Positions 1 to 64,000 of a DNA stretch of 64,000 bases are shown one piece after another; the first letter of the stretch is position 1, and the number at the start of each line of letters is the position of its first letter. This stretch comes from Xestospongia bergquistia. Taxonomy: Eukaryota; Porifera; Demospongiae; Haplosclerida; Petrosiidae. The DNA is taken from contig OZ014411.1 in the NCBI GenBank assembly GCA_963965975.1, forward strand, positions 19,186,446 to 19,250,445, written 5' to 3'. Below the pieces are notes generated by a model. That model ran no database searches and had not been told where the DNA came from. It worked only from the letters and a program-made list of their open reading frames with translations. Made by a program: the position numbers and the translations under genes.

Positions 1-46
1 ATCTGCTGTTTTTCAATAATCTTTCTTTAATTTTTAGATTTGTTCT

Positions 47-262
47 CTACATTTGAACCATACTCCTGTGAAATCCCTTTGATTTTAATGTTTGACTTAA
101 CTTCTCAAACACATTTTTATGTCTAGGGCCTTCTAACTCTTCTTGTATAACATCATCAGACCAAGCTGCAAATAGCTCTGCTGTTTCTTCATCTGTCCAG
201 TTTTTTGCTCTTTTATCTTTTTCTTTACATTCTACTTTAACCATATTTAGGCACGTGTTCAA
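47..262 (-). CDS. Myb/SANT-like DNA-binding ORF of a PIF/Harbinger-type element (partial)
   Basis: A short ORF opens with ATG at 262. It encodes a trihelix/SANT-like DNA-binding domain: a WTDEET motif followed by spaced aromatic residues (LFAAW, VFEKL) and a helix ending GFHRS. PIF/Harbinger transposons carry such a second protein, which partners the transposase and helps it bind DNA. The frame stops at 47, beside a GTAGAG that could be a splice donor, so the protein may continue in an exon left of the window. Harbinger transposase pieces lie a few hundred bases away, which supports the family call. Whether this ORF belonged to the same copy as the coiled-coil ORF at 5551-5860 is unclear, since its orientation does not fit one simple element. 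A host MSANTD-type gene is the alternative. Confidence 0.55.
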   Translation of the reverse strand: MNTCLNMVKVECKEKDKRAKNWTDEETAELFAAWSDDVIQEELEGPRHKNVFEKLSQTLKSKGFHRSMVQM

Positions 263-308
263 GTTGAGATAGGATTAATACTTATACTAAAGTAGGGTGT
301 TGCTTGTG

Positions 309-466
309 GCTTAGCGTGGGCTAAATTGTTTACACTGTAAAATAAACCATAGTTAATTTTTAGCCGAATATTTGACCTAGGAAAATATATGAGTTAAAGT
401 TAACTCGGGATAAACACAACCTGGGTTAATTGGTCTAGTGTAAATGCGTTAGACACTGCCTGGCAA
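309..466. repeat. Possible small palindromic MITE-like insert
   Basis: The two ends resemble each other in inverted orientation: CTAA, a few bases, then TTTACACT near 320-335, and AGTGTAAA near 440 with TTAG shortly after. Inner blocks (ATAAACC, GTTAA) also recur inverted. The match is imperfect and I could not fix a target-site duplication, so the boundaries are approximate. Confidence 0.25.
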
Positions 467-600
467 ACTAGTGTATATATCCATGAAACAATATTTGTGG
501 TCAGCCACACCTTGTACGATCATAGAGTAATACCATTTACAATTGTAGTAACCCATGTGATAATCTACAGGTGCAGCAATTGGAATATTGCTGCCATCAC
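452..600 (-). pseudogene. PIF/Harbinger transposase core fragment, inverted relative to the rest
   Basis: On the minus strand this stretch reads as the middle of a DDE_Tnp_4 transposase: a DGSNIPI segment, then DYHMGYYNCKWYYS and VQGVADHKYCF, ending at LPGSV. In intact Harbinger transposases the next residues are an HDARVF-like motif. That continuation is found on the plus strand from about 619, not on the minus strand here. The piece therefore looks like a segment of about 150 bp that flipped inside a decayed element. It is not translatable as a complete protein. Confidence 0.6.
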
Positions 601-618
601 TTTGACATTATAATCTGT

Positions 619-926
619 GACACATGTGTATTTGTTAATTCACCTACTTACAAAAAGGGAATGTCAGGAAAGCTGTTTCAAGGTTTTACTAAGCGAGTTT
701 GTAATGAAGAACTTCAATTTTAGGTGACTCTGCATACCCCTTATTATCTTGGCTCATGAAACCTTTCTTTCATACTGGCACACTTACTCAGGATCAGCAA
801 CGTTATAACTATCAACTAAGCAGAGCTTGAATTGTAATTGAGAACACATTTAGACGTCTCAAAGGAAGATGGAGATGTCTACTGAAGCAAATAGATGTGA
901 AACCTGACACCTGGCTTTAGTCATTA
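619..926 (+). pseudogene. PIF/Harbinger transposase, central part, left of the pogo insertion
   Basis: Plus-strand translation gives VFVNSPTYKKGMSGKLFQ, then after a frameshift near 721 GDSAYPLLSWLMKPF, then QQRYNYQLSRA and RRLKGRWRCLLK. These are hallmark blocks of DDE_Tnp_4 transposases, which move Harbinger elements by cut and paste. In-frame stops interrupt the last two blocks (after SRA and near 920), so it is a pseudogene. The frame breaks at the TA where the pogo-like element sits and resumes at 5263. Confidence 0.7.
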
Positions 927-1238
927 GAGTATGCAACGGATATTCGGACAACAGGTATATTCGGACGTTCGTTTCTGTGAATTCGTGAACGACAGGTGCT
1001 GGTTGTGTCATCGTGCTATAGTCAATGGTCATCTTCTTTATTATTGCAAATGAGAGCCGTTGCTGTTGTGTTTCTCTCAGCCACAAAGAACTTTTGTGCG
1101 ACATTTTGGACACGCCCATATTCGGAAAAATTACTTCATGCTCGTATTTCACCATTATCTTTCTCTTGTCACTCGAGTTTATTAAAAACTTGCTTTCTGT
1201 GTAAACTACTGTTCTTACACTATCTATAAATATGATAT
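927..1238. repeat. Left terminal inverted repeat of the pogo-like element
   Basis: About 310 bp matching the inverse of about 4951-5262 with scattered substitutions and small indels. The outer part, with a TATTCGGAC motif repeated near the tip, is best conserved. Open reading frames seen on both strands here are mirrored in the right repeat because the DNA is duplicated, not because they encode protein. Confidence 0.85.
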
Positions 1239-1600
1239 AAACTTCCAAACAGAAATCAAAAATTTAGTAAATAATATGTGGACTATAATGCATGCATGCA
1301 ACAATGCATGGGCGGGGCTGGCACCTGGAGATACTATATATGAATACTAGCTCCGATTCTTGACAATCATTGCCATTACCATGAACACATTGGTTCATCA
1401 GTTTGTACAATACAGTCAAAATGAAACCATTTTATGTGACGATTTGTATTGTCACAGGCCACCATTCGTCCATATTCTCCAAGTTCCCTTCTACACAATA
1501 CAGTAGTACACTTGATTGCTTGTGACTTGGAGATTGGAAGTTTCCAAGGAAGCATGCATAAGCATATTCAGCCTTTGTACAATTACGGCAGTGATCAAAT

Positions 1601-1878
1601 CTAGATGAAGTATGGAAACTTAAAGGACATAAATTGTGACATCACTAGCAGACATGTCTCATTGAGAACAAGATAATAGTATTCAGGAATTAATGTTAAT
1701 TCAGTACATTTAAAGTCAAACCATCTGTTGCATGAATCGCAGCACACCCAAAGACTACTGTCTTCTCCATAAATAAGTCCACATATAGGACATTCTGCGG
1801 TGTCATCGTTATCAGAGTTCATGTCATCCAGTCCTACATTATCAATCTCAGTGGCATCCAGTCCTATGTCACAATCTT
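1601..1878 (-). pseudogene. PHD-finger-like terminal exon of the pogo-like transposase
   Basis: Minus-strand exon preceded by an acceptor (TTTTACCAG, AG at 1880-1879). It encodes an acidic linker, then a PHD-like zinc finger with CPIC, WVCCDSC and FKC. Many metazoan pogo/Jerky-type transposases end in such a finger (a family generalisation from memory), probably for chromatin or DNA binding. The usual histidine (W-[FY]-H) is replaced by D in WFDFKC, and the last Cys pair is missing before the stop at 1601, so the finger is degenerate. The matching donor GTGAGT lies at 3117-3112 at the end of the transposase exon. Confidence 0.6.
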
Positions 1879-2108
1879 CTGGTAAAACAAATTGCAGTGT
1901 ACGTTCTATTCAAACAAATAACACCACTTAAAACAGATCAGTTTATTACAAGTAATCATCACATTCACATCTAATAGTCTTACCATTGGTTTTTCTTAAA
2001 GTATCAGGTTGAATAAGTATGGAGTGAAATTCAAACCCTGTTGTCTATAAATATTTTCACAAAAACTTTACTTACCATCATTATTCCCTCTACTCATTCC
2101 TGTACATT

Positions 2109-2655
2109 GTTCTATTAATGTATGAAATTAATTACAGTATGACATATGCTTATTATCATTACTCTTAGAGTGTCCTCTAGTAGATACCTGTGAAGCTGTA
2201 GGCTGTTCTATTAATGTATAAAATTAATTACAGTATGACATATGCTTACTATCATTACTCTTAGAGTGTCCTCTAGTAGATACCTGTGAAGCTGTAGGCT
2301 GTTCTATTAATGTATGAAATTAATTACAGTATGACATATGCTTACTATCATTACTCTTAGAGAGTCCTCTAGTAGATACCTGTGAAACTGTAGGCTGTTC
2401 TATTAATGTATGAAATTAATTGCATTATGACATATGCTTACTATCATTACTCTTAGAGTGTCCTCTAGTAGTTACCTGTGAAGCTGTAGGCTGTTCTATT
2501 AATGTATGAAATTAATTACAGTATGACATATGCTACTATCATTACTCTTAGAGTGTCCTCTAGTAGATACCTGTGAAGCTGTAGGCTGTTCTATTAATGT
2601 ATGAAATTAATTATAGTATGACATATGCTTACTATCATTACTCATTGAGTGTCCC
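2109..2655. repeat. 96-bp tandem repeat, about six copies
   Basis: Copies start with GTTCTATTAATGTATRAAAT at 2109, 2205, 2301, 2397, 2493 and 2588. The spacing is exactly 96 bp, with one 95-bp step from a single-base deletion. Copies differ by only a few substitutions, so the expansion is recent relative to the element's decay. The array lies in the intron between the transposase and PHD exons. The last copy is truncated near 2655. Confidence 0.9.
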
Positions 2656-2889
2656 ACTCCAGTGGATTTTTTTTAGTAGTGGTAGTTTTTTCTACAAAAA
2701 GAATCCATGTAACATAATTATTGTGATGATACATCTTAGATCCTGGAATCAGACTGAGGGTGAAATGATAAACCAGTGCCAATGGTAACTATTGTGCTTA
2801 ATCATACTTTTTGACTGTGATTTTTGGTCCAGAGGTCGAAGCTCCCTGGACTATCCTATGATTGTTTTGACCTACTTTTAATCTATTTT

Positions 2890-2945
2890 ATATATATATA
2901 TATATTATTATTATGTATGTCCACATATATATGTATGTTATTCAC
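2890..2945. repeat. TA-rich microsatellite
   Basis: A run of TA dinucleotides followed by TTA and CATATATA steps inside the pogo-like element's intron. Simple sequence with no coding content. Confidence 0.7.
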
Positions 2946-3117
2946 TACAGGTTGTATTGGAAGAATCAAAAGGAAGAATGCATTTATAAGTATAACGGTA
3001 TAAATTATTGTTACTGTACCTTCTCCTCCTCCTTTTGTTGCTCCTTTAAAAACTGCATTGTTACTATCTATTATGTGAATGTATATGCACACAATAAAAA
3101 CTAAAATGTGGACTCAC

Positions 3118-4819
3118 TTTTTCCTCCTATCTCCCTTTGTCTTTCAGCTTGTCTTTGGGCTTTTTCCTCAGCTTCTTGTCTCTTCTTCTCTTCCTTTTCC
3201 ATTAACATTCTACGATTCTCTTCACTTGTTAGCACTCTAGCAGATATCTTTGGCTCTGTGGCAGGTATTTTGACAGTTTGCTGTTCACTGATGACTCTCC
3301 CTAAGATAGTAGTAGGTGTCAGTACTCTAATGGAGTCGTCTTCTTCGTGTGAAGAAATCTGAGCGGAATCTTTTGAGCCAGAATGGTACATTTCCAACCA
3401 TTTATTATATTTAGTATCAGTAGTCAAGTCGTACCCTTCTTCATATCGTCTCTGAAAGCGCAATAGCTCTTTTTCAGTAAATTCTATTACAGAAGAGGTG
3501 GTCTTTTTTTTGAAAGGGCTATACAGTGGTATGAATGATATACCCACTGTTTTCTTTAAACATTCAATTTTAGGAGACAGCTCAACTCCAGGTATTATAG
3601 CTTCCCGGTTGACAGGATAAACTCCAGTGATCTGAAATCCTGTTGTAATGTTATGAGTTGTCATAGATTTTAACCAAGCCTTATGAAAAATACTGCAAAA
3701 ACTATAACGACTAACTGATTTATATGGATTCTCAATTCGATAATTATAGCACTCTTCTCTCCACAATCTTTTTAATGAAAAACATCCCCTGTCCAACTGT
3801 TGGGTGATATGGGTTGAATGAGGGGGAAGATAAAACATTATGACTCCTTCCTCTGCAGCTCTGTTTATGACACTCAGAGAATAATGAGATGAATGTCCGT
3901 TGACAAGAAGTAAAAGAGGACATACTGGTGGGGCATGCAATAGAAAGTGATGTTGAAACCAAAGGTCAAACAATTCCACATCAATCCATCCTTTTGCAGA
4001 AAGACCGTAAATTGAACCGGGTACTTCTTCTGTCATTCCTGATTTCAAGGTTTTCCAATCAAAGATTATAAAGGGTAGAATAACATAGCCTCCAGCACTA
4101 CAGCAGGCGAGTACAGTAATCTGTGCTTTGTTACCACTGAATACATTGTATGGGTGCTTCTGTCCTTTAATGACTGCTACCTTTGGAGGTGCTGGGTCAA
4201 GTGGAAACCCAGACTCATCACAGTTAAAGATTTGACATGGTTTTTGTAACAAGTTGTTATCTTTAGAGTTTGTTCAAGTAAGTCGAAATATTTGTCGAGG
4301 ATATCAGGGGAGGTACATATAACACGGGCATGAGAAAGAGGTTCTGGTTTCCTGAGGCATATTTCTGAATGCCTTTTTCTAAAGGAATCCCACCAACCAT
4401 GACTAACAACTCCAGTATGACCTTTTCTAGTGACGGCATTTTGAACAAGTGTCATTATATCTTGCTTTGACCTAGGATAACCAATAGAGGCAGAAAAGAA
4501 ATAAGTTTTTCTTCTTCCGTGTCCGAAAGAAGCCTTGGTGGGCCACTCCGAGCACTGAACAATACACAACCAGTCACACGATCATGCAATGTGCTCTTGG
4601 CACACCATAAACTTCCACTGCCTCTCTAAGTGACATTTCATTGTTTTTTACTGCTTCATACACCTTGTAGAGTATCTCTTCTTTCCAGTTTTTATACTGA
4701 GAGGGTCTCAATGGTCCAGATTGAGAAGGAGCAGGTGCCGCAAGAACAGCTGATGAAAAAACTCTTTCCTTTAAAGATAGCATCTTTCTATATACAAAAA
4801 GGTATTTTAAAAATATCAA
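3118..4819 (-). pseudogene. pogo/Tigger-like (DDE_1) transposase, frameshifted
   Basis: On the minus strand, an N-terminal Psq-type helix-turn-helix (LREAVEVYGVPRA) lies at 4819-4574. A CENP-B-like second DNA-binding region (GWWDSFRKRH) lies at 4569-4265. The catalytic DDE_1 domain fills 4252-3118 with NCDESGF, GNKAQITVLACCSAGGY, a GHSSHYS block and LPPHSTHITQQLDRG. Frames shift near 4570 and near 4265, so no continuous protein is made. The second catalytic Asp, normally DGHSSH, is Asn (VNGHSSH), so even the intact part should be inactive. The C-terminus is a charged coiled-coil-like stretch ending at a GTGAGT donor that points to the PHD exon. Confidence 0.85.
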
Positions 4820-4950
4820 ACTAAAACTTTCTATACCTTTGTCAACAAGATCACAACACGTGATGATGACCAGTGGGTGGAGGTGCTAACAGGATGCATC
4901 TTGCACTGACTCAGACTTTATCTCCTTTCTACTATAATTATACTTATAAT

Positions 4951-5262
4951 ATTATGATTTATAGATAGTGCAAAAACTATAGTTTACATAGAAAGCAACT
5001 TTTTAATTAAAATCGAGTGACAAGGGAAAGATAATGGTGAAATACAAGCATGAAGTAATTTTTCCGAATATGGGTGTGTCTGAAATGTCGCACAAAAGTT
5101 CTTCGTGGCCGAGAGAAACACAACAGCGACGGCTCTCATTTGCAATAATAAAGAAGATGACCATTGACTATAGCACAATGACACATCCAGCACCTGTCGT
5201 TTACGAATTCACAGAAACAAGCATCCGAATATACCTGTTGTCCGAATATTCGTTGCATACTC
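4951..5262. repeat. Right terminal inverted repeat of the pogo-like element
   Basis: Inverse copy of the left repeat at 927-1238. The inner limit is approximate, where similarity fades near the TATAGATAGTGC segment. The outer end CGTTGCATACTC meets TA at 5263. Confidence 0.85.
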
Positions 5263-5455
5263 TACAGCATGCTGTCTTCTACACAATGTTTGTGAAAAGC
5301 ATAGTTAACAATTTGATTCTGATTGGCTTGACGATATAAGTGATGATTTGGCTTCCTTTCTACAGCCAGAAACTGGAAACACACCCATGCACTTGCCTGA
5401 CAATATATATTCATCTGTTGTTAGGAATGTTCTGGTTGAACACTTCAATGATTAA
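5263..5455 (+). pseudogene. PIF/Harbinger transposase, C-terminal part, right of the pogo insertion
   Basis: Directly after the pogo-like element the plus strand reads TACCLLHNVCEKH, a conserved C-terminal block of Harbinger transposases, followed by DSDWLDDISDDL and a tail ending VLVEHFND with a stop at 5453-5455. One in-frame stop follows CEKHS. Joined conceptually to 619-926, this shows the insertion landed inside a transposase gene. Confidence 0.7.
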
Positions 5456-5550
5456 TAACAGAATAATAATATTATTATTATGCTAAATCATAAGTGAGGT
5501 TTGATTGATGACAGTAGGTAATAGGATTGTCATGTGCCTAATTTGAGCTG

Positions 5551-5860
5551 TCATTGAAAGGGTAACATTGGTTTGTCATGGTAAGGATAAGGTGAAGGAT
5601 AAGGGAAACTGCTACTTTGTGGCCTGTTTTGACATCCTCTTCCCATCATCACAGTCCATAAATTGATTTCGTAAGACTGTTCTGCTTCTCGTCTTTTTTC
5701 TTCCATCTCCATTTTTCTTTTCTCCAATTCCAGTTCCATGACCATTTGCTTTTCCTCCAAATAAATTTTCAGATAACAGTCTCCAGACTCCTTTCTAGCT
5801 TTGTTGCACTTTTCTTTCGTTTTGAAGCTGGTTGTTTCACAACCTTCTTTTATTGATGGT
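5551..5860 (-). pseudogene. Coiled-coil C-terminal piece of a Harbinger-type accessory protein
   Basis: A minus-strand frame reads KRKMEMEEKRREAEQ within a long charged helix, then a Ser/Pro/Tyr-rich tail and a stop at 5551. Myb/SANT accessory proteins of Harbinger elements commonly end this way. It is convergent with the transposase remnant that stops at 5455, a layout seen in two-gene Harbinger elements. No clear DNA-binding part was found just upstream (5861-6100), so the piece is truncated or its N-terminus has decayed. Confidence 0.4.
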
Positions 5861-7180
5861 ATTTGTTATCAAACTGGGGATGGCGTTGATGTACTACAAT
5901 GATCTAGATAAAGCATTCCCAGCTTATAAAATAAAATGCTCAAAGTGTGCCAGATGCCCTACTCAGCATCAGCTCATGGGCATTTTGGGAAAGACTAAGC
6001 CCTTCTCCATTAAGTTTGTAAAAAGACATACTAAGACTTGGCATGGAACCTATGAGGACATTAGTGTTGGGAATAAAAGTTCCTTTGTTTAATTCTTCTT
6101 TAAGTGGACCATCTATGGAAGTAAAGACCTTGTAATGTCACTTGCCTTAGTTATGGCTGCAACCTTATATTTTAAATTCCAGTTATGATTGCAGTTATGA
6201 TTGGTCATATCACATTTCTATTTGTTATGGTTTAGTTAACTAAGACAATGATCACACTCACTGACTCCATCCACCACTTATTACTGTTGTAAACCATGGT
6301 GAGGATATCAAATAGATTAGTTAGAAAATAGCTGAATTTATACAGACAGAGCCAACAGTACAATAATTATACAACAGAGTATAGAAAAGGAAACACCATT
6401 GTTACATCACATGATCAGTCACTAGTCCAATGGAGGTGGTGTTTGCCTATTAACATTTATATTATAGTCTGACATTTGTCACAAGTAAGAAAGTAGATAA
6501 CAATGTATCTAGATATTTGTGTTTGTGATGTCTGATGATTTTTAATTGCAGTTTTAAATGTCAGTACAGCTATCTCAGCCAACCCATTTACAGCCAGATG
6601 ATACAATGTTACATTTTTAAAATGTCTGCCAGATCCTTCAGTCAACTGATTCATGGTCAGATGATATGTAGCACACCATGCTGTATCCTGTTGTCTCAGG
6701 ATATTGTATCTGGAGAGATAGAGTAATATTCTTATCCTTGTTCACATTCTAGTATGCCTGGAACTTTAATGCATACAATTCTTCCTTACTCAGAACCAAT
6801 AGCAAAGCTAGGGTAATTTTACTGCCAGGGCAGGGGTAGTCTCATCCCCAAACCTACTCACAAACCAAAAGTAGGTCTGGTAAGTCGAGTTGACTTTTGA
6901 GTCCCCAGTAAGGAATGTGGCACGGGTGTTAGTCAGGGTGTCCATGTCCTAAATTTACTTTCTACAAGAAAATCAAAAAATTTCACCATACTTCCCTAGA
7001 TCTTATACATATAATTTCCCAAGAATATCTTTGTCACAAATACTCATATATCACTTATTATCACAGCAAACGTTAAGCGTAAATTTGTCAGTCAGAGCTA
7101 TCTGAGTCATATACAGTATTGTTTGCCATTTTACACATGTCCAAATCTGGATCAAAATCAATGAAGCAAGTACGTTGAAG
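5861..7180. other. Non-coding or unrecognised stretch
   Basis: Only short uncorroborated ORFs are present. A segment near 6800-6950 has a partly palindromic look (CCTACTC and AGTAGG pairs) but no clear element boundary. I recognise no gene, RNA or intact repeat here. Confidence 0.5.
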
Positions 7181-7360
7181 ACAGTTATAGGTTCAAGTAC
7201 ATTTCAAAGTACTTAAGTAAAATTTAAGTACATTGGAGTTAGTCATAAGTACAAGTACTCCTACTAGTGATGCTATGGTACTTAGGTACTTCTTAAGTAT
7301 GTGTAATGGTACTTAAGTACAAGTACTCCTACAAATGATACTTAAGTACAAGTATATGAA
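7181..7360. repeat. Subterminal palindromic repeats of a hAT element
   Basis: At least five GTACTTAAGTAC-like or AAGTACAAGTACT-like motifs are packed into 180 bp next to a hAT transposase remnant. hAT transposases bind such short subterminal repeats. A CAG-starting end (CAGTTATAGG at 7182) could be the terminus, but the partner end was not located. Confidence 0.6.
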
Positions 7361-7499
7361 TACCAAATATCATGGACCAATTAAAAAGAAATCTTTAGTC
7401 ACAAGGTTCAGTCAGCAAGATACATTTATACTAAAAAAGCTAATTTTCAGTTTTCAATACATATTGTATTGTTACATCTTATAAGCATTAACTCTTCAA

Positions 7500-8703
7500 A
7501 TATTTCATATGTTAAGCGGCATCGTTCAGGTGTGAAGACCTTCCCTTTAATACTAAAAAGTCTCTCAACAGGAGAGGACAATGAAGGAACACTTAGTACT
7601 TCTTTGGCTAGTGAAGCAAGTACAGGGAACTTTTTTTCGCTTTCCTTTCAAAATTTCGCAGGCTTTGTGTTCATTAGAACACAGGAAGTTGCTATGTAGT
7701 CATCAACAGTTGCCATTCCTCTTTGAAGAATCCATTGTATCTGGTTGTGGCATAAAGTTAAACAAAGACCTTTCTTTCCTTGGTTTTTTGAAGGAGGCTG
7801 TGATTCATTATTGTCTGTCTTTTCAGAATCACCTGTATGTGTACACAAGGTAACCTTATCTGTGGTTTCATTCAGTAGGCTTATGCCATTCTTTTTTTCC
7901 TTGTCATCACTGCACCAACAAACTTTGAAGTAAGGGTCCAGCTTTGCAATCAATACGTATGTTCTGTTCTGTTCATAATATGGCATTCGCCTCACTGACG
8001 AATGGGGAATTATATTTTGACAAGGTGTTTTTCATGTGATGAGCCAGCCCTTTCACACAAGGAAGGACATACCCTGCTGATGGCACACAGTCTACCTGAG
8101 CAAAGTCAGTTTGCCTCCTCAAAAGGAGTTGGTATTTCCATAAGATCTCGAAGGATATTTCAGTCATGGGCAAAACAATTAGGTGCATGATCTAATTGTA
8201 GGGGCTTATCTTCAGATATGGACAGTACTGACCTGATCATTTTAAATTGAGAGTTGGACCGTGTTACATTGTCACATTGTAGCCTTTTTCATCTTGTAGG
8301 ATGTCAGCTGCTATAGCAGACTTTCATGTAGAAGCCACAAGTTTTGAACATCGTTTAAGAACAGTGTTGATTGGGGCTGCTTTTTAAGACCATCCTTAAC
8401 CACAAGCTGTAAAGCATCAGGAAAACAGGCATGATGCTTGAAGAATAATTCCTCAGATGTCATGGGAACAAGTTCAAAATGCTCCTGTTCTTCCTCTTCA
8501 TCACCATTATTCAGTTCATCAAAGTCAACGAGATCCTCCTCGTACCCAGGTAATGTTACAAAGGCCTTTTTCACATTAGCCCAACTGTCAGTAATAACAT
8601 GCTTTAGTTTCTCTGCTATGTTGAATTCTGAAATAACCTCTTCAAACCACATCATAATATTCTCACTTGTGTGCCTACCTACAACACGATTACATCCTAA
8701 CAT
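7500..8703 (-). pseudogene. hAT (ZBED/Charlie-like) transposase remnant
   Basis: Three minus-strand pieces follow the family order. At 8703-8311 lie CNRVVGRHTSENI, VITDSWANVKKAF and a PDALQLVVKDGLKK block. At 8188-7973 lies a middle segment with SPFVSEANAIL. At 7995-7500 lie AKLDPYFKV and, in the C-terminal hAT dimerisation domain, KKFPVLASLAKEVLSVPSLS leading to VERLFSIKGKVF and PERCRL. Frame changes and stops separate them, so no functional transposase is encoded. hAT enzymes move DNA by cut and paste using an RNase H-like fold split by an insertion. Confidence 0.75.
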
Positions 8704-8829
8704 AACACTTTCCAGTTTTCAACATCTGGAAATAAAATGGCCAGTAATTCCCAAAAATGAGCACATCTGTCTATTTGTCCACAAATCCACCATTAAATTT
8801 ATACATTTCACTTGTTTCAATTGATCTTT

Positions 8830-9600
8830 GACTAAGCCTTTTAAAAAATCATAGTTAACCTTCAGTAACTTTGTGGACAAATACTTTCTAGTAGGCAAAT
8901 GGTATTGTGGATCTAGACTGTACAGGAATGAGTACTGTCAACCACAGAAAGAGGAATTAGGTCCTCCGCAACAAAGTTGACTAATGCATCAGTGACTAGT
9001 TTTTGTTTTGGATGCTTTAAGTGTTTTTTTTAGGCTGTACTAAGTGTGTAAGGGTTTGCTGAGTCTCAGTAGACTCATCTTTTTTAAAGATTTCTGCATG
9101 AGCTCTCCTTTAAAAAAATTATTTATTACTGTTGCAAGTTTGATCAGATATCTACTTAGTACTTACTATGTGCTTTCGCCAGTTTGTAGTAGCTTTACAT
9201 GATCCAGTGATCTCCTTAGGATAATATTTACATTTTGATTTAAAACTGTCTTCAGACAATTTGGAAGGAACATCATAGTACTTTAAGACAGTGAGAATTT
9301 TTAATTTTAAACTATTTGCCATCAGGTGTAATAAAATGGCTACCCAGAATCATCTGATAACAAAAGAGGTGTTGATGTCATGATGGTAGACTGCTCATTA
9401 AACTTTTTGTTTTGTTTAATAATATTACATATCACTCCATTTTACATGCTCATATAGTTGAAAATATTATGTTTGTATATTTAAAGTGATATTTTGTTCA
9501 TTTAAATTGTTGATTAATTTCTAAAATGAATTCAGTAGTCTTAACATTTTTTGGAACACCTGCTTGTAACTTCATTTCTTCATTAGCCATTGATGAAAGA
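8830..9600. other. Likely decayed remainder of the hAT element, nothing intact
   Basis: Upstream of the last recognisable hAT block, scattered minus-strand stops replace any BED-finger N-terminus. Beyond about 9100 the sequence is AT-rich with no recognisable feature. The right end of the hAT element could not be fixed. Confidence 0.4.
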
Positions 9601-9629
9601 TGTAATTAAGTCCAATTTTGATCTTACAC

Positions 9630-9850
9630 TGTGTAAATCTGGATATAGTACAGTTGCCTAAATCGAGGAAAGGAAAACAATATCCAGTAGTATTTATTGA
9701 TTACTTAACAAAGTGGCCTGAAGTGTTTGCAGTGAAAAATCAAGATACTGTTACCATAGACAAGTTGCTGGTAGAAGAAATAGTGTCAAGGAAGATGTCT
9801 TTCAAGCTTATTCTCAGAAACTTAGTAATTGCTGAATATCAAGAAAGTTA
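9630..9850 (+). pseudogene. Ty3/gypsy integrase core fragment
   Basis: A plus-strand reading gives VQLPKSRKGKQYPVVFIDY followed by TKWPEVFAVKNQ and LLVEEIVSRK, the first catalytic segment of a gypsy integrase (the D of IDYLTKW). It stops after about 70 residues. The downstream DQG and E motifs, an RT domain and LTRs are absent. It is an isolated scrap unrelated in position to the full LTR element at 15378-20344. Confidence 0.7.
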
Positions 9851-9859
9851 ATACAACAG

Positions 9860-10599
9860 CTTATCACCTGCAGGAAGAAAGTCACCAACAAGGTTGGAAA
9901 GGAGCAAGTCAACAACAAGGTTGGAAAGGATGGTTACATCCAAGGAGAAAACAAAAGAAAGAGAAGTCGTGGATGAGAAAGTGTAACAACACGAGTTGAA
10001 CATATGCATTATGTAATTGTGTTTCTTTATTTTCCCACACATGACTCAGTAGAAAGGTAGGCCTCAACTGTTCTTATTTATTGTTTAATGTCTTTTTCAT
10101 AGTTGGCCTATAAAAGATGCTGTAATTTCTCTTTATAATCAGTCTTTAAAAGAGTTTTTAGTCAGTTACAGTAGTAGAGTTGTTAAGAGGAGCATTAGAA
10201 GAGGTCATCCTACTCTTGACACTTTGAACCCACTGTCACTACCAGAAGTAGCCATGGTCATTATATTTAAGTATAACAATATATACATAGTAGTAATATA
10301 GCTTTTATGCATTTGATTTGTAGTATCAGTTATAAGGAGTTAACATCAAGCTGAAAAATTGTTCATGAAGTTGAGGCCAGCAGAGTCACATGTGACTAAA
10401 CTCCAGTAGGTCAAAGCAAATATGTTGACTTAAGCATTCCATTTTAAAAGAGCTACTGTAGACAGATCATCAAAAATGACGATGCACTGTAACTTTTAAA
10501 ACTTGGTTTCAAAATAGATATTACTCTAATTTTTTTACATTAGAAGATAAGGAGAAGGAATCATCAATACTAGAAACAGCCTCAACAGTTCTCATCTCA
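9860..10599. other. Unannotated spacer left of the TTF-type hAT element
   Basis: It holds two tandem, partly repeated CAACAAGGTTGGAAAGGA units at about 9889-9930, then AT-rich sequence. No gene is recognised. Confidence 0.45.
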
Positions 10600-10607
10600 G
10601 ATCCCTA

Positions 10608-13358
10608 CAGTGGCGTAGCTACAAGTCAAGTGTTGGGTGGGCCCAGTGTATTTAAAAATAGTGATTATGATTATTTAGATAAAATGTTATTTCAATGCCA
10701 GATAGTTACTGATATAAGAGAAATACAAAAATGATTGATCATGATAAGATTATTCATCTGTTGCCATCTTTGGCAATAAATGAGTCTATAATATGACTGT
10801 AATCAAGTGTTTTAGAAATGTCCTTTTCAATGGAAAGAATGGCAATGTGATTTAGTCTATCTTCTGTCATTGTTGACCTCAGGTAGGTTTTTATGTCCTT
10901 CAAAGTGGAAAATGATCTTTCACAAGAAGCAGTAGTGACGAATATGGTAAGTGATACTTGTAGTATTTTAATGACATTTGGAAATGCAGCCTTAAGTTTT
11001 GAGAGTTCTTCTAGAACTTCACTAATGGAGCTTTATGTCTTTTCATCTTTTTCTGATATTTTCAGGGTCTTCTTTGCCTGAGTGCATTCAGTAACGAGAA
11101 CATCATGAGCAACACTAAGACTATAGTGATTTATCAATGGCAATAATTCTGTTGGTTCCAAAAAAGATTCAGAACAAGGGTTACAACTTTGAACTGCTCT
11201 CATAATTTCCAGTGCTTCATCAGAGAATCTTCTACTAAGCTCATTCAAGATTGTGTCTAAAACAGGATAGTAAAAAGATGTCTTTAGGTGGTCACCACTG
11301 TTGTCATCAGCATCAGAACAAAAATTAATGCTTGGAGCATCAAGAAAAAATTCATTATCATCAAATTTTCTAGGGAGATTTCTGGTTTGCCTTGGTCTCT
11401 GTTCAACCTCATCAATTTTGTATACATTGGCTACATCCTTGCATATTTGTATATCTTAGCCCACTCTGAATCTGACCTAAAATCCTTCAAAGTGCTCTGT
11501 GTAGACTAACTAAGTTAGTTTCCTTTCCTATATCTAGCTCAATGCACTGCAACTGGTCAGATAAGCAATGTGCTGTCATTAGCAAGCGATCAAACACTAT
11601 CAAGTGTACAAGAAACTTGAAGTTTTTCACTTGTGACAGAAGACCACCAGCTTTGATTGCCTTCAGCTTATCAGACCCATTTTTAATATGATGTAGAGTC
11701 GCTAATATGGAGTTGAATGTCCTACAAATTGTATTTACAGATGACCATCGGCTAGTCCACCTAGTATCAGAAGACATACAAATTCATGAGTCTGTTGTGT
11801 GGGATGCAAGTCTTTCTGTTGTTCCAAATAGATTGCATGAGCTTTGCTAGTTGTGAGAAAAGCATACAAAGCCTCTAGAAGGATAAAAAAGTTGGTAGCA
11901 TCAGCATTAATCCTTGTGCTGTCCACAAGGACAAGATTTAGGCAATGTGCATAGCAGTGTATATACATGGCTTGTGGTGCTTCATTTTTAATGCACTGTT
12001 GAACTCCACAGCACTGCCCACTCATGACAGATGCTCCATCATATCCTTGGGACACTATAAATTTGTGATCAAGCCCAAATTTGCTTAAAGTGTCTAGGAT
12101 GTAAGCTGCCAGACTTTCAGCATTTTGTGATTTGGCTTCTACATATGTCAAAAACCTTTCATGCACTATACCAGTTTCAACATCAACATACCTTACAACT
12201 ACAGATAGTTGTTCATGACTACTAACATCTTTTGTTTCATCAGCTAAAATTGAATAGTAGCAAGCTTTTTTAACGGATGCACAGATTTTTTGTTGAACAA
12301 TTTCTCACATTATACATAAAAGAGTATTTTGAATCTGAGGTGACATGTACATGGCATTACAAGGCCCAATAGAAAGCCTTTCCTGAATAATTGGGTCATG
12401 CTTAGCAAGCACTGTTAGAATTTCAATAAAGTTTCCTCTGTTAGCTGATTCACTGGATTCATTGTGCCCACGCATAGCTATTTCCTGATGACAGCATAAC
12501 AATAAAACATCAATGAGTCCATACATATAATGGCGATTTTTGTGGATAAGTTCAGCACAAGAACTATGCAGTCGTTCTGGTATTCACTTTCTTTGTGAAG
12601 AGTTAATTGCTGATTGGTGCCAAATTAGCATGCTTTCTCTGTGTGAGATAGAATTGTTGTGCCTGGCCAAAGCACCTGTTATACCAGTACCATGCTTCCA
12701 ATCACAAAATCCAATTGATGTATAGGTAGGTTCAGGTCTACTCCCAACAAACAGCAGCTGAACCAAAAAATCTACATGCAAAACAGAAAGCTGCATCCTT
12801 TTCAATAGAATATTCCAACCAGCTATATTCCCTGTACCACTCGGGATTAAAGGATCTTTTCTTGCGTCCCATGATTGTTGATGGAAATGATATATTTGCA
12901 GGTTGAGTTGGAAAGGAGTCAGATGTTAGTGCGATATCACTTGGCAATGCTGTGAAAATTGAAGCAGAGGAGTTGGTGAAAACTGTAGTCAATGATGTGA
13001 CAGGGGTATGTGAGAACCTTGCATTATCATCACTAGATTCAAGTTCATTTCCACTACCAGTACTTGTGATGGTACTACTCATGATATACTTGTGCTTACA
13101 GCTTCAGTTTGATCATTAGAACATGTTTTTTTGGCTACATATTCAGGTTTGGAACAGAAGTAATTGAAAAGTGAGTTCTTTCATTTGGAAGCCATCTCAG
13201 CAAATATTGTCAGCTGCACTGACATGCACATTCATGTGGATGCAGGTCACACCTCTGAATAAACTAATTATTAAATTCTAATAATATTCACATTTTCAAT
13301 CATGAAAAATGACGGGTGGGCACAGGCCCACCTAGCTCCCCCCCTAACTACGCCACTG
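10608..13358 (-). mobile_element. hAT DNA transposon (TTF-type), complete ends, 8-bp target duplication
   Basis: The element begins CAGTGGCGTAGCTAC at 10608 and ends CTACGCCACTG at 13358. These are perfect 11-bp terminal inverted repeats. The eight bases on each side are identical (GATCCCTA at 10600-10607 and 13359-13366), the target duplication length typical of hAT. At 2,751 bp it contains a single transposase gene on the minus strand, now broken. The intact termini and duplication mean the boundaries are exact. Confidence 0.93.
10754..13082 (-). pseudogene. hAT transposase with TTF-type zinc finger, DUF4371 core and hATC domain
   Basis: In minus-strand order: a Ser/Thr-rich start at 13082; a TTF-type finger (RSFNPEWYREYSWLEYS, then FCFACRFF) near 12740-12850; a DUF4371-like RNase H core at 12166-11735 (VSQGYDGASVMSG, YIHCYAHCLNLVL); an SDTRW block at 11770; and the C-terminal dimerisation domain ending at 10754 (CERSFSTLKDIKTYLRST, SIEKDIS). 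Human ZMYM1-like proteins derive from related transposases. Several frame changes and stops lie between the blocks, so the copy is dead in spite of its intact ends. Confidence 0.85.
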
Positions 13359-13366
13359 GATCCCTA

Positions 13367-14759
13367 ACATCAATTCCTTTCTGAAAAACAACAGTTACCT
13401 GTAAATCATTAAACAGAGCACAGCATCATTATTAATAATAATTTTCAGCACTTTGTTACCAGACTTACACAGGAGAGAAATCCAGACATCATTTCTAAAT
13501 CCTGTGAAAGATATCAATTTGAAGGATATAAAAAATGATTATTGTGATCTGAGATTCAAAGTTATCATCAGAGTGATCTATTTTACCATGAGTATAATTC
13601 TAACTGACTCCCATACAGACCTTATTTCACTGCAAGTAATACATGAAAAGAAGAGAATAACTATTATTCACTAACTTTCACACCCTGTACCCACATTTCA
13701 AATATTTCTGACTTCAACACTGTAGTTCAGGTTGAATTAGAGTCAATTACACTAAAAAACAACAACAAGTAACCACATGGTTACATGTGTACTAATTCCA
13801 ATTATGGCTCATCACCCACATAATTATAAATATGACATCCACTCTGCAATAAGTATTGCATGATTACTGTTCTAGTATAAAATATATATACAACCTCCCA
13901 ATAACTACTTTTCTCAATGAGGGGTTATCCATGCCAAAATTTAACTTTGAAATACACTCTTTACTGTAAATTATCACTTTTTTAAAAAGACCCTTAAAGT
14001 TTGCAATACATGCTATACTCTAAATGATCACCCCCTTCTTAATTCATCACAGTTTCTTACTCTATTTACATCTGCGTTTCTCCTTTTCAAAATTAGATAT
14101 AGTTTCATGTATACTATATCAACTCGCCCAGCTATAAGAACACTACCAAATTTCAGTTTTAAATTATTATAAACTACATTAATTGCAGGTAAATCTTTCA
14201 AATATTTTTAAAAGGTACTGTATTGAAATGTTAATCATGTATGAACTGATGGCCATGTCTATTGGAGGCTTCATTGAAATTTATTTAGAACATAGTTAAA
14301 AAGAGCAAGGTATACACGAATGCCCTAATTAGAGAACATGAAAAGCAAGGACCAAACCTACTTTCAAGTTCATAATAATCATTTTCAGTTATAGAACAAT
14401 AGTTACTTGGACTACAATATGGTGACTATTTTCTGAGAAAGGAACAAATGGTGAAGACAAAACAAGTGTATATGACCATCTTCATCTGGGATTTGTGTAC
14501 TTTCCATGAAGTAATCAGCCTAAAAAAGACAATAGTACACTGACATTAAGAATTATTCTAAGATTATTTTGCTGTTGTTGAGTAAGGGACTGGATTCAAT
14601 ATTGTTAGCTTTCAAGACTGAAAAGTTGACAGGTCAGAAGCTATGGAACTGCCAGAAGGTTCAATCAGTCATACACAAATTAAGGTACTTACTACAGTCA
14701 GTGTATTTAGATATGGTTAATTTTATTGTTTGTTCTTGAAGTAACAATGTTATAAATTA
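13367..14759. other. Unannotated spacer
   Basis: AT-rich sequence with a small TTATTAATAATAAT patch near 13430. Short ORFs such as 13453-13674 match nothing I recognise. I see no gene or repeat boundary. Confidence 0.45.
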
Positions 14760-15066
14760 TTGATGGATCACTCCTGCGTTGTGCTAGTTGATTGATCTTA
14801 GCTCACTTGTAAATCTTGTTGTGTCCTTTGATGAACTGACGTTCAAACTTGTCCTCCACAGTCTCATGTTTTTCTTGTCTTTGACAGAGAGTCCAGATGA
14901 TGATATTGTCTGCCACATCCCCCATAGTTTAAATTAATGTATTAACTATCTTTCCTTGTCTTTCAATGCTAAATGTGAGGCTTGTCTAAATCTTTCAAAC
15001 TTTCTAACCCACTCATGTCTTTTTTCTGGTTTTGTCAAGCAAAAACATTCTAATGGTGAGATTTGG
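14760..15066 (-). pseudogene. Ty3/gypsy gag fragment
   Basis: Minus-strand translation gives PLECFCLTKPEKRHEWVRKF followed by RQAS, then after stops and a frameshift GDVADNIIIWTL, VEDKFERQFI and HNKIYK. Spacing and residues fit the N-terminal capsid-like region of gypsy Gag (a KPE..W..RFERFR block followed by a FDxHF block). It is short, multiply interrupted, and opposite in strand to the nearby LTR element, so it is a separate insertion. Confidence 0.55.
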
Positions 15067-15377
15067 TAAGTAACCATGGCACACATGGTCATTGGATCTT
15101 TTTCAATTCTGTTATTGAATCATGTTATGAATCCTTGACAAGGCTTATAAGATCTTAAAAATAATGCTAGCATTTTTCACTTGGGATGACTGTTACTGAA
15201 ATAATACTCACCTTCACAAAATGTCCGAAGACAGAAATGTTTGGTCTTGGGACTGTTATATTCATGAAAAAAATGGGTCAGTTGTCATATAAAATTTGGC
15301 CTATCCTGAAGAAATGGGGTCCAAAACTTTCAGTCCTCAGACTGAAATTTTTGTCCTATGTCTTCACATTTGATCAC

Positions 15378-15790
15378 TGTGACCGATGGTACGTTAGATG
15401 CCCAGCAGATGGATCAAGCTATTCAGGTATCACTCCTGTGATGAGTCAGCAATATGTGATGACAAACGGACCAATCAAAATACCCAAGAAACAGACCAAT
15501 CAAAATACGCAAGAAATAGACCAATCATAACAGGCCAGCCAGAGTACAAAAAGGGGCAGAGCCGATTTCGAAGAGAGACTCGAATTCAAGCAGAGAAGAG
15601 GGTGCTAACAGGAGAAACTGAAGTTAACTACTAAGTGCCGTTCACCTTATGCCCTATCTAACAGGACTCAAGTTAACAGTTACTATATTCTCTACCATTT
15701 TATTGTTGTACGCTACCATATTTGTTCACTATTAATGTTACTTTTGTTCTTTATACAAAGTCTTCCACTGAAAATAAGCGAGTTGCAACA
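15378..15790 (+). repeat. 5' LTR of the Gmr1-like element
   Basis: Begins TGTGACCGATGG and ends AGTTGCAACA. Strongly similar over its length to 19950-20344. It contains several CAATCA boxes (15470-15530) and a TACAAAAAGG motif near 15545, matching TATAAAAAGG in the other LTR, a likely TATA-type promoter for the element. Confidence 0.9.
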
Positions 15791-15796
15791 GTAATT

Positions 15797-15814
15797 TGGT
15801 GGCAGCTGTGGGAT
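15797..15814 (+). other. Candidate primer-binding site
   Basis: TGGTGGCAGCTGTGGGAT starts six bases after the 5' LTR. Reverse transcription of LTR elements is primed by a tRNA 3' end, whose CCA pairs with a leading TGG. The tRNA species was not identified. Confidence 0.6.
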
Positions 15815-15943
15815 ACCTTTGATACCAGTTGTGAGAAGTGAACTAAAGGCAACAAGAAGTGAAACTGTATTAGTAAATCCAGTTATCATTCCCAATTAAG
15901 ACGAACAGAGTCATTAGAGAATTTACCTAACTCAGCGAGAGAG

Positions 15944-16764
15944 ATGGAGCGAATGGCTGAGGTGATGGCACAGATGGCCGAGATGATAGGAATTAATCAA
16001 CAGATTAAGCAACAAATGATTAGAATGGCAGACAGACCCCAAGACGACCCTAGTCTCAATCCAAAGGTAAAACTCCAGCCTTGTAATGAAGGAGATGACA
16101 TGGAAACCTTTTTTTGAAACTTTTGAAGCCTAACAAAGTAGATGAAAGTTTATGGCAGACATACCCCGTAGGACTACTTACAGGAAAAGCAGCAGAAGCA
16201 TGCCAAGGAATAGACTACGATGAAGCGGACTATGCTTATTTAATGGAAAGACTACGGGACTACTTCAATGTGACTGAGGAAGACCAGCGAAGGAACGTTT
16301 GAAATCTGTGTTTGCGACCTGTGATGTCCCCTGAGAAATACATTGCTGAGAGTACAAAGTTAGTCAGGAGATGGTTAAAGCCAGAGGAAGGAGTTGAAAG
16401 AGTGTTTGACAAGATCTTACGAGAAGCATTAATTGATGGACTGCCAGCAGAGATGAGGCAGAGGATTGGAGAACATCGACCCCAGGAGGCAAAGGAACTA
16501 AAAGAATTGATCCATACCTATAGAACATACCATCATAAGGAATACCAATTCGACCAGACTAGGACCACAAGGAAGGACGACACCCGAGGAGGACGTCAAA
16601 CAAATACCGGTAGGAGACTGATGACGGAGAGGTCAGGGGGTCACCAACATCATGTGGTTAAGAAGCTGAAGTCAGAGATAACCTTCTTCAAATGTCACCA
16701 TAAGGAACACTATGCTGCAGAGAATCATTCATGCACCATTCGGAACCACAAACCAGAACCATAA
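15944..16764 (+). pseudogene. gag-like gene of the Gmr1-like element
   Basis: Starts at ATG 15944 after a purine-rich leader. An N-terminal helix with repeated AEMM-type motifs (MAEVMAQMAEMIG) precedes a capsid-like region (KAAEACQGIDYDEADYAYL, then REALIDGLPAEMRQRIG). The usual CCHC zinc knuckle near the end is degraded: FKCHHKEHYAAEN keeps only one Cys and the His. Stops or frameshifts near 16117 and 16303 break the frame. Gag would form the particle in which the RNA is copied. Confidence 0.75.
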
Positions 16765-16800
16765 TTTGATAGAAAAGGTCAAGTTAAGGGGGGACCAGTA

Positions 16801-17004
16801 GTGAAGATGAAAATAGACACGGAATGTGCTAGGACTACCATCCACACCAGTCTAATTCCTCCTGTATGCATCAAAGAGAGCATGATTGAGATGATAGCAG
16901 CTACTGGAGAAACTCATAATTATAAGTTGCCTGACTTAATTCTTACGATCAATGGTGAACGATATAATGTGGAAGCAGCTGTGGCTGAAAGGACCTACCA
17001 CTAG
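16801..17004 (+). pseudogene. Aspartic protease domain of the Gmr1-like element
   Basis: The stretch KMKIDTECARTTIH corresponds to the D-T-G active-site loop of retrotransposon proteases, with Gly changed to Glu. It is followed by typical short strands (IEMIAATGETHNY, DLILTINGERYNV). It sits directly after gag and before integrase, as expected for the first pol domain. The altered active-site triad and the stop at 17004 make it inactive. Confidence 0.65.
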
Positions 17005-17429
17005 TAAAATTCATTGTTGATTGACTGACGAAAGACCAGTTGGCAGCATACACAACCAAAGTGAACAGTGTTGAGGACACCAAAGGTGATGATAACCCAA
17101 CTAGCCCACCAGAGGATAACCTTGCTGTAATGACCAGAGGTCAGGCACTGACACAGATGGAGGCCGAGGAGCAAACCCAATGAGAAGAACAAGAGGCTCA
17201 GGGAAGACATACCCCGATTCAGGAGGAATGGTTGGGAGCAGACTTCGCGGACGACTTGTTTGAAGACTCACAATCAGAATGTGAACAGATGACATGAGCA
17301 CAAAAGAGAGAGAATGCTCAACATTATCTCAAAAAAGTGGCGGGGTTAATCATGACTGATATGGTAAAAGAATAGCAGGAAGATCTGGAGATCCAACGCT
17401 GAAAGAAGCAAGAAGATCCAACTAGAGTT

Positions 17430-18560
17430 ATAGAGAGAAACGGAATATTACTATGACAATGGAGTCCAAGAGCAGAACCACATCAAGTAATCGAGCAGCT
17501 AGTGTTGCCTAGAGGACAACGACAGCCAGTACTCAAACTAGCACATGATATGCCGATTGCAGGACATTTAGGAAAGGAAAGACGATCCGTCGGATATTGC
17601 AGTGATTTTACTGGCCTACAATTTACCACGACATTAGTGAACATTGCAAGAGATGCCCAGAGGGTCAACTAACCAAGCCAGTACGAGGTAGGAAGGCCCC
17701 ACTGATACAGTTGCCTATAATGGGAGAGCCATTTAAACGGATTGCAGTGAGACCTCTACCAAAGACAAAGCAAGGACACTGATACCTACTAGTTATTTGT
17801 GACTACACAACCAGATACCCAGAAGCCTACCCAATAAAGAAGTTGCACCTGTAGTCGTTACTGAACTCATTAACTTATTCTCAAGGCATGGAATACCAGA
17901 GGAGACCCTTACTGATCAAGGAACCAATTTTATAACAGGAATTATACAAGGCAATCAGAGTAAAATCCATCAAGACATCCCCATACCATCTTCAGACAGA
18001 TGAGTTGATTGAACAGTTCTACCAAACCCTGAAACAGATGACGCAACGACTTATTAAAGGAGAAGGTCGAGAGTGGAACAAACTGATGCCTTTTGTGCTG
18101 TTTGCCTACAGGGAAGTACCACAGGCATCCACAGGACTTTCACCATTTGAACTTATTTATGGACAAGATGTTCAAGGACCATTGGATGTATTTTAAAAGG
18201 AAAATGGATACAACCTATGCAGAGGACGATGATATAATAAACACTATGTGAATAAAGTTCATGAACGGCTAAAGACAGCTAAGGAGATTGTATATGAGAA
18301 CATGACTAAGGCTCGGAAAAAGCAGAAAAAAATGGTATGATCAGAAAGCCCAAGAGCTGTATCTTTTGAGAAGGAGATCGAGTTATGGTTTTACTACTGA
18401 CCCTGCCAGAGAAACTGCTAGCCAAGTGGAGAGGACCATATGAAATCACCAAGAAGGTTGGGAAGGTTAACTATGAAATATAACTTACTGATGGACGAAT
18501 CAGAAGAAAATCTTTCACGTCAACATGCTGAAACCATGGAAGGAAGCAGCAGAGTCATTT
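17430..18560 (+). pseudogene. Gypsy-like integrase placed before RT
   Basis: Readable blocks across frames are an HHCC-like start (LAHDMPIAGHLGKE, later CPEGQLTKPVRG), the catalytic core with CDYTTRYPEAYP (first Asp), ETLTDQGTNF (second Asp) and a LIEQFYQTLKQM block holding the Glu, then FAYREVPQASTGLSPFELIY and a C-terminal basic region with YEITKKVGKVNYEI-like residues. This is the gypsy integrase pattern, not copia. Multiple stops and shifts interrupt it. Its position upstream of reverse transcriptase is the notable point. Confidence 0.8.
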
Positions 18561-18599
18561 TTGAATGTTATTGAGGATGAAGAGGAAGAGATAACCCAG

Positions 18600-19925
18600 T
18601 AGCAACAGGAAGTATATAAAGTTCAATATGGTACAGACTTAACGATAGAGCAGAGGGATCAACTACAGAAGATGCTAAAAGAATTTCTGGAACTAATTAC
18701 CAAAGAGCCAGGGAAGACGACAAAAGTAAAACATCGAATATTGACAAACGATCAACTGCTGATACCTTACAGGATACCACCTGCTCTAAGAGAATGGTAA
18801 TTGTGAGGAAAAAGATGGAAGCAATCGCATATGTGGAATATCGAAAGTTGAATGTAGCTACTAAATTTGACGCCTACCGCATGCATCGGATTGACGAACT
18901 ACTAGACAATATCGGACAGTCTAAATACTTGACTATGTTGGACTTAGCAAAGGGGTACTGGCAAGTACCAAAGGCCGAGAAGGACAAAGGGAAAACAACA
19001 TTTTCAAGTCCATTGGGGCTACTACAATTAACAACTATGCCATTTGGACTGAGTGGGGCACCGGCTACGTTCCAATGACTTATGCACCAAGTACTCAGAG
19101 GAACAGAAGCCTACACAGGAGTCTACCTGGACAACATTATCATCTACGGAGACCCCTAGGACCAACATCTGGAGAATATACGAAATGTATTTGCAACAAG
19201 CTGGACTGACCATCAAGCTTAAGAAATGCAGTTTTGGTGACAGTGAATGCATCTACTTGGGACACCAGACTGGAAAAGGAGGAGTCTGACCTGAAGCTAC
19301 AAAAGTACAAGCAATCAATGATATGCTCAGACCCAGAACAAAGAAGGAAGTATGAAGCTTCTTAGGAATGATTGGGTATTATAGACGATTTATCAGGGAT
19401 TTTGCTACGAAAGCAGAACCACTTACCCAATTGACTAAGAAAGGAGAGCCGGAGAACTTAATTGGACTACCATTGAGGACGAAGCATTTGAGACCCTCAA
19501 ACAGGACCTTAGCAGCTCAGTGATGCTAAGAACCCAGACTTTACAGCAACTTTTCAGCTACAGACAAATACTTCCAACGTAGGAGTTGGTGCTGTACTGA
19601 GTCAAGGAGGATGCCAAGATCAGCCCATAGCCTACTTTAGTTGAAAATTGTTGGAATGTGAAAAGAAATATTCTACCATCGAGAAGGAATGCTTAGCAAT
19701 ACTGTTGGGAATTAAAGCATTTGCTACCTACTTACTAGGAAAACCTTTCTTACTACAGACAGACAACCGTGCACTTACCTGGTTGATGACTTTAAAAGAT
19801 AAGAATGCAAGACTGACTAGGTGGAGTTTAGCGTTACAAACATACACATTTGAAAACCAACATAGGAAAGGATGAGATAACACAAATGCCGATGTGCTGT
19901 CACGATTACCTCAAGAACCATGCTT
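18600..19925 (+). pseudogene. Reverse transcriptase and RNase H of the Gmr1-like element
   Basis: Plus-strand blocks follow the gypsy RT order: MLDLAKGYWQVP (18935-18970), TTMPFGLSGAPATFQ (19030-19075), then the catalytic YLDN (19127-19138, normally YxDD) and IIIYGDP. RNase H follows with VGAVLSQGG, AYFS, a KEYSTIEKECLA-like block and LQTDNRALTWL (19756-19788), ending NADVLSRLPQE. The Asp-to-Asn change in YLDN and several stops make this copy inactive. RT plus RNase H would turn element RNA into DNA. Confidence 0.88.
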
Positions 19926-19931
19926 CGCACT

Positions 19932-19949
19932 AAAGAAGGAGGGGAGTAA
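19932..19949 (+). other. Polypurine tract
   Basis: AAAGAAGGAGGGGAGTAA lies immediately before the 3' LTR. Such a purine run resists RNase H and primes plus-strand synthesis. Its position is as expected. Confidence 0.8.
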
Positions 19950-20344
19950 TGTGACCGACAGTATGATAGATGCCCAGCAGATGGATCAAGATATTCAGGT
20001 TGACCTAGCGGATCATTCCCGTGATGAGTCAGCAATATGTGATGAAAAATGGACCAATCAAAATACACAAGAAATGGACCAATCATAATAGGCCAGTCAG
20101 AGTATAAAAAGGGGCAGAGGCGATTGCAAAGAGAGACTCGAATTCAAGCAGAGAGAGGGTACTAACAGGAGAAGTTAACTACTAAGTGCCGATCACCTTA
20201 AGCCCTATCTAACAGGACTCAAGTGAACACTCACTATATTCTCTACCATTTTATTGTTATTGTACACTACCATATTTGTTCACTATTAAAGTTACTTTTG
20301 TTCTTTACACAAAGTATTACACTGACAATAAGCAAGTTGTGACA
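19950..20344 (+). repeat. 3' LTR of the Gmr1-like element
   Basis: Begins TGTGACCGACAG and ends AGTTGTGACA, followed by the ATCAC target duplication. It differs from the 5' LTR by scattered substitutions and small indels, including shorter GGAGAA and AAGTTAAC spacing near 20180, so the insertion is not very recent. TATAAAAAGG near 20102 is a clear TATA-type box, and the polyadenylation region is probably in the downstream half. Confidence 0.9.
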
Positions 20345-20349
20345 ATCAC

Positions 20350-22380
20350 ATTGCTCCATGTTCCCCACTCACCAGTTGTCTACATTCACAATATATACAG
20401 GTATCAACACTCAATTATGTGATTGTCTTATTTTTCTTTTTCGCTGTAGTTACTGTAATTCTGTAAAGCCCACAAACAGTAGACTAGGTGGGGCCATAGC
20501 AAGTACCTTACACATATGCTTTCAGCTGGATTATATCTGTACACAGAGATGTGGTGAAAGCAAGATACCAAATATACCACAATCAATGTAGCCATGTTGT
20601 TATTATACTGGCACCAACTATAGAACAATATCTGACTCTTTAAATATTTAACACATTTTACTACAGCAATTTGTGACTCTGCTAGCATGGAGTCAAAAAC
20701 TTGTATCGTTGCTGGTGGACATCTGATGTTGCTTCTCTAACGCCATGAAATGGGAGCTATATATACATTACAACTTATTAAAATCTTCTGTTGTTCTTTT
20801 GAGTAGATAAATCTTAGAAGGCAGCCATCCCATATGTAGAAATGTGACATCAAACCTGACTCTTCTTTTCTATATGGTATAACCTTCCATTCTCAACTAA
20901 GAACCTTATCGATTGTTTTCCTAAGTTGAATAACTTTGATCCACTAGTTCAAACTAGTAGGAAAGTTACCAATAACAAACACAAATCTATTAAAAATTTG
21001 CTACATAAGTAGCCAGTCAATATCAGTCTTACAAGCTTTATCCATTGTCAACTTTACAAGGTTTACCAAGATTCTGAAATTTTGATTCACCTTGTGATAT
21101 GCAACATTATAACATCATGAAAAATTATTGCTGGATGGTCTAGCAAGACTTTGTATGATGGTATGATCAGTGACTTGATCACCTTATTGTCTTTCCATTC
21201 ATTACCACAATGGTGAAGACAAACACAAAAGCAATTAATATTCTGGAGTTTGTCAAGTAGGCACAATTACCTTTGTCAAGCTATTTATAAGAACCCATTC
21301 TAGTATTAAATGTACATCTGGCACACTTTGTAGGCAGGTTCTGCAATTGTATGGACAAATATTTACCTTTAATTTCTCATTCGAAGTAGAAGTACATCCT
21401 CTGAATGTTAGTGCTTCTATTACAGCTATTCCTGTTAATGAACTAACTTCAAATTGCATTATTAATTGAACCTTTGCACTCTTCTATAATTGTTCTGTTG
21501 GTTTATGTAAGTGAAATGTTAATATACAAATAGATCACTCACACAAGATGATACAACTTGCACGGTCATGGTGGATAGGATCACATAATAAGACCACTCA
21601 TGATCACATGTGACAACAAAATTATACAGGATCTTGTGAAGTCACACAAGAAAATAATCTTTCAAACATTCATTTGCCTCATTGTTACGGAGGACAAAGC
21701 TTGACTTCCTGAAAATCAGAGTTACTTAAACCATATGTTTTTATCACAGCACAGTCTTTCTTCGACTTTTACATAGTAGAACAAACATAGTTCATCCATT
21801 GAAGAATTGATGTTAAATTTTTGGATTATTTCATTTGCAGAATGAGTCTAACATAGTCTCCATAAATGAACAAAACATGGTAAATAAGTTAATAGTACAA
21901 CCACATCACCAATGCAAGGATGCAGTCATTCAGTTTGATTTGTAACTCATCCTGACAATATATTGGACAAACAGCCATGATCAACATGTTTGAGAATACA
22001 ATTGATTTCTGTAACTGCAGCAGCTGGAAGAACATGTACTTTGTTATAAGGAATATGCTCCCATCTTTGTTTAAATTGAATTAGATTATGACAAAGAGTA
22101 CTCTAATTGATGTGGATTTGGTTCTACCACATACTTAGTCAAAAGGATATTGAAAATCTAGTTTTAAGTCATTAACACATTGATAACGAAATAGGTGTTT
22201 CAGATTTTATTGGTTACTTGTTGCACTGGATGAAAAACATTAAATAAAACTTTCAAATCAAATACTTGCTGTAGTTTGTTACTCCATGAACAACATTTGT
22301 TAACATAAAACTAACACCACTATTAAATAGTAGGGCTTTGGTTAACTGCAATTTAAAACCCAATACCTACCATCCACTAA
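20350..22380 (-). other. Decayed coding-like sequence of unknown origin
   Basis: Minus-strand pieces look coding in composition: [19 protein letters not shown] at about 22060-22000, and MQFEVSSLTGIAVIEALTF followed by NEKLKVNICPYNC at 21459-21340. Stops and frame changes separate them, and I could not name the family. It may be an old transposon protein. The first piece is the same DNA as the exact 82-bp duplicate found again at 24162-24243. Confidence 0.3.
21985..22066. repeat. 82-bp exact direct repeat, copy 1
   Basis: Starts CATGTTTGAGAATACAATTG and ends ATGCTCCCATCT. Every one of its 82 bases matches copy 2 at 24162-24243. Sequence outside the repeat diverges at once on the right and is only partly alike on the left. 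Confidence 0.95.
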
Positions 22381-22389
22381 TAAGAACAG

Positions 22390-23700
22390 AAATGATAGTA
22401 GTGACAGTGGTGATAGTAATAGTAGTAACATTAGAGACACTAGGAGCTGTAGTGATTGTATTGACATTGGTGATTTTGATGACACTGGTAACAGTAGTGA
22501 CATTAGAAACACTAGAAACAGTATGAGAGTAGTGACAGTGGTGGCTGTGATGACAATGGTGACTGTAGTGACAGTGGTAACAGTAGTGACACTAGGAACT
22601 ATATGACTGTGATGACAATGGTGATTGTAGTTACACTGGTAACAGTAGTGACATTGGAGACACTAGAAACAGTATGAGAGTGGTGACAGTGGTGGATGAG
22701 ATGACAATGGTGACTGTAGTGACAGTGGTAACAGTAGTAACATTAGAGAGACTAGGAACTGTGTGACTGATGACAGTGGTGATTGTAGTGACACTGGTAA
22801 TAGTAGTGACATTAGAGACACTAGAAACAGTATGAGAGTGGTGACAGTGGTGACTGTGATGACTGACAATGATGACTGTAGTGACAGTGGTAACAGTAGT
22901 CAGTAGTGACATAGAGACACTAGGAACAGTAGTGATTTTACTGAGAGTGATGACATGATGGCAATGGTGATTGTAGTGACAGTGGTAACAGTAGTGAGAT
23001 TAGAGACAATGGAACAGTTGTGATTGTACTGACAGTGGTGACAATGGTAGTAATAGTGACAGTGCTGACAATGGTGATACTAGTGACATTAGAGATGCTA
23101 GGAACAGTAGTGATTTTATTGACAGTAGCGACAGTGGTGATAGTAGTAATAGTGGTAAAATTAATAACACCAGAGACACTAAGAACAGTTGTGATTATAC
23201 TGACAGTGGTGATAATGGTAGTAGTAGTGACAATGGTGATACTAGAGACTAGGAACAGTAGTGATATTGGTGATACTAACGACACTAGTGATAGTGACAG
23301 TGGTGTTACTAGTGTCATTGAATAGACTAGTGACATTGCTGAGTACCAGTTATGATATTAGTTACACGAGTGATACTAGTGCCAATGTGCCATTGCAGGC
23401 ATTAGGGAGAATAGAGACAGTGGTGATAACTAGTGACAATGGAGACACTATTGACACCTGTGATAGTAATGACAGTGATGACAGTTAGTGATAGTGGTGA
23501 CAGTGGTGATACTAGTGACTGAGCATCAATAATTTAATAATGGTGATACTAGTGAGACTAGTGATAGTACAACTGTGGTAATAGTAGTGACGGTGGAGAC
23601 ACTAGTGGCAATAGGTAATACTGAGTGACAGTTGTGATATTAGTGATAAGAGGGACACTAGTGACAACAGACACGTTAGCGAGCAACATTGAGAGTAGTG
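22390..23700. repeat. Trinucleotide-rich minisatellite (GTGACAGTGGTGA-type)
   Basis: About 1.3 kb is built from variants of GTGACAGTGGTGA and GTAGTGACATTAGAGACACT, which keep a three-base rhythm. A higher-order unit is visible in the left half: GTATGAGAG recurs at 22521, 22672 and 22830, spaced 151 and 158 bp. The right half is more diverged and richer in ACTAGTGA. The regular triplet phase leaves long open frames on both strands that read as Val/Thr or Ser/Asp/Asn repeats. These are a by-product of the repeat. Confidence 0.92.
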
Positions 23701-23830
23701 CAGTGGAGTGTACATGCAGAAGCTAATAATTTAAAAAAATTATTGTTATTAATTAATTTATAATTATGAACAATCAATAGCTTATTATGAAGACTCTGCC
23801 GTGTGGGTGTGGTCAACGTTTAAGGGCAAG

Positions 23831-26800
23831 ATGATCGAAGAGAACACGGTAGTCCTGTTATGTAGAAACAATATTTACAAAGCAACTAGACTCTGCAGGG
23901 CAAAGTAAGTTGTCTTCTCATTAATTAGCTTTATCAATGAAGGTTTTGGCTAAAAGTAGATTCTTTGACATTTTTAACAATGAACAAGTGTGAATTGTTG
24001 AGGTCATTAAGCTCTGTAATAGTATTTTCTCGTGATATCAGCTCCCATTATACGTATTGTGTAGATAATATAGACATATTAATAGTAATAAATATCATTT
24101 ATTCAGAATGTACTACTTAGATGCAGATGGATGATTATTATTTACAGTAGGACATATCAATCATGTTTGAGAATACAATTGATTTCTGTAACTGCAGCAG
24201 CTGGAAGAACATGTACTTTGTTATAAGGAATATGCTCCCATCTGCTGTGATTAAATTTATTATGTTATTATGGTAACTATACACCTACTGTTTTTACTAG
24301 CTACACTCTGGGTGCTTGTCTTAGCAAGTTTTGAGGAATTTTCTTTTTGTTGTGGTTCACTTATCAACACAATTTAATGGCAAATTAACTAGACACTAAA
24401 CATTAAACTTTTAGTATTGGAAATTGAAGTATATATGAACCCTTTTGGTTAAATATATCAATGGTAATTAAGCTTGACATTATATGAATCTTTACAATAG
24501 TTTGTACTTGCAGCTATTACATGTTTTTTAATTTAAAAATAGTGGAACACTTGAATTAAACTGTTAAACAATTTGTACTGGACTAAAATATTTTTTGTAA
24601 TTGTGAGCTCACCATGACATAATTATATTTAGCTTTTGCCTTCTTTCATACTTTTTGTGACTATATAGTTGAAAATACATTTATCTAATACAAGGCTAGT
24701 AAAGAGGCATAGTCACCTGTCTACAAATCTTTAATTTTTTAGAATCAGTTAAATCAGTTTAAGTTGATTGGCACATAAAATTAAGCTAGTGAAATCACAG
24801 CATAGTTATGTACACATTGTGAGGTAAATGATGACAGCACGTGTTTAACTTAAGTATACTCTGGTACAGCTTTTCCTGCCTTTTAAAAAACCACAAATCT
24901 TTAAACTAACAATTAATTGAATAATTAAATTGCTATGCACCCATAAACCATGAATTTTATAGTGATAGATGCTTAGATAGTCTTAATTAGTACTTGGAAG
25001 TTTTATACAAAATTACCTTATTCTTTAAATGACAGAGAGATAGAGGAATGCAGAAAATGAGGGTAGGTACTGCATAAATAATTTATTAAGACATATACCT
25101 TGTTAAACCTTACTGATTTCATTATTGCTCTAATACATTGCATAATTGGTATAAATTGATGTAGTGTTCTATACATATGTAATTTTTTTAGACTAACTAT
25201 TTTATAAAATAACTTTGTGGATATTAATAATCTAGCCAATTCTGACAATTATTTACTTAAGAAAGTCATTAAACAACCTAAATCTGGACTGAGCCTAACA
25301 TTTTAAATTTATGCAAGTAGCTGGAAAATTATTAACAGAAAGTAATTGACATAGTCACCAGTCTGCAAACATTTAGTCCTTTTAGAATCAAGTTAATGTC
25401 TCTAAGATACTTTGAACATAAATTTAATCTTGTGTCATTGCAGAATAATTTCATACACATCATCAGGCAAAACGTGACACCATAAATAAAAAAATTCAGT
25501 ACACTAATTAGGATAGCCTCTTCTTACCTTTTAAAAGATGTTAAAGCTTCAGGTTTAATTGAATTAATGTCTTATAGTGGATATTAAATCCGTAAAATAG
25601 ATAAATATTTTATATTTTTAGTGCTTTAATGTGTTAAATATAAGTTGATACCTATATTCCTTATATACACTCTTATGGACTATTAGTCTGTAAGTAGACA
25701 TTGTTTTATCTAGCTCTGCACTTATTGACTAATCTCATGCACTGTACATGTGCTTTAGTTAACATTTAACAACTTGTGTTCAGTTACATATATTATTGAC
25801 ATTTTATTGGAACATTTCATGAAAATTTCACTGTTTTATTGTGATTAGGCAGATCTCTTATGATCGACTTGTATTTGTACCAGATGTAGCAATTGGGTTA
25901 CCCTATGGAACCAAATTTGAGATCATGAATGAACATCTTGTTCCTATTCCAGAAGATGATACTTCTGATCCTATGTCAGAGTCAACTGAGGAGTCGGCTA
26001 AAGACAACAGAAAAATTGTTGATGATAGATCAGCTCAGAAATTGAGTTTTGATGACATTCATCAGATGAAGAAAAGTGGAGTCAGTGGACAGGTACAGTA
26101 TAACTATGATCTTATGTTCCAGTTCATCTTTTTCACATTTTGTTATGGATTAAATTTTTTTTTGTATTAAACAACTTTTCTTTCAAAATATATGGTTTAA
26201 CAATTTACTGTATTACACATGACACTCTAACTTTTTACATATATGACAATGTTAGTCACGGTAATACTCAGTGTGTATTACTCTATCAAGGTTTTAATTC
26301 CTTCATTTTGACTAAAGCTTCACTTGCAATTTTCTAATATAAATACAGTAAGCAATAGATTCTTATACCTACCTAATTGTTGCATCAATATACCCGGTAA
26401 ACATTTTAAATTGCATTATATTATCTGTGCTGCTTACAAGCATTTAAGCCTTTGACTATTTTACTCTGTTCTTATTGATGATGTTATTATTAGGTCATTT
26501 TGGAAAGTGTGGTACAAGGAAGTACATCATTTCATGACAAAACCAAGTTTTCTCAAGAGAAATATGTCAAAAAGAAGTCTAAAAAGTAATTGGCAATACT
26601 TGTTGACTAAGTCTCATTATACTGGATATTGTATTTTATCCTGTAGTATTGTATTATAGTTGGTGGTAATTGTTAATAGTTGTGGTTACATTTATTGTAT
26701 GTACTTTATAACCAAAAGCATTTACAAGCATATATTTTTCTTTATATTCCACATGGTATACATGTACGCATATATCCACTTTTCTTTACTGACTTCATAC

Positions 26801-27860
26801 TGATACTGTTCTAATTTGTAGGCATAGACCTGTTATTACTATTGTTAGACCAAGCACACGGTTGTTGTGTGAAATGTACTATGCTAAGGGGCCATCTAAA
26901 ATTTGGTAAGTGAATGAGTAAATAAATTGACCTTGTTAGTTCACTATAGTATCATATTTTTGTCTTAGCACTTAAAGTATCATTGGTCCAATAGTGTGTA
27001 TGCTATATTCTGACTTCTAAAGTGCTATGTATGTCTTTTACAAATACTGATAAAGGAATTGTTTTAATATAATTTCCATATCTATAGTCACTTACGAATG
27101 GACTCATTGGCACAGATGTTAACAATTGGTAATATACATGCTAATTCTAACATTATTGTAATGGAGACTTGTCAAGGCCTTTTAACTGGAGCTGTTTTGG
27201 AAAGATTAGGAGGTTAGACTAAATGATACATTTGGTTGAATTTAAATATACATGTTGTAATGTGTTATACTGCTAGTTTTGTGAATTGTTATGCTTGCCA
27301 AATGCTTATCAGTGGCCGTAGTCTGTTCAATAGCTTACAATTTATTAATCTTAGCTTTGGTAGGAGACTGAGTTAACATGAACTGTTTGTGTATCTGTGC
27401 AATTCAAAGAGCTATAACTTAGAAATGGTTAGTCTTGCGATATTTTACCAAATTACTCTATTGGGACATAGTTAAAAGGCAGAATGAACTGGTAGGTGGA
27501 CTATAACTTACCAGGAATATGTGGATATGTAGGATTTGCCTTGCACAGTGATAGGCTAGTTAAATGACACATGCGGCTAGTCTGTCCTCTGTCCAGAGTA
27601 AAAGTAAATTTTACCATTTGTAACATAATTTGGTATACCTACCTTTTAACATAGTATTTGATCTTAGTCATCTTCACACTGCTCTAGATGTCTTATACAC
27701 ATCTTTTAACTTTTAAATATGTCTGCTTTTTCCTTTTTTTCAAGTTTATTGCATTGCTAAACATATAACTGATCACATTGTTTTGCATACCTGTTGTTCT
27801 GGGCTCTGGTAAAGCAATTTTATCACATTCCTAAGCGTGACCGAACCACACACACACATA

Positions 27861-27891
<31 letters not shown>

Positions 27892-30800
27892 ATAAACTAA
27901 GGGGAGATTTTGATACACTGTTCAGATTAGTTGTCTCATGCTAAGGCACCTGAAAATTATTCCCTGTAATCGTTTTGGACCATGTTATATATAACTGTAT
28001 ATATATATATATATGCATGTATATGTGTGTGTCCACTTTTGCAATTTTAATGTATTGTTATAAAGACTTTTGAGAGTGACAAATGAATTAAACTGCATCC
28101 TTTAACTCCCAACGCATATAGCAGCCAAAGAATTTTATTAATTGTAACCATGTGTTCTACAATTTTTTTGAAAGATACAGTTGAACTAGAAGTATAATTA
28201 GTAGCAGTGCCTGTGGAAGACTACTTTAGCTATGGAATGGTAGAAAGACAGGCAGAGAAGCAATAGCAATCTAGCAAGAAGCTTTCAGCATTCCCAGTCA
28301 CACCCATCACAGTAGGATGATTATTTCAATTATAATCTAGTTGTCAATTGAATCAATGAATACTTAATCAAGAAATTTGCATAATTGAATAAAAATTGTT
28401 AGGAGGCATTAAATTTTGAGAAACTGCTTATTCAGTGAACATTTGTTCCGATTTTATTGAGGTATGCTTATAGTAGTTGTGTTACCTTACAGATTGGGTT
28501 GTGGACAACTTTAAAGAGAGAGGAATACAAAAATGAGAGTTGGCACAGTGTAAGTAATTATAAGGACATATACCTTTCTAAACCTTGCTGATTTCATTAT
28601 TGATCTAATACACTGTATAATTGATATGAAACAAGTTATTAACACCAAACAGTCCAATACTATGTATGTAGTGTTTCTATACATATCATCAGTTAGAAAG
28701 ACAAGTAAGTGATTAGATGTCATGTGCTAGTGGTTCCAATGGAAGTGTGTGACTTATATAGCTATGTGCTATAGGTGAGGGGAAGAGTCTGACTTATATA
28801 GTCATGTGCTATAGGCAGGGGTTCTAATGGAAGAGTCTGTCTTCCAAAATGTGCTAGAAGTTCTAATGGAGGAGTGTGACTTCAGTAGTCTTGTGCTAGG
28901 AGTTTTAATGGAGGACTGTGACATAGGAATTTCAAAGTGTGGCTTCAATAATCTTGAATCATAATAACTCAGATTTGTGACCAAATGACTATTAATTATA
29001 TTAATAAGTCCTCAATTAAGTTCTTTATTCTAGGACAATGCCAGTGTGGCTTTTTTTACTTAGTATACAATAGTTGTGTTACACATTAAAGATTGTCTTT
29101 GTAACTCCTTCATCATCTGTTTTGATGCTACAAAAGAGGTCATCAGTTCATATGTGGCAATGAAGAGACATACAGCATCATCATTGCAAGCAGCTTCTAT
29201 GTTTGATTGGTGTTGTGCATTGCCTGGTGACTGACATGTAATAAATTTTATATCTGAGGTGATCAAGGGTCTGTTTTAGGATAAGAACTTAAACAAATTT
29301 ATGGTGAATATGATTTAAAATGTGAATTGGTTCAGTAGCACACAAGATACACATTATGTTACTATGTGTGTAACAAAACTTTGTTAGAAATTAGTGTTAT
29401 CAAATGCAATACCTTACAAGAGTTTACATATTGGGACTGGATTTAGTCTTTAATGGAATTGTTTTGGGAGATACTGATTTCTCAGTTAAACACTGACTGG
29501 AAGTACAGTGATTGGAGAATTAGTAGTAGTGTCTGCAGGGAAAAATAACTTATAACAAGCTAGCCAGCCAATTACTCACACAATTATACTATAATATCTA
29601 TGGTCACAGATGTAATATAATTCATTTGTTGCTATATATGACAGTAGTTAATGGATGCAACCGAGAAAAATGCCAGTGTTTGCTCATAGTTGATCACTGT
29701 TTCCAAAAGAACCATGGACACTGTAATTAGTTTGCGGTTGTCAAGGAGTGTACAGCATCAAGTGTTCATACTACTTCCATTCTCTTCAGATAGTTCAGGA
29801 TGTTATTGTCAAATACTTCATCCTGTTGTAATGTAGCTGCTTCCATGAAATCAGTTTAGAACACCCTTTCTGACTTTTACTCTTCATTAGAGCAATCAAA
29901 GCATTATGTATTGGGCTAGTATATTTCTTGAAACTACAGGTAAAACTAGACATATTCAGTCTCAAATGATAAATAACCAACAAACAGGGATATTGTTGTG
30001 TTGAAAGTCAATGGTTTGGAGTAGAACTAAGACTATTCATGCTATTGCTAAATTTGGTAGTCAAAACAAGATTGATATTGACTTTGAGTATCATTTAATA
30101 TCATAATTATGGCATCAGTTGTGTGAACCTAGTCAACTCATAGCTATTAGATAAATCAGTGCTTTGGTCAAAGAACTGTTACATAGAGTAAAACAAGCTA
30201 AATTGATGTTATTTTGCAGGTTTGTTGCTAGTTATTGAATATGTATCTGAATAGAGCATAACAGCTTTGAAACGAAGAGTCTGTTTATCAATATTTTTGG
30301 GAGTATTGATTGTGTTATCATAGTAATTTGAAAGAACCAATGTTTGTGTTCCGCTTGATTTATTTGTATGTTAACATTGTCATTATGACTATAAATTTTA
30401 TATATTATTATATATGATTGAGCCTTACTGAAAGACTTTCATTATATATAGTACACAATAACACATAGACACCATTCTGATATAGCTCCATTGTTGGTGA
30501 TTGTGTACCCACTTCAGTCCATTTTGGTAATAGCTCTTGATATGTGTGCTTGTGTACTAACTTTGTACAACTCGCTTGGTTTGGTAATATTGATTTGAAG
30601 CACATGTTATGAGAAAATGACTTGACCAGACATTAATGTGTTGTAATGACAACATCTATTACTGTAAGATGTCAATTAATGTATGCATATAATTTTAGAT
30701 GTCCATTAAAATATTTGCATTAAAGGCAGCCAATTATGATGCTATGTATACACATGTATTTATATATTAAGGTTGTATAAAATCTGTTGAGCAATCAAAT

Positions 30801-33800
30801 TGAATTTCTTCCAAGAAGCCTCTTTAATCTTTTCAACAAATTTGTAACATTTACCTATGGGTACATTTTGTTGTTGTTTATCCATATGACTTCATGTACG
30901 TACAATGATGTTTACTATCAAATTCCTTGAATGTGTAATTAGGATATCCTTTAGTACATGTAGTTGCTTAGCTTCTTTAAACTTTGCTAGTACTTTCAGT
31001 TACTACCAGGGTCATGGCAGATTCTATGATTGGTCAGTAGCTATTAATGTGTTACACCCTCCTCAAGTTTTGCCTTAAATATGATATCGCTCCAGTTCTA
31101 CCAAGGACAATGTCAATTTAATATAAATGTCATTTTTAAGTCAAATCACTATGACTAATGAGTGTATGCAGAATAACTAAAGACAACAAATTAGTCATAT
31201 TGATACGAATAATTAGAAATGTTTAAATGTGTTGGCTGACTGTCATATCAGCCTTGCCAATTGGAATGTTTTGGTGTAGACTGATTTCAAGTGATTGTAA
31301 ACATATAAATGATTTAATAAAGGGTTCTTTTTAGTATACTTCACTTACCGGGCACACCTATTATTTTTATTGTTCTATTCCATTTCTTGTTTAATACAAA
31401 TACAAAAAACTAAGTTAACCCTGATGTACACATTATGGGGAAAATGATCATAAACATGACTGAGTGTTTTTCTACAGATCAAATTTTGCATGCATTGCTT
31501 TGCTATTCTCTGTTAACAATGTAGTAGTCTTATGATGATTTTATAATTAAATTATACTTATATGTGGATGTCTAGTTAATTACTAGCTTATTGTATTAAT
31601 TGGATGCTTCTATATTGTAGTTTAATGATATGACATTATTTGTTGTTTCTGATTAGGTAATGGCAGTGTTGTTCAGATATTTTATGGTGACACACCAGCG
31701 AGGTAAGATTGACTGCTTGTATATAATTTACTGATACCAGTTAAATTGCAGTATGTAGTCACTGTATATAATGCAGTAAATATTTGAAGTGTGCTTTTTA
31801 AAGGAATTATTCAATGTATAATTTTTCATTTAAATGCAGAAATAAGTATTGCAAGTTATCAAAAGTTTGTCTAAAGTAGCTTTGCTCAAGATTCTCTTTT
31901 TATTTCATTTTTTTAAATTTTATTTATTTATTTTTATTATAGAAATGCTTTGTCATCATTTGGTCACCTGTCAATACAAGATATGTCAATATTACTACAG
32001 TATCCTTTACATCGAGTGGGTCAACTATTTGATAGTTCGGTATCATCATATTGGACATCATCTCTTAAATCACAGTATGTGATTTCTTTATTGTAAGAAA
32101 GAAGTACAATAGTGTATTCACAATATATATACTTGTAAGGAGTACTAGGAATGGACATTAAAATTACATTTTATTGTGTTTAATTTGTAAAACTTCTGTT
32201 AAGGAGAACACTTACTAGATATCAGTAAGTTATTTGGCATATAGTTTCAATTTAAGTATTCTAATATCTATGGTTTCATTGATCCATCACTCATTGCCTG
32301 ATAGGTTATATAACAATTAATGAATTACTGTGATTTGTTTTACTATGTTTAGTGACTTACATGTTGTAGAATGTGATGAAAAAAGTGAAGATGTCATGGA
32401 ATGTCAGAGAATTGAACAGTCACCTCCTCAACAGAGTGAATATATTGGTCAGTGCACCCACCATGTAGTATATTTTTCTGGTGTAACAAATTTGACAATA
32501 AATCTGATATATGATAACTTGAAATTGAATAATTCTAGGATAAATTTCTTTGTAAAAAATGCTGAGTTGCCACATTAAACATTCTACCAGCATTTTCTTT
32601 CTGCTCTACAGTAAACAGTGTACATGCTATACAGTTTTATTTTAAATGTACTAGCTATTAGATAATATGACATTTAATGTCATGTGAACTTGCAACATGA
32701 TCTTTGCAAATGAAATGTGATGTAACAAGGAACTGTTGTGATTATATTGATTTGATGAAAATGTTAGACAATTGAAATGTTTTTGTAGAATAATACCTTT
32801 GCTAATGAAACTCTTGTGACTTGTTTATCTTTTTTTGTTTATGCATTATATATAAATTTGATATAGTAAGGCTTTGTTACAAACAATTACAACTGCTCCT
32901 AGCCAATATGATAGATTAGAACACACGTATTATTAGTCTATCTTGTTTTGATACATGAATAGGAGAATTGAATATAGAGACTGAAACCTTACTGTGTTGT
33001 CTCTTACTATTAATTATAAAAGTAATACTTGATTGTAATTATTGGATCAATTGTTATAATAATCATGATGATTATGTAATGTTTATAGCTAGTCTGTATA
33101 TCCAAAGTATAACATTTTTAATGGCACAGTGATACAAGTTAAAGAAAACATTCTTTTTGGTAATGTCTATAGCTGGTTTGTATGTTGAAACTACATGTTT
33201 TTTAATGATATAAGTTAAAGCAAACATTCTTTATGATTCTGTGATCCTAAGAAAACCCAATTTATAGCTGTTGTGTAGATTGTAAAGAAACCAGATCCAC
33301 AAGTGGTTTATGAGGTGTTCAGTTTCATATTATAGTGATAATTATTGGTTGAACTTTATATTAATTGTTATGATATACGTATAGCTTTACTTGAGAACGT
33401 GATACATGATATGTGCAGATAACAGCTGCCTATATTTAGTCTACTAACATTGTTTGTTGGTTTCACACATTACCAGTGGTAGCATAGACCTGGCCACAAA
33501 GACTGTTCACTTTAATGTTATAGTTTTCTGTAAATTTTTTAATTGAGAATCCATAACAGTTAAGGACTAAACACCTGTGTTAGGCAAATACCAAGTATTA
33601 TTTGACAGTTATTATTATAACATTCACTAATGTACTGGATCACTTTGATTGTGTTATTTACTAATGTGTAATAGAAGAGAATTAATTTTATTGTTTCATT
33701 TTGAAAAAAAAGATTTTATTGGTTACTACCATTTACTAAAAGAGAAAAAAACAAATGTTGTAATGCATAATTTCTGTGTAATGTAATGAGGACCATGCTA

Positions 33801-36800
33801 TTACCTCCGATTTGAGGGGACGATTAACAGTACCTTCCCTATAATTAGTAGACAGAAGCCTGTCTATAGAATACTGAAGCCTTACAATTGAAAGAAGGAG
33901 AGTTCAATGTCATCTGGCCGCAATGAGGTTAACCACTGTATCATATACTTTATTGACAATATCCAATAGTAACCATTGAATCAGGTTTATTAGTCTAGAC
34001 TAGGGAAGGGTCTGTTAGTCATTGACATAACACAATGTGATCATTTGTTACTATTCATTCCACTATTATGTTACTGTCTAGTTTCAAAGATAGAAGAGAA
34101 ACATAGCAATGATAATGAACCAGTTGATCAACCATCAAAACGACTTAGATTGGAACAAGTAAATGAAATGGACATTCAAGAAGACAATGAGAAAGTGGAG
34201 GATGACCTGGTGTCATCAACTGATGTAGAGGTACGTGATGTAATGTCCCTTATGAACACAATAAGTTGATATCAGTTTAAAATCTAATGAATGATATTGT
34301 AATAGCAACTTTGTTGTGATGTTAATGATCACTTTCTTAGTTGTCGTATGTGTATGCAATCATTGTTGTCATACAATTATTCCTCAACAAGTTCCCAACT
34401 ATTGTTATCGTAACACAATATGTAATACTCAAGTAATTATCACATTTCCTTAATGATAATAGGGGACTCACACTGATGCAGCTGCACATACAGATGTGTA
34501 ATCAGTACATATGGTTTCCTCTTGTCATTGAGAATACTTTTCCCTGTTGTGGGTGGTTTCTGTGTCTTGATATTGGGTAACTACATTGGGAAACTTTGTA
34601 TTTAGTAATACCATTATATTATATGGTATCATGATCACTGTCTTCTTGTGAAACCACTCTTGTGAAATATGAGGTAATATTAGGCCAGTTTACTTGTCCT
34701 GGTATGCCTTGCACGAATTTGTGACATTTTGCTTACAGAATATTGTTTATCCTTGATGTGTAGTTTCATTATTTATCCAGATGTACTTTTGGCTACTGAA
34801 CTGAAGGAAATTGGGCTCAATATAGTTTTGATATGTGCCAATATAAAACTAATTTTGTCTATTTCATTTAACAATTATCATACTCTACGTGGTAATACCC
34901 TTTGTGGGTGATATGGTTACTTTGGTTTTGTTTGGAATAATTACATTCGAGCATGTTATTACTGGTTTTAGACTGGTCTGTATGTAGTGCCTGTTGTGGG
35001 TTTGTAATATCAAAGGAGGAAACCTTTACCATATCATTGGAGGGGTTGACCACTTACCACATCATCAGAGTTGTGGCAAATAAGTGGATTTGAGCATAAT
35101 TTTTAAGAACTATAAGATTATGGAATGTTGCTGTTGATACATTTTGCACCTCCATTGATATGTTTAAGGATATCTATATCTATATATGTATGTAATATAT
35201 GCTTTTTACTCCATATATAATACTTTATTGTAACTTTTCAAGTAATTTTTTTAACATACTCAATTTGCAATGTTATTTGAATTCCTTCACAGTTGATGGC
35301 ACCTGAGTCATCCTTGTGCAGGTTTGAGATTTTAAAGATTCTTTCCTTTCATCATATACCTCATGTTCCTTTGGTTACTATTTTCAAATCTTCCTTCCTT
35401 CCTGTATAGGTCTCCTATTGACCTTTACATATGTGTCTTCCACTTGCATTGACCAATTACCCTAGCAGTAATTTAACTATCAAAAGTAATAACTACATAT
35501 AGATATAGATGTGAAGATTAACTTGATCAAAATACACTTGTAAATTTATAATAAATAAGCTTTATTTTATGGAGACTTTTTCAGAATCAACAAGGTTATC
35601 TAATTAAGAAATATAACAGCTTAAATTGTGCCCAATTAAATACTACAGACTTGCAGACTTTGTCAAATCCTTAATGACTTAAGTATAGCTCTTTGGGTTT
35701 AATTAAAGGTCATCCTATAATTGTTTTGAACATTCTGATTTCACAAGAGAACATATGAGTTTGATTGCTAGAAGATTGAGAATCAAGGTGGCTAGCCTTG
35801 AAGAATATTCAATATGGAAGGAATCATTGTAGAGGATTTTTTAAAAGTTTATTGTTTGTCATGTTCTCTAGCAATTAAAGTATGCTATTAAATTTCATTT
35901 ATTGGTTTGTATCATTACATACAACAAGTGGACTAATTTAATTAATAACTTGTCAGTTTTGAAGACTGGAGTGTTGGTAGAAGGTATAGAACAGAGAGTT
36001 AGACCACCTTGAAGCATAATCATTGTCATAGACTAATAGTAATCCATATAAAGGTAATTAATTGTAATTGGTTGTGATATGTATTGGTAATTTAATTACA
36101 CACTTGATTTGATTTGTTGCTTTCCATAGTTGATACAAGTACATTATATATATAATATATATATTAGACATTTAAAATGTAAAATGCATATAAATACATA
36201 CATACATACATACATACATACATACATACATACATACATACATACATGCATACATACATACATGCATACATACAAACATATGTATATTTTTGGCCAATTT
36301 TATGAACAGCATATGTCTCTGTATAGAACTACCTGTTTTTATTATCTTTGGTTGCTATAGGTGATAAGAATTGAATTGTGTACTTCCCAAAGTTATTTGC
36401 TTTCTTGCAAGTTGCAATATGTAAGGAGACTTGAAACTAGAAGTGAATAACTTGATTGTCATTTGTGGTCATAGTTAAAGCGACTGTGAAGACTTTCCCA
36501 AAAGATCTAAACATGAAGAAAATGTTGTTGTTGTTCAACCTTGTAATATCATTAATATTGAAAGAAAATTTGGTTACAAATTATAGAGCACATTTGTATT
36601 GATTTGTTATATAGAGACACATTACTTTCTTTGCTATTGTTATCAACGTAGAGTAGTTGTAATAATAACAGTAGTTTAAGCTGACACTACTTCAATTTCC
36701 TTTTGTGTGTGTTAGGTTTAAATGACTTTGTGAACCAAACGAGTGAATTTATTAACCACAGTAGATATTGATATACTCTTTAAACTATACATATTAATCA

Positions 36801-39800
36801 TACCATGTGTTGTTTTGTTAACTTAACCTCTTTTTATAAGGCTTTACTGGTCTGCCAGATAAATGTAGGTGTGATACTGATTACTACTCTTATCATTTAT
36901 ATATCAAAATGAACACATGGTAATAACCACTATCAATAAACATTTACAGCACTTGTGTAGATTACATGTACAATATATATATATGTACTTGTATAAGTTG
37001 TACTCATTTGTATGGTAACATGATGTTTTAGACTGTGTCTGAAAATGTACTCAGTGTTATGATATTGCTGTACACATGTTGTTGTGTGCTGTTGTAATGT
37101 TAACTTGTATTCAGGTTGTGTTCAGGTATTATGTAAGTCTTACAGTTACCTTAATAAATCATTGAGTGATATCATTTTGGTAAGCATGGTAAAACACCTC
37201 TAGACATTTAAATAACAGTTGTTGATGGAATGATATATGATAACATGTATTATGGTTAGTACTTGTACATGATATCAATCAAGTTGGTTCCAATGTGCTA
37301 TGTAACTCAGGATACATGTTCAAATACTGCCACCAAGTGTTGCTATGGTTACAAAAATATTTAGCCTGAGAATGACCTAATCTTATTAGTTACTAGTTTC
37401 CTTTCGTTCGTGTTCCTTTGATCAAATTACTGTGACTTCTCTTTTGTTAGATTAAGGAGAAAAGAAGAAGAGAAAGAGAAGACGACTATCAAAAGGCTGC
37501 ATTGTTACTACAAAAGAGAACAATGGATGGGTCAGTACTTAGTTATATCTACAAAATATAAGTGTATTGTTACATAAGGTATATGATTCAATATGTTTAA
37601 AGTGGAAGAATTAGTAGTGGGTGTGGCATGATTTTGAATTTGAAATTGTATCTTAAGCAGGATTCATTGCTTACTCTATTTTAAAAGTGATCCTAACTAT
37701 ATTAATATGGACTAGTTGTACTTGTATGTGTGACTCATACATCACTGTGTGTGTGTGTGTGTGTGTGCAAGATCTCTACAATCTCATTTTAGTTGTTTTT
37801 GTTGAGCCATTTCGCTTGAAATTATAAGAACTGCAGCCAAAGAAATTAGTCGTTATTTTCTGTGTTTATGTCTACCATGTTTTATGTGTGATTCTATAAC
37901 AATACATTTTGAAATACAAATGCATTTTAATGTATTATTGCATGTATAAGATATTGTGTTACTTGTAATTTGTGATGTAATATTCTGGTCATGTTATCAA
38001 GTAGTCTTCCATGTATTGTGTATTGTCTTCAATATAAAGTATATATCTAGGTCTTCTTCTTTATGTGGTTGACTAATTGATTTCATTGTGGTATAACTAT
38101 TATTCCATTATAAACACAATACATTTAATATATAATAATAGATTTCTATACACTTTGTGTCATTGCCTAATAAATAATGCTGTTCAATATCATAGAAATA
38201 TCATTTATATTGCTTTTTTATTGTTAGACTATTGATTGCTTGTCGTTTTCATCCTGAGCCCATCCTGATGTCATTACTGGAGTTTGTAGCTCCCTCTCGG
38301 CCTGTGGTTGTCTACTGCCAGTTTCAAGAAGCAAGTTATTTGCATAACATATGACCATTCACTTCATTACTTAATATAGTACAATTGAGTACATCTAATC
38401 ACATATAATACTGTCTATAATAATAAACAATAACAGTGTATATAACTATGTGGCTATGTACATGTAGGTTATCTTATATTGTATGTTGTTGTCTCTTCTT
38501 GTTTGTTTTTGGGAGGAAAAGATTACCACTATCAATGTTGACCAATACTACAGAATTATGACTCTTAAGAAAATGTAAATGTTTTTCTTGTCAGGCTTTA
38601 GTGTTCCTTTCAATCTAAATAGTGTGTATACAGTTAATAGGAATTGATTTTTTGTATGATACACATGTTATTATTCTGGTCTGCTTGGAATATCAATTAG
38701 TTGGATTAGGAGGGTCTCACTAGTTGACATTGCAGCTGTATTGGAGTTGCTACTAGACACTTGCCACAGATAGTGATAGTACATACCTGGAAATGAAAAC
38801 TGGATATAGCAGAATTGTGGTATTGGAAAGGGATGTTTTGATGTTCTGAGCCAGTATGTCTATGGAGATTTTGATATAATAATTCAATTCTACAAGATGA
38901 AGTAGTAAACCATTTGTAGATGGGTATAGAATTCATTTCTACATGATAAAGTAGTGAACCATTTGTAGGTGGGTCTTGGTTATGTTACTTTGTTGTATAT
39001 AGGTGTCTATGACCCTCCTTCTATTGAGAGTAATGTTACATTTCAACATGTACTCCACCACAGGTGTATAATAGACCACTTCACTTCAAGTAGCCTTGTC
39101 AATATTGTTGTCTGAGAGTCTTCCTCTACATTATCTTGTACTTAATATGTATTATACATATCTATACAGTGTATGTGACTAGTCTATTAATTCAAAGAGA
39201 ACAGTAGTGCATAATCAAAGATATTGTTCTCCTGATGAAGTTACTGATAGACTAACTTTAGGTAGCAGGTGTCCATGGTAGTTTACTATAATTTTTGCAG
39301 CCATAGAGAGAGAGTATGATCATTATACTATGACAAGTTGTGGTCTGGTCTAATAACAGTCTATAAACTATGGGCTGCTGTCATAGTCTCAACAGTACAT
39401 GTGTTTTCTAGTAAACAGTAAGACAATGCCACTCGTTGAGTGATACATTGGTTAGCTATTACTTAAGTTGGTTGGTTTTCTTATGGGAATGTTAAGCAGT
39501 TTACTAATTCCTGTAATATGACACATGTTACTTTTATCAGTTTGTTATTTAAGTAATGGTATCTATTGATGTATCCATCGATCAGTTTATCTTATCTTTA
39601 TTACATCCTGTATTTTAACTAAGGGATAGATATAAGTGTTAAGTTATCTTTCTCTTCTAAATAGCCATTGGTTCAGTGTTATCAACGCTTAAAGGAAATT
39701 GGACAAGTATTTAACATACAATTATCAGAGTCATGGCTGAGACACTATCAGGTACTGATATTTATAGAAAGAGGTGTTCTGAATGCATTCTTTGTTATAA

Positions 39801-40052
39801 CTATGAATAGGTGTGTTCCCTTGTACTTCTCATTATGTAGTTAATATTATAAGTTGTATAATATTGAGAATCAGCTTAACTACATGTTTGTAACATTATA
39901 GAGGGGCTGACTCTATCATTATGTCGTGATGTTTGATTGTGATTGTATATGTGTTCATCTTTTAGGTATTGCCTGGTCGGACACACCCATCAGTCAATAT
40001 GGATGCCCAGAGTGGTTACTTGTTGTATGGAACAACACTAAGTTCACTTTAA
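23831..40052 (+). CDS. TRMT6: tRNA (adenine-58-N1) methyltransferase non-catalytic subunit TRM6
   Basis: TRM6 pairs with catalytic TRM61 to make m1A58 in tRNA and is needed for tRNA binding by the complex. Thirteen exons join into one 465-codon frame: 23831-23904, 25849-26092, 26494-26585, 26822-26905, 27088-27212, 31657-31702, 31943-32074, 32353-32447, 34082-34230, 37451-37530, 38228-38330, 39665-39751, 39966-40052. Family blocks seen are the N-terminal NNIYKATRL strand, [13 protein letters not shown] with [87 protein letters not shown] and the C-terminal [15 protein letters not shown]. Length is near the 497 residues recalled for the human protein. An acidic, low-complexity insert lies in exons 8-9. 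Exon 11 ends at a GC donor (GCAAGT); the other donors are GT. The ATG at 23831 begins the only frame reaching exon 2. Exon limits are by eye. Confidence 0.93.
24162..24243. repeat. 82-bp exact direct repeat, copy 2
   Basis: Identical over 82 bases to 21985-22066 and in the same orientation. It lies inside intron 1 of TRMT6. The block between the two copies holds the minisatellite and TRMT6 exon 1. Confidence 0.95.
24690..25000. repeat. Diverged intronic duplication, copy A
   Basis: Blocks such as CATAGTCACCTGTCTACAAA, TTTTAGAATCAGTTAA, CCTTTTAAAA and AATTGAATAATT recur in the same order at about 25340-25600. Similarity is patchy, so this is an old duplication or a dispersed repeat inside TRMT6 intron 1. 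Confidence 0.5.
25018..25200. repeat. Dispersed intronic repeat, copy 1
   Basis: About 180 bp resembling 28508-28695. Shared blocks include AGAGGAATRCARAAAATGAG, GACATATACCTT, CTGATTTCATTATTG and TCTATACATAT. No coding function is evident; the minus-strand ORFs of the two copies are alike only because the DNA is. Confidence 0.7.
25340..25600. repeat. Diverged intronic duplication, copy B
   Basis: Partner of 24690-25000, with CATAGTCACCAGTCTGCAAA and TTTTAGAATCAAGTTAA in matching order. Limits are approximate. Confidence 0.5.
27848..27895. repeat. (CA)n/(TG)n microsatellite with a palindromic centre
   Basis: A short CACACACA run meets a longer TGTGTGTG run through CATATG, so the strand can fold on itself. 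Located in TRMT6 intron 5. Confidence 0.85.
28508..28695. repeat. Dispersed intronic repeat, copy 2
   Basis: Partner of 25018-25200, located in TRMT6 intron 5, with a small insertion before TCTATACATATCATC. The family may be a non-autonomous element; no termini or target duplication were confirmed. Confidence 0.7.
28727..28965. repeat. Degenerate minisatellite, about 40-50 bp unit
   Basis: Variants of GTGCTATAGG, TTCTAATGGAAGAGT and CTGACTTATATAGTC alternate five or six times. Adjacent GACTTATATA motifs lie at 28751 and 28791, and later units stretch to about 50 bp. The array lies in TRMT6 intron 5 just right of the dispersed repeat. Confidence 0.7.
33077..33240. repeat. 84-bp tandem duplication
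   Basis: TAATGTTTATAGCTAGT at 33077 and TAATGTCTATAGCTGGT at 33161 head two diverged copies that both end near an AAACATTCTTT motif. Intron 8 of TRMT6. Confidence 0.7.
36192..36282. repeat. (CATA)n microsatellite
   Basis: About twenty CATA units with occasional CATG or CAAA variants, in TRMT6 intron 9. An ORF through it reads as repeated Ile-His-Thr-Tyr and is not a gene. Confidence 0.92.
37746..37768. repeat. (GT)n microsatellite
   Basis: Eleven GT units in TRMT6 intron 10. Confidence 0.85.
38885..38978. repeat. Tandem duplication, about 49-bp unit
   Basis: TTCTACAAGATGAAGTAGTA and TTCTACATGATAAAGTAGTG start two similar units, each followed by ACCATTTGTAG and TGGGT. Located in TRMT6 intron 11. 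Confidence 0.75.
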
Positions 40053-43000
40053 ACTAGTTTTTTTGTGTTAGTTACTATTGTTCATAATATTGTGTAATGG
40101 GAAATGTGTTAATTCTTTTGTTGATTTCAGATAGTCATATTAAAACCATTGATTTTAATATCTATTGTATAATTGTGTACATAACTAGATATTCCCATAG
40201 CAACTGTGATCACTTCCTGTGAGTATTAGATATTAGTAGTATATGTAATATGTACTATCCATGCCAAAGGGAAATTCTTGTGGTTTATCTTTTTGAGACA
40301 GCATTATGTTTTTATAACAAGTTCAAAGAAAAGGAGGATCATTCTCTGCAAATGATAATTCAATTATTGTTATTGTTTTATTTTAGCCAATGACCCCAAT
40401 TTAAAATTTGACCTTTCCTCTTTAAAGTGAACATCTGTTATAGAACTTTCCTCTATGTAACAGGATAATAGAAGCAGCTGGTAGAGTCCTGTGAGATAGT
40501 TGTGTAGTTGGACTCATAAACCAACCCAATATACTTGAGTCATAGAGACTATATTTTTGTTTCCATTTACTTGAAGTTAATTTGGTAATATGATTTTTAT
40601 GCATTATCTTTATCATTGGATTTGTCATTATATGTTTGAGTTTTTTAAATGTCAGTTCAATGTTTATAACAGTATTTTAAGGGGAAACTTTTAATATCAA
40701 TACTGCTACCTATTGTATAATATATATTATCAATGTAGTTAAGATTTGGGAACTTTAGACTGAAGTCTTTTGTGTACCTTGAACCAAGTGACTTGTTATT
40801 TAGCCTGACCTCAAACTAATCAGAGATTACCACTGCTCCCAATACACATTTATGATAGCTTTTTGTGGCTTGAACTAGTAGGTACAGACAGACTGTGTCA
40901 TATACCTGTATCTACTGTAACTAAAGGACAGGCTTCTTGTAAATTTTATTGGATTGATGTGGTAAAATTTTAAAGTGTTTTGACAATATGCTTGCATATA
41001 TTAACAATTTAATTTAGACTGTATTCCAGTTAATTATGTTAACATCAGATATGAGAATGAGCATATAATACTGAAGATAATACTATTAGCTGTTTAGCTT
41101 TTATGATTAAAGTTCAATCATTGTACAATGAAAGTACAAGCCAATGCACCCAGTTATACCATAGCATGCAATTCTAGACTGTTGTGATAAGATTGGGGTG
41201 TTGAGAGTAATTGTAGTAGCATATTCTGATGTCATACTCAGATTTCCTTATTCATAGATTCATAGATGTCATACTATATATATATACCATTCTAGTGCTT
41301 GAGTGTTTTAATGGGTTTGTAGGCCAACATTTTTCTTGTTAGACATGTATGTTTTGATAGCTAATGGACTAGTCTGTGATATGTTTATGTCATGGTCAAA
41401 TGAGGTGTGTACCTGGAAGTCTGACATAGATAGATGTATACCTGTGTGCATAGGGTCAATTGTATTGGCTGATATTACTTCTTTAACTCCTCTTGATACC
41501 ATATTTGTCTGTATCATCTATTGTCAAGAATACCTTGTGTCTAAAGGTATTCATTCCAGGCTAGACTATGCATGTATATTGTTCAAAGATTTTGTAGCTA
41601 TGGTAACATATTAAAAAAGCTGAATTGTCATTGTTTATCTAGGTCTGTCTTTGATATGTTTGTACTGTAATGTCTTTACTCTGTTCTAATGATTTACTTG
41701 AATCATTTTACTAACTTCTTTCTATTATATAAATTTGTTATATGATATGTACATTTGAAGTGCTGACAATAAATGTTAACAGATCAGTGTAGTAATTTGT
41801 CTTAAAGTCATCACCTAATTATATAATATGTTATGCATGGTACATTTATATATTGTGATTGCTGTCACATATTTCCACTGAATATTATTGAACTAACTTT
41901 AACAAGACATTCATGCATGATGTTTGATTTGTTGTTCAGTTTCAAGTTGAACAGGTGGCTTTTCCTATATAATGCCACATTGCTTGCAATTATTAACAGA
42001 AAAGCCTTGTGGGTTGCCAGCTGTGTCTACTTCATGGGAAAGAGAGGCTGGCATCATGGTTTAGGTTAAAGGAGAAGGATGCACCTGGATAGAATGCAGT
42101 TATATAGTCTAAGGGAGACTGAGCCATTCATCTGCTTTCATCACATGTGTATTTAGTATTTAAAATGTCATTACACATTTGAATAAATTGCCATGTGCTA
42201 TAATTCTTTTATCATGAGTTCCACATTGAGAGTAGTTGGTTTGTTTACATATTCAATAGATTTCTGCTGTTATAGTCTGTACCATAAGTCCTCCCTTAGT
42301 TGATATACTCTGTTCAAAACAGGATATAGTCTCTGTGTACAAAAGGGTAGAGTATACAGGTTAGGGTTGATTAAAAACTTGTATGGGGTGTTCTGAGGGA
42401 TTATGGATCAAAAGCTCCTCCTATTGTGTGTATGTATGTGTGTGTGTGTGTATGCCTACTATAGTAAGTGAGCCATGTTAGGTGTAGGTTTTTGTTGGTT
42501 AGTTAGAGCATGTCATATGGCTTTGTTATTACTCTGTTACAAACAAACACTTATAGTCAACTGATGTATTAGTTGAAGTCTTTTGATTAATATCCCTGTG
42601 AACTGTAATACAGTCACTGTGTCAGTCATTGCAATTAAAATTCATCTAGTGTCATTAAGGAAGTTGACGACATCGTTTATGTGACCTTAATTGACACACT
42701 GGAAATTACCTTGTAAAGATGAGTTTTTAATATTTTGTTTGTGATATGTATTATAGTTGTTTAGTTTTAATATGACTAGTAATTGTATTATAAATTATGT
42801 ATTATATAATTATTCCTTGACTGTTTGTCCTACTCCTTTCGATGTATAATATAATTATTATAACAATAGTATTTGTTATAATAATATTACATTATATTAT
42901 TATACATGACAATATTTTGCTAATATTTTGTGGTGCAAGAAATAATTAACAAAGCTATTATAATCTCCTAATTAGGTTGTTATTTGCAGTGATGTATTAT

Positions 43001-43860
43001 TTGATCCAACAGTTTTATTGATGTTTACGACACTTGACAGTCATGTATGGTGTAATATATGTTAAATGTTTCATGTTTCCTTATGAAATCCTATCAAGAC
43101 AAGTGAGGTGACTAATAACCTGTTGTTACAATGTCATATTTCCTATCTAGAGTCAGTTTGTTTGGACTGCAATACTGGTAGGATAATAAACTCTCCATGA
43201 TTTAGTAGAAACACGATATGTGATAACATTGTAGGTTCATCGACAGCTATCTTCCATCATAGTGTCATAACAAACATTACATAACATCACCACTATGGGT
43301 ATGGCCAGGTAGTACACCGTTCTTTCCTTGTGATGTACAGATATGAGTAATATTTTAGGGATTAGTTAATAACATAACAAGTGTGTTAGAAATATACCCA
43401 ACAATGTTTAGTAACAACCTTTCTCTTCCATGTTGGTTTAGAAAGAACTGCAGATATTTTATCAAATATCTCTAACAATTCATACTATTTGCTGAGTAGT
43501 ACCAGATATTTTTCTAAACTGATAAAGAACAGTTTATCTTTACTGAGAACAGTTATAATTGATAACATGTTTCATCATAAAATATATATTGTATATTAAT
43601 TCAAAAAAATATTTTAAATAACACCTTAAAAAATAAGATGTAATTTATATATAGTTTGTTCATATATGCTTAAGCTAATGCAGATAATTATGATGTTAGG
43701 GTGTGGTGTTAAACATCTAGACCTGGTTCTTGTATACTACTGTTGTTTGTGTGCTACTGATTACACAAGTTGGGTAGTTAAATAAGTTCGCCTTAGGGTG
43801 AGAGAAAAGTATTTGTGGGAGGGCTATATGGTTATAGACAATAGCCTACTGGACAGGTCG
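40053..43860. other. Intergenic stretch between TRMT6 and the RasGEF gene
   Basis: No recognisable gene in nearly 4 kb. It includes AATAAA-type motifs at 41768 and 42182, too far from the TRMT6 stop to assign with confidence, a (GT)n run near 42430-42450 and AT-rich palindromes near 42840-42905. ORFs at 41336-41614 and 41833-42069 show no motif I know. Confidence 0.5.
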
Positions 43861-44150
43861 TTAAATTGTTGTGTACCAATAATCACACGTGTTCAACATC
43901 CTCGACACACCCACTTCCACTTAAGGCGCAACCACACCCATTTAAGCCTATGTAATCAATAGTTTATGTGTATAAACGTTGACTGACTCAAAGAAGACTC
44001 TTATATTTTCTTATGTCGTATTGAAAACTTGCGAACTAAAGTGACTTCAAAGAAGAGTACCGAAGTACGGAAACTTTCATTGCATCTGGGCGAGCGAAGA
44101 CGAAGGGAAGACCAAGCGATTGATTGTGTTCAATACACTAGCTCACTCTT
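43861..44150 (+). promoter_or_regulatory. Likely promoter and 5' non-coding exon of the RasGEF gene
   Basis: A relatively GC-richer patch with CCAAT (43877), an ACACGTGT E-box (43886) and several CACACCC-type boxes (43911-43952) precedes a segment ending in a good donor, CTCTT/GTAAGT at 44151. The coding exon opens just after an acceptor (AAATAG before GTCATGG at 44684), which requires an upstream non-coding exon. This segment is the best candidate. The transcription start is not determined. Confidence 0.4.
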
Positions 44151-44686
44151 GTAAGTTGTTGTTGTAAACGTACAACTTATCGCCAATTCGGTGTAGTAAG
44201 AATGAGAAGAGTTTGGTGATTGCCTTAGGTTATAAACACCCTCTTGATAGTAATTACCTTTAGTACTTGAGGTTAGTCACACTTGAAATTTTTTCGGCAG
44301 TAGCAGCACTTAAGCTTTTCTCTGTACGCTAGCTGTTACTTTGGTAACGTTATGCCTTTTTCAGGCAGTAGCCATAGTTGATCTACCTAATGCCATTATA
44401 GTTTATTATATTAACTGCATTTAAGTGGATTGCTAAGTTCATTAACTGGCCTTTCTATCCCATTTTTATGTCTTGCTGCCTTTATAGAGAGTGAGTGGTC
44501 ATTATTGAAGTAATTTTGACTTTTAAAAGAGTATAAATCACCTGTGCATGCAAAGTATATTATATGTTGTGGAGAAATATTTGATCTTTGTATTTCTTGA
44601 TAGTGTCATTCAAATATCTCCTGTTAATGTAAACATTGTATCAACATTATGAACTGTATTTTTACAGCCTTTTTTTTAAATAGGTC

Positions 44687-47600
44687 ATGGCTGCAGTTGA
44701 AACAGATTATAATTCACGCAGCTTGGACAGATCATCTATGAAGATAAAGCGAAAACCATCAAGAAAAAAACCTTCCAACACTTTGCCAGTTCCATTGAAA
44801 TCAGGTAGTCTAGAAGATGTCACCATCACAGGGACTCAAGTTAAAGAAATCCCTGTTGACTTTCCGGTCAATATGGATGCATTGCTAAATCGAACTGATC
44901 AAGTCATGGACATTGAGTTAAGAGAGAATGGTAGCAATGACCACTTCCATCGTGCTGTTGAAGGCAAAGTCATTCCAAGTCGAGAGGCCATCAGAAGATT
45001 GAGTACCAAGAAACGAAAAAGTGCAGACAAACTACTTGATGATGAGATAACAAAAGGTTTGACTGACTCCAATCTCTCAGAGTCAGAGACTCAAGATGAA
45101 ATTACACCTATCATAAAGTTAAACACTGCAGATGAATTGACATCTTCAGAGTTTGCAGATGGTCTTGGTGAAGTCATAAGAATCCATCATTGTAATGGCA
45201 TGAAACTTCTATCAAATAATAGAGACAGTACTGACTCAGGCATAGCTATATCGGAAATGAATGACAGAGAAGCTGTTACACATGGTAACTCTACAGAAAA
45301 CTCACCTACCGATACAAACATCACATTAAGAGATCATGTTGCTCCTGCTGCTAATCACTTAAAACTAATAAAAGGCTCACCTTTTGATTCACTAAAATAT
45401 GGTACAAAAAGACATAGAGACTCCATGTTACTGTCTCAACTCTGTGTTGTCACAGTAACCTTACCAGCTGATATTCAGCAAGGACAGAAAGGACGTGGTG
45501 CTACTTTAAAATTTCGTTTTTCTCCATATACCCAAATTGAGACATTGAGAGTAGCTATTTTAAAGGTACATACTGTTATAATCCTTGTCATGTGTATTGT
45601 GTCTAGTTTGATAATGTTGATATTGCTATCGTAGATGTAGATACAAATTTGTGTTTGATAACTGTATCTGTCTAAAATCAACTGTCAAAATATACAAGAA
45701 CATTAGCATTATTGGTTTGTGAGTGATAACTACATGTGTATTCCTCACATGTACAGCATGTGTTGATATTTCCCATTAGTGATATAAGTGGTTGATAAGG
45801 AAATTTTTGTCTTTGATCTTAGCATGTTTTTTGCCTTCCATTTTGTATCTCCCTCCTGTAGTATGGTAGTAATAGTCTACATAGTTAACATTCCTAGTGC
45901 CTAATTTTGAAAGACCAGGCTAGTAGTCTAATCTGTACATTATGCTATTAGAATAGCAGTTATCATACCTTCTGCATACCAGCTTGTATTATCATATATA
46001 AACTAGTCAGTAAGAACATCTGATGTTTGCTTTGTGTACCTCACTTCCCATGACAACCTTTTTATACTCACCTGTTTAATGTATTCTTACTTGATGGACT
46101 CTGCTTTAAAGTTTAGTAACATTGTCTTTGATTAATACAATTTTATGTATTATCTATCTGTATATACATCAAGTAAATTGGGAGGATTGTCTTTTTATTG
46201 AAATAACTGGATACTTAATTTAAAACCGTCTGTTTGGGTTTATATTGGACTGCCTCAGTCATATCAAATCTGCCTCCTTAGTCTTAAAGTCTTGTTTTGT
46301 TATTTTACTAAACAGTGAATGATGTTAAGATATCATGTTTTGTATATTAAGGAGGTGGGGAAATACTTACCTATTGTTCAAGGGTATACAATACAATTTA
46401 TTTACATGTCTGTTAATATAAAATTCTTTTTTAATTTTTTAGCAATTCCATGAGAGATTTGAGATATCGGTCGAAAATTTATCAAAATTACATCTATGTC
46501 GATACTTGGAGGTGAGTACAATCGCTCTGTGATGATACAATACATTAAATTTGTGTTACATTTGTCCTTGGACTTTATTGGTAAATCATTATTACCATTA
46601 ATAGACTTTCTGTATTCCCACTTAGTAGCCAGCAACAAATTTAGCTAACAAGTACTGTTATGTATATTCAATGATGTAATTGCCATTAGACTGTGCTATT
46701 CATTGTTATGGTAACTAATGCTCAGATTACCTGTTTGGGGTAGGTGATGGCATACAGTATATGGTCTTACAGTTAGTTCAGTGACTGCACTGTTGGCTCT
46801 AAAACTGTCTGGTAGCTCTTGTGTAATGTAAATGGGACTTCAAAGTATTTCTATATCAACTGTTTATTAGGAATTAAGATCAGACTAATTTGCTTTGTGA
46901 TGTAACATGACATGTCTCCATGCTGAGACTGCAGTGCTGATAACTGGTAAATACAGCTGCAGAGAGTTGATATCATTATGTAACAGTGCTGCTTCATGAT
47001 TAATTGAAACTTAACTTAGTGACTGTCTAGTGGGTGTTGTAAACTGTTAATCATTCATTTGTTATAAATGGTAGAAATATGCACAATAAATCCAGATATG
47101 GTATGTGTAAGTGCAGTAATGTACTTGCCTTAATAAACATTGCATAACTTTGCCTGCAGTCATTCAGACTATGATGTACTGTGTTGGAATGTAGTGCACT
47201 AATTTTTGTATTTAATCTGAAGAGACTAATGGACAGACATGGTATGTATATCCCATTCATGGGCTATTGCATTACTCTTTAAAGCTTTTTCCGTTATGGC
47301 TATTGAGTCAATATCAGGTTATGCTTGAGTGAATATTGTGTGACTTGATATCCTTTTATTGATATATGCCTTTTAGCTTTGTGTAAGAAGTACTGATATC
47401 ACGTAGTTATAGTAGATGATGAATGGAGATAATGGAGTGATATCATTAACAAAGTATGCATGCATTTTAAAATTGTTTTCAGCCAATTTTTTATTAGCTT
47501 GTAGTATCAAAGTAGTAACACCCTATGCATAATGTAACCACAAACAGTCTAAATGAGCTGAGTACCTTCTATAGTAAACAGTGTAGGACTTGATATACAC

Positions 47601-50600
47601 AATTTGTGTTCAGGTCACACCCTTAAAAGGAGATTTAAAAGACTGGTCGTGTTGTCAGTTTGTAGGGACAGTGAACTGAATTGACCACCACCTTATTGGT
47701 ATAACAACAATAGTAAAGGTTTACAATTAGTCTTATTAATTGTCTGCGTCTGTTAGAGTGCTTCCTTCTAAATTAAAATGCTTCTAATCAAATATTTGTC
47801 CTCCCACCTCCACTTCAGATACTTGATATTGATGGAAAGGAATGCTTTGTTCCACTGGGAGTTAGTGAAGGAGTGTGTCTCTTGATAATTAAGGAAATTT
47901 ATTTGTCTTCAATTATATTTATTATATAGCGTGGCTTGATAAATCGGAATTCCTTAAGATAATATTATATATTATCTTTGTGGCATCACATAATATCTAT
48001 TATGACATCATTGGCAACTCCTACTGTTATTAGTATCTTGTTTATATAGTTGTTATTAATCTTCCCTTTTTGCAGGATGAAGAAGGTTGGGAATATTTGG
48101 AAGAAGACCAAGCTTTACATAACTTCAATTTACCTGTTGAGGTTAGCTTGATATGTATAATTGTTAATACAAAAACCAATCCACAAACTATTAGATACAT
48201 GTATAAAGTTGTGTTTATTTCCTTACATAAAACATTCTAATGTACTATCATAGTTTTATTGAGAGCATTAACTTGTGTATTTCATGAGAATCTAGCAAAT
48301 ATTAACAGATCATCAGTCTCCTTCTTGTTATTGGAATGTACTGTATGATGTCTTATTAAGGCTTGTGTCTTCAAAATTCATTAGGGTGGTCTTAATTAGA
48401 TAACTTGACATGTAGAGCTATATGTTGTCAAAATAGTACATAATAGTTATAATTTATTGTGCGAACATTGCTCTCCTGCATGAAGCAATATTAAATTAGT
48501 TGATGTTAGTTAGAAGAAGACTGAGTGTTTGTCATGTTGTCTGTTAAATATGTCACCTGTTTGTACTTACCCAGACTGTCAATATGGGTCAAAGCTAACT
48601 GTGATGTGTCATATCCACTTGGTCATCACTAGTGGTCACCTAATAGGCTTCAGGGTCTTTTGAAAATAAAACTATTTTATCTCAGTGTGTTCATTAGAAA
48701 GGTTACTGTAACCTGAGTGTTTAAGCTCAGGTGACCAGGTGTCATAATATAGATAATCTGGTTATCACTTATTTGTGATAACCTGGTATTAAGAGGTGGG
48801 CTGTACTTGTTAAGTTTTATAACATTAATCATTAGCACCTCCTGATTTTTATATGAGCCTTGCTCAAACCTAGAGGAATAACTTTTTTTGTCTTATGTTT
48901 TCTCTATTCTTTGCCAGCATTAATCCTATTTGATTGAGGAGATATATACTTAATAATGTCATACCATATTCATAACTGATGGTATACATTGTGTAATGTC
49001 TGATAGAGGTGACTAGTGTTATTATATGCATACTTAACATATTTCTTTAGTGCCTGTCTCTGTCATGGTGTTGTCTATCACAGTACTTACCCTCTGGTCA
49101 GGTGGATATGTGAAACTATTCTGTTTATGTTGTTATAGCTTTTGACTTGTTTTCAAAACACACATTTTAGTGCTTGTTCATGAACTGAATGCTTTTCATA
49201 CATATGTATGACACAACAACAAATTACTATTGATTAGTGTTGGTAATTTTATGATGTTAGTATAGTAGAGAACACATTGTGTGTGGTTTTAAAGTTTTCC
49301 TTTGTAGGAATACATACTGATTGTTCTAATACACAACAAATTATTGAAGCCTGCAATAGTTACCACTATTTGATAAAGAATATGTTTAGTTTGCAAACAT
49401 ACTCTATGAAACACTTATGGTTTTATTATTATATGTATGATGAGAACTCTTGATATCATGATCGTTTTAATGGCTACTCCAGATGAGATGAGTTGACCAC
49501 AATCATCCGGTAGTACTTCACCTCTGTACAATAATTGACATGTAATATATGTATACTTTCTCCCACATAATTGAGTTGGGTATGCAGAGTGTAATAAGAT
49601 CTTGTCACTACTCTCTACCACATATTGAAAATATTTCTTGTTTTTATAGTGCAAGCTTGAACTTAAACCACTGGAGCCCGTCTACTCTGACGTACGGGTT
49701 GTGATACCACAGCTTGAGGTTAGCTTATCTGTCCAGTTTGACCAGTTCAGTCTGGTTGGAGATGTCCTTCATCAAGTCTTGGATTTAGCTCAACCTCAAT
49801 TAGATCCACGAGAAGGATACACCCTCTATCATGTTAGATTAAGAATGAGGTCAGTATATACTATATAATTACTTACAGTATTGTAGTAGTGTCCCCATAT
49901 GTATTGATTGTTTAGCGAATTGAGAATTACTTACTCAGAATTCCACTCAAACGATTGGATTAAGTTACCGTTGAGTTTGTGCCTTCTAATTGTCATGCCA
50001 TTTGATATTCCAGCTGTTTAGCAGGAACTGTTTTAGAAATTGTTTGAATCTAAAGATCTGTTAGAAATTGGTTTAAGCTGAATAGTAAATTAGATTAATA
50101 AGGAGGCATTTCTCATAACAGTGTCATGGTTTGGTACATATTCGCTACATATATGATAGTTATTATTATCTAATTTATTTATTGGTGTTCACCATGACTG
50201 AATATACATGTGTGGTGGTGTCATGTCAAAATGTTTTCTAGTCATCATAATCTTTGGTATGTGAGATTAATAGTACCACACAAGACCTAGCTCAAAACTG
50301 TTGTGATAATCATTGGACTCACAATTAGTTAATATGGCATGTATGTCACTGGCACATGTCAAGGATTAGTGTAGGATGAGTCAGTATGTACTATTTCTGC
50401 AGAATGAATCCTTCAGTTAAGATATTGAGCTAGTAATATATATTATTGGAGACAATCATGTGATATGGTTGTTGTTAGCATTTTGAAATCATTCTCTCTT
50501 TTTCTTGCAGGATGGATCTTGCTGAAAGTATGATGTTTTATTCCATACTACCAACAGATGTTTTAGAATGTCGTGTAAGTCATCATTGTATTATACATTC

Positions 50601-53600
50601 AGTAGAGATTACTCAATCTTATATAACTAACAATGTTGTTCATAATTATCTGACTGTTTTTTTCCTAAAAAGAGAGACAATTGTACACAGAAAAACACAA
50701 AACGTATGTAATGCTATTTATGATACCATGTAGTGACTACATTTTCACATTACTTTGTGTATTTGACTGTTGATTAGGTAAGACAAATTGTCTTTGATTA
50801 TAGAAATCTCTGGTATGAAGAGGAAAAGCTATAGCATATAGTTCTTCTGAAAACACAATTGACTCATTTAATAAGTTAAAATTAGTTTAACTCATGACTA
50901 CTGTCAATTCAAAATAACGATACACAATTCAATTAGTAAAATCTGGGACACCTGTTAAAGTAAAAACAACACACACATATATATGGGTACCCTGTTCTCC
51001 ACACCTGTTGATCTTGTTCAACCTGTCCTCAGTTTAATCATGAACTGTTACCATAGCAACATGTAGTAATAGTATTGATTACACTATCAAAAGTAACTCC
51101 TTTGTTGTGACTGTTTGAGAATGAAAATGTGGGTTGAAAATATGGTGCTAGTATTCATCGCAAAAGAGGATTATAAACTCATTATTTACTGTTGATAACC
51201 ACCCTTGTGGTATGTTTGTTAATGCCAGAGGTCAACAAGAACCTCCTTGTCTAATAAAAACAATTACATTGTATAGTTTCATGGTAAATTCATGTCTCTT
51301 GTTAAGTAAATTGATTAATACTCTAGATAAAAAAGTTATTATCTAGTGCTTTTAGTGAGCAGAATTTAAGACACAATTACTGAAGTCATGACATTTGTGA
51401 AATACTTTGTCTTTATAGTGATACTCTATTTTCTAGTGGGAGGTATATTGATATATACTAGTGGGAATAGAATCGTGAATACCTGATCATAGTAACTTGA
51501 GTCATAACAATATTTATGACAAGACTATCTCAAGTACTCATACTAAACAAAAAGAGAGTATCACTGATAGCCCCAAAGTTTGGTAACATCAAAAGAGTTA
51601 AAAATCTATTTTGGTTGACTTGTTAAATAGATTTTGATGCCATCTTTGAGTTTCTCTAAATACAAATTCAGTATCTAATCACTTCATCATGTATTTAACA
51701 CCACATAATATTGTTTACTTAGTACAACTTCACAAGAAGAGGTGGGTCAGTTGAATCAGCTTTATTTCCAAATTATCTTATCATTTTAACACCTGTATTT
51801 ACTACTGAAATCATTTGACTTAAGTCTTTTCTTTTGAGAAATTATGGCTTGATATGCCATTAAAAATTGTTATGTCTTGTTGGTCCATTATCAGGGAATA
51901 TTAATAAGTTGTGGTTAGCTATATCTCTTAGGCAAATTAGTCTAGTCATCTTAAGTGAAAATGTTTTATTGTTTGGTATTGAGATAGTAAATGTTGTATT
52001 CAAACTGTGACACAGATACTAAAAATAGTTTTATTGTCAGCCTAAGATGGTGATCAATTGATGCATTCTGTTTGATGAATAGACCCACTAATGTTTACAC
52101 CACACTCAAATCTCCCTAAAAAGGCACTCTTCAAAGTTGCTAACATCAATGTCAGTAATGTTATACCCAGTGTACAATGACTCCATCAGCTTGACTGGTA
52201 TTGGTTGTAGCTATGATGTAGTTCACATTACCAAACATGGGTGTGGACTATGTCTAGGAACAATAGTCTTGACTGCTCATTTAAAGGACCTGCAAACTTT
52301 TAACGTAAATAGTTTATACTAGTAGGCCCTGAGCTACCATTACTGCTCTCAAATTGACTTCTGTTTCTCTCTCTCTCTTTGTCCTCTGTAGTTGTCTGTT
52401 GGTAAACTACATGAACAATCTGTTATATTAACTATCAAGATACCTGCTATTCAGAGTAGTAGAAAAGTTAAGGTGTGTTTGGATGAAACTGTGGGAGAGT
52501 TAATGAGGTAAAATATTTAACATACACAATGAATGTTATGTTTACACCCACAAAGTTTGAAGACAAGCTTAATGCCCTCTTTTTAATGGAGTTAGGAAGA
52601 GTGTGTAGTTTTAATTTTTAATGTGAACTCACTGTTTGTTAAATGATAGTGTGTGAGAATTGTTATCTTAATTGTTCTGTATCAGATAAAACTGGATCAA
52701 CATTCTCAGTTGTTGAGTAAACCTGTCTCTGTACAGTAGTAAACTATTAGTCTTTGTAGTTAAGTTATTATAATAACTAGCAATAACTATGTGTTGGGCA
52801 GGTGGTAAAAGTGAGTACTACATATGAAAGCAGTGAAGTCCTCATTCACTAGACATTGTACAATATTTGAAACAAAGCTAGTGTTGTTAGTTGTTTTTAA
52901 AATTGTTTTTATGAAACCTGAAAGTCTTTATTACTATATCACTTTACACATGTGTTGTCATGTGACAGCCACTATTATGTCATATCTTGTTTATCAACAG
53001 CACTTTGATGCGCAGAGTTCCAGAACCTGACAGTAATCGTTGGGCTCATATGTCATTATATCTTCGATCTAAAGAGTTCACAGTACCTGGTATTTGGATG
53101 GAGGACTACAAATTTCTAGCAGCATACAAACTGAAACCAACAGTGAGTACTATATATTGCATAATTGTAAACACACAGGTGGATACACTGTGATATGTCG
53201 TGTAACGAACTAATCTTGCTATCCTGTTAAATAAATATGCAAAGCTGGCACCCATATAATTACTATCATATAGTAACTGGTTGTCTTGTTAGACATATGT
53301 TTGCTTATCCTTTTGACCTAGGACAAAGTAGCCATGGTTTCACCTGGTTCCTGTATGGTTTTCATATGGTTTCATGTAGTAAACCAAAACATACCACTAC
53401 CTTTAACTGGGTATGGCTGCTTTAAAACCATAGGACCAGCCTTCTCTCAGCTGAGCTTCAAAGCTGTCCCATCTGGCATTTGTAATAAAATTAAAGCTAG
53501 CTTTGAAGGTACTCCCTTGTGGGAAGCCTTGCTTTAACTATGTCTTCTGTCTCCATATATCAGTTATTTGGCTGCTAATCAAATGTTTTTCTATGGTTTA

Positions 53601-56600
53601 GCTTAGAACTGATAACTATCATAGAAGATAAAACTAAATTTTATGATTTTCAATGGAATTGGACTGACTAATGTCAACATGTTTTGTTCACTACTTGGAC
53701 TATTATAATGGAGTAATAACATAGTCTGCTATGTATTGATAGTGGTCTCTTTGATATATAAAACTGCTTCATGTACATGTCAGCAGAACCAGATGAAATA
53801 ACACTTTTTAGTGGTAACTAGGTAATTTCTGGCTATGAATGGATGATAATGGATAACAGTCTTTGATCTTGTCATCAAAGATGACCCTGTTAGTCATACA
53901 AATAAGATACCTAGCTTATGATATGGTATAGATTGTATGGACTATGTAATATATACAATTTATGGGTATAGAATCTGTTCAAAGCACTGACTGAATATAC
54001 ATAAAATATACTATGATGACAAGGTGTGCTACTGTGTTTAATTTGACCCTTCAGTAACAGTTAGTCCTAGTAACTTCATGTAATTGTACTACTTTTAATT
54101 CATTTTTATTTTTAGGATGTAATTGAATTTCGTCCTAAATATCGTCCTATGAAGTTTGAGTTAAGAGTATATCCTCACGATCATGAAGGAGATAATAATG
54201 TGGTCTATGCTACACCAGAACTGCTCATAGCTCAAGACAGCTTTGTATCTGATGTCATTGATCTCCTCTGTAATTCATGGTATGTGAAATATCCTTTCTA
54301 ATAAGCTAATTCTGATAGTGAATTCTTTGTTTAGCAATAGTACACTCCATTGTGCACTTTTTACGTGTTATTGTCTGTCCTCCCCTCACTCTAGCTCATT
54401 GGAGTATGACCCTCGTCTCTATGGTCTCTATCTCCATGATGACCAACAGTTACCCAATGAGATGTCCATGTGGGATTATCTGGATGATACTGTTCCAGGT
54501 TATCAGGACAGTCTAGTGTTACATATGGTATACAAACCAGTCCTTGTTTGCTTGGAAGGAGAGGAAGAGAGGTAAGCAAAAAGAACATAATGTAGTCTGT
54601 AAGTCCTGATCATATCACTTTATTGCAGCTGTTATTTGCATGTCTTTTATTATCAACCTCTTATTTTTTTGATGTAGCAGTTGTAATACTCTCAATGTTG
54701 ACTTCAGTCAACCCTCACAAGTTATAAGAGATATACTCTGTCGAAGATATGGCTGTCGTTTTCACAATCAATATGGACTTAGATACGAAGGTAACGGTAA
54801 GCTTTGTCTTTGTCTTTCAATGTATTATGGTAGTAGCTACTTGTTTACTTGTGTTAATAATAGCTTGATACTTTCCTTGAAGGAAGTTTATTTGTGTAAA
54901 AGCTTGTGATTGTTCTGAACCACAACAATATATTTCCTACATTTAATAAAATAGACTACACTTGACTTGCGGCTGTAATGAATAAAGTATCATTTTGTCC
55001 ACCTAGGTATTGTACTCAACTTGTCAAAGTCCTTACACAATCAAGGTGTTTTGGAACAAGAGAAAGTGACTCTAATATTATTAGATGATGCTGACATTGT
55101 ACCCACTTCACCTATTAAAACTCAACTGATAAGAGTAGACTCAGCCAGTGAATCAATGGAGGTATGTCCTGTTACAAATGGAACTATCTCACCACTATAC
55201 TAAAGTTACTAGTGCTAATATATGTACAGAACAATAAGTAGTGATAGCACTTATTATGTTACAATATAATTATGTATTCTTCTCTCTCTAGACTGAGGCT
55301 GGTAGTCGAGAATCTCTTGCGTTAGTTGAAGATGGATGTAATATTTGGGATGAAGGATCAGATTGTGAACTCAACATTAGATTTGGTAAGAGACGGTCTG
55401 GAGAAGAAGTAGTTGTTGGTGCCACTTTCAACAAATTGGTAGAGAGAATCACTTCTGTCACAGATCATGGTAAGTGTGATTGTTATGCACTTTTGTGCAG
55501 TGAGAACTTATCTTTTTTTCTCCCTACATTCAGATCTTGAATTTGTCAAGACTTTCTTACTCACATATCAATCATTTGCAACTCCTGATAAACTGTTAAG
55601 AAAATTGATAGAGAGATATAATGTAGTCCGTCCTGGTGTTATGCCACTGGTAGAATTTGCTCAAATGAGACAAACAATACAAGCTCGTGTTATTAATGCT
55701 CTCAGATTGTGGGTGGAATATGGAGTTGATTTTAAAGGTTAGTCTCATAAAGAGGCTTGTCATTTTGTGGACATAATAATGAATATAATAAAATGCACTT
55801 CTTTTGTTAGCTATACAAACTATATTTGATAACTAATCTCTTTGAACATGTTTGTGGTTTGTTTTGCATCATACCATGGATTGTTGTGTATGTTATTGAT
55901 TTTTTCACTAGTTAGTAAACCACTTGTGTTTGTTTCAGTCATAATCCATTCCATCAGTGTTGTTTATTATCAATTATACTTTGTTATTGTTTAAGTAAGT
56001 GATGTGTCTCTTTGTTTGTAGATAACATCACACTACAAAACAACATCCTTCATTTCATCAGTACTGTTCTAGTACTCGATCATCCTCGTCTCTGTCGACC
56101 ACTGAGGACAAACATCCTCTCTATCAGAGGAGTTATACAAAAGAGAAATGTTAAAATGTTCAGAGATCCACCGCCACCAGTAAAGGTACATATATGTAGT
56201 TATTATAGAAAATAAATGACACATTCATCACATTTAGTACTTGTATTATATTGCTGTACATTATGGAGTTGATTTCTTTTTTTAGTTCCCTGTAAATCCT
56301 GGACCTGTTTTGAGTGTTTTTGACTTTGATCCTGAAGAGATTGCTCGTCAATTAACAGTTATTGATTTCTCCTTGTTTGCCAAAATCAAGCCAGCAGAAT
56401 TGCTGAATCAGGTAAGATATAACATCATATGCATGATAACATTGTTAGTGTTCATTTGGTGGGGGAGTGCTGTGAATTAGCTTGTATATTTTGCTTTAAA
56501 TAACATCCCTTGTTTCTTTTACAGGCATGGCAAAAAGCCAAGTACAAACATCGTGCACAAAACATCTTAAGATTAGTTGAAAGAATGAACAACTTGACAT

Positions 56601-57602
56601 TATGGGTTGCTACTACTATCCTCTCACAAAAGGATGTTCAACAAAGAGCAAAACGAATAACTGATTTTGTTCAAGTATGCATTGTAAGTTTATATCCATT
56701 AATATATCCATTAATAAATCCATTAATAATATTATCATTACTACACAAACCCTGTATTTTATCTTGGAATTTACTTTGATTTTTTTCTCTTTATAGCACC
56801 TTCATCAAATGCATAACTTCTGTACTCTGATGGCTATTCTCAATGGTTTGGCGCATCACTCCATTAATAGACTGAGTAAGAGTTTTGGTAAAGTTGACAA
56901 AGTCATCAGACAACGTTTAAATGAAATGCAAGAGATGGCAAGACCAGGTGACAACTATCGCTTACTGAGAGAAGATCTTAAAAAATCAAGCAATCCATGT
57001 ATACCTTACCTGTAAGTGTGTTAATGAATGCTTCTGTATTATCATAATGTAAAGTATTATTAATGTATGCTTAGCTGTTAGTGTCACTTTGAAAGAGAAA
57101 GGAAATGAACATTGTGTACAACCAAATTGATGTAGCCTATTGTCTCAATACAATAAAGTAATAGAAATGACAAAAGGAAGTGTATGTTGCATTGAATAGG
57201 AGAAAGATGTTGTCAAGTATCTTCACATCACCTTCTGTTGTAATAATGTATCTCTCTTCCTTATTTAGTGGTCTGTATATGTCTGACTTGACATTCTTGG
57301 ATAATGGCAACCCTAATTTTCACTCAGACAATCTCATCAATTTCTCAAAGTGTCGACTTATATATCATCAAATAAGAGATCTCATTTTAAGACAAGTAAG
57401 AATTGTATCAACTATAACAACTATGTTGTACTGACAGCATCTAGCACAACACTTATTGATTGTTTTGTTATTTCTTTCTTAGGACAAATCTTATAATTTT
57501 GAAGAGGTCCCAGCACTTCACGAAAGTTTACTCAAATTCACATTTCTTGATGATGACACACTCTATGAGGTCTCAATACAGAGGGAACCAAGGTACAACT
57601 AA
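44687..57602 (+). CDS. Ras-family GEF (RasGEF-N + CDC25) with five N-terminal ubiquitin-fold modules, talin F0-like
   Basis: Twenty coding exons give one 1,161-codon frame: 44687-45565, 46443-46511, 47819-47860, 48076-48141, 49650-49849, 50511-50574, 52392-52507, 53001-53142, 54116-54279, 54395-54571, 54678-54796, 55007-55161, 55292-55469, 55534-55737, 56022-56185, 56286-56411, 56525-56683, 56797-57011, 57269-57395, 57483-57602. CDC25 domains swap GDP for GTP on Ras/Rap GTPases. Residues 1-250 look disordered and hold RRLS (103-106, PKA-like). Residues about 251-355, 360-445, 448-535, 536-638 and 640-705 look like ubiquitin-fold units. The third, with GIWMEDYKFLAAYKL, DVIEFRPKYRP and MKFEL, resembles the talin F0-F1 junction. 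RasGEF-N (about 780-900) includes FLLTYQSFATPDKL; CDC25 (about 925-1155) includes DFSLFAKIKPAELLNQAW, MAILNGL, KSFGKV and SDLTFLDNGNPN. Alternative splicing at 57594 would end the protein at 57732. No orthologue is named with confidence. Confidence 0.88.
48695..48790. repeat. Two adjacent hairpins in a RasGEF intron
   Basis: CCTGAGTGTTTAAGCTCAGG and then GGTTATCAC, a short loop, GTGATAACC form two perfect or near-perfect stems in 95 bp. They may be the remains of a small foldback element. No terminal duplication seen. Confidence 0.4.
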
Positions 57603-57732
57603 TACTACCTACATATAGTGTACATTAACTATATATAAGTGTAAATTAACTAGAGTAAGTGACTTGTAATGCCTGTAAGAATCACCTGTAATCCAGTCTT
57701 TTTGTTTTCTCTACAGGGACAAGAAAATTTGA

Positions 57733-58425
57733 TACAATATTTAACAATCATATCCAGTAATCTTACTACTAGTAATAACCACATGCAGTTGAGCAGGTCG
57801 CCAAACAACACAAGGAACACTTGTATACTCATTTTACTATTGTTATATAACATATAATTATTATACATGGTTTGGAGTATTTATGATACCATTTGCAGTT
57901 CTCATATAATAGTCACATGTTTCAATTGGGTACTTGTTTGTTTTGTATAATGCATAGTTCATAACATTTAATAGTAACATTCATCAAGGTTAGCCAGAAT
58001 TCACTTTATTTTGCACTTGAATTGTACAAATGACACTTTTGTGTCTTCATTTTTTCATTGAATAATTGTTAAAGTATTTGTTTTTTATTGTCATTATAAT
58101 TACTGTTTTGTTATTGTTTTGTGAACAGTATTACTTCAGAAAGTAAACACTTCTCATTAGTACACACTTTGGTGAAGATTTAACTTTCAACAGCTTATAT
58201 GACAAGACAAATTTTCTAATGTTGCTTGCATAATAGTGACATATACAACTCCACATGATTAGGAATATATAATTTACTGTGGGATTGTGATAATAAAAAT
58301 TATTTTAAAATTATAATAACTTAAAAATTATCATTACAGCAAAACATGACAGTTTGTATAAAACTAACCACAAAATCAATCACAAACTACTACTATTAAT
58401 GAAATATTTAAAACAACAAAAACAA
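57733..58425. other. Convergent intergenic spacer
   Basis: AT-rich sequence between the 3' ends of the RasGEF gene (plus) and the fibrocystin-L-like gene (minus). No gene is seen. RasGEF 3' UTR and polyadenylation signals presumably lie here but none stands out. Confidence 0.5.
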
Positions 58426-58427
58426 CA

Positions 58428-58440
58428 TTTATTTATTTTA
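58428..58440 (-). terminator. Polyadenylation signal of the fibrocystin-L-like gene
   Basis: ATTTATTTATTTT on the plus strand gives overlapping AATAAA hexamers on the minus strand, about 30-40 bases past the stop codon at 58471-58469. This implies a very short 3' UTR. Confidence 0.55.
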
Positions 58441-58468
58441 GTCTTTAGGCAGCAAATAAAATTGATAA

Positions 58469-61400
58469 TTACAGGTTGGTGATCTTGTCATATTCAACAT
58501 CATCCTGAGTCATCTGGTTAAATGCAGGCACCGGATTTCCAACCTTAACTTCTTTACTAACTAAGTACTCGACTTGGTTCTTCTCATTGACAAGATCCTT
58601 AAAACTTGAATAGTCATTTTCATTCTTTGCCATTACATATCCTTTGTTCTCATCATCAGGCACAAGGTGAAAGACTGGATAATCTCCATCTTCATCAAAT
58701 ATAGGAGAGTTACGATATATAGTATGCATGGTATGTGCTTCATACAAGTTCTCTGATCCTGTCTTATTAAACTCATACTTTCCTCTTGTCCTCCTCTTTC
58801 TAATACATTGACAACATATGACAGTAATTGTTAGACATATAACTAGTAACAGTGCTCCACCTACTGCACTACAAGCTATGATTAGAATAAAATACTTCTC
58901 TATGATACTAGTCTTAGTGGGTGGTTCTGTAGGCACTACAATAGGGTAATTTGGATCTTGTTGAACTGAACTGAGGATAAGATTGTTTCCACGAAATGAA
59001 AAATAAAGGATGTTGGAGTTTGATATGTTTTGTATGTCATTTGCAAACATGGACAGTGTATTTGCACTGTTACTGGTGACAAAGAAAGTAACAATAATAC
59101 TACCTTCATATAATGATACATTGTATACCAATACATTGCGATATCTCTCTTGGATGTGTGCTATTAAAGCTGACTTGAATTCATCTTCATAGTTTCTAAC
59201 AGTGTCATTGTAACTGTTATTGTATGTTACAATGAAACGAGTGAATGGAAACTCCTCAACTACAAAGGCATTGCTGTCAATAGGTTGAGGTAGTTGATTG
59301 TTAGAAGAGGCAGGATTTGTAAAAACAGAAAATTGAATTTTGTATGAGCCTGCACTTTTGACATGGATGTCTTCAAACTGAGCCACTCCTTGTTTAATAT
59401 TTACAGTAATATCCTGCTCATACCTCTGTCCAGTGGAAATTAAGATAATAGCAGCAGTCATAAACCATTGTCGTCCCCTCCATCCTAAGTTTGTAGGAAC
59501 AGTATTAGTATTGCTATCCAAAATGTGAGCAGTTACAGTAGATGAGAAGGGATATGTTGTATTGGTAACTGATGGTGGCTGAGAGATGACTTGAAGGTAG
59601 AACTGTCTTATTTGAATGTTGATAACACTACTACTACTGGTAAGAGAGAAGTTAGCAGTAAGAGGGTATGTGATGTCAAATTGTAGATGATATGTTCCAG
59701 GATGACTAAAGAGGAGATCAGAGAACTGTGCTATACCATTTCCCATATTGACAGTAGAATTCATTAGAAAAGCACCAGTGGGCTTTGATATCAATGATAC
59801 TGTTAACTGCCAAGGTTGTCCTACACCTAATGTAGACACTACAAGGCCAGCCCCATCATACATTGCTACTTTAATTGGAGAAGTTAATAGAATACCTTCA
59901 ACACCCGCTGAAGGAAGATGGGCGATACCGAGTCTTGTTGGAATACTTAATATAACTGGATTAGTATCATTCCTTTCTTCTTCTTCCTTTTGAAGTTGTT
60001 GATCATAAAATGTTGTCAAGTTAGCTGTACTATTATCTCCAGGCTGAGGTCCGCCAGTTACATTTGTGGCTCTAACTCCTTGTGTTGGATCAGTTCGTAT
60101 CGGCAGTGGCTCAATGACAACAGCATCTAAAATATCATAACCTATATTTTTTGATAGTTCTCCAGTTTGAATGACTTCACCAACACGAGTTGTGATATTA
60201 AGAAGCTCCTTGTAGACTGTGTCATCCTGTGGATTTGATCCAGTTTGATTGTTATAACTTCCATCTGTTCCATTGACATTTGGTGTTGTAGTGTCATTAG
60301 AAGGTGCTGCACCTATTTCAAATTCAACCCTGGTACGTGCTGTTTCTCGTTTGCGGCCTCCACTTTCAGAAATTACATTGACAATTCTGATACGATTTGG
60401 TGTTATGCCAAGGAGCAGGGCTAAGTTTTGAATTAGGTTGACTTCAAAAAACTCATCCACAGTAACAGGAGGAAGATCAATACCAAGTTGGATGACTTGA
60501 GTAGTTTCAATTCTAACTGGTGTGTCACCTTTGATCACAATATGTAATCTTTTAGTGTTGTGATCATAATAGTTTGTTCCATGGCTATCAGAGAGTGTTG
60601 GAATGAAATTGTCACCACGTTCATATCGAAGGTTGCCATCCTTCATATAGCCATTAGTTGGAATGATATACTCAGTACCAATATATACATCCAGTCTTTG
60701 TGGGTTAGTATATATTATAGCTACAACAAGACCTTGAGAGTCATCGGCATTGAGAAGATAAAGGTTTGTCTTTTGAGGATTGGTACTAGTCATACCAATA
60801 GTGTAGTTTAGACCAGTTGATACTATAGCATAGAAAGTTGATATACGTTCTTGACATGTGTATCCACCACACCATCCATGATCTTGAGGACCATTTATCA
60901 AATCTATATACCCATTAGCACTGACGCCAATAGGAGAGAGCCGACGAATTTCTGTATCAGCATCAAGACTTTCTATGACAAACATCATGTGATCTATATT
61001 GGTACAGTGGTAAGAGTTCCATTCTGGTTCCCACTGACAATCACTAGCATTGACTCCATATATGCCTTTATATGGATAGAGTACACCAGGATCAATTTTA
61101 CTACCGGTTGGAGTAGCTAACATTGTTCTTGGAATTCGATAGTCACCCAAACCACGTCTACGATCACCATCCCATTCAAATTCTGACTTTGAAATGAGGG
61201 AATTCAAACCTGTAGAGCCTGTGAAAGAGCCATCGAGATCTCGAATGAGAATTTTCTTTAATGCATCACAATCCATATCAACACAGTCTGAAGGATTGAC
61301 ACTTCCAAGTATTGGGTTGTGATTGAAGAATTTAGAAACTTTGTTCACTGACAGAAATGAGATTCCTTTTGTCCAAACAGGATGTTGACAGTCTTCAGAT

Positions 61401-64000
61401 TTAGGATGTGTCATCAATGCTACTTCTTTCATAGAAGAGCAGTGAGTACCAAAGTTACAAAAGCTAACATTACTGAGTTTAGTGAGGCCTTTGATTGCAG
61501 GATAATTTGGAACATCTGACCATGGGGACTTAGGAAAGTGACCAGGACCTGATGTAAATGAAGACAGAATTATACCCACATGTCCTCTCCAAGGACTTTG
61601 GATGCCTGAATGTGATCTGGCATGATAAGCAATGGTTGGTTTAAAACTGTACTCTGTGCAATTAGTAGCACCAGAATTAATACTGGAAATAATCTCTGAG
61701 TCTTTTATAACAACAGTTTTAGTACTGACTTGATGAGATAGAGAAGCAGGTCCAATTACAGCAGTGAATATGGCAGCATAATTGTTAACAAATGTAGATT
61801 CTGTAACAAAAACACCAGCTTTAGAGTATGAGAAAAGGCCATAGTGATAACAGCTATATATTGTGAAGCCATGGAAAGATGAACACCCACTTTCATCACC
61901 AACAAAGTGACCATCATTGTAACCCACATGAATACCATGTAATGTGGTATGTGCTATGTTGTTTTTCCAGGTAGGACTGAAGTTGGATGATATACAGTTC
62001 TCTCCATTAGTATGGTAACCAGCCTTAGCTCCACCAGCAGCTGAATTTCCAATCAAAACATAGTTGCTGGCTTTAGCAAGTTCATAGTTGGCTGTCCACT
62101 CAGTATTCCAAGGTTCATTACGACCATTATATGTTCCAGGAAATAAAGCTACCACTGCTAGATTTTGAATCAACTGATGGTCACTGCCTGTAATATATAG
62201 AGAGGGTCCTATAGTACGATGGACTACGTTATTTGTGATTGACATTCCTTTAGTCCCAAATACACCAATTCCTGTATTGTAGCCTTTATGAAAACTACAG
62301 CTTTTGACATATGAACTGTTGTCCTTAACTTGACCAATATTAAGAAATGCCAGTGAGTATCTAGGATCAAAACTTTCCACAAAGCCTTCTTGACCACATC
62401 CTTTAAATTCAACTCCTTCTAGTTGAGCTGATCCAGTATATTGTATTGTACCAGAGATGTCAACAAAATAAGTACCAACAAGAACACGACAACCATATGA
62501 TTGCTGATCTGAAACATCAACAGCAGCATTAGGATGTGTTCCTAGAATTTTGATGTTTCGAGAGAGAAGTCCAACTTCAGCACTGATATTGACTGAGCAG
62601 GAGTTTGTGTTGTGAACTCCTCCAAGATGACTATAAGTTAAAGGACTATTAAGACTAAGAGTTAGTCCATCATTACTGATACTAGTAATAGTACGTTCTT
62701 CTGTTTGTCCTGCTTCATAGAAAGTGGATGCAATAACAATTTCTTCTCCTACTTGCCAGTCTACAGCTTGGCTTAATACAACTTGAGTGTCTCCTTCCTT
62801 TGCTGTTTGAGCCAAGAAGGTCCAAGTGGGAGAGCGATCTTTACCATGTAAGCTTAGTTGACCAAACACTCCAATACCTTTAGCACCCAAAACAGGTCCA
62901 AGACTGGGGAGACGATATTCTGGTGAATTTAAGTCACCATTAAGTATAATTGTTAATTGATGTTGAAATGGCATGTCTTCAGACCCAGCAATAAGTCGTC
63001 CATTGTCAATTAAAATCAAGTTTGCCTCTAAAATGTGGTCACGCTCATCTAGAAATTCTAGTCCTCCACAGATAGATAAAGTTTTAACACGAGGCAAAGG
63101 AACATCAACCAGAATATATAAACTACAGTTAATGTACACATCTGTATCATTTTGTGGTATCAGTTGATTAGGCCATATAGATTGGTCAGACCAAAGATAG
63201 GTGACATTAGGACGACCTGGAGGTAGAGGGCTTGGTGGCTCAGGTGGAGGAGGTGGAATACAGTTCTCGTAGAAACACCGATAAGATGTAAAGGAAACTG
63301 AAACAATCCTAGAACAGGTTGGGTTACTACCATTTACATAATATGTGACAGATGTCTCATTGTTATTGACATACCAATCTCCTAACTGTGATGACCCACC
63401 AGGTGGTATGACCAAACTGGCATTCTTTTCTTCTTTATTGATCTTTATATAGTCCACACTCTTGTTAAAATCATGTTGTATCCAAAGATAATCAGATGTT
63501 GTAATACCAGAATAAAAAGAGGAATAAGATATGTTATTAAACCTTTCTCCTTCATCCCAATCAAGTTGATATATTTCTTTGATGGGTAATAAAGCCATGT
63601 AGCCAGGTCCAAATAGAAGTCGTTTGAACACATATTCTAATTGAAGAATACCATGTTGACTGGTGACATTAAGATTTCTTGTTGTGAGAGATGATGGAGT
63701 AGTGTTAGTGAGAACAAAACGAGCAAAGTGGATTTCATCATCACAAACACTTCCTCTGACAGCTCCAAAACTTGAAGCAGAGTGATTACTACAATGAGGA
63801 GAAGGTAAAATAGTAGAAGTAGGTAAAAGAGCTCCTCCAACATTGCCAGTTAGTGTACCATCCATATCTCTGAAGACTTGTTCATGTTCCCATTTCCAAG
63901 TTGCAATATTAGGACTGTTATCAAACACTATTTTCTCAAACCTAGTTTCAAATCCTCCTTGTTTTGCTCCACAATGTGAACAAGCTTGTAGCGTGTAACA
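58469..64000 (-). CDS. Fibrocystin-L-like (PKHD1L1-type) transmembrane protein, 5' end beyond the window
   Basis: One uninterrupted frame of at least 1,840 codons; it stays open to base 64000, so the start lies outside. Counted from codon 63928: a DMDGTLTG module (about 20-27), a Pro-rich linker (about 225), a G8 domain (about 240-360, WSDQSIWP to VLGAKGIGVFG), a right-handed beta-helix region with PbH1-type repeats (about 480-800), a second DLDGSFTG module (about 905), an MMFVIESLDADTEIRRLSP block with INGPQDHGWCGGYTC, Ig-like or filamin-like repeats (about 1350-1570), a SEA-like juxtamembrane domain, one membrane span (about 1678-1708) and a 110-residue cytoplasmic tail starting RKRRTRGKYEF. 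This matches fibrocystin-L/CEMIP-type surface proteins, which act in adhesion or carbohydrate binding. The tail has seven tyrosines, an ITIM-like VEYDKI and a class I PDZ-type C-terminus TNL. It lacks introns here, unlike its split neighbours and the many-exon vertebrate genes. Confidence 0.9.
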   Translation of the reverse strand, partial: CYTLQACSHCGAKQGGFETRFEKIVFDNSPNIATWKWEHEQVFRDMDGTLTGNVGGALLPTSTILPSPHCSNHSASSFGAVRGSVCDDEIHFARFVLTNTTPSSLTTRNLNVTSQHGILQLEYVFKRLLFGPGYMALLPIKEIYQLDWDEGERFNNISYSSFYSGITTSDYLWIQHDFNKSVDYIKINKEEKNASLVIPPGGSSQLGDWYVNNNETSVTYYVNGSNPTCSRIVSVSFTSYRCFYENCIPPPPPEPPSPLPPGRPNVTYLWSDQSIWPNQLIPQNDTDVYINCSLYILVDVPLPRVKTLSICGGLEFLDERDHILEANLILIDNGRLIAGSEDMPFQHQLTIILNGDLNSPEYRLPSLGPVLGAKGIGVFGQLSLHGKDRSPTWTFLAQTAKEGDTQVVLSQAVDWQVGEEIVIASTFYEAGQTEERTITSISNDGLTLSLNSPLTYSHLGGVHNTNSCSVNISAEVGLLSRNIKILGTHPNAAVDVSDQQSYGCRVLVGTYFVDISGTIQYTGSAQLEGVEFKGCGQEGFVESFDPRYSLAFLNIGQVKDNSSYVKSCSFHKGYNTGIGVFGTKGMSITNNVVHRTIGPSLYITGSDHQLIQNLAVVALFPGTYNGRNEPWNTEWTANYELAKASNYVLIGNSAAGGAKAGYHTNGENCISSNFSPTWKNNIAHTTLHGIHVGYNDGHFVGDESGCSSFHGFTIYSCYHYGLFSYSKAGVFVTESTFVNNYAAIFTAVIGPASLSHQVSTKTVVIKDSEIISSINSGATNCTEYSFKPTIAYHARSHSGIQSPWRGHVGIILSSFTSGPGHFPKSPWSDVPNYPAIKGLTKLSNVSFCNFGTHCSSMKEVALMTHPKSEDCQHPVWTKGISFLSVNKVSKFFNHNPILGSVNPSDCVDMDCDALKKILIRDLDGSFTGSTGLNSLISKSEFEWDGDRRRGLGDYRIPRTMLATPTGSKIDPGVLYPYKGIYGVNASDCQWEPEWNSYHCTNIDHMMFVIESLDADTEIRRLSPIGVSANGYIDLINGPQDHGWCGGYTCQERISTFYAIVSTGLNYTIGMTSTNPQKTNLYLLNADDSQGLVVAIIYTNPQRLDVYIGTEYIIPTNGYMKDGNLRYERGDNFIPTLSDSHGTNYYDHNTKRLHIVIKGDTPVRIETTQVIQLGIDLPPVTVDEFFEVNLIQNLALLLGITPNRIRIVNVISESGGRKRETARTRVEFEIGAAPSNDTTTPNVNGTDGSYNNQTGSNPQDDTVYKELLNITTRVGEVIQTGELSKNIGYDILDAVVIEPLPIRTDPTQGVRATNVTGGPQPGDNSTANLTTFYDQQLQKEEEERNDTNPVILSIPTRLGIAHLPSAGVEGILLTSPIKVAMYDGAGLVVSTLGVGQPWQLTVSLISKPTGAFLMNSTVNMGNGIAQFSDLLFSHPGTYHLQFDITYPLTANFSLTSSSSVINIQIRQFYLQVISQPPSVTNTTYPFSSTVTAHILDSNTNTVPTNLGWRGRQWFMTAAIILISTGQRYEQDITVNIKQGVAQFEDIHVKSAGSYKIQFSVFTNPASSNNQLPQPIDSNAFVVEEFPFTRFIVTYNNSYNDTVRNYEDEFKSALIAHIQERYRNVLVYNVSLYEGSIIVTFFVTSNSANTLSMFANDIQNISNSNILYFSFRGNNLILSSVQQDPNYPIVVPTEPPTKTSIIEKYFILIIACSAVGGALLLVICLTITVICCQCIRKRRTRGKYEFNKTGSENLYEAHTMHTIYRNSPIFDEDGDYPVFHLVPDDENKGYVMAKNENDYSSFKDLVNEKNQVEYLVSKEVKVGNPVPAFNQMTQDDVEYDKITNL

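Follow-up and report, generated by a model that had tools for sequence, protein, structure and literature searches.

A predicted sponge RasGEF with N-terminal modules related to the talin head

In a 64,000-nucleotide stretch of the Xestospongia bergquistia genome (contig OZ014411.1, positions 19,186,446 to 19,250,445; hereafter the window), we identified a 19-exon gene on the + strand (44687-57602) that is predicted to join a RasGEF enzyme to modules related to the talin head. The predicted product of 1134 residues is ordered as five units of ~85 residues, then a RasGEF_N (REM) domain, then a RasGEF (CDC25) domain. A preliminary description of this DNA had placed five ubiquitin-fold units before RasGEF_N and CDC25 domains, which the spliced model and Pfam searches confirm, and had counted 20 exons, a number that the rebuilt model revises as follows:

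Exon 1, 44687..45565, + strand: N-terminus, a basic stretch (presumed disordered) and the first half of unit 1, residues 1-293
Exon 2, 47819..47860, + strand: unit 1; 42 nt, the least certain exon; AG/GT, phase 0; used frame best
Exon 3, 48076..48141, + strand: unit 1; given the by-eye unit alignment, its donor coincides with the phase-0 intron position of talin F0
Exon 4, 49650..49849, + strand: completes unit 1 and carries most of the weakly F0-like unit 2
Exon 5, 50511..50574, + strand: end of unit 2
Exon 6, 52392..52507, + strand: start of unit 3, the predicted talin F0 homologue; holds K433 and R441
Exon 7, 53001..53142, + strand: unit 3, with R461 and the GIW motif; its donor matches the phase-0 intron position of talin F0
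Exon 8, 54116..54279, + strand: completes unit 3 (DVIEFRPKYRPMK) and encodes the first half of unit 4
Exon 9, 54395..54571, + strand: completes unit 4 (second half) and begins unit 5
Exon 10, 54681..54796, + strand: talin F1-like unit 5, in which R639 stands where talin has R118
Exon 11, 55007..55161, + strand: end of unit 5 (LSKSLHNQGV), then linker; its acceptor lies where talin F1 has its phase-1 intron
Exon 12, 55292..55469, + strand: linker and start of the RasGEF_N (REM) domain (Pfam PF00618, residues 748-844)
Exon 13, 55534..55737, + strand: RasGEF_N domain
Exon 14, 56022..56185, + strand: last part of RasGEF_N, followed by the linker that leads to the catalytic domain
Exon 15, 56286..56411, + strand: start of the RasGEF (CDC25) domain (Pfam PF00617, residues 907-1082)
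Exon 16, 56525..56674, + strand: RasGEF domain
Exon 17, 56797..57011, + strand: RasGEF domain
Exon 18, 57269..57395, + strand: RasGEF domain
Exon 19, 57483..57602, + strand: C terminus of the catalytic half and the TAA stop codon

Units 3, 5, and 2 are predicted to be talin-related, with certainty falling in that order. The Pfam model of talin F0 (FERM_f0, PF16511) scores 36.3 bits in the whole protein (E 7.1e-9; cut-off 26.9) in two stretches, the best at residues 430-509. Unit 3 by itself is also above the cut-off (27.9 bits, E 2.9e-6), and unit 2 alone is below it (15.7 bits). When the 442-residue ubiquitin-like half was searched against solved structures, all 16 distinct sequences with E values up to 10 were talins or talin fusions, including one labeled MKIAA1027, which we take to be talin; the best talin structure matched with a whole-sequence E of 2.4e-4, and the best-stretch E was 0.0014-0.0047 for the first two matches. 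In phmmer searches of the same structures, units 1 and 4 gave nothing at E 10. None of the RA, PI3K-type, and ubiquitin models reached its Pfam cut-off in the protein or its units, with the best scores being 15.4 bits for PF00788 in unit 4 (cut-off 21), 16.5 for RA_2 in the whole protein (cut-off 27), and 15.7 for PI3K_rbd on unit 3 (cut-off 22), so the repeats did not turn out to be ordinary RA domains or unrelated folds. No match to talin F2, F3, or rod was found in the product, nor did the 10 Pfam families with E values up to 10 include a model of the FERM middle or C-terminal lobe.

Finer distinctions among the units come from F0 and F1 profiles built from three talins (one of them from the X. 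bergquistia genome), each unit being compared with 2000 shuffles. With the F0 profile, unit 3 scores 31.4 bits, a score reached by 0/2000 shuffles, followed by unit 2 (3.4 bits, 17/2000), unit 4 (1.6 bits, 54/2000), unit 5 (0.1 bits, 226/2000), and unit 1 (0.0 bits, 161/2000). With the F1 profile, it is unit 5 that stands out (12.3 bits, 0/2000), ahead of unit 3 (3.2 bits, 14/2000), unit 2 (-0.8 bits, 235/2000), unit 4 (-1.6 bits, 529/2000), and unit 1 (-2.2 bits, 1429/2000). Adding unit 3 to the talin F0 profile brings unit 2 to 12.3 bits (0/2000) and unit 4 to 2.5 bits (33/2000), and adding unit 2 as well gives 5.1 bits for unit 4 (8/2000) and -0.7 bits for unit 1 (333/2000); against these two wider profiles, 114/2000 and 333/2000 shuffles, respectively, score as high as unit 1. 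In hhalign, low probabilities accompany the matches of unit 5 to F1 (P 7.6e-4, 25%) and of unit 2 to F0 (P 9.5e-4, 22%), and unit 4 aligns with F0 at P 0.016 over 11 columns. The F0 likeness of unit 4 is at most suggestive in these comparisons. Its assignment as F1 was rejected on its F1 profile score and an hhalign P of 0.65, and that of unit 1 as F0 was not upheld by its profile score or by hhalign (P 0.17).

These results refine the earlier reading of the third unit, which was correctly recognized as talin F0-like but was placed at about residues 448-535, about 20-25 too high; unit 3 occupies about residues 421-519. The RP(L/M)K junction proposed at its end does exist, yet what follows it is unit 4 and not an F1-like unit, which is instead unit 5. 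It is worth adding that unit 5 is missing the long loop that separates the F1 halves. In talin, the lipid-dependent helix is located in this loop.

The intron positions provide another line of evidence. In the talin gene of X. bergquistia, on contig C12, the F0 exon ends with GRWLEQGRTLEYYHLKNG and the next exon begins with DMLEYRKKTRP, the intron being in phase 0; in unit 3 of the RasGEF gene, GIWMEDYKFLAAYKLKPT is followed by a phase-0 intron and then by DVIEFRPKYRP, such that the two introns (LKPT/DVIEF and LKNG/DMLEY) have the same position and phase. Likewise, unit 5 and talin F1 share a phase-1 intron that interrupts the codon seven residues upstream of KSLHNQG and KSLREQG, respectively. 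The splice sites of both genes were compared as placed by eye. Under random placement, exact coincidence would be expected in unit 3 with a probability of 0.023 and in unit 5 with one of 0.013-0.035, depending on the intron numbers assumed, and allowing a one-residue slip of register raises these values to 0.07 and 0.10, although motifs fix the register in each case. In units 3 and 5, the two genes coincide in no other intron. In kindlin of X. bergquistia, the exon runs open through the F0 site, with no intron there, and the F1 acceptor is 4 nt off the talin site and in phase 2, its matching donor not having been located. Profile, solved-structure search, and a common intron all support the reading of unit 3 as talin F0.

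A phase-0 intron also falls at the talin-F0 place in unit 1 when LEEDQALHNFNL is aligned by eye with LEAGKALDYYML. With a register freedom of +-3 residues, the chance of this coincidence is about 0.21, and we treat the match as a lead only, by which unit 1 may be F0-derived too. The introns before unit 3 (5/6) and after unit 5 (11/12) are both in phase 0, and exons 6-11 thus make up a symmetrical block whose copying would leave the frame intact.

By domain content, the protein is a RasGEF (CDC25) exchange factor with putative exchange activity, as both Pfam domains are complete: RasGEF_N with 71.3 bits over model positions 2-104 of 106 (residues 748-844), and RasGEF with 190.1 bits over 1-181 of 181 (residues 907-1082). 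Among 28 solved-structure matches of the catalytic half, the highest scores belong to SOS2 (159.9 bits), SOS1 (147.3), and 2ije (145.4), which is presumably RasGRF1, and lower scores to yeast Cdc25 (124.2), RasGRP1 (100.4), RalGPS1 (89.0), RasGRP4 (82.9), Epac2 (80.9), RasGRP2 (67.4), and RGL2 (39.3); C3G and PDZ-GEF are not among these 28 matches. A RasGEF search of the genome (146 Mb, 21 contigs) gave 40 exon-level matches, which were grouped into 20 loci, taken as 19 regions, besides the RasGEF gene in the window. The merged exon pieces of these loci, the window RasGEF, and five references (SOS1, SOS2, RasGRF1, C3G, and RasGRP1) made up 26 rows, of which 22 were used in a rough CDC25 tree and four with fewer than 120 columns (L029, L031, L036, and L038) were dropped. 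Three genome loci pair with references in this tree (L034 with SOS, L030 with C3G, and L035 with RasGRP1). The window RasGEF lies among other unpaired loci, outside the C3G pair, with a support of 0.57 for its place, and pairs with no SOS, RasGRF1, C3G, or RasGRP1 reference in a tree that is without Epac, PDZ-GEF, and RasGRP2 rows. Counted by identical columns, its nearest reference is RasGRF1 (75/229), followed by C3G (72/227), RasGRP1 (70/229), SOS2 (56/200), and SOS1 (51/197), and its nearest row of all is the unassigned genome locus L023 (53/150).

Basic residues by which talin contacts Rap1 are kept in part in units 3 and 5. In the portions of Zhu et al. (2017) that describe the interface, talin F0 K7 pairs with Rap1 E37, and K15/R35 with Rap1 D33; isolated F0 binds Rap1b weakly (Kd about 162 uM), and K15A/R35A causes a drastic drop in binding (PMC5701058). 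Both Rap1 residues are present in the effector loop of a Rap1 in the X. bergquistia genome (VEKYDPTIEDSYRK, containing D33 and E37). In unit 3, K433 corresponds to talin K7 and R461 to talin R35 in three MAFFT alignments and in the gapless register, and talin K15 corresponds to R441 in two of these four registers (gapless, and MAFFT with unit 2) and to V443 in MAFFT without unit 2. For F1, the Rap1-contact residues named in the part of a review that covers them are R118 and R98 (PMC9198492); R639 of unit 5 occupies the place of R118, and position 98, which is K in the talin chain from the solved-structure matches, is N in unit 5.

From the homology, the domains, the common introns, and the contact residues kept, we infer binding, substrate, localization, and regulation along the following lines, and give roughly even weight to the proposal that this RasGEF is placed, and perhaps activated, by Rap1-GTP via talin-type modules. 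The talin-head-type ubiquitin-fold modules lie in the N-terminal half (the weakly F0-like unit 2, the clear F0 unit 3, and the F1-like unit 5), and unit 3, and perhaps unit 5, would bind Rap1-GTP at the membrane as talin F0 and F1 do. In this way the REM-CDC25 half would be recruited to Rap1-rich (adhesion) sites of the membrane, where an inhibition of it may also be lifted, and it would then load GTP onto a Ras-family GTPase. The choice of substrate would decide between two outcomes: positive feedback if it is Rap, and a Rap-to-Ras relay if it is Ras. The preliminary description suggested a GEF that senses the GTPase it activates; this might be so, as Rap1-contact residues are partly kept, but the CDC25 domain pairs with no reference in the rough tree and is closest to the SOS and RasGRF1 structures, not to Epac2 or RasGRP2. 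Besides the CDC25 result, the points that speak against the proposal are the register-dependent K15 place, the loss of R30 and of a basic residue at F1 position 98, the missing F1 loop, and the weak binding of Rap1b by isolated talin F0. The feedback principle is already known in GEFs, from RA-GEF/PDZ-GEF and the second Ras site of SOS. The new element here would be the talin origin of the sensor, a novelty that is provisional.

The talin-related units may alternatively no longer be Rap1 binders, serving instead as a structural arm or as a partner for a lipid, another GTPase, or an adhesion protein, with regulation coming from elsewhere, a possibility that we regard as rather unlikely. Its case is that unit 3 is identical to talin-1 F0 at 26/89 positions (gapless register with one one-residue gap), that the basic residue at talin R30 is lost (S456 in unit 3) along with that at F1 position 98, that unit 2 keeps a basic residue at the K7 place only, and that units 1 and 4 find no match in the solved set. 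On the other hand, basic residues remain at the places of talin K7, R35, and R118, and a strongly basic sequence (SSRKVKV) makes up the second strand of unit 3. Kindlin-2 F0 bears on both sides, being a homologous domain that, in the portion of PMC5701058 concerned, does not bind Rap1b and is said to be without two of these charges.

SOS and Epac typically adopt closed inactive states, as does C3G according to an abstract, and the units directly precede the linker to REM. Their chief task could thus be in cis, as an autoinhibitory cover that contact with Rap1 or the membrane would lift from the CDC25 site, and so be one of regulation, not placement; we judge this improbable.

Underlying these readings is a gene model in which exons were picked by eye, with the hypothesis already in mind, from the three forward frames and AG/GT sites of the sequence. 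It runs from an ATG at 44687, in an exon 1 frame open for 316 codons with an in-frame stop immediately upstream, to a TAA at 57600-57602. For exon 4, the acceptor at 49650, judged better than the alternative at 49656, gives the protein of 1134 residues. All 18 introns are GT-AG with phases compatible throughout, and in all 11 exons upstream of exon 12 the used frame is the best of three by a codon preference trained solely on exons 12-19. The F0 match spans introns 6 and 7, and therefore the exons carrying unit 3 belong together; similarly, because exons 11 (end 55161) and 12 (start 55292) are separated by a gap of 130 bases and exon 12 is without an in-frame ATG, two genes meeting there are unlikely. 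Given these features, and with talin F2-F3 matched nowhere in the product, it is very improbable that a talin-head-like gene and a neighboring RasGEF gene were joined by hand splicing, even with the small, weak exon 2 in the model.

A broader and more tentative reading is that the Rap1-reading F0-F1 head of talin has been a portable cassette in animals, its exons having been copied with their introns before a RasGEF and further F0-like units added. The resulting exchange factor would read Rap1-GTP with the module used by talin, and adhesion signaling could thereby recruit an exchange factor of its own to these membrane sites. Talin F0/F1 are regarded as part of integrin-activating heads; a Rap1-reading head would then have moved between proteins, and the product would be a natural single chain of a Rap sensor and a Ras-family activator, which opens the direct question of whether Rap1-GTP drives such a GEF. 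Talin, kindlin, and Rap1 genes are present in the genome of X. bergquistia, in which we found no paralogue of the units. A FERM_f0 scan of this genome gave only the talin gene and missed the RasGEF gene itself because its F0 is cut by introns, and other split copies may therefore exist. As expected, none of 59 pattern matches in prokaryote genomes was confirmed as a relative, and none was found in the viral contigs scanned. We did not find an F0-RasGEF fusion described in a literature search that covered few subscription papers, and the relevant part of one paper names RasGEF and FERM merely as separate hub domains (PMC2394772).

Among known systems, SOS, RasGRF, and fungal Cdc25 share the complete RasGEF_N and RasGEF domains and include the best solved relatives (SOS2, SOS1, and 2ije), but the sponge protein, with its CDC25 domain unpaired in the rough tree, differs from SOS and RasGRF in having no histone-like, DH, or PH match in Pfam. 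RA-GEF/PDZ-GEF (RAPGEF2/6) and Epac are alike in logic, with a GTPase-binding ubiquitin fold and CDC25 in one chain. In those proteins, RA domains are combined with cNMP-binding, PDZ, or DEP domains, whereas no RA, cNMP-binding, PDZ, or DEP match was found by Pfam in the sponge protein, in which the source of the ubiquitin fold appears talin-like. Kindlin F0-F1 has a homologous fold, and unit 3 reaches 14.2 bits with an F0 profile built from two kindlins (0/2000 shuffles), yet the talin profile scores this unit higher and kindlin does not share the talin intron sites. The talin head F0-F1 itself differs in lacking both the extra unit that separates the F0 and F1-like units of the RasGEF protein and the further units before F0, as well as the attached catalytic half. 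By contrast, the RasGEF protein is without the long F1 loop and any F2, F3, or rod match, and would thus have no integrin-binding part. Even so, talin is alike in that unit 3 exceeds the cut-off of its F0 family, two introns are identical in position and phase, and several Rap1-contact basic residues are kept in units 3 and 5.

Downstream of the RasGEF gene with talin-head-type units, which lies on the forward strand, the neighbouring gene-like feature is a reverse-strand open frame in convergent orientation, with matches to G8 (98.7 bits) and the CEMIP beta-helix (45.9 bits); it runs up to the window end. This frame and the other features of the window are as follows.

2108-2654: tandem array of a 96-base unit, 5.7 copies, 96% matches
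3104-4273 (-): DDE_1 transposase frame, 70.9 bits
11738-12304 (-): DUF4371 frame, 53.5 bits
16303-19075 (+): retroelement-like stretch, SCAN-domain and reverse-transcriptase matches
22414-23265: long, imperfect TGACAGTGG-type array
25823-26167 (+): frame with Gcd10p match, 50.5 bits
58472-64000 (-): open frame, 1843 codons, G8 and CEMIP beta-helix domain matches

Within the retroelement-like stretch, the SCAN-domain match (16303-16761, +; 31.7 bits against a cut-off of 27) lies upstream of the reverse-transcriptase frame (18620-19075, +; 37.1 bits). DUF4371 is typical of hAT-like elements, and Gcd10p is a tRNA methyltransferase subunit.

Elsewhere in the genome, at L028 (G000:C9:2746000-2752500) and L033, two RasGEF copies are spaced 2.6 kb apart, and the branch length between them is zero for the compared pieces. 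A third, near-identical copy is located ~74 kb away. These three copies perhaps represent a recent local expansion.
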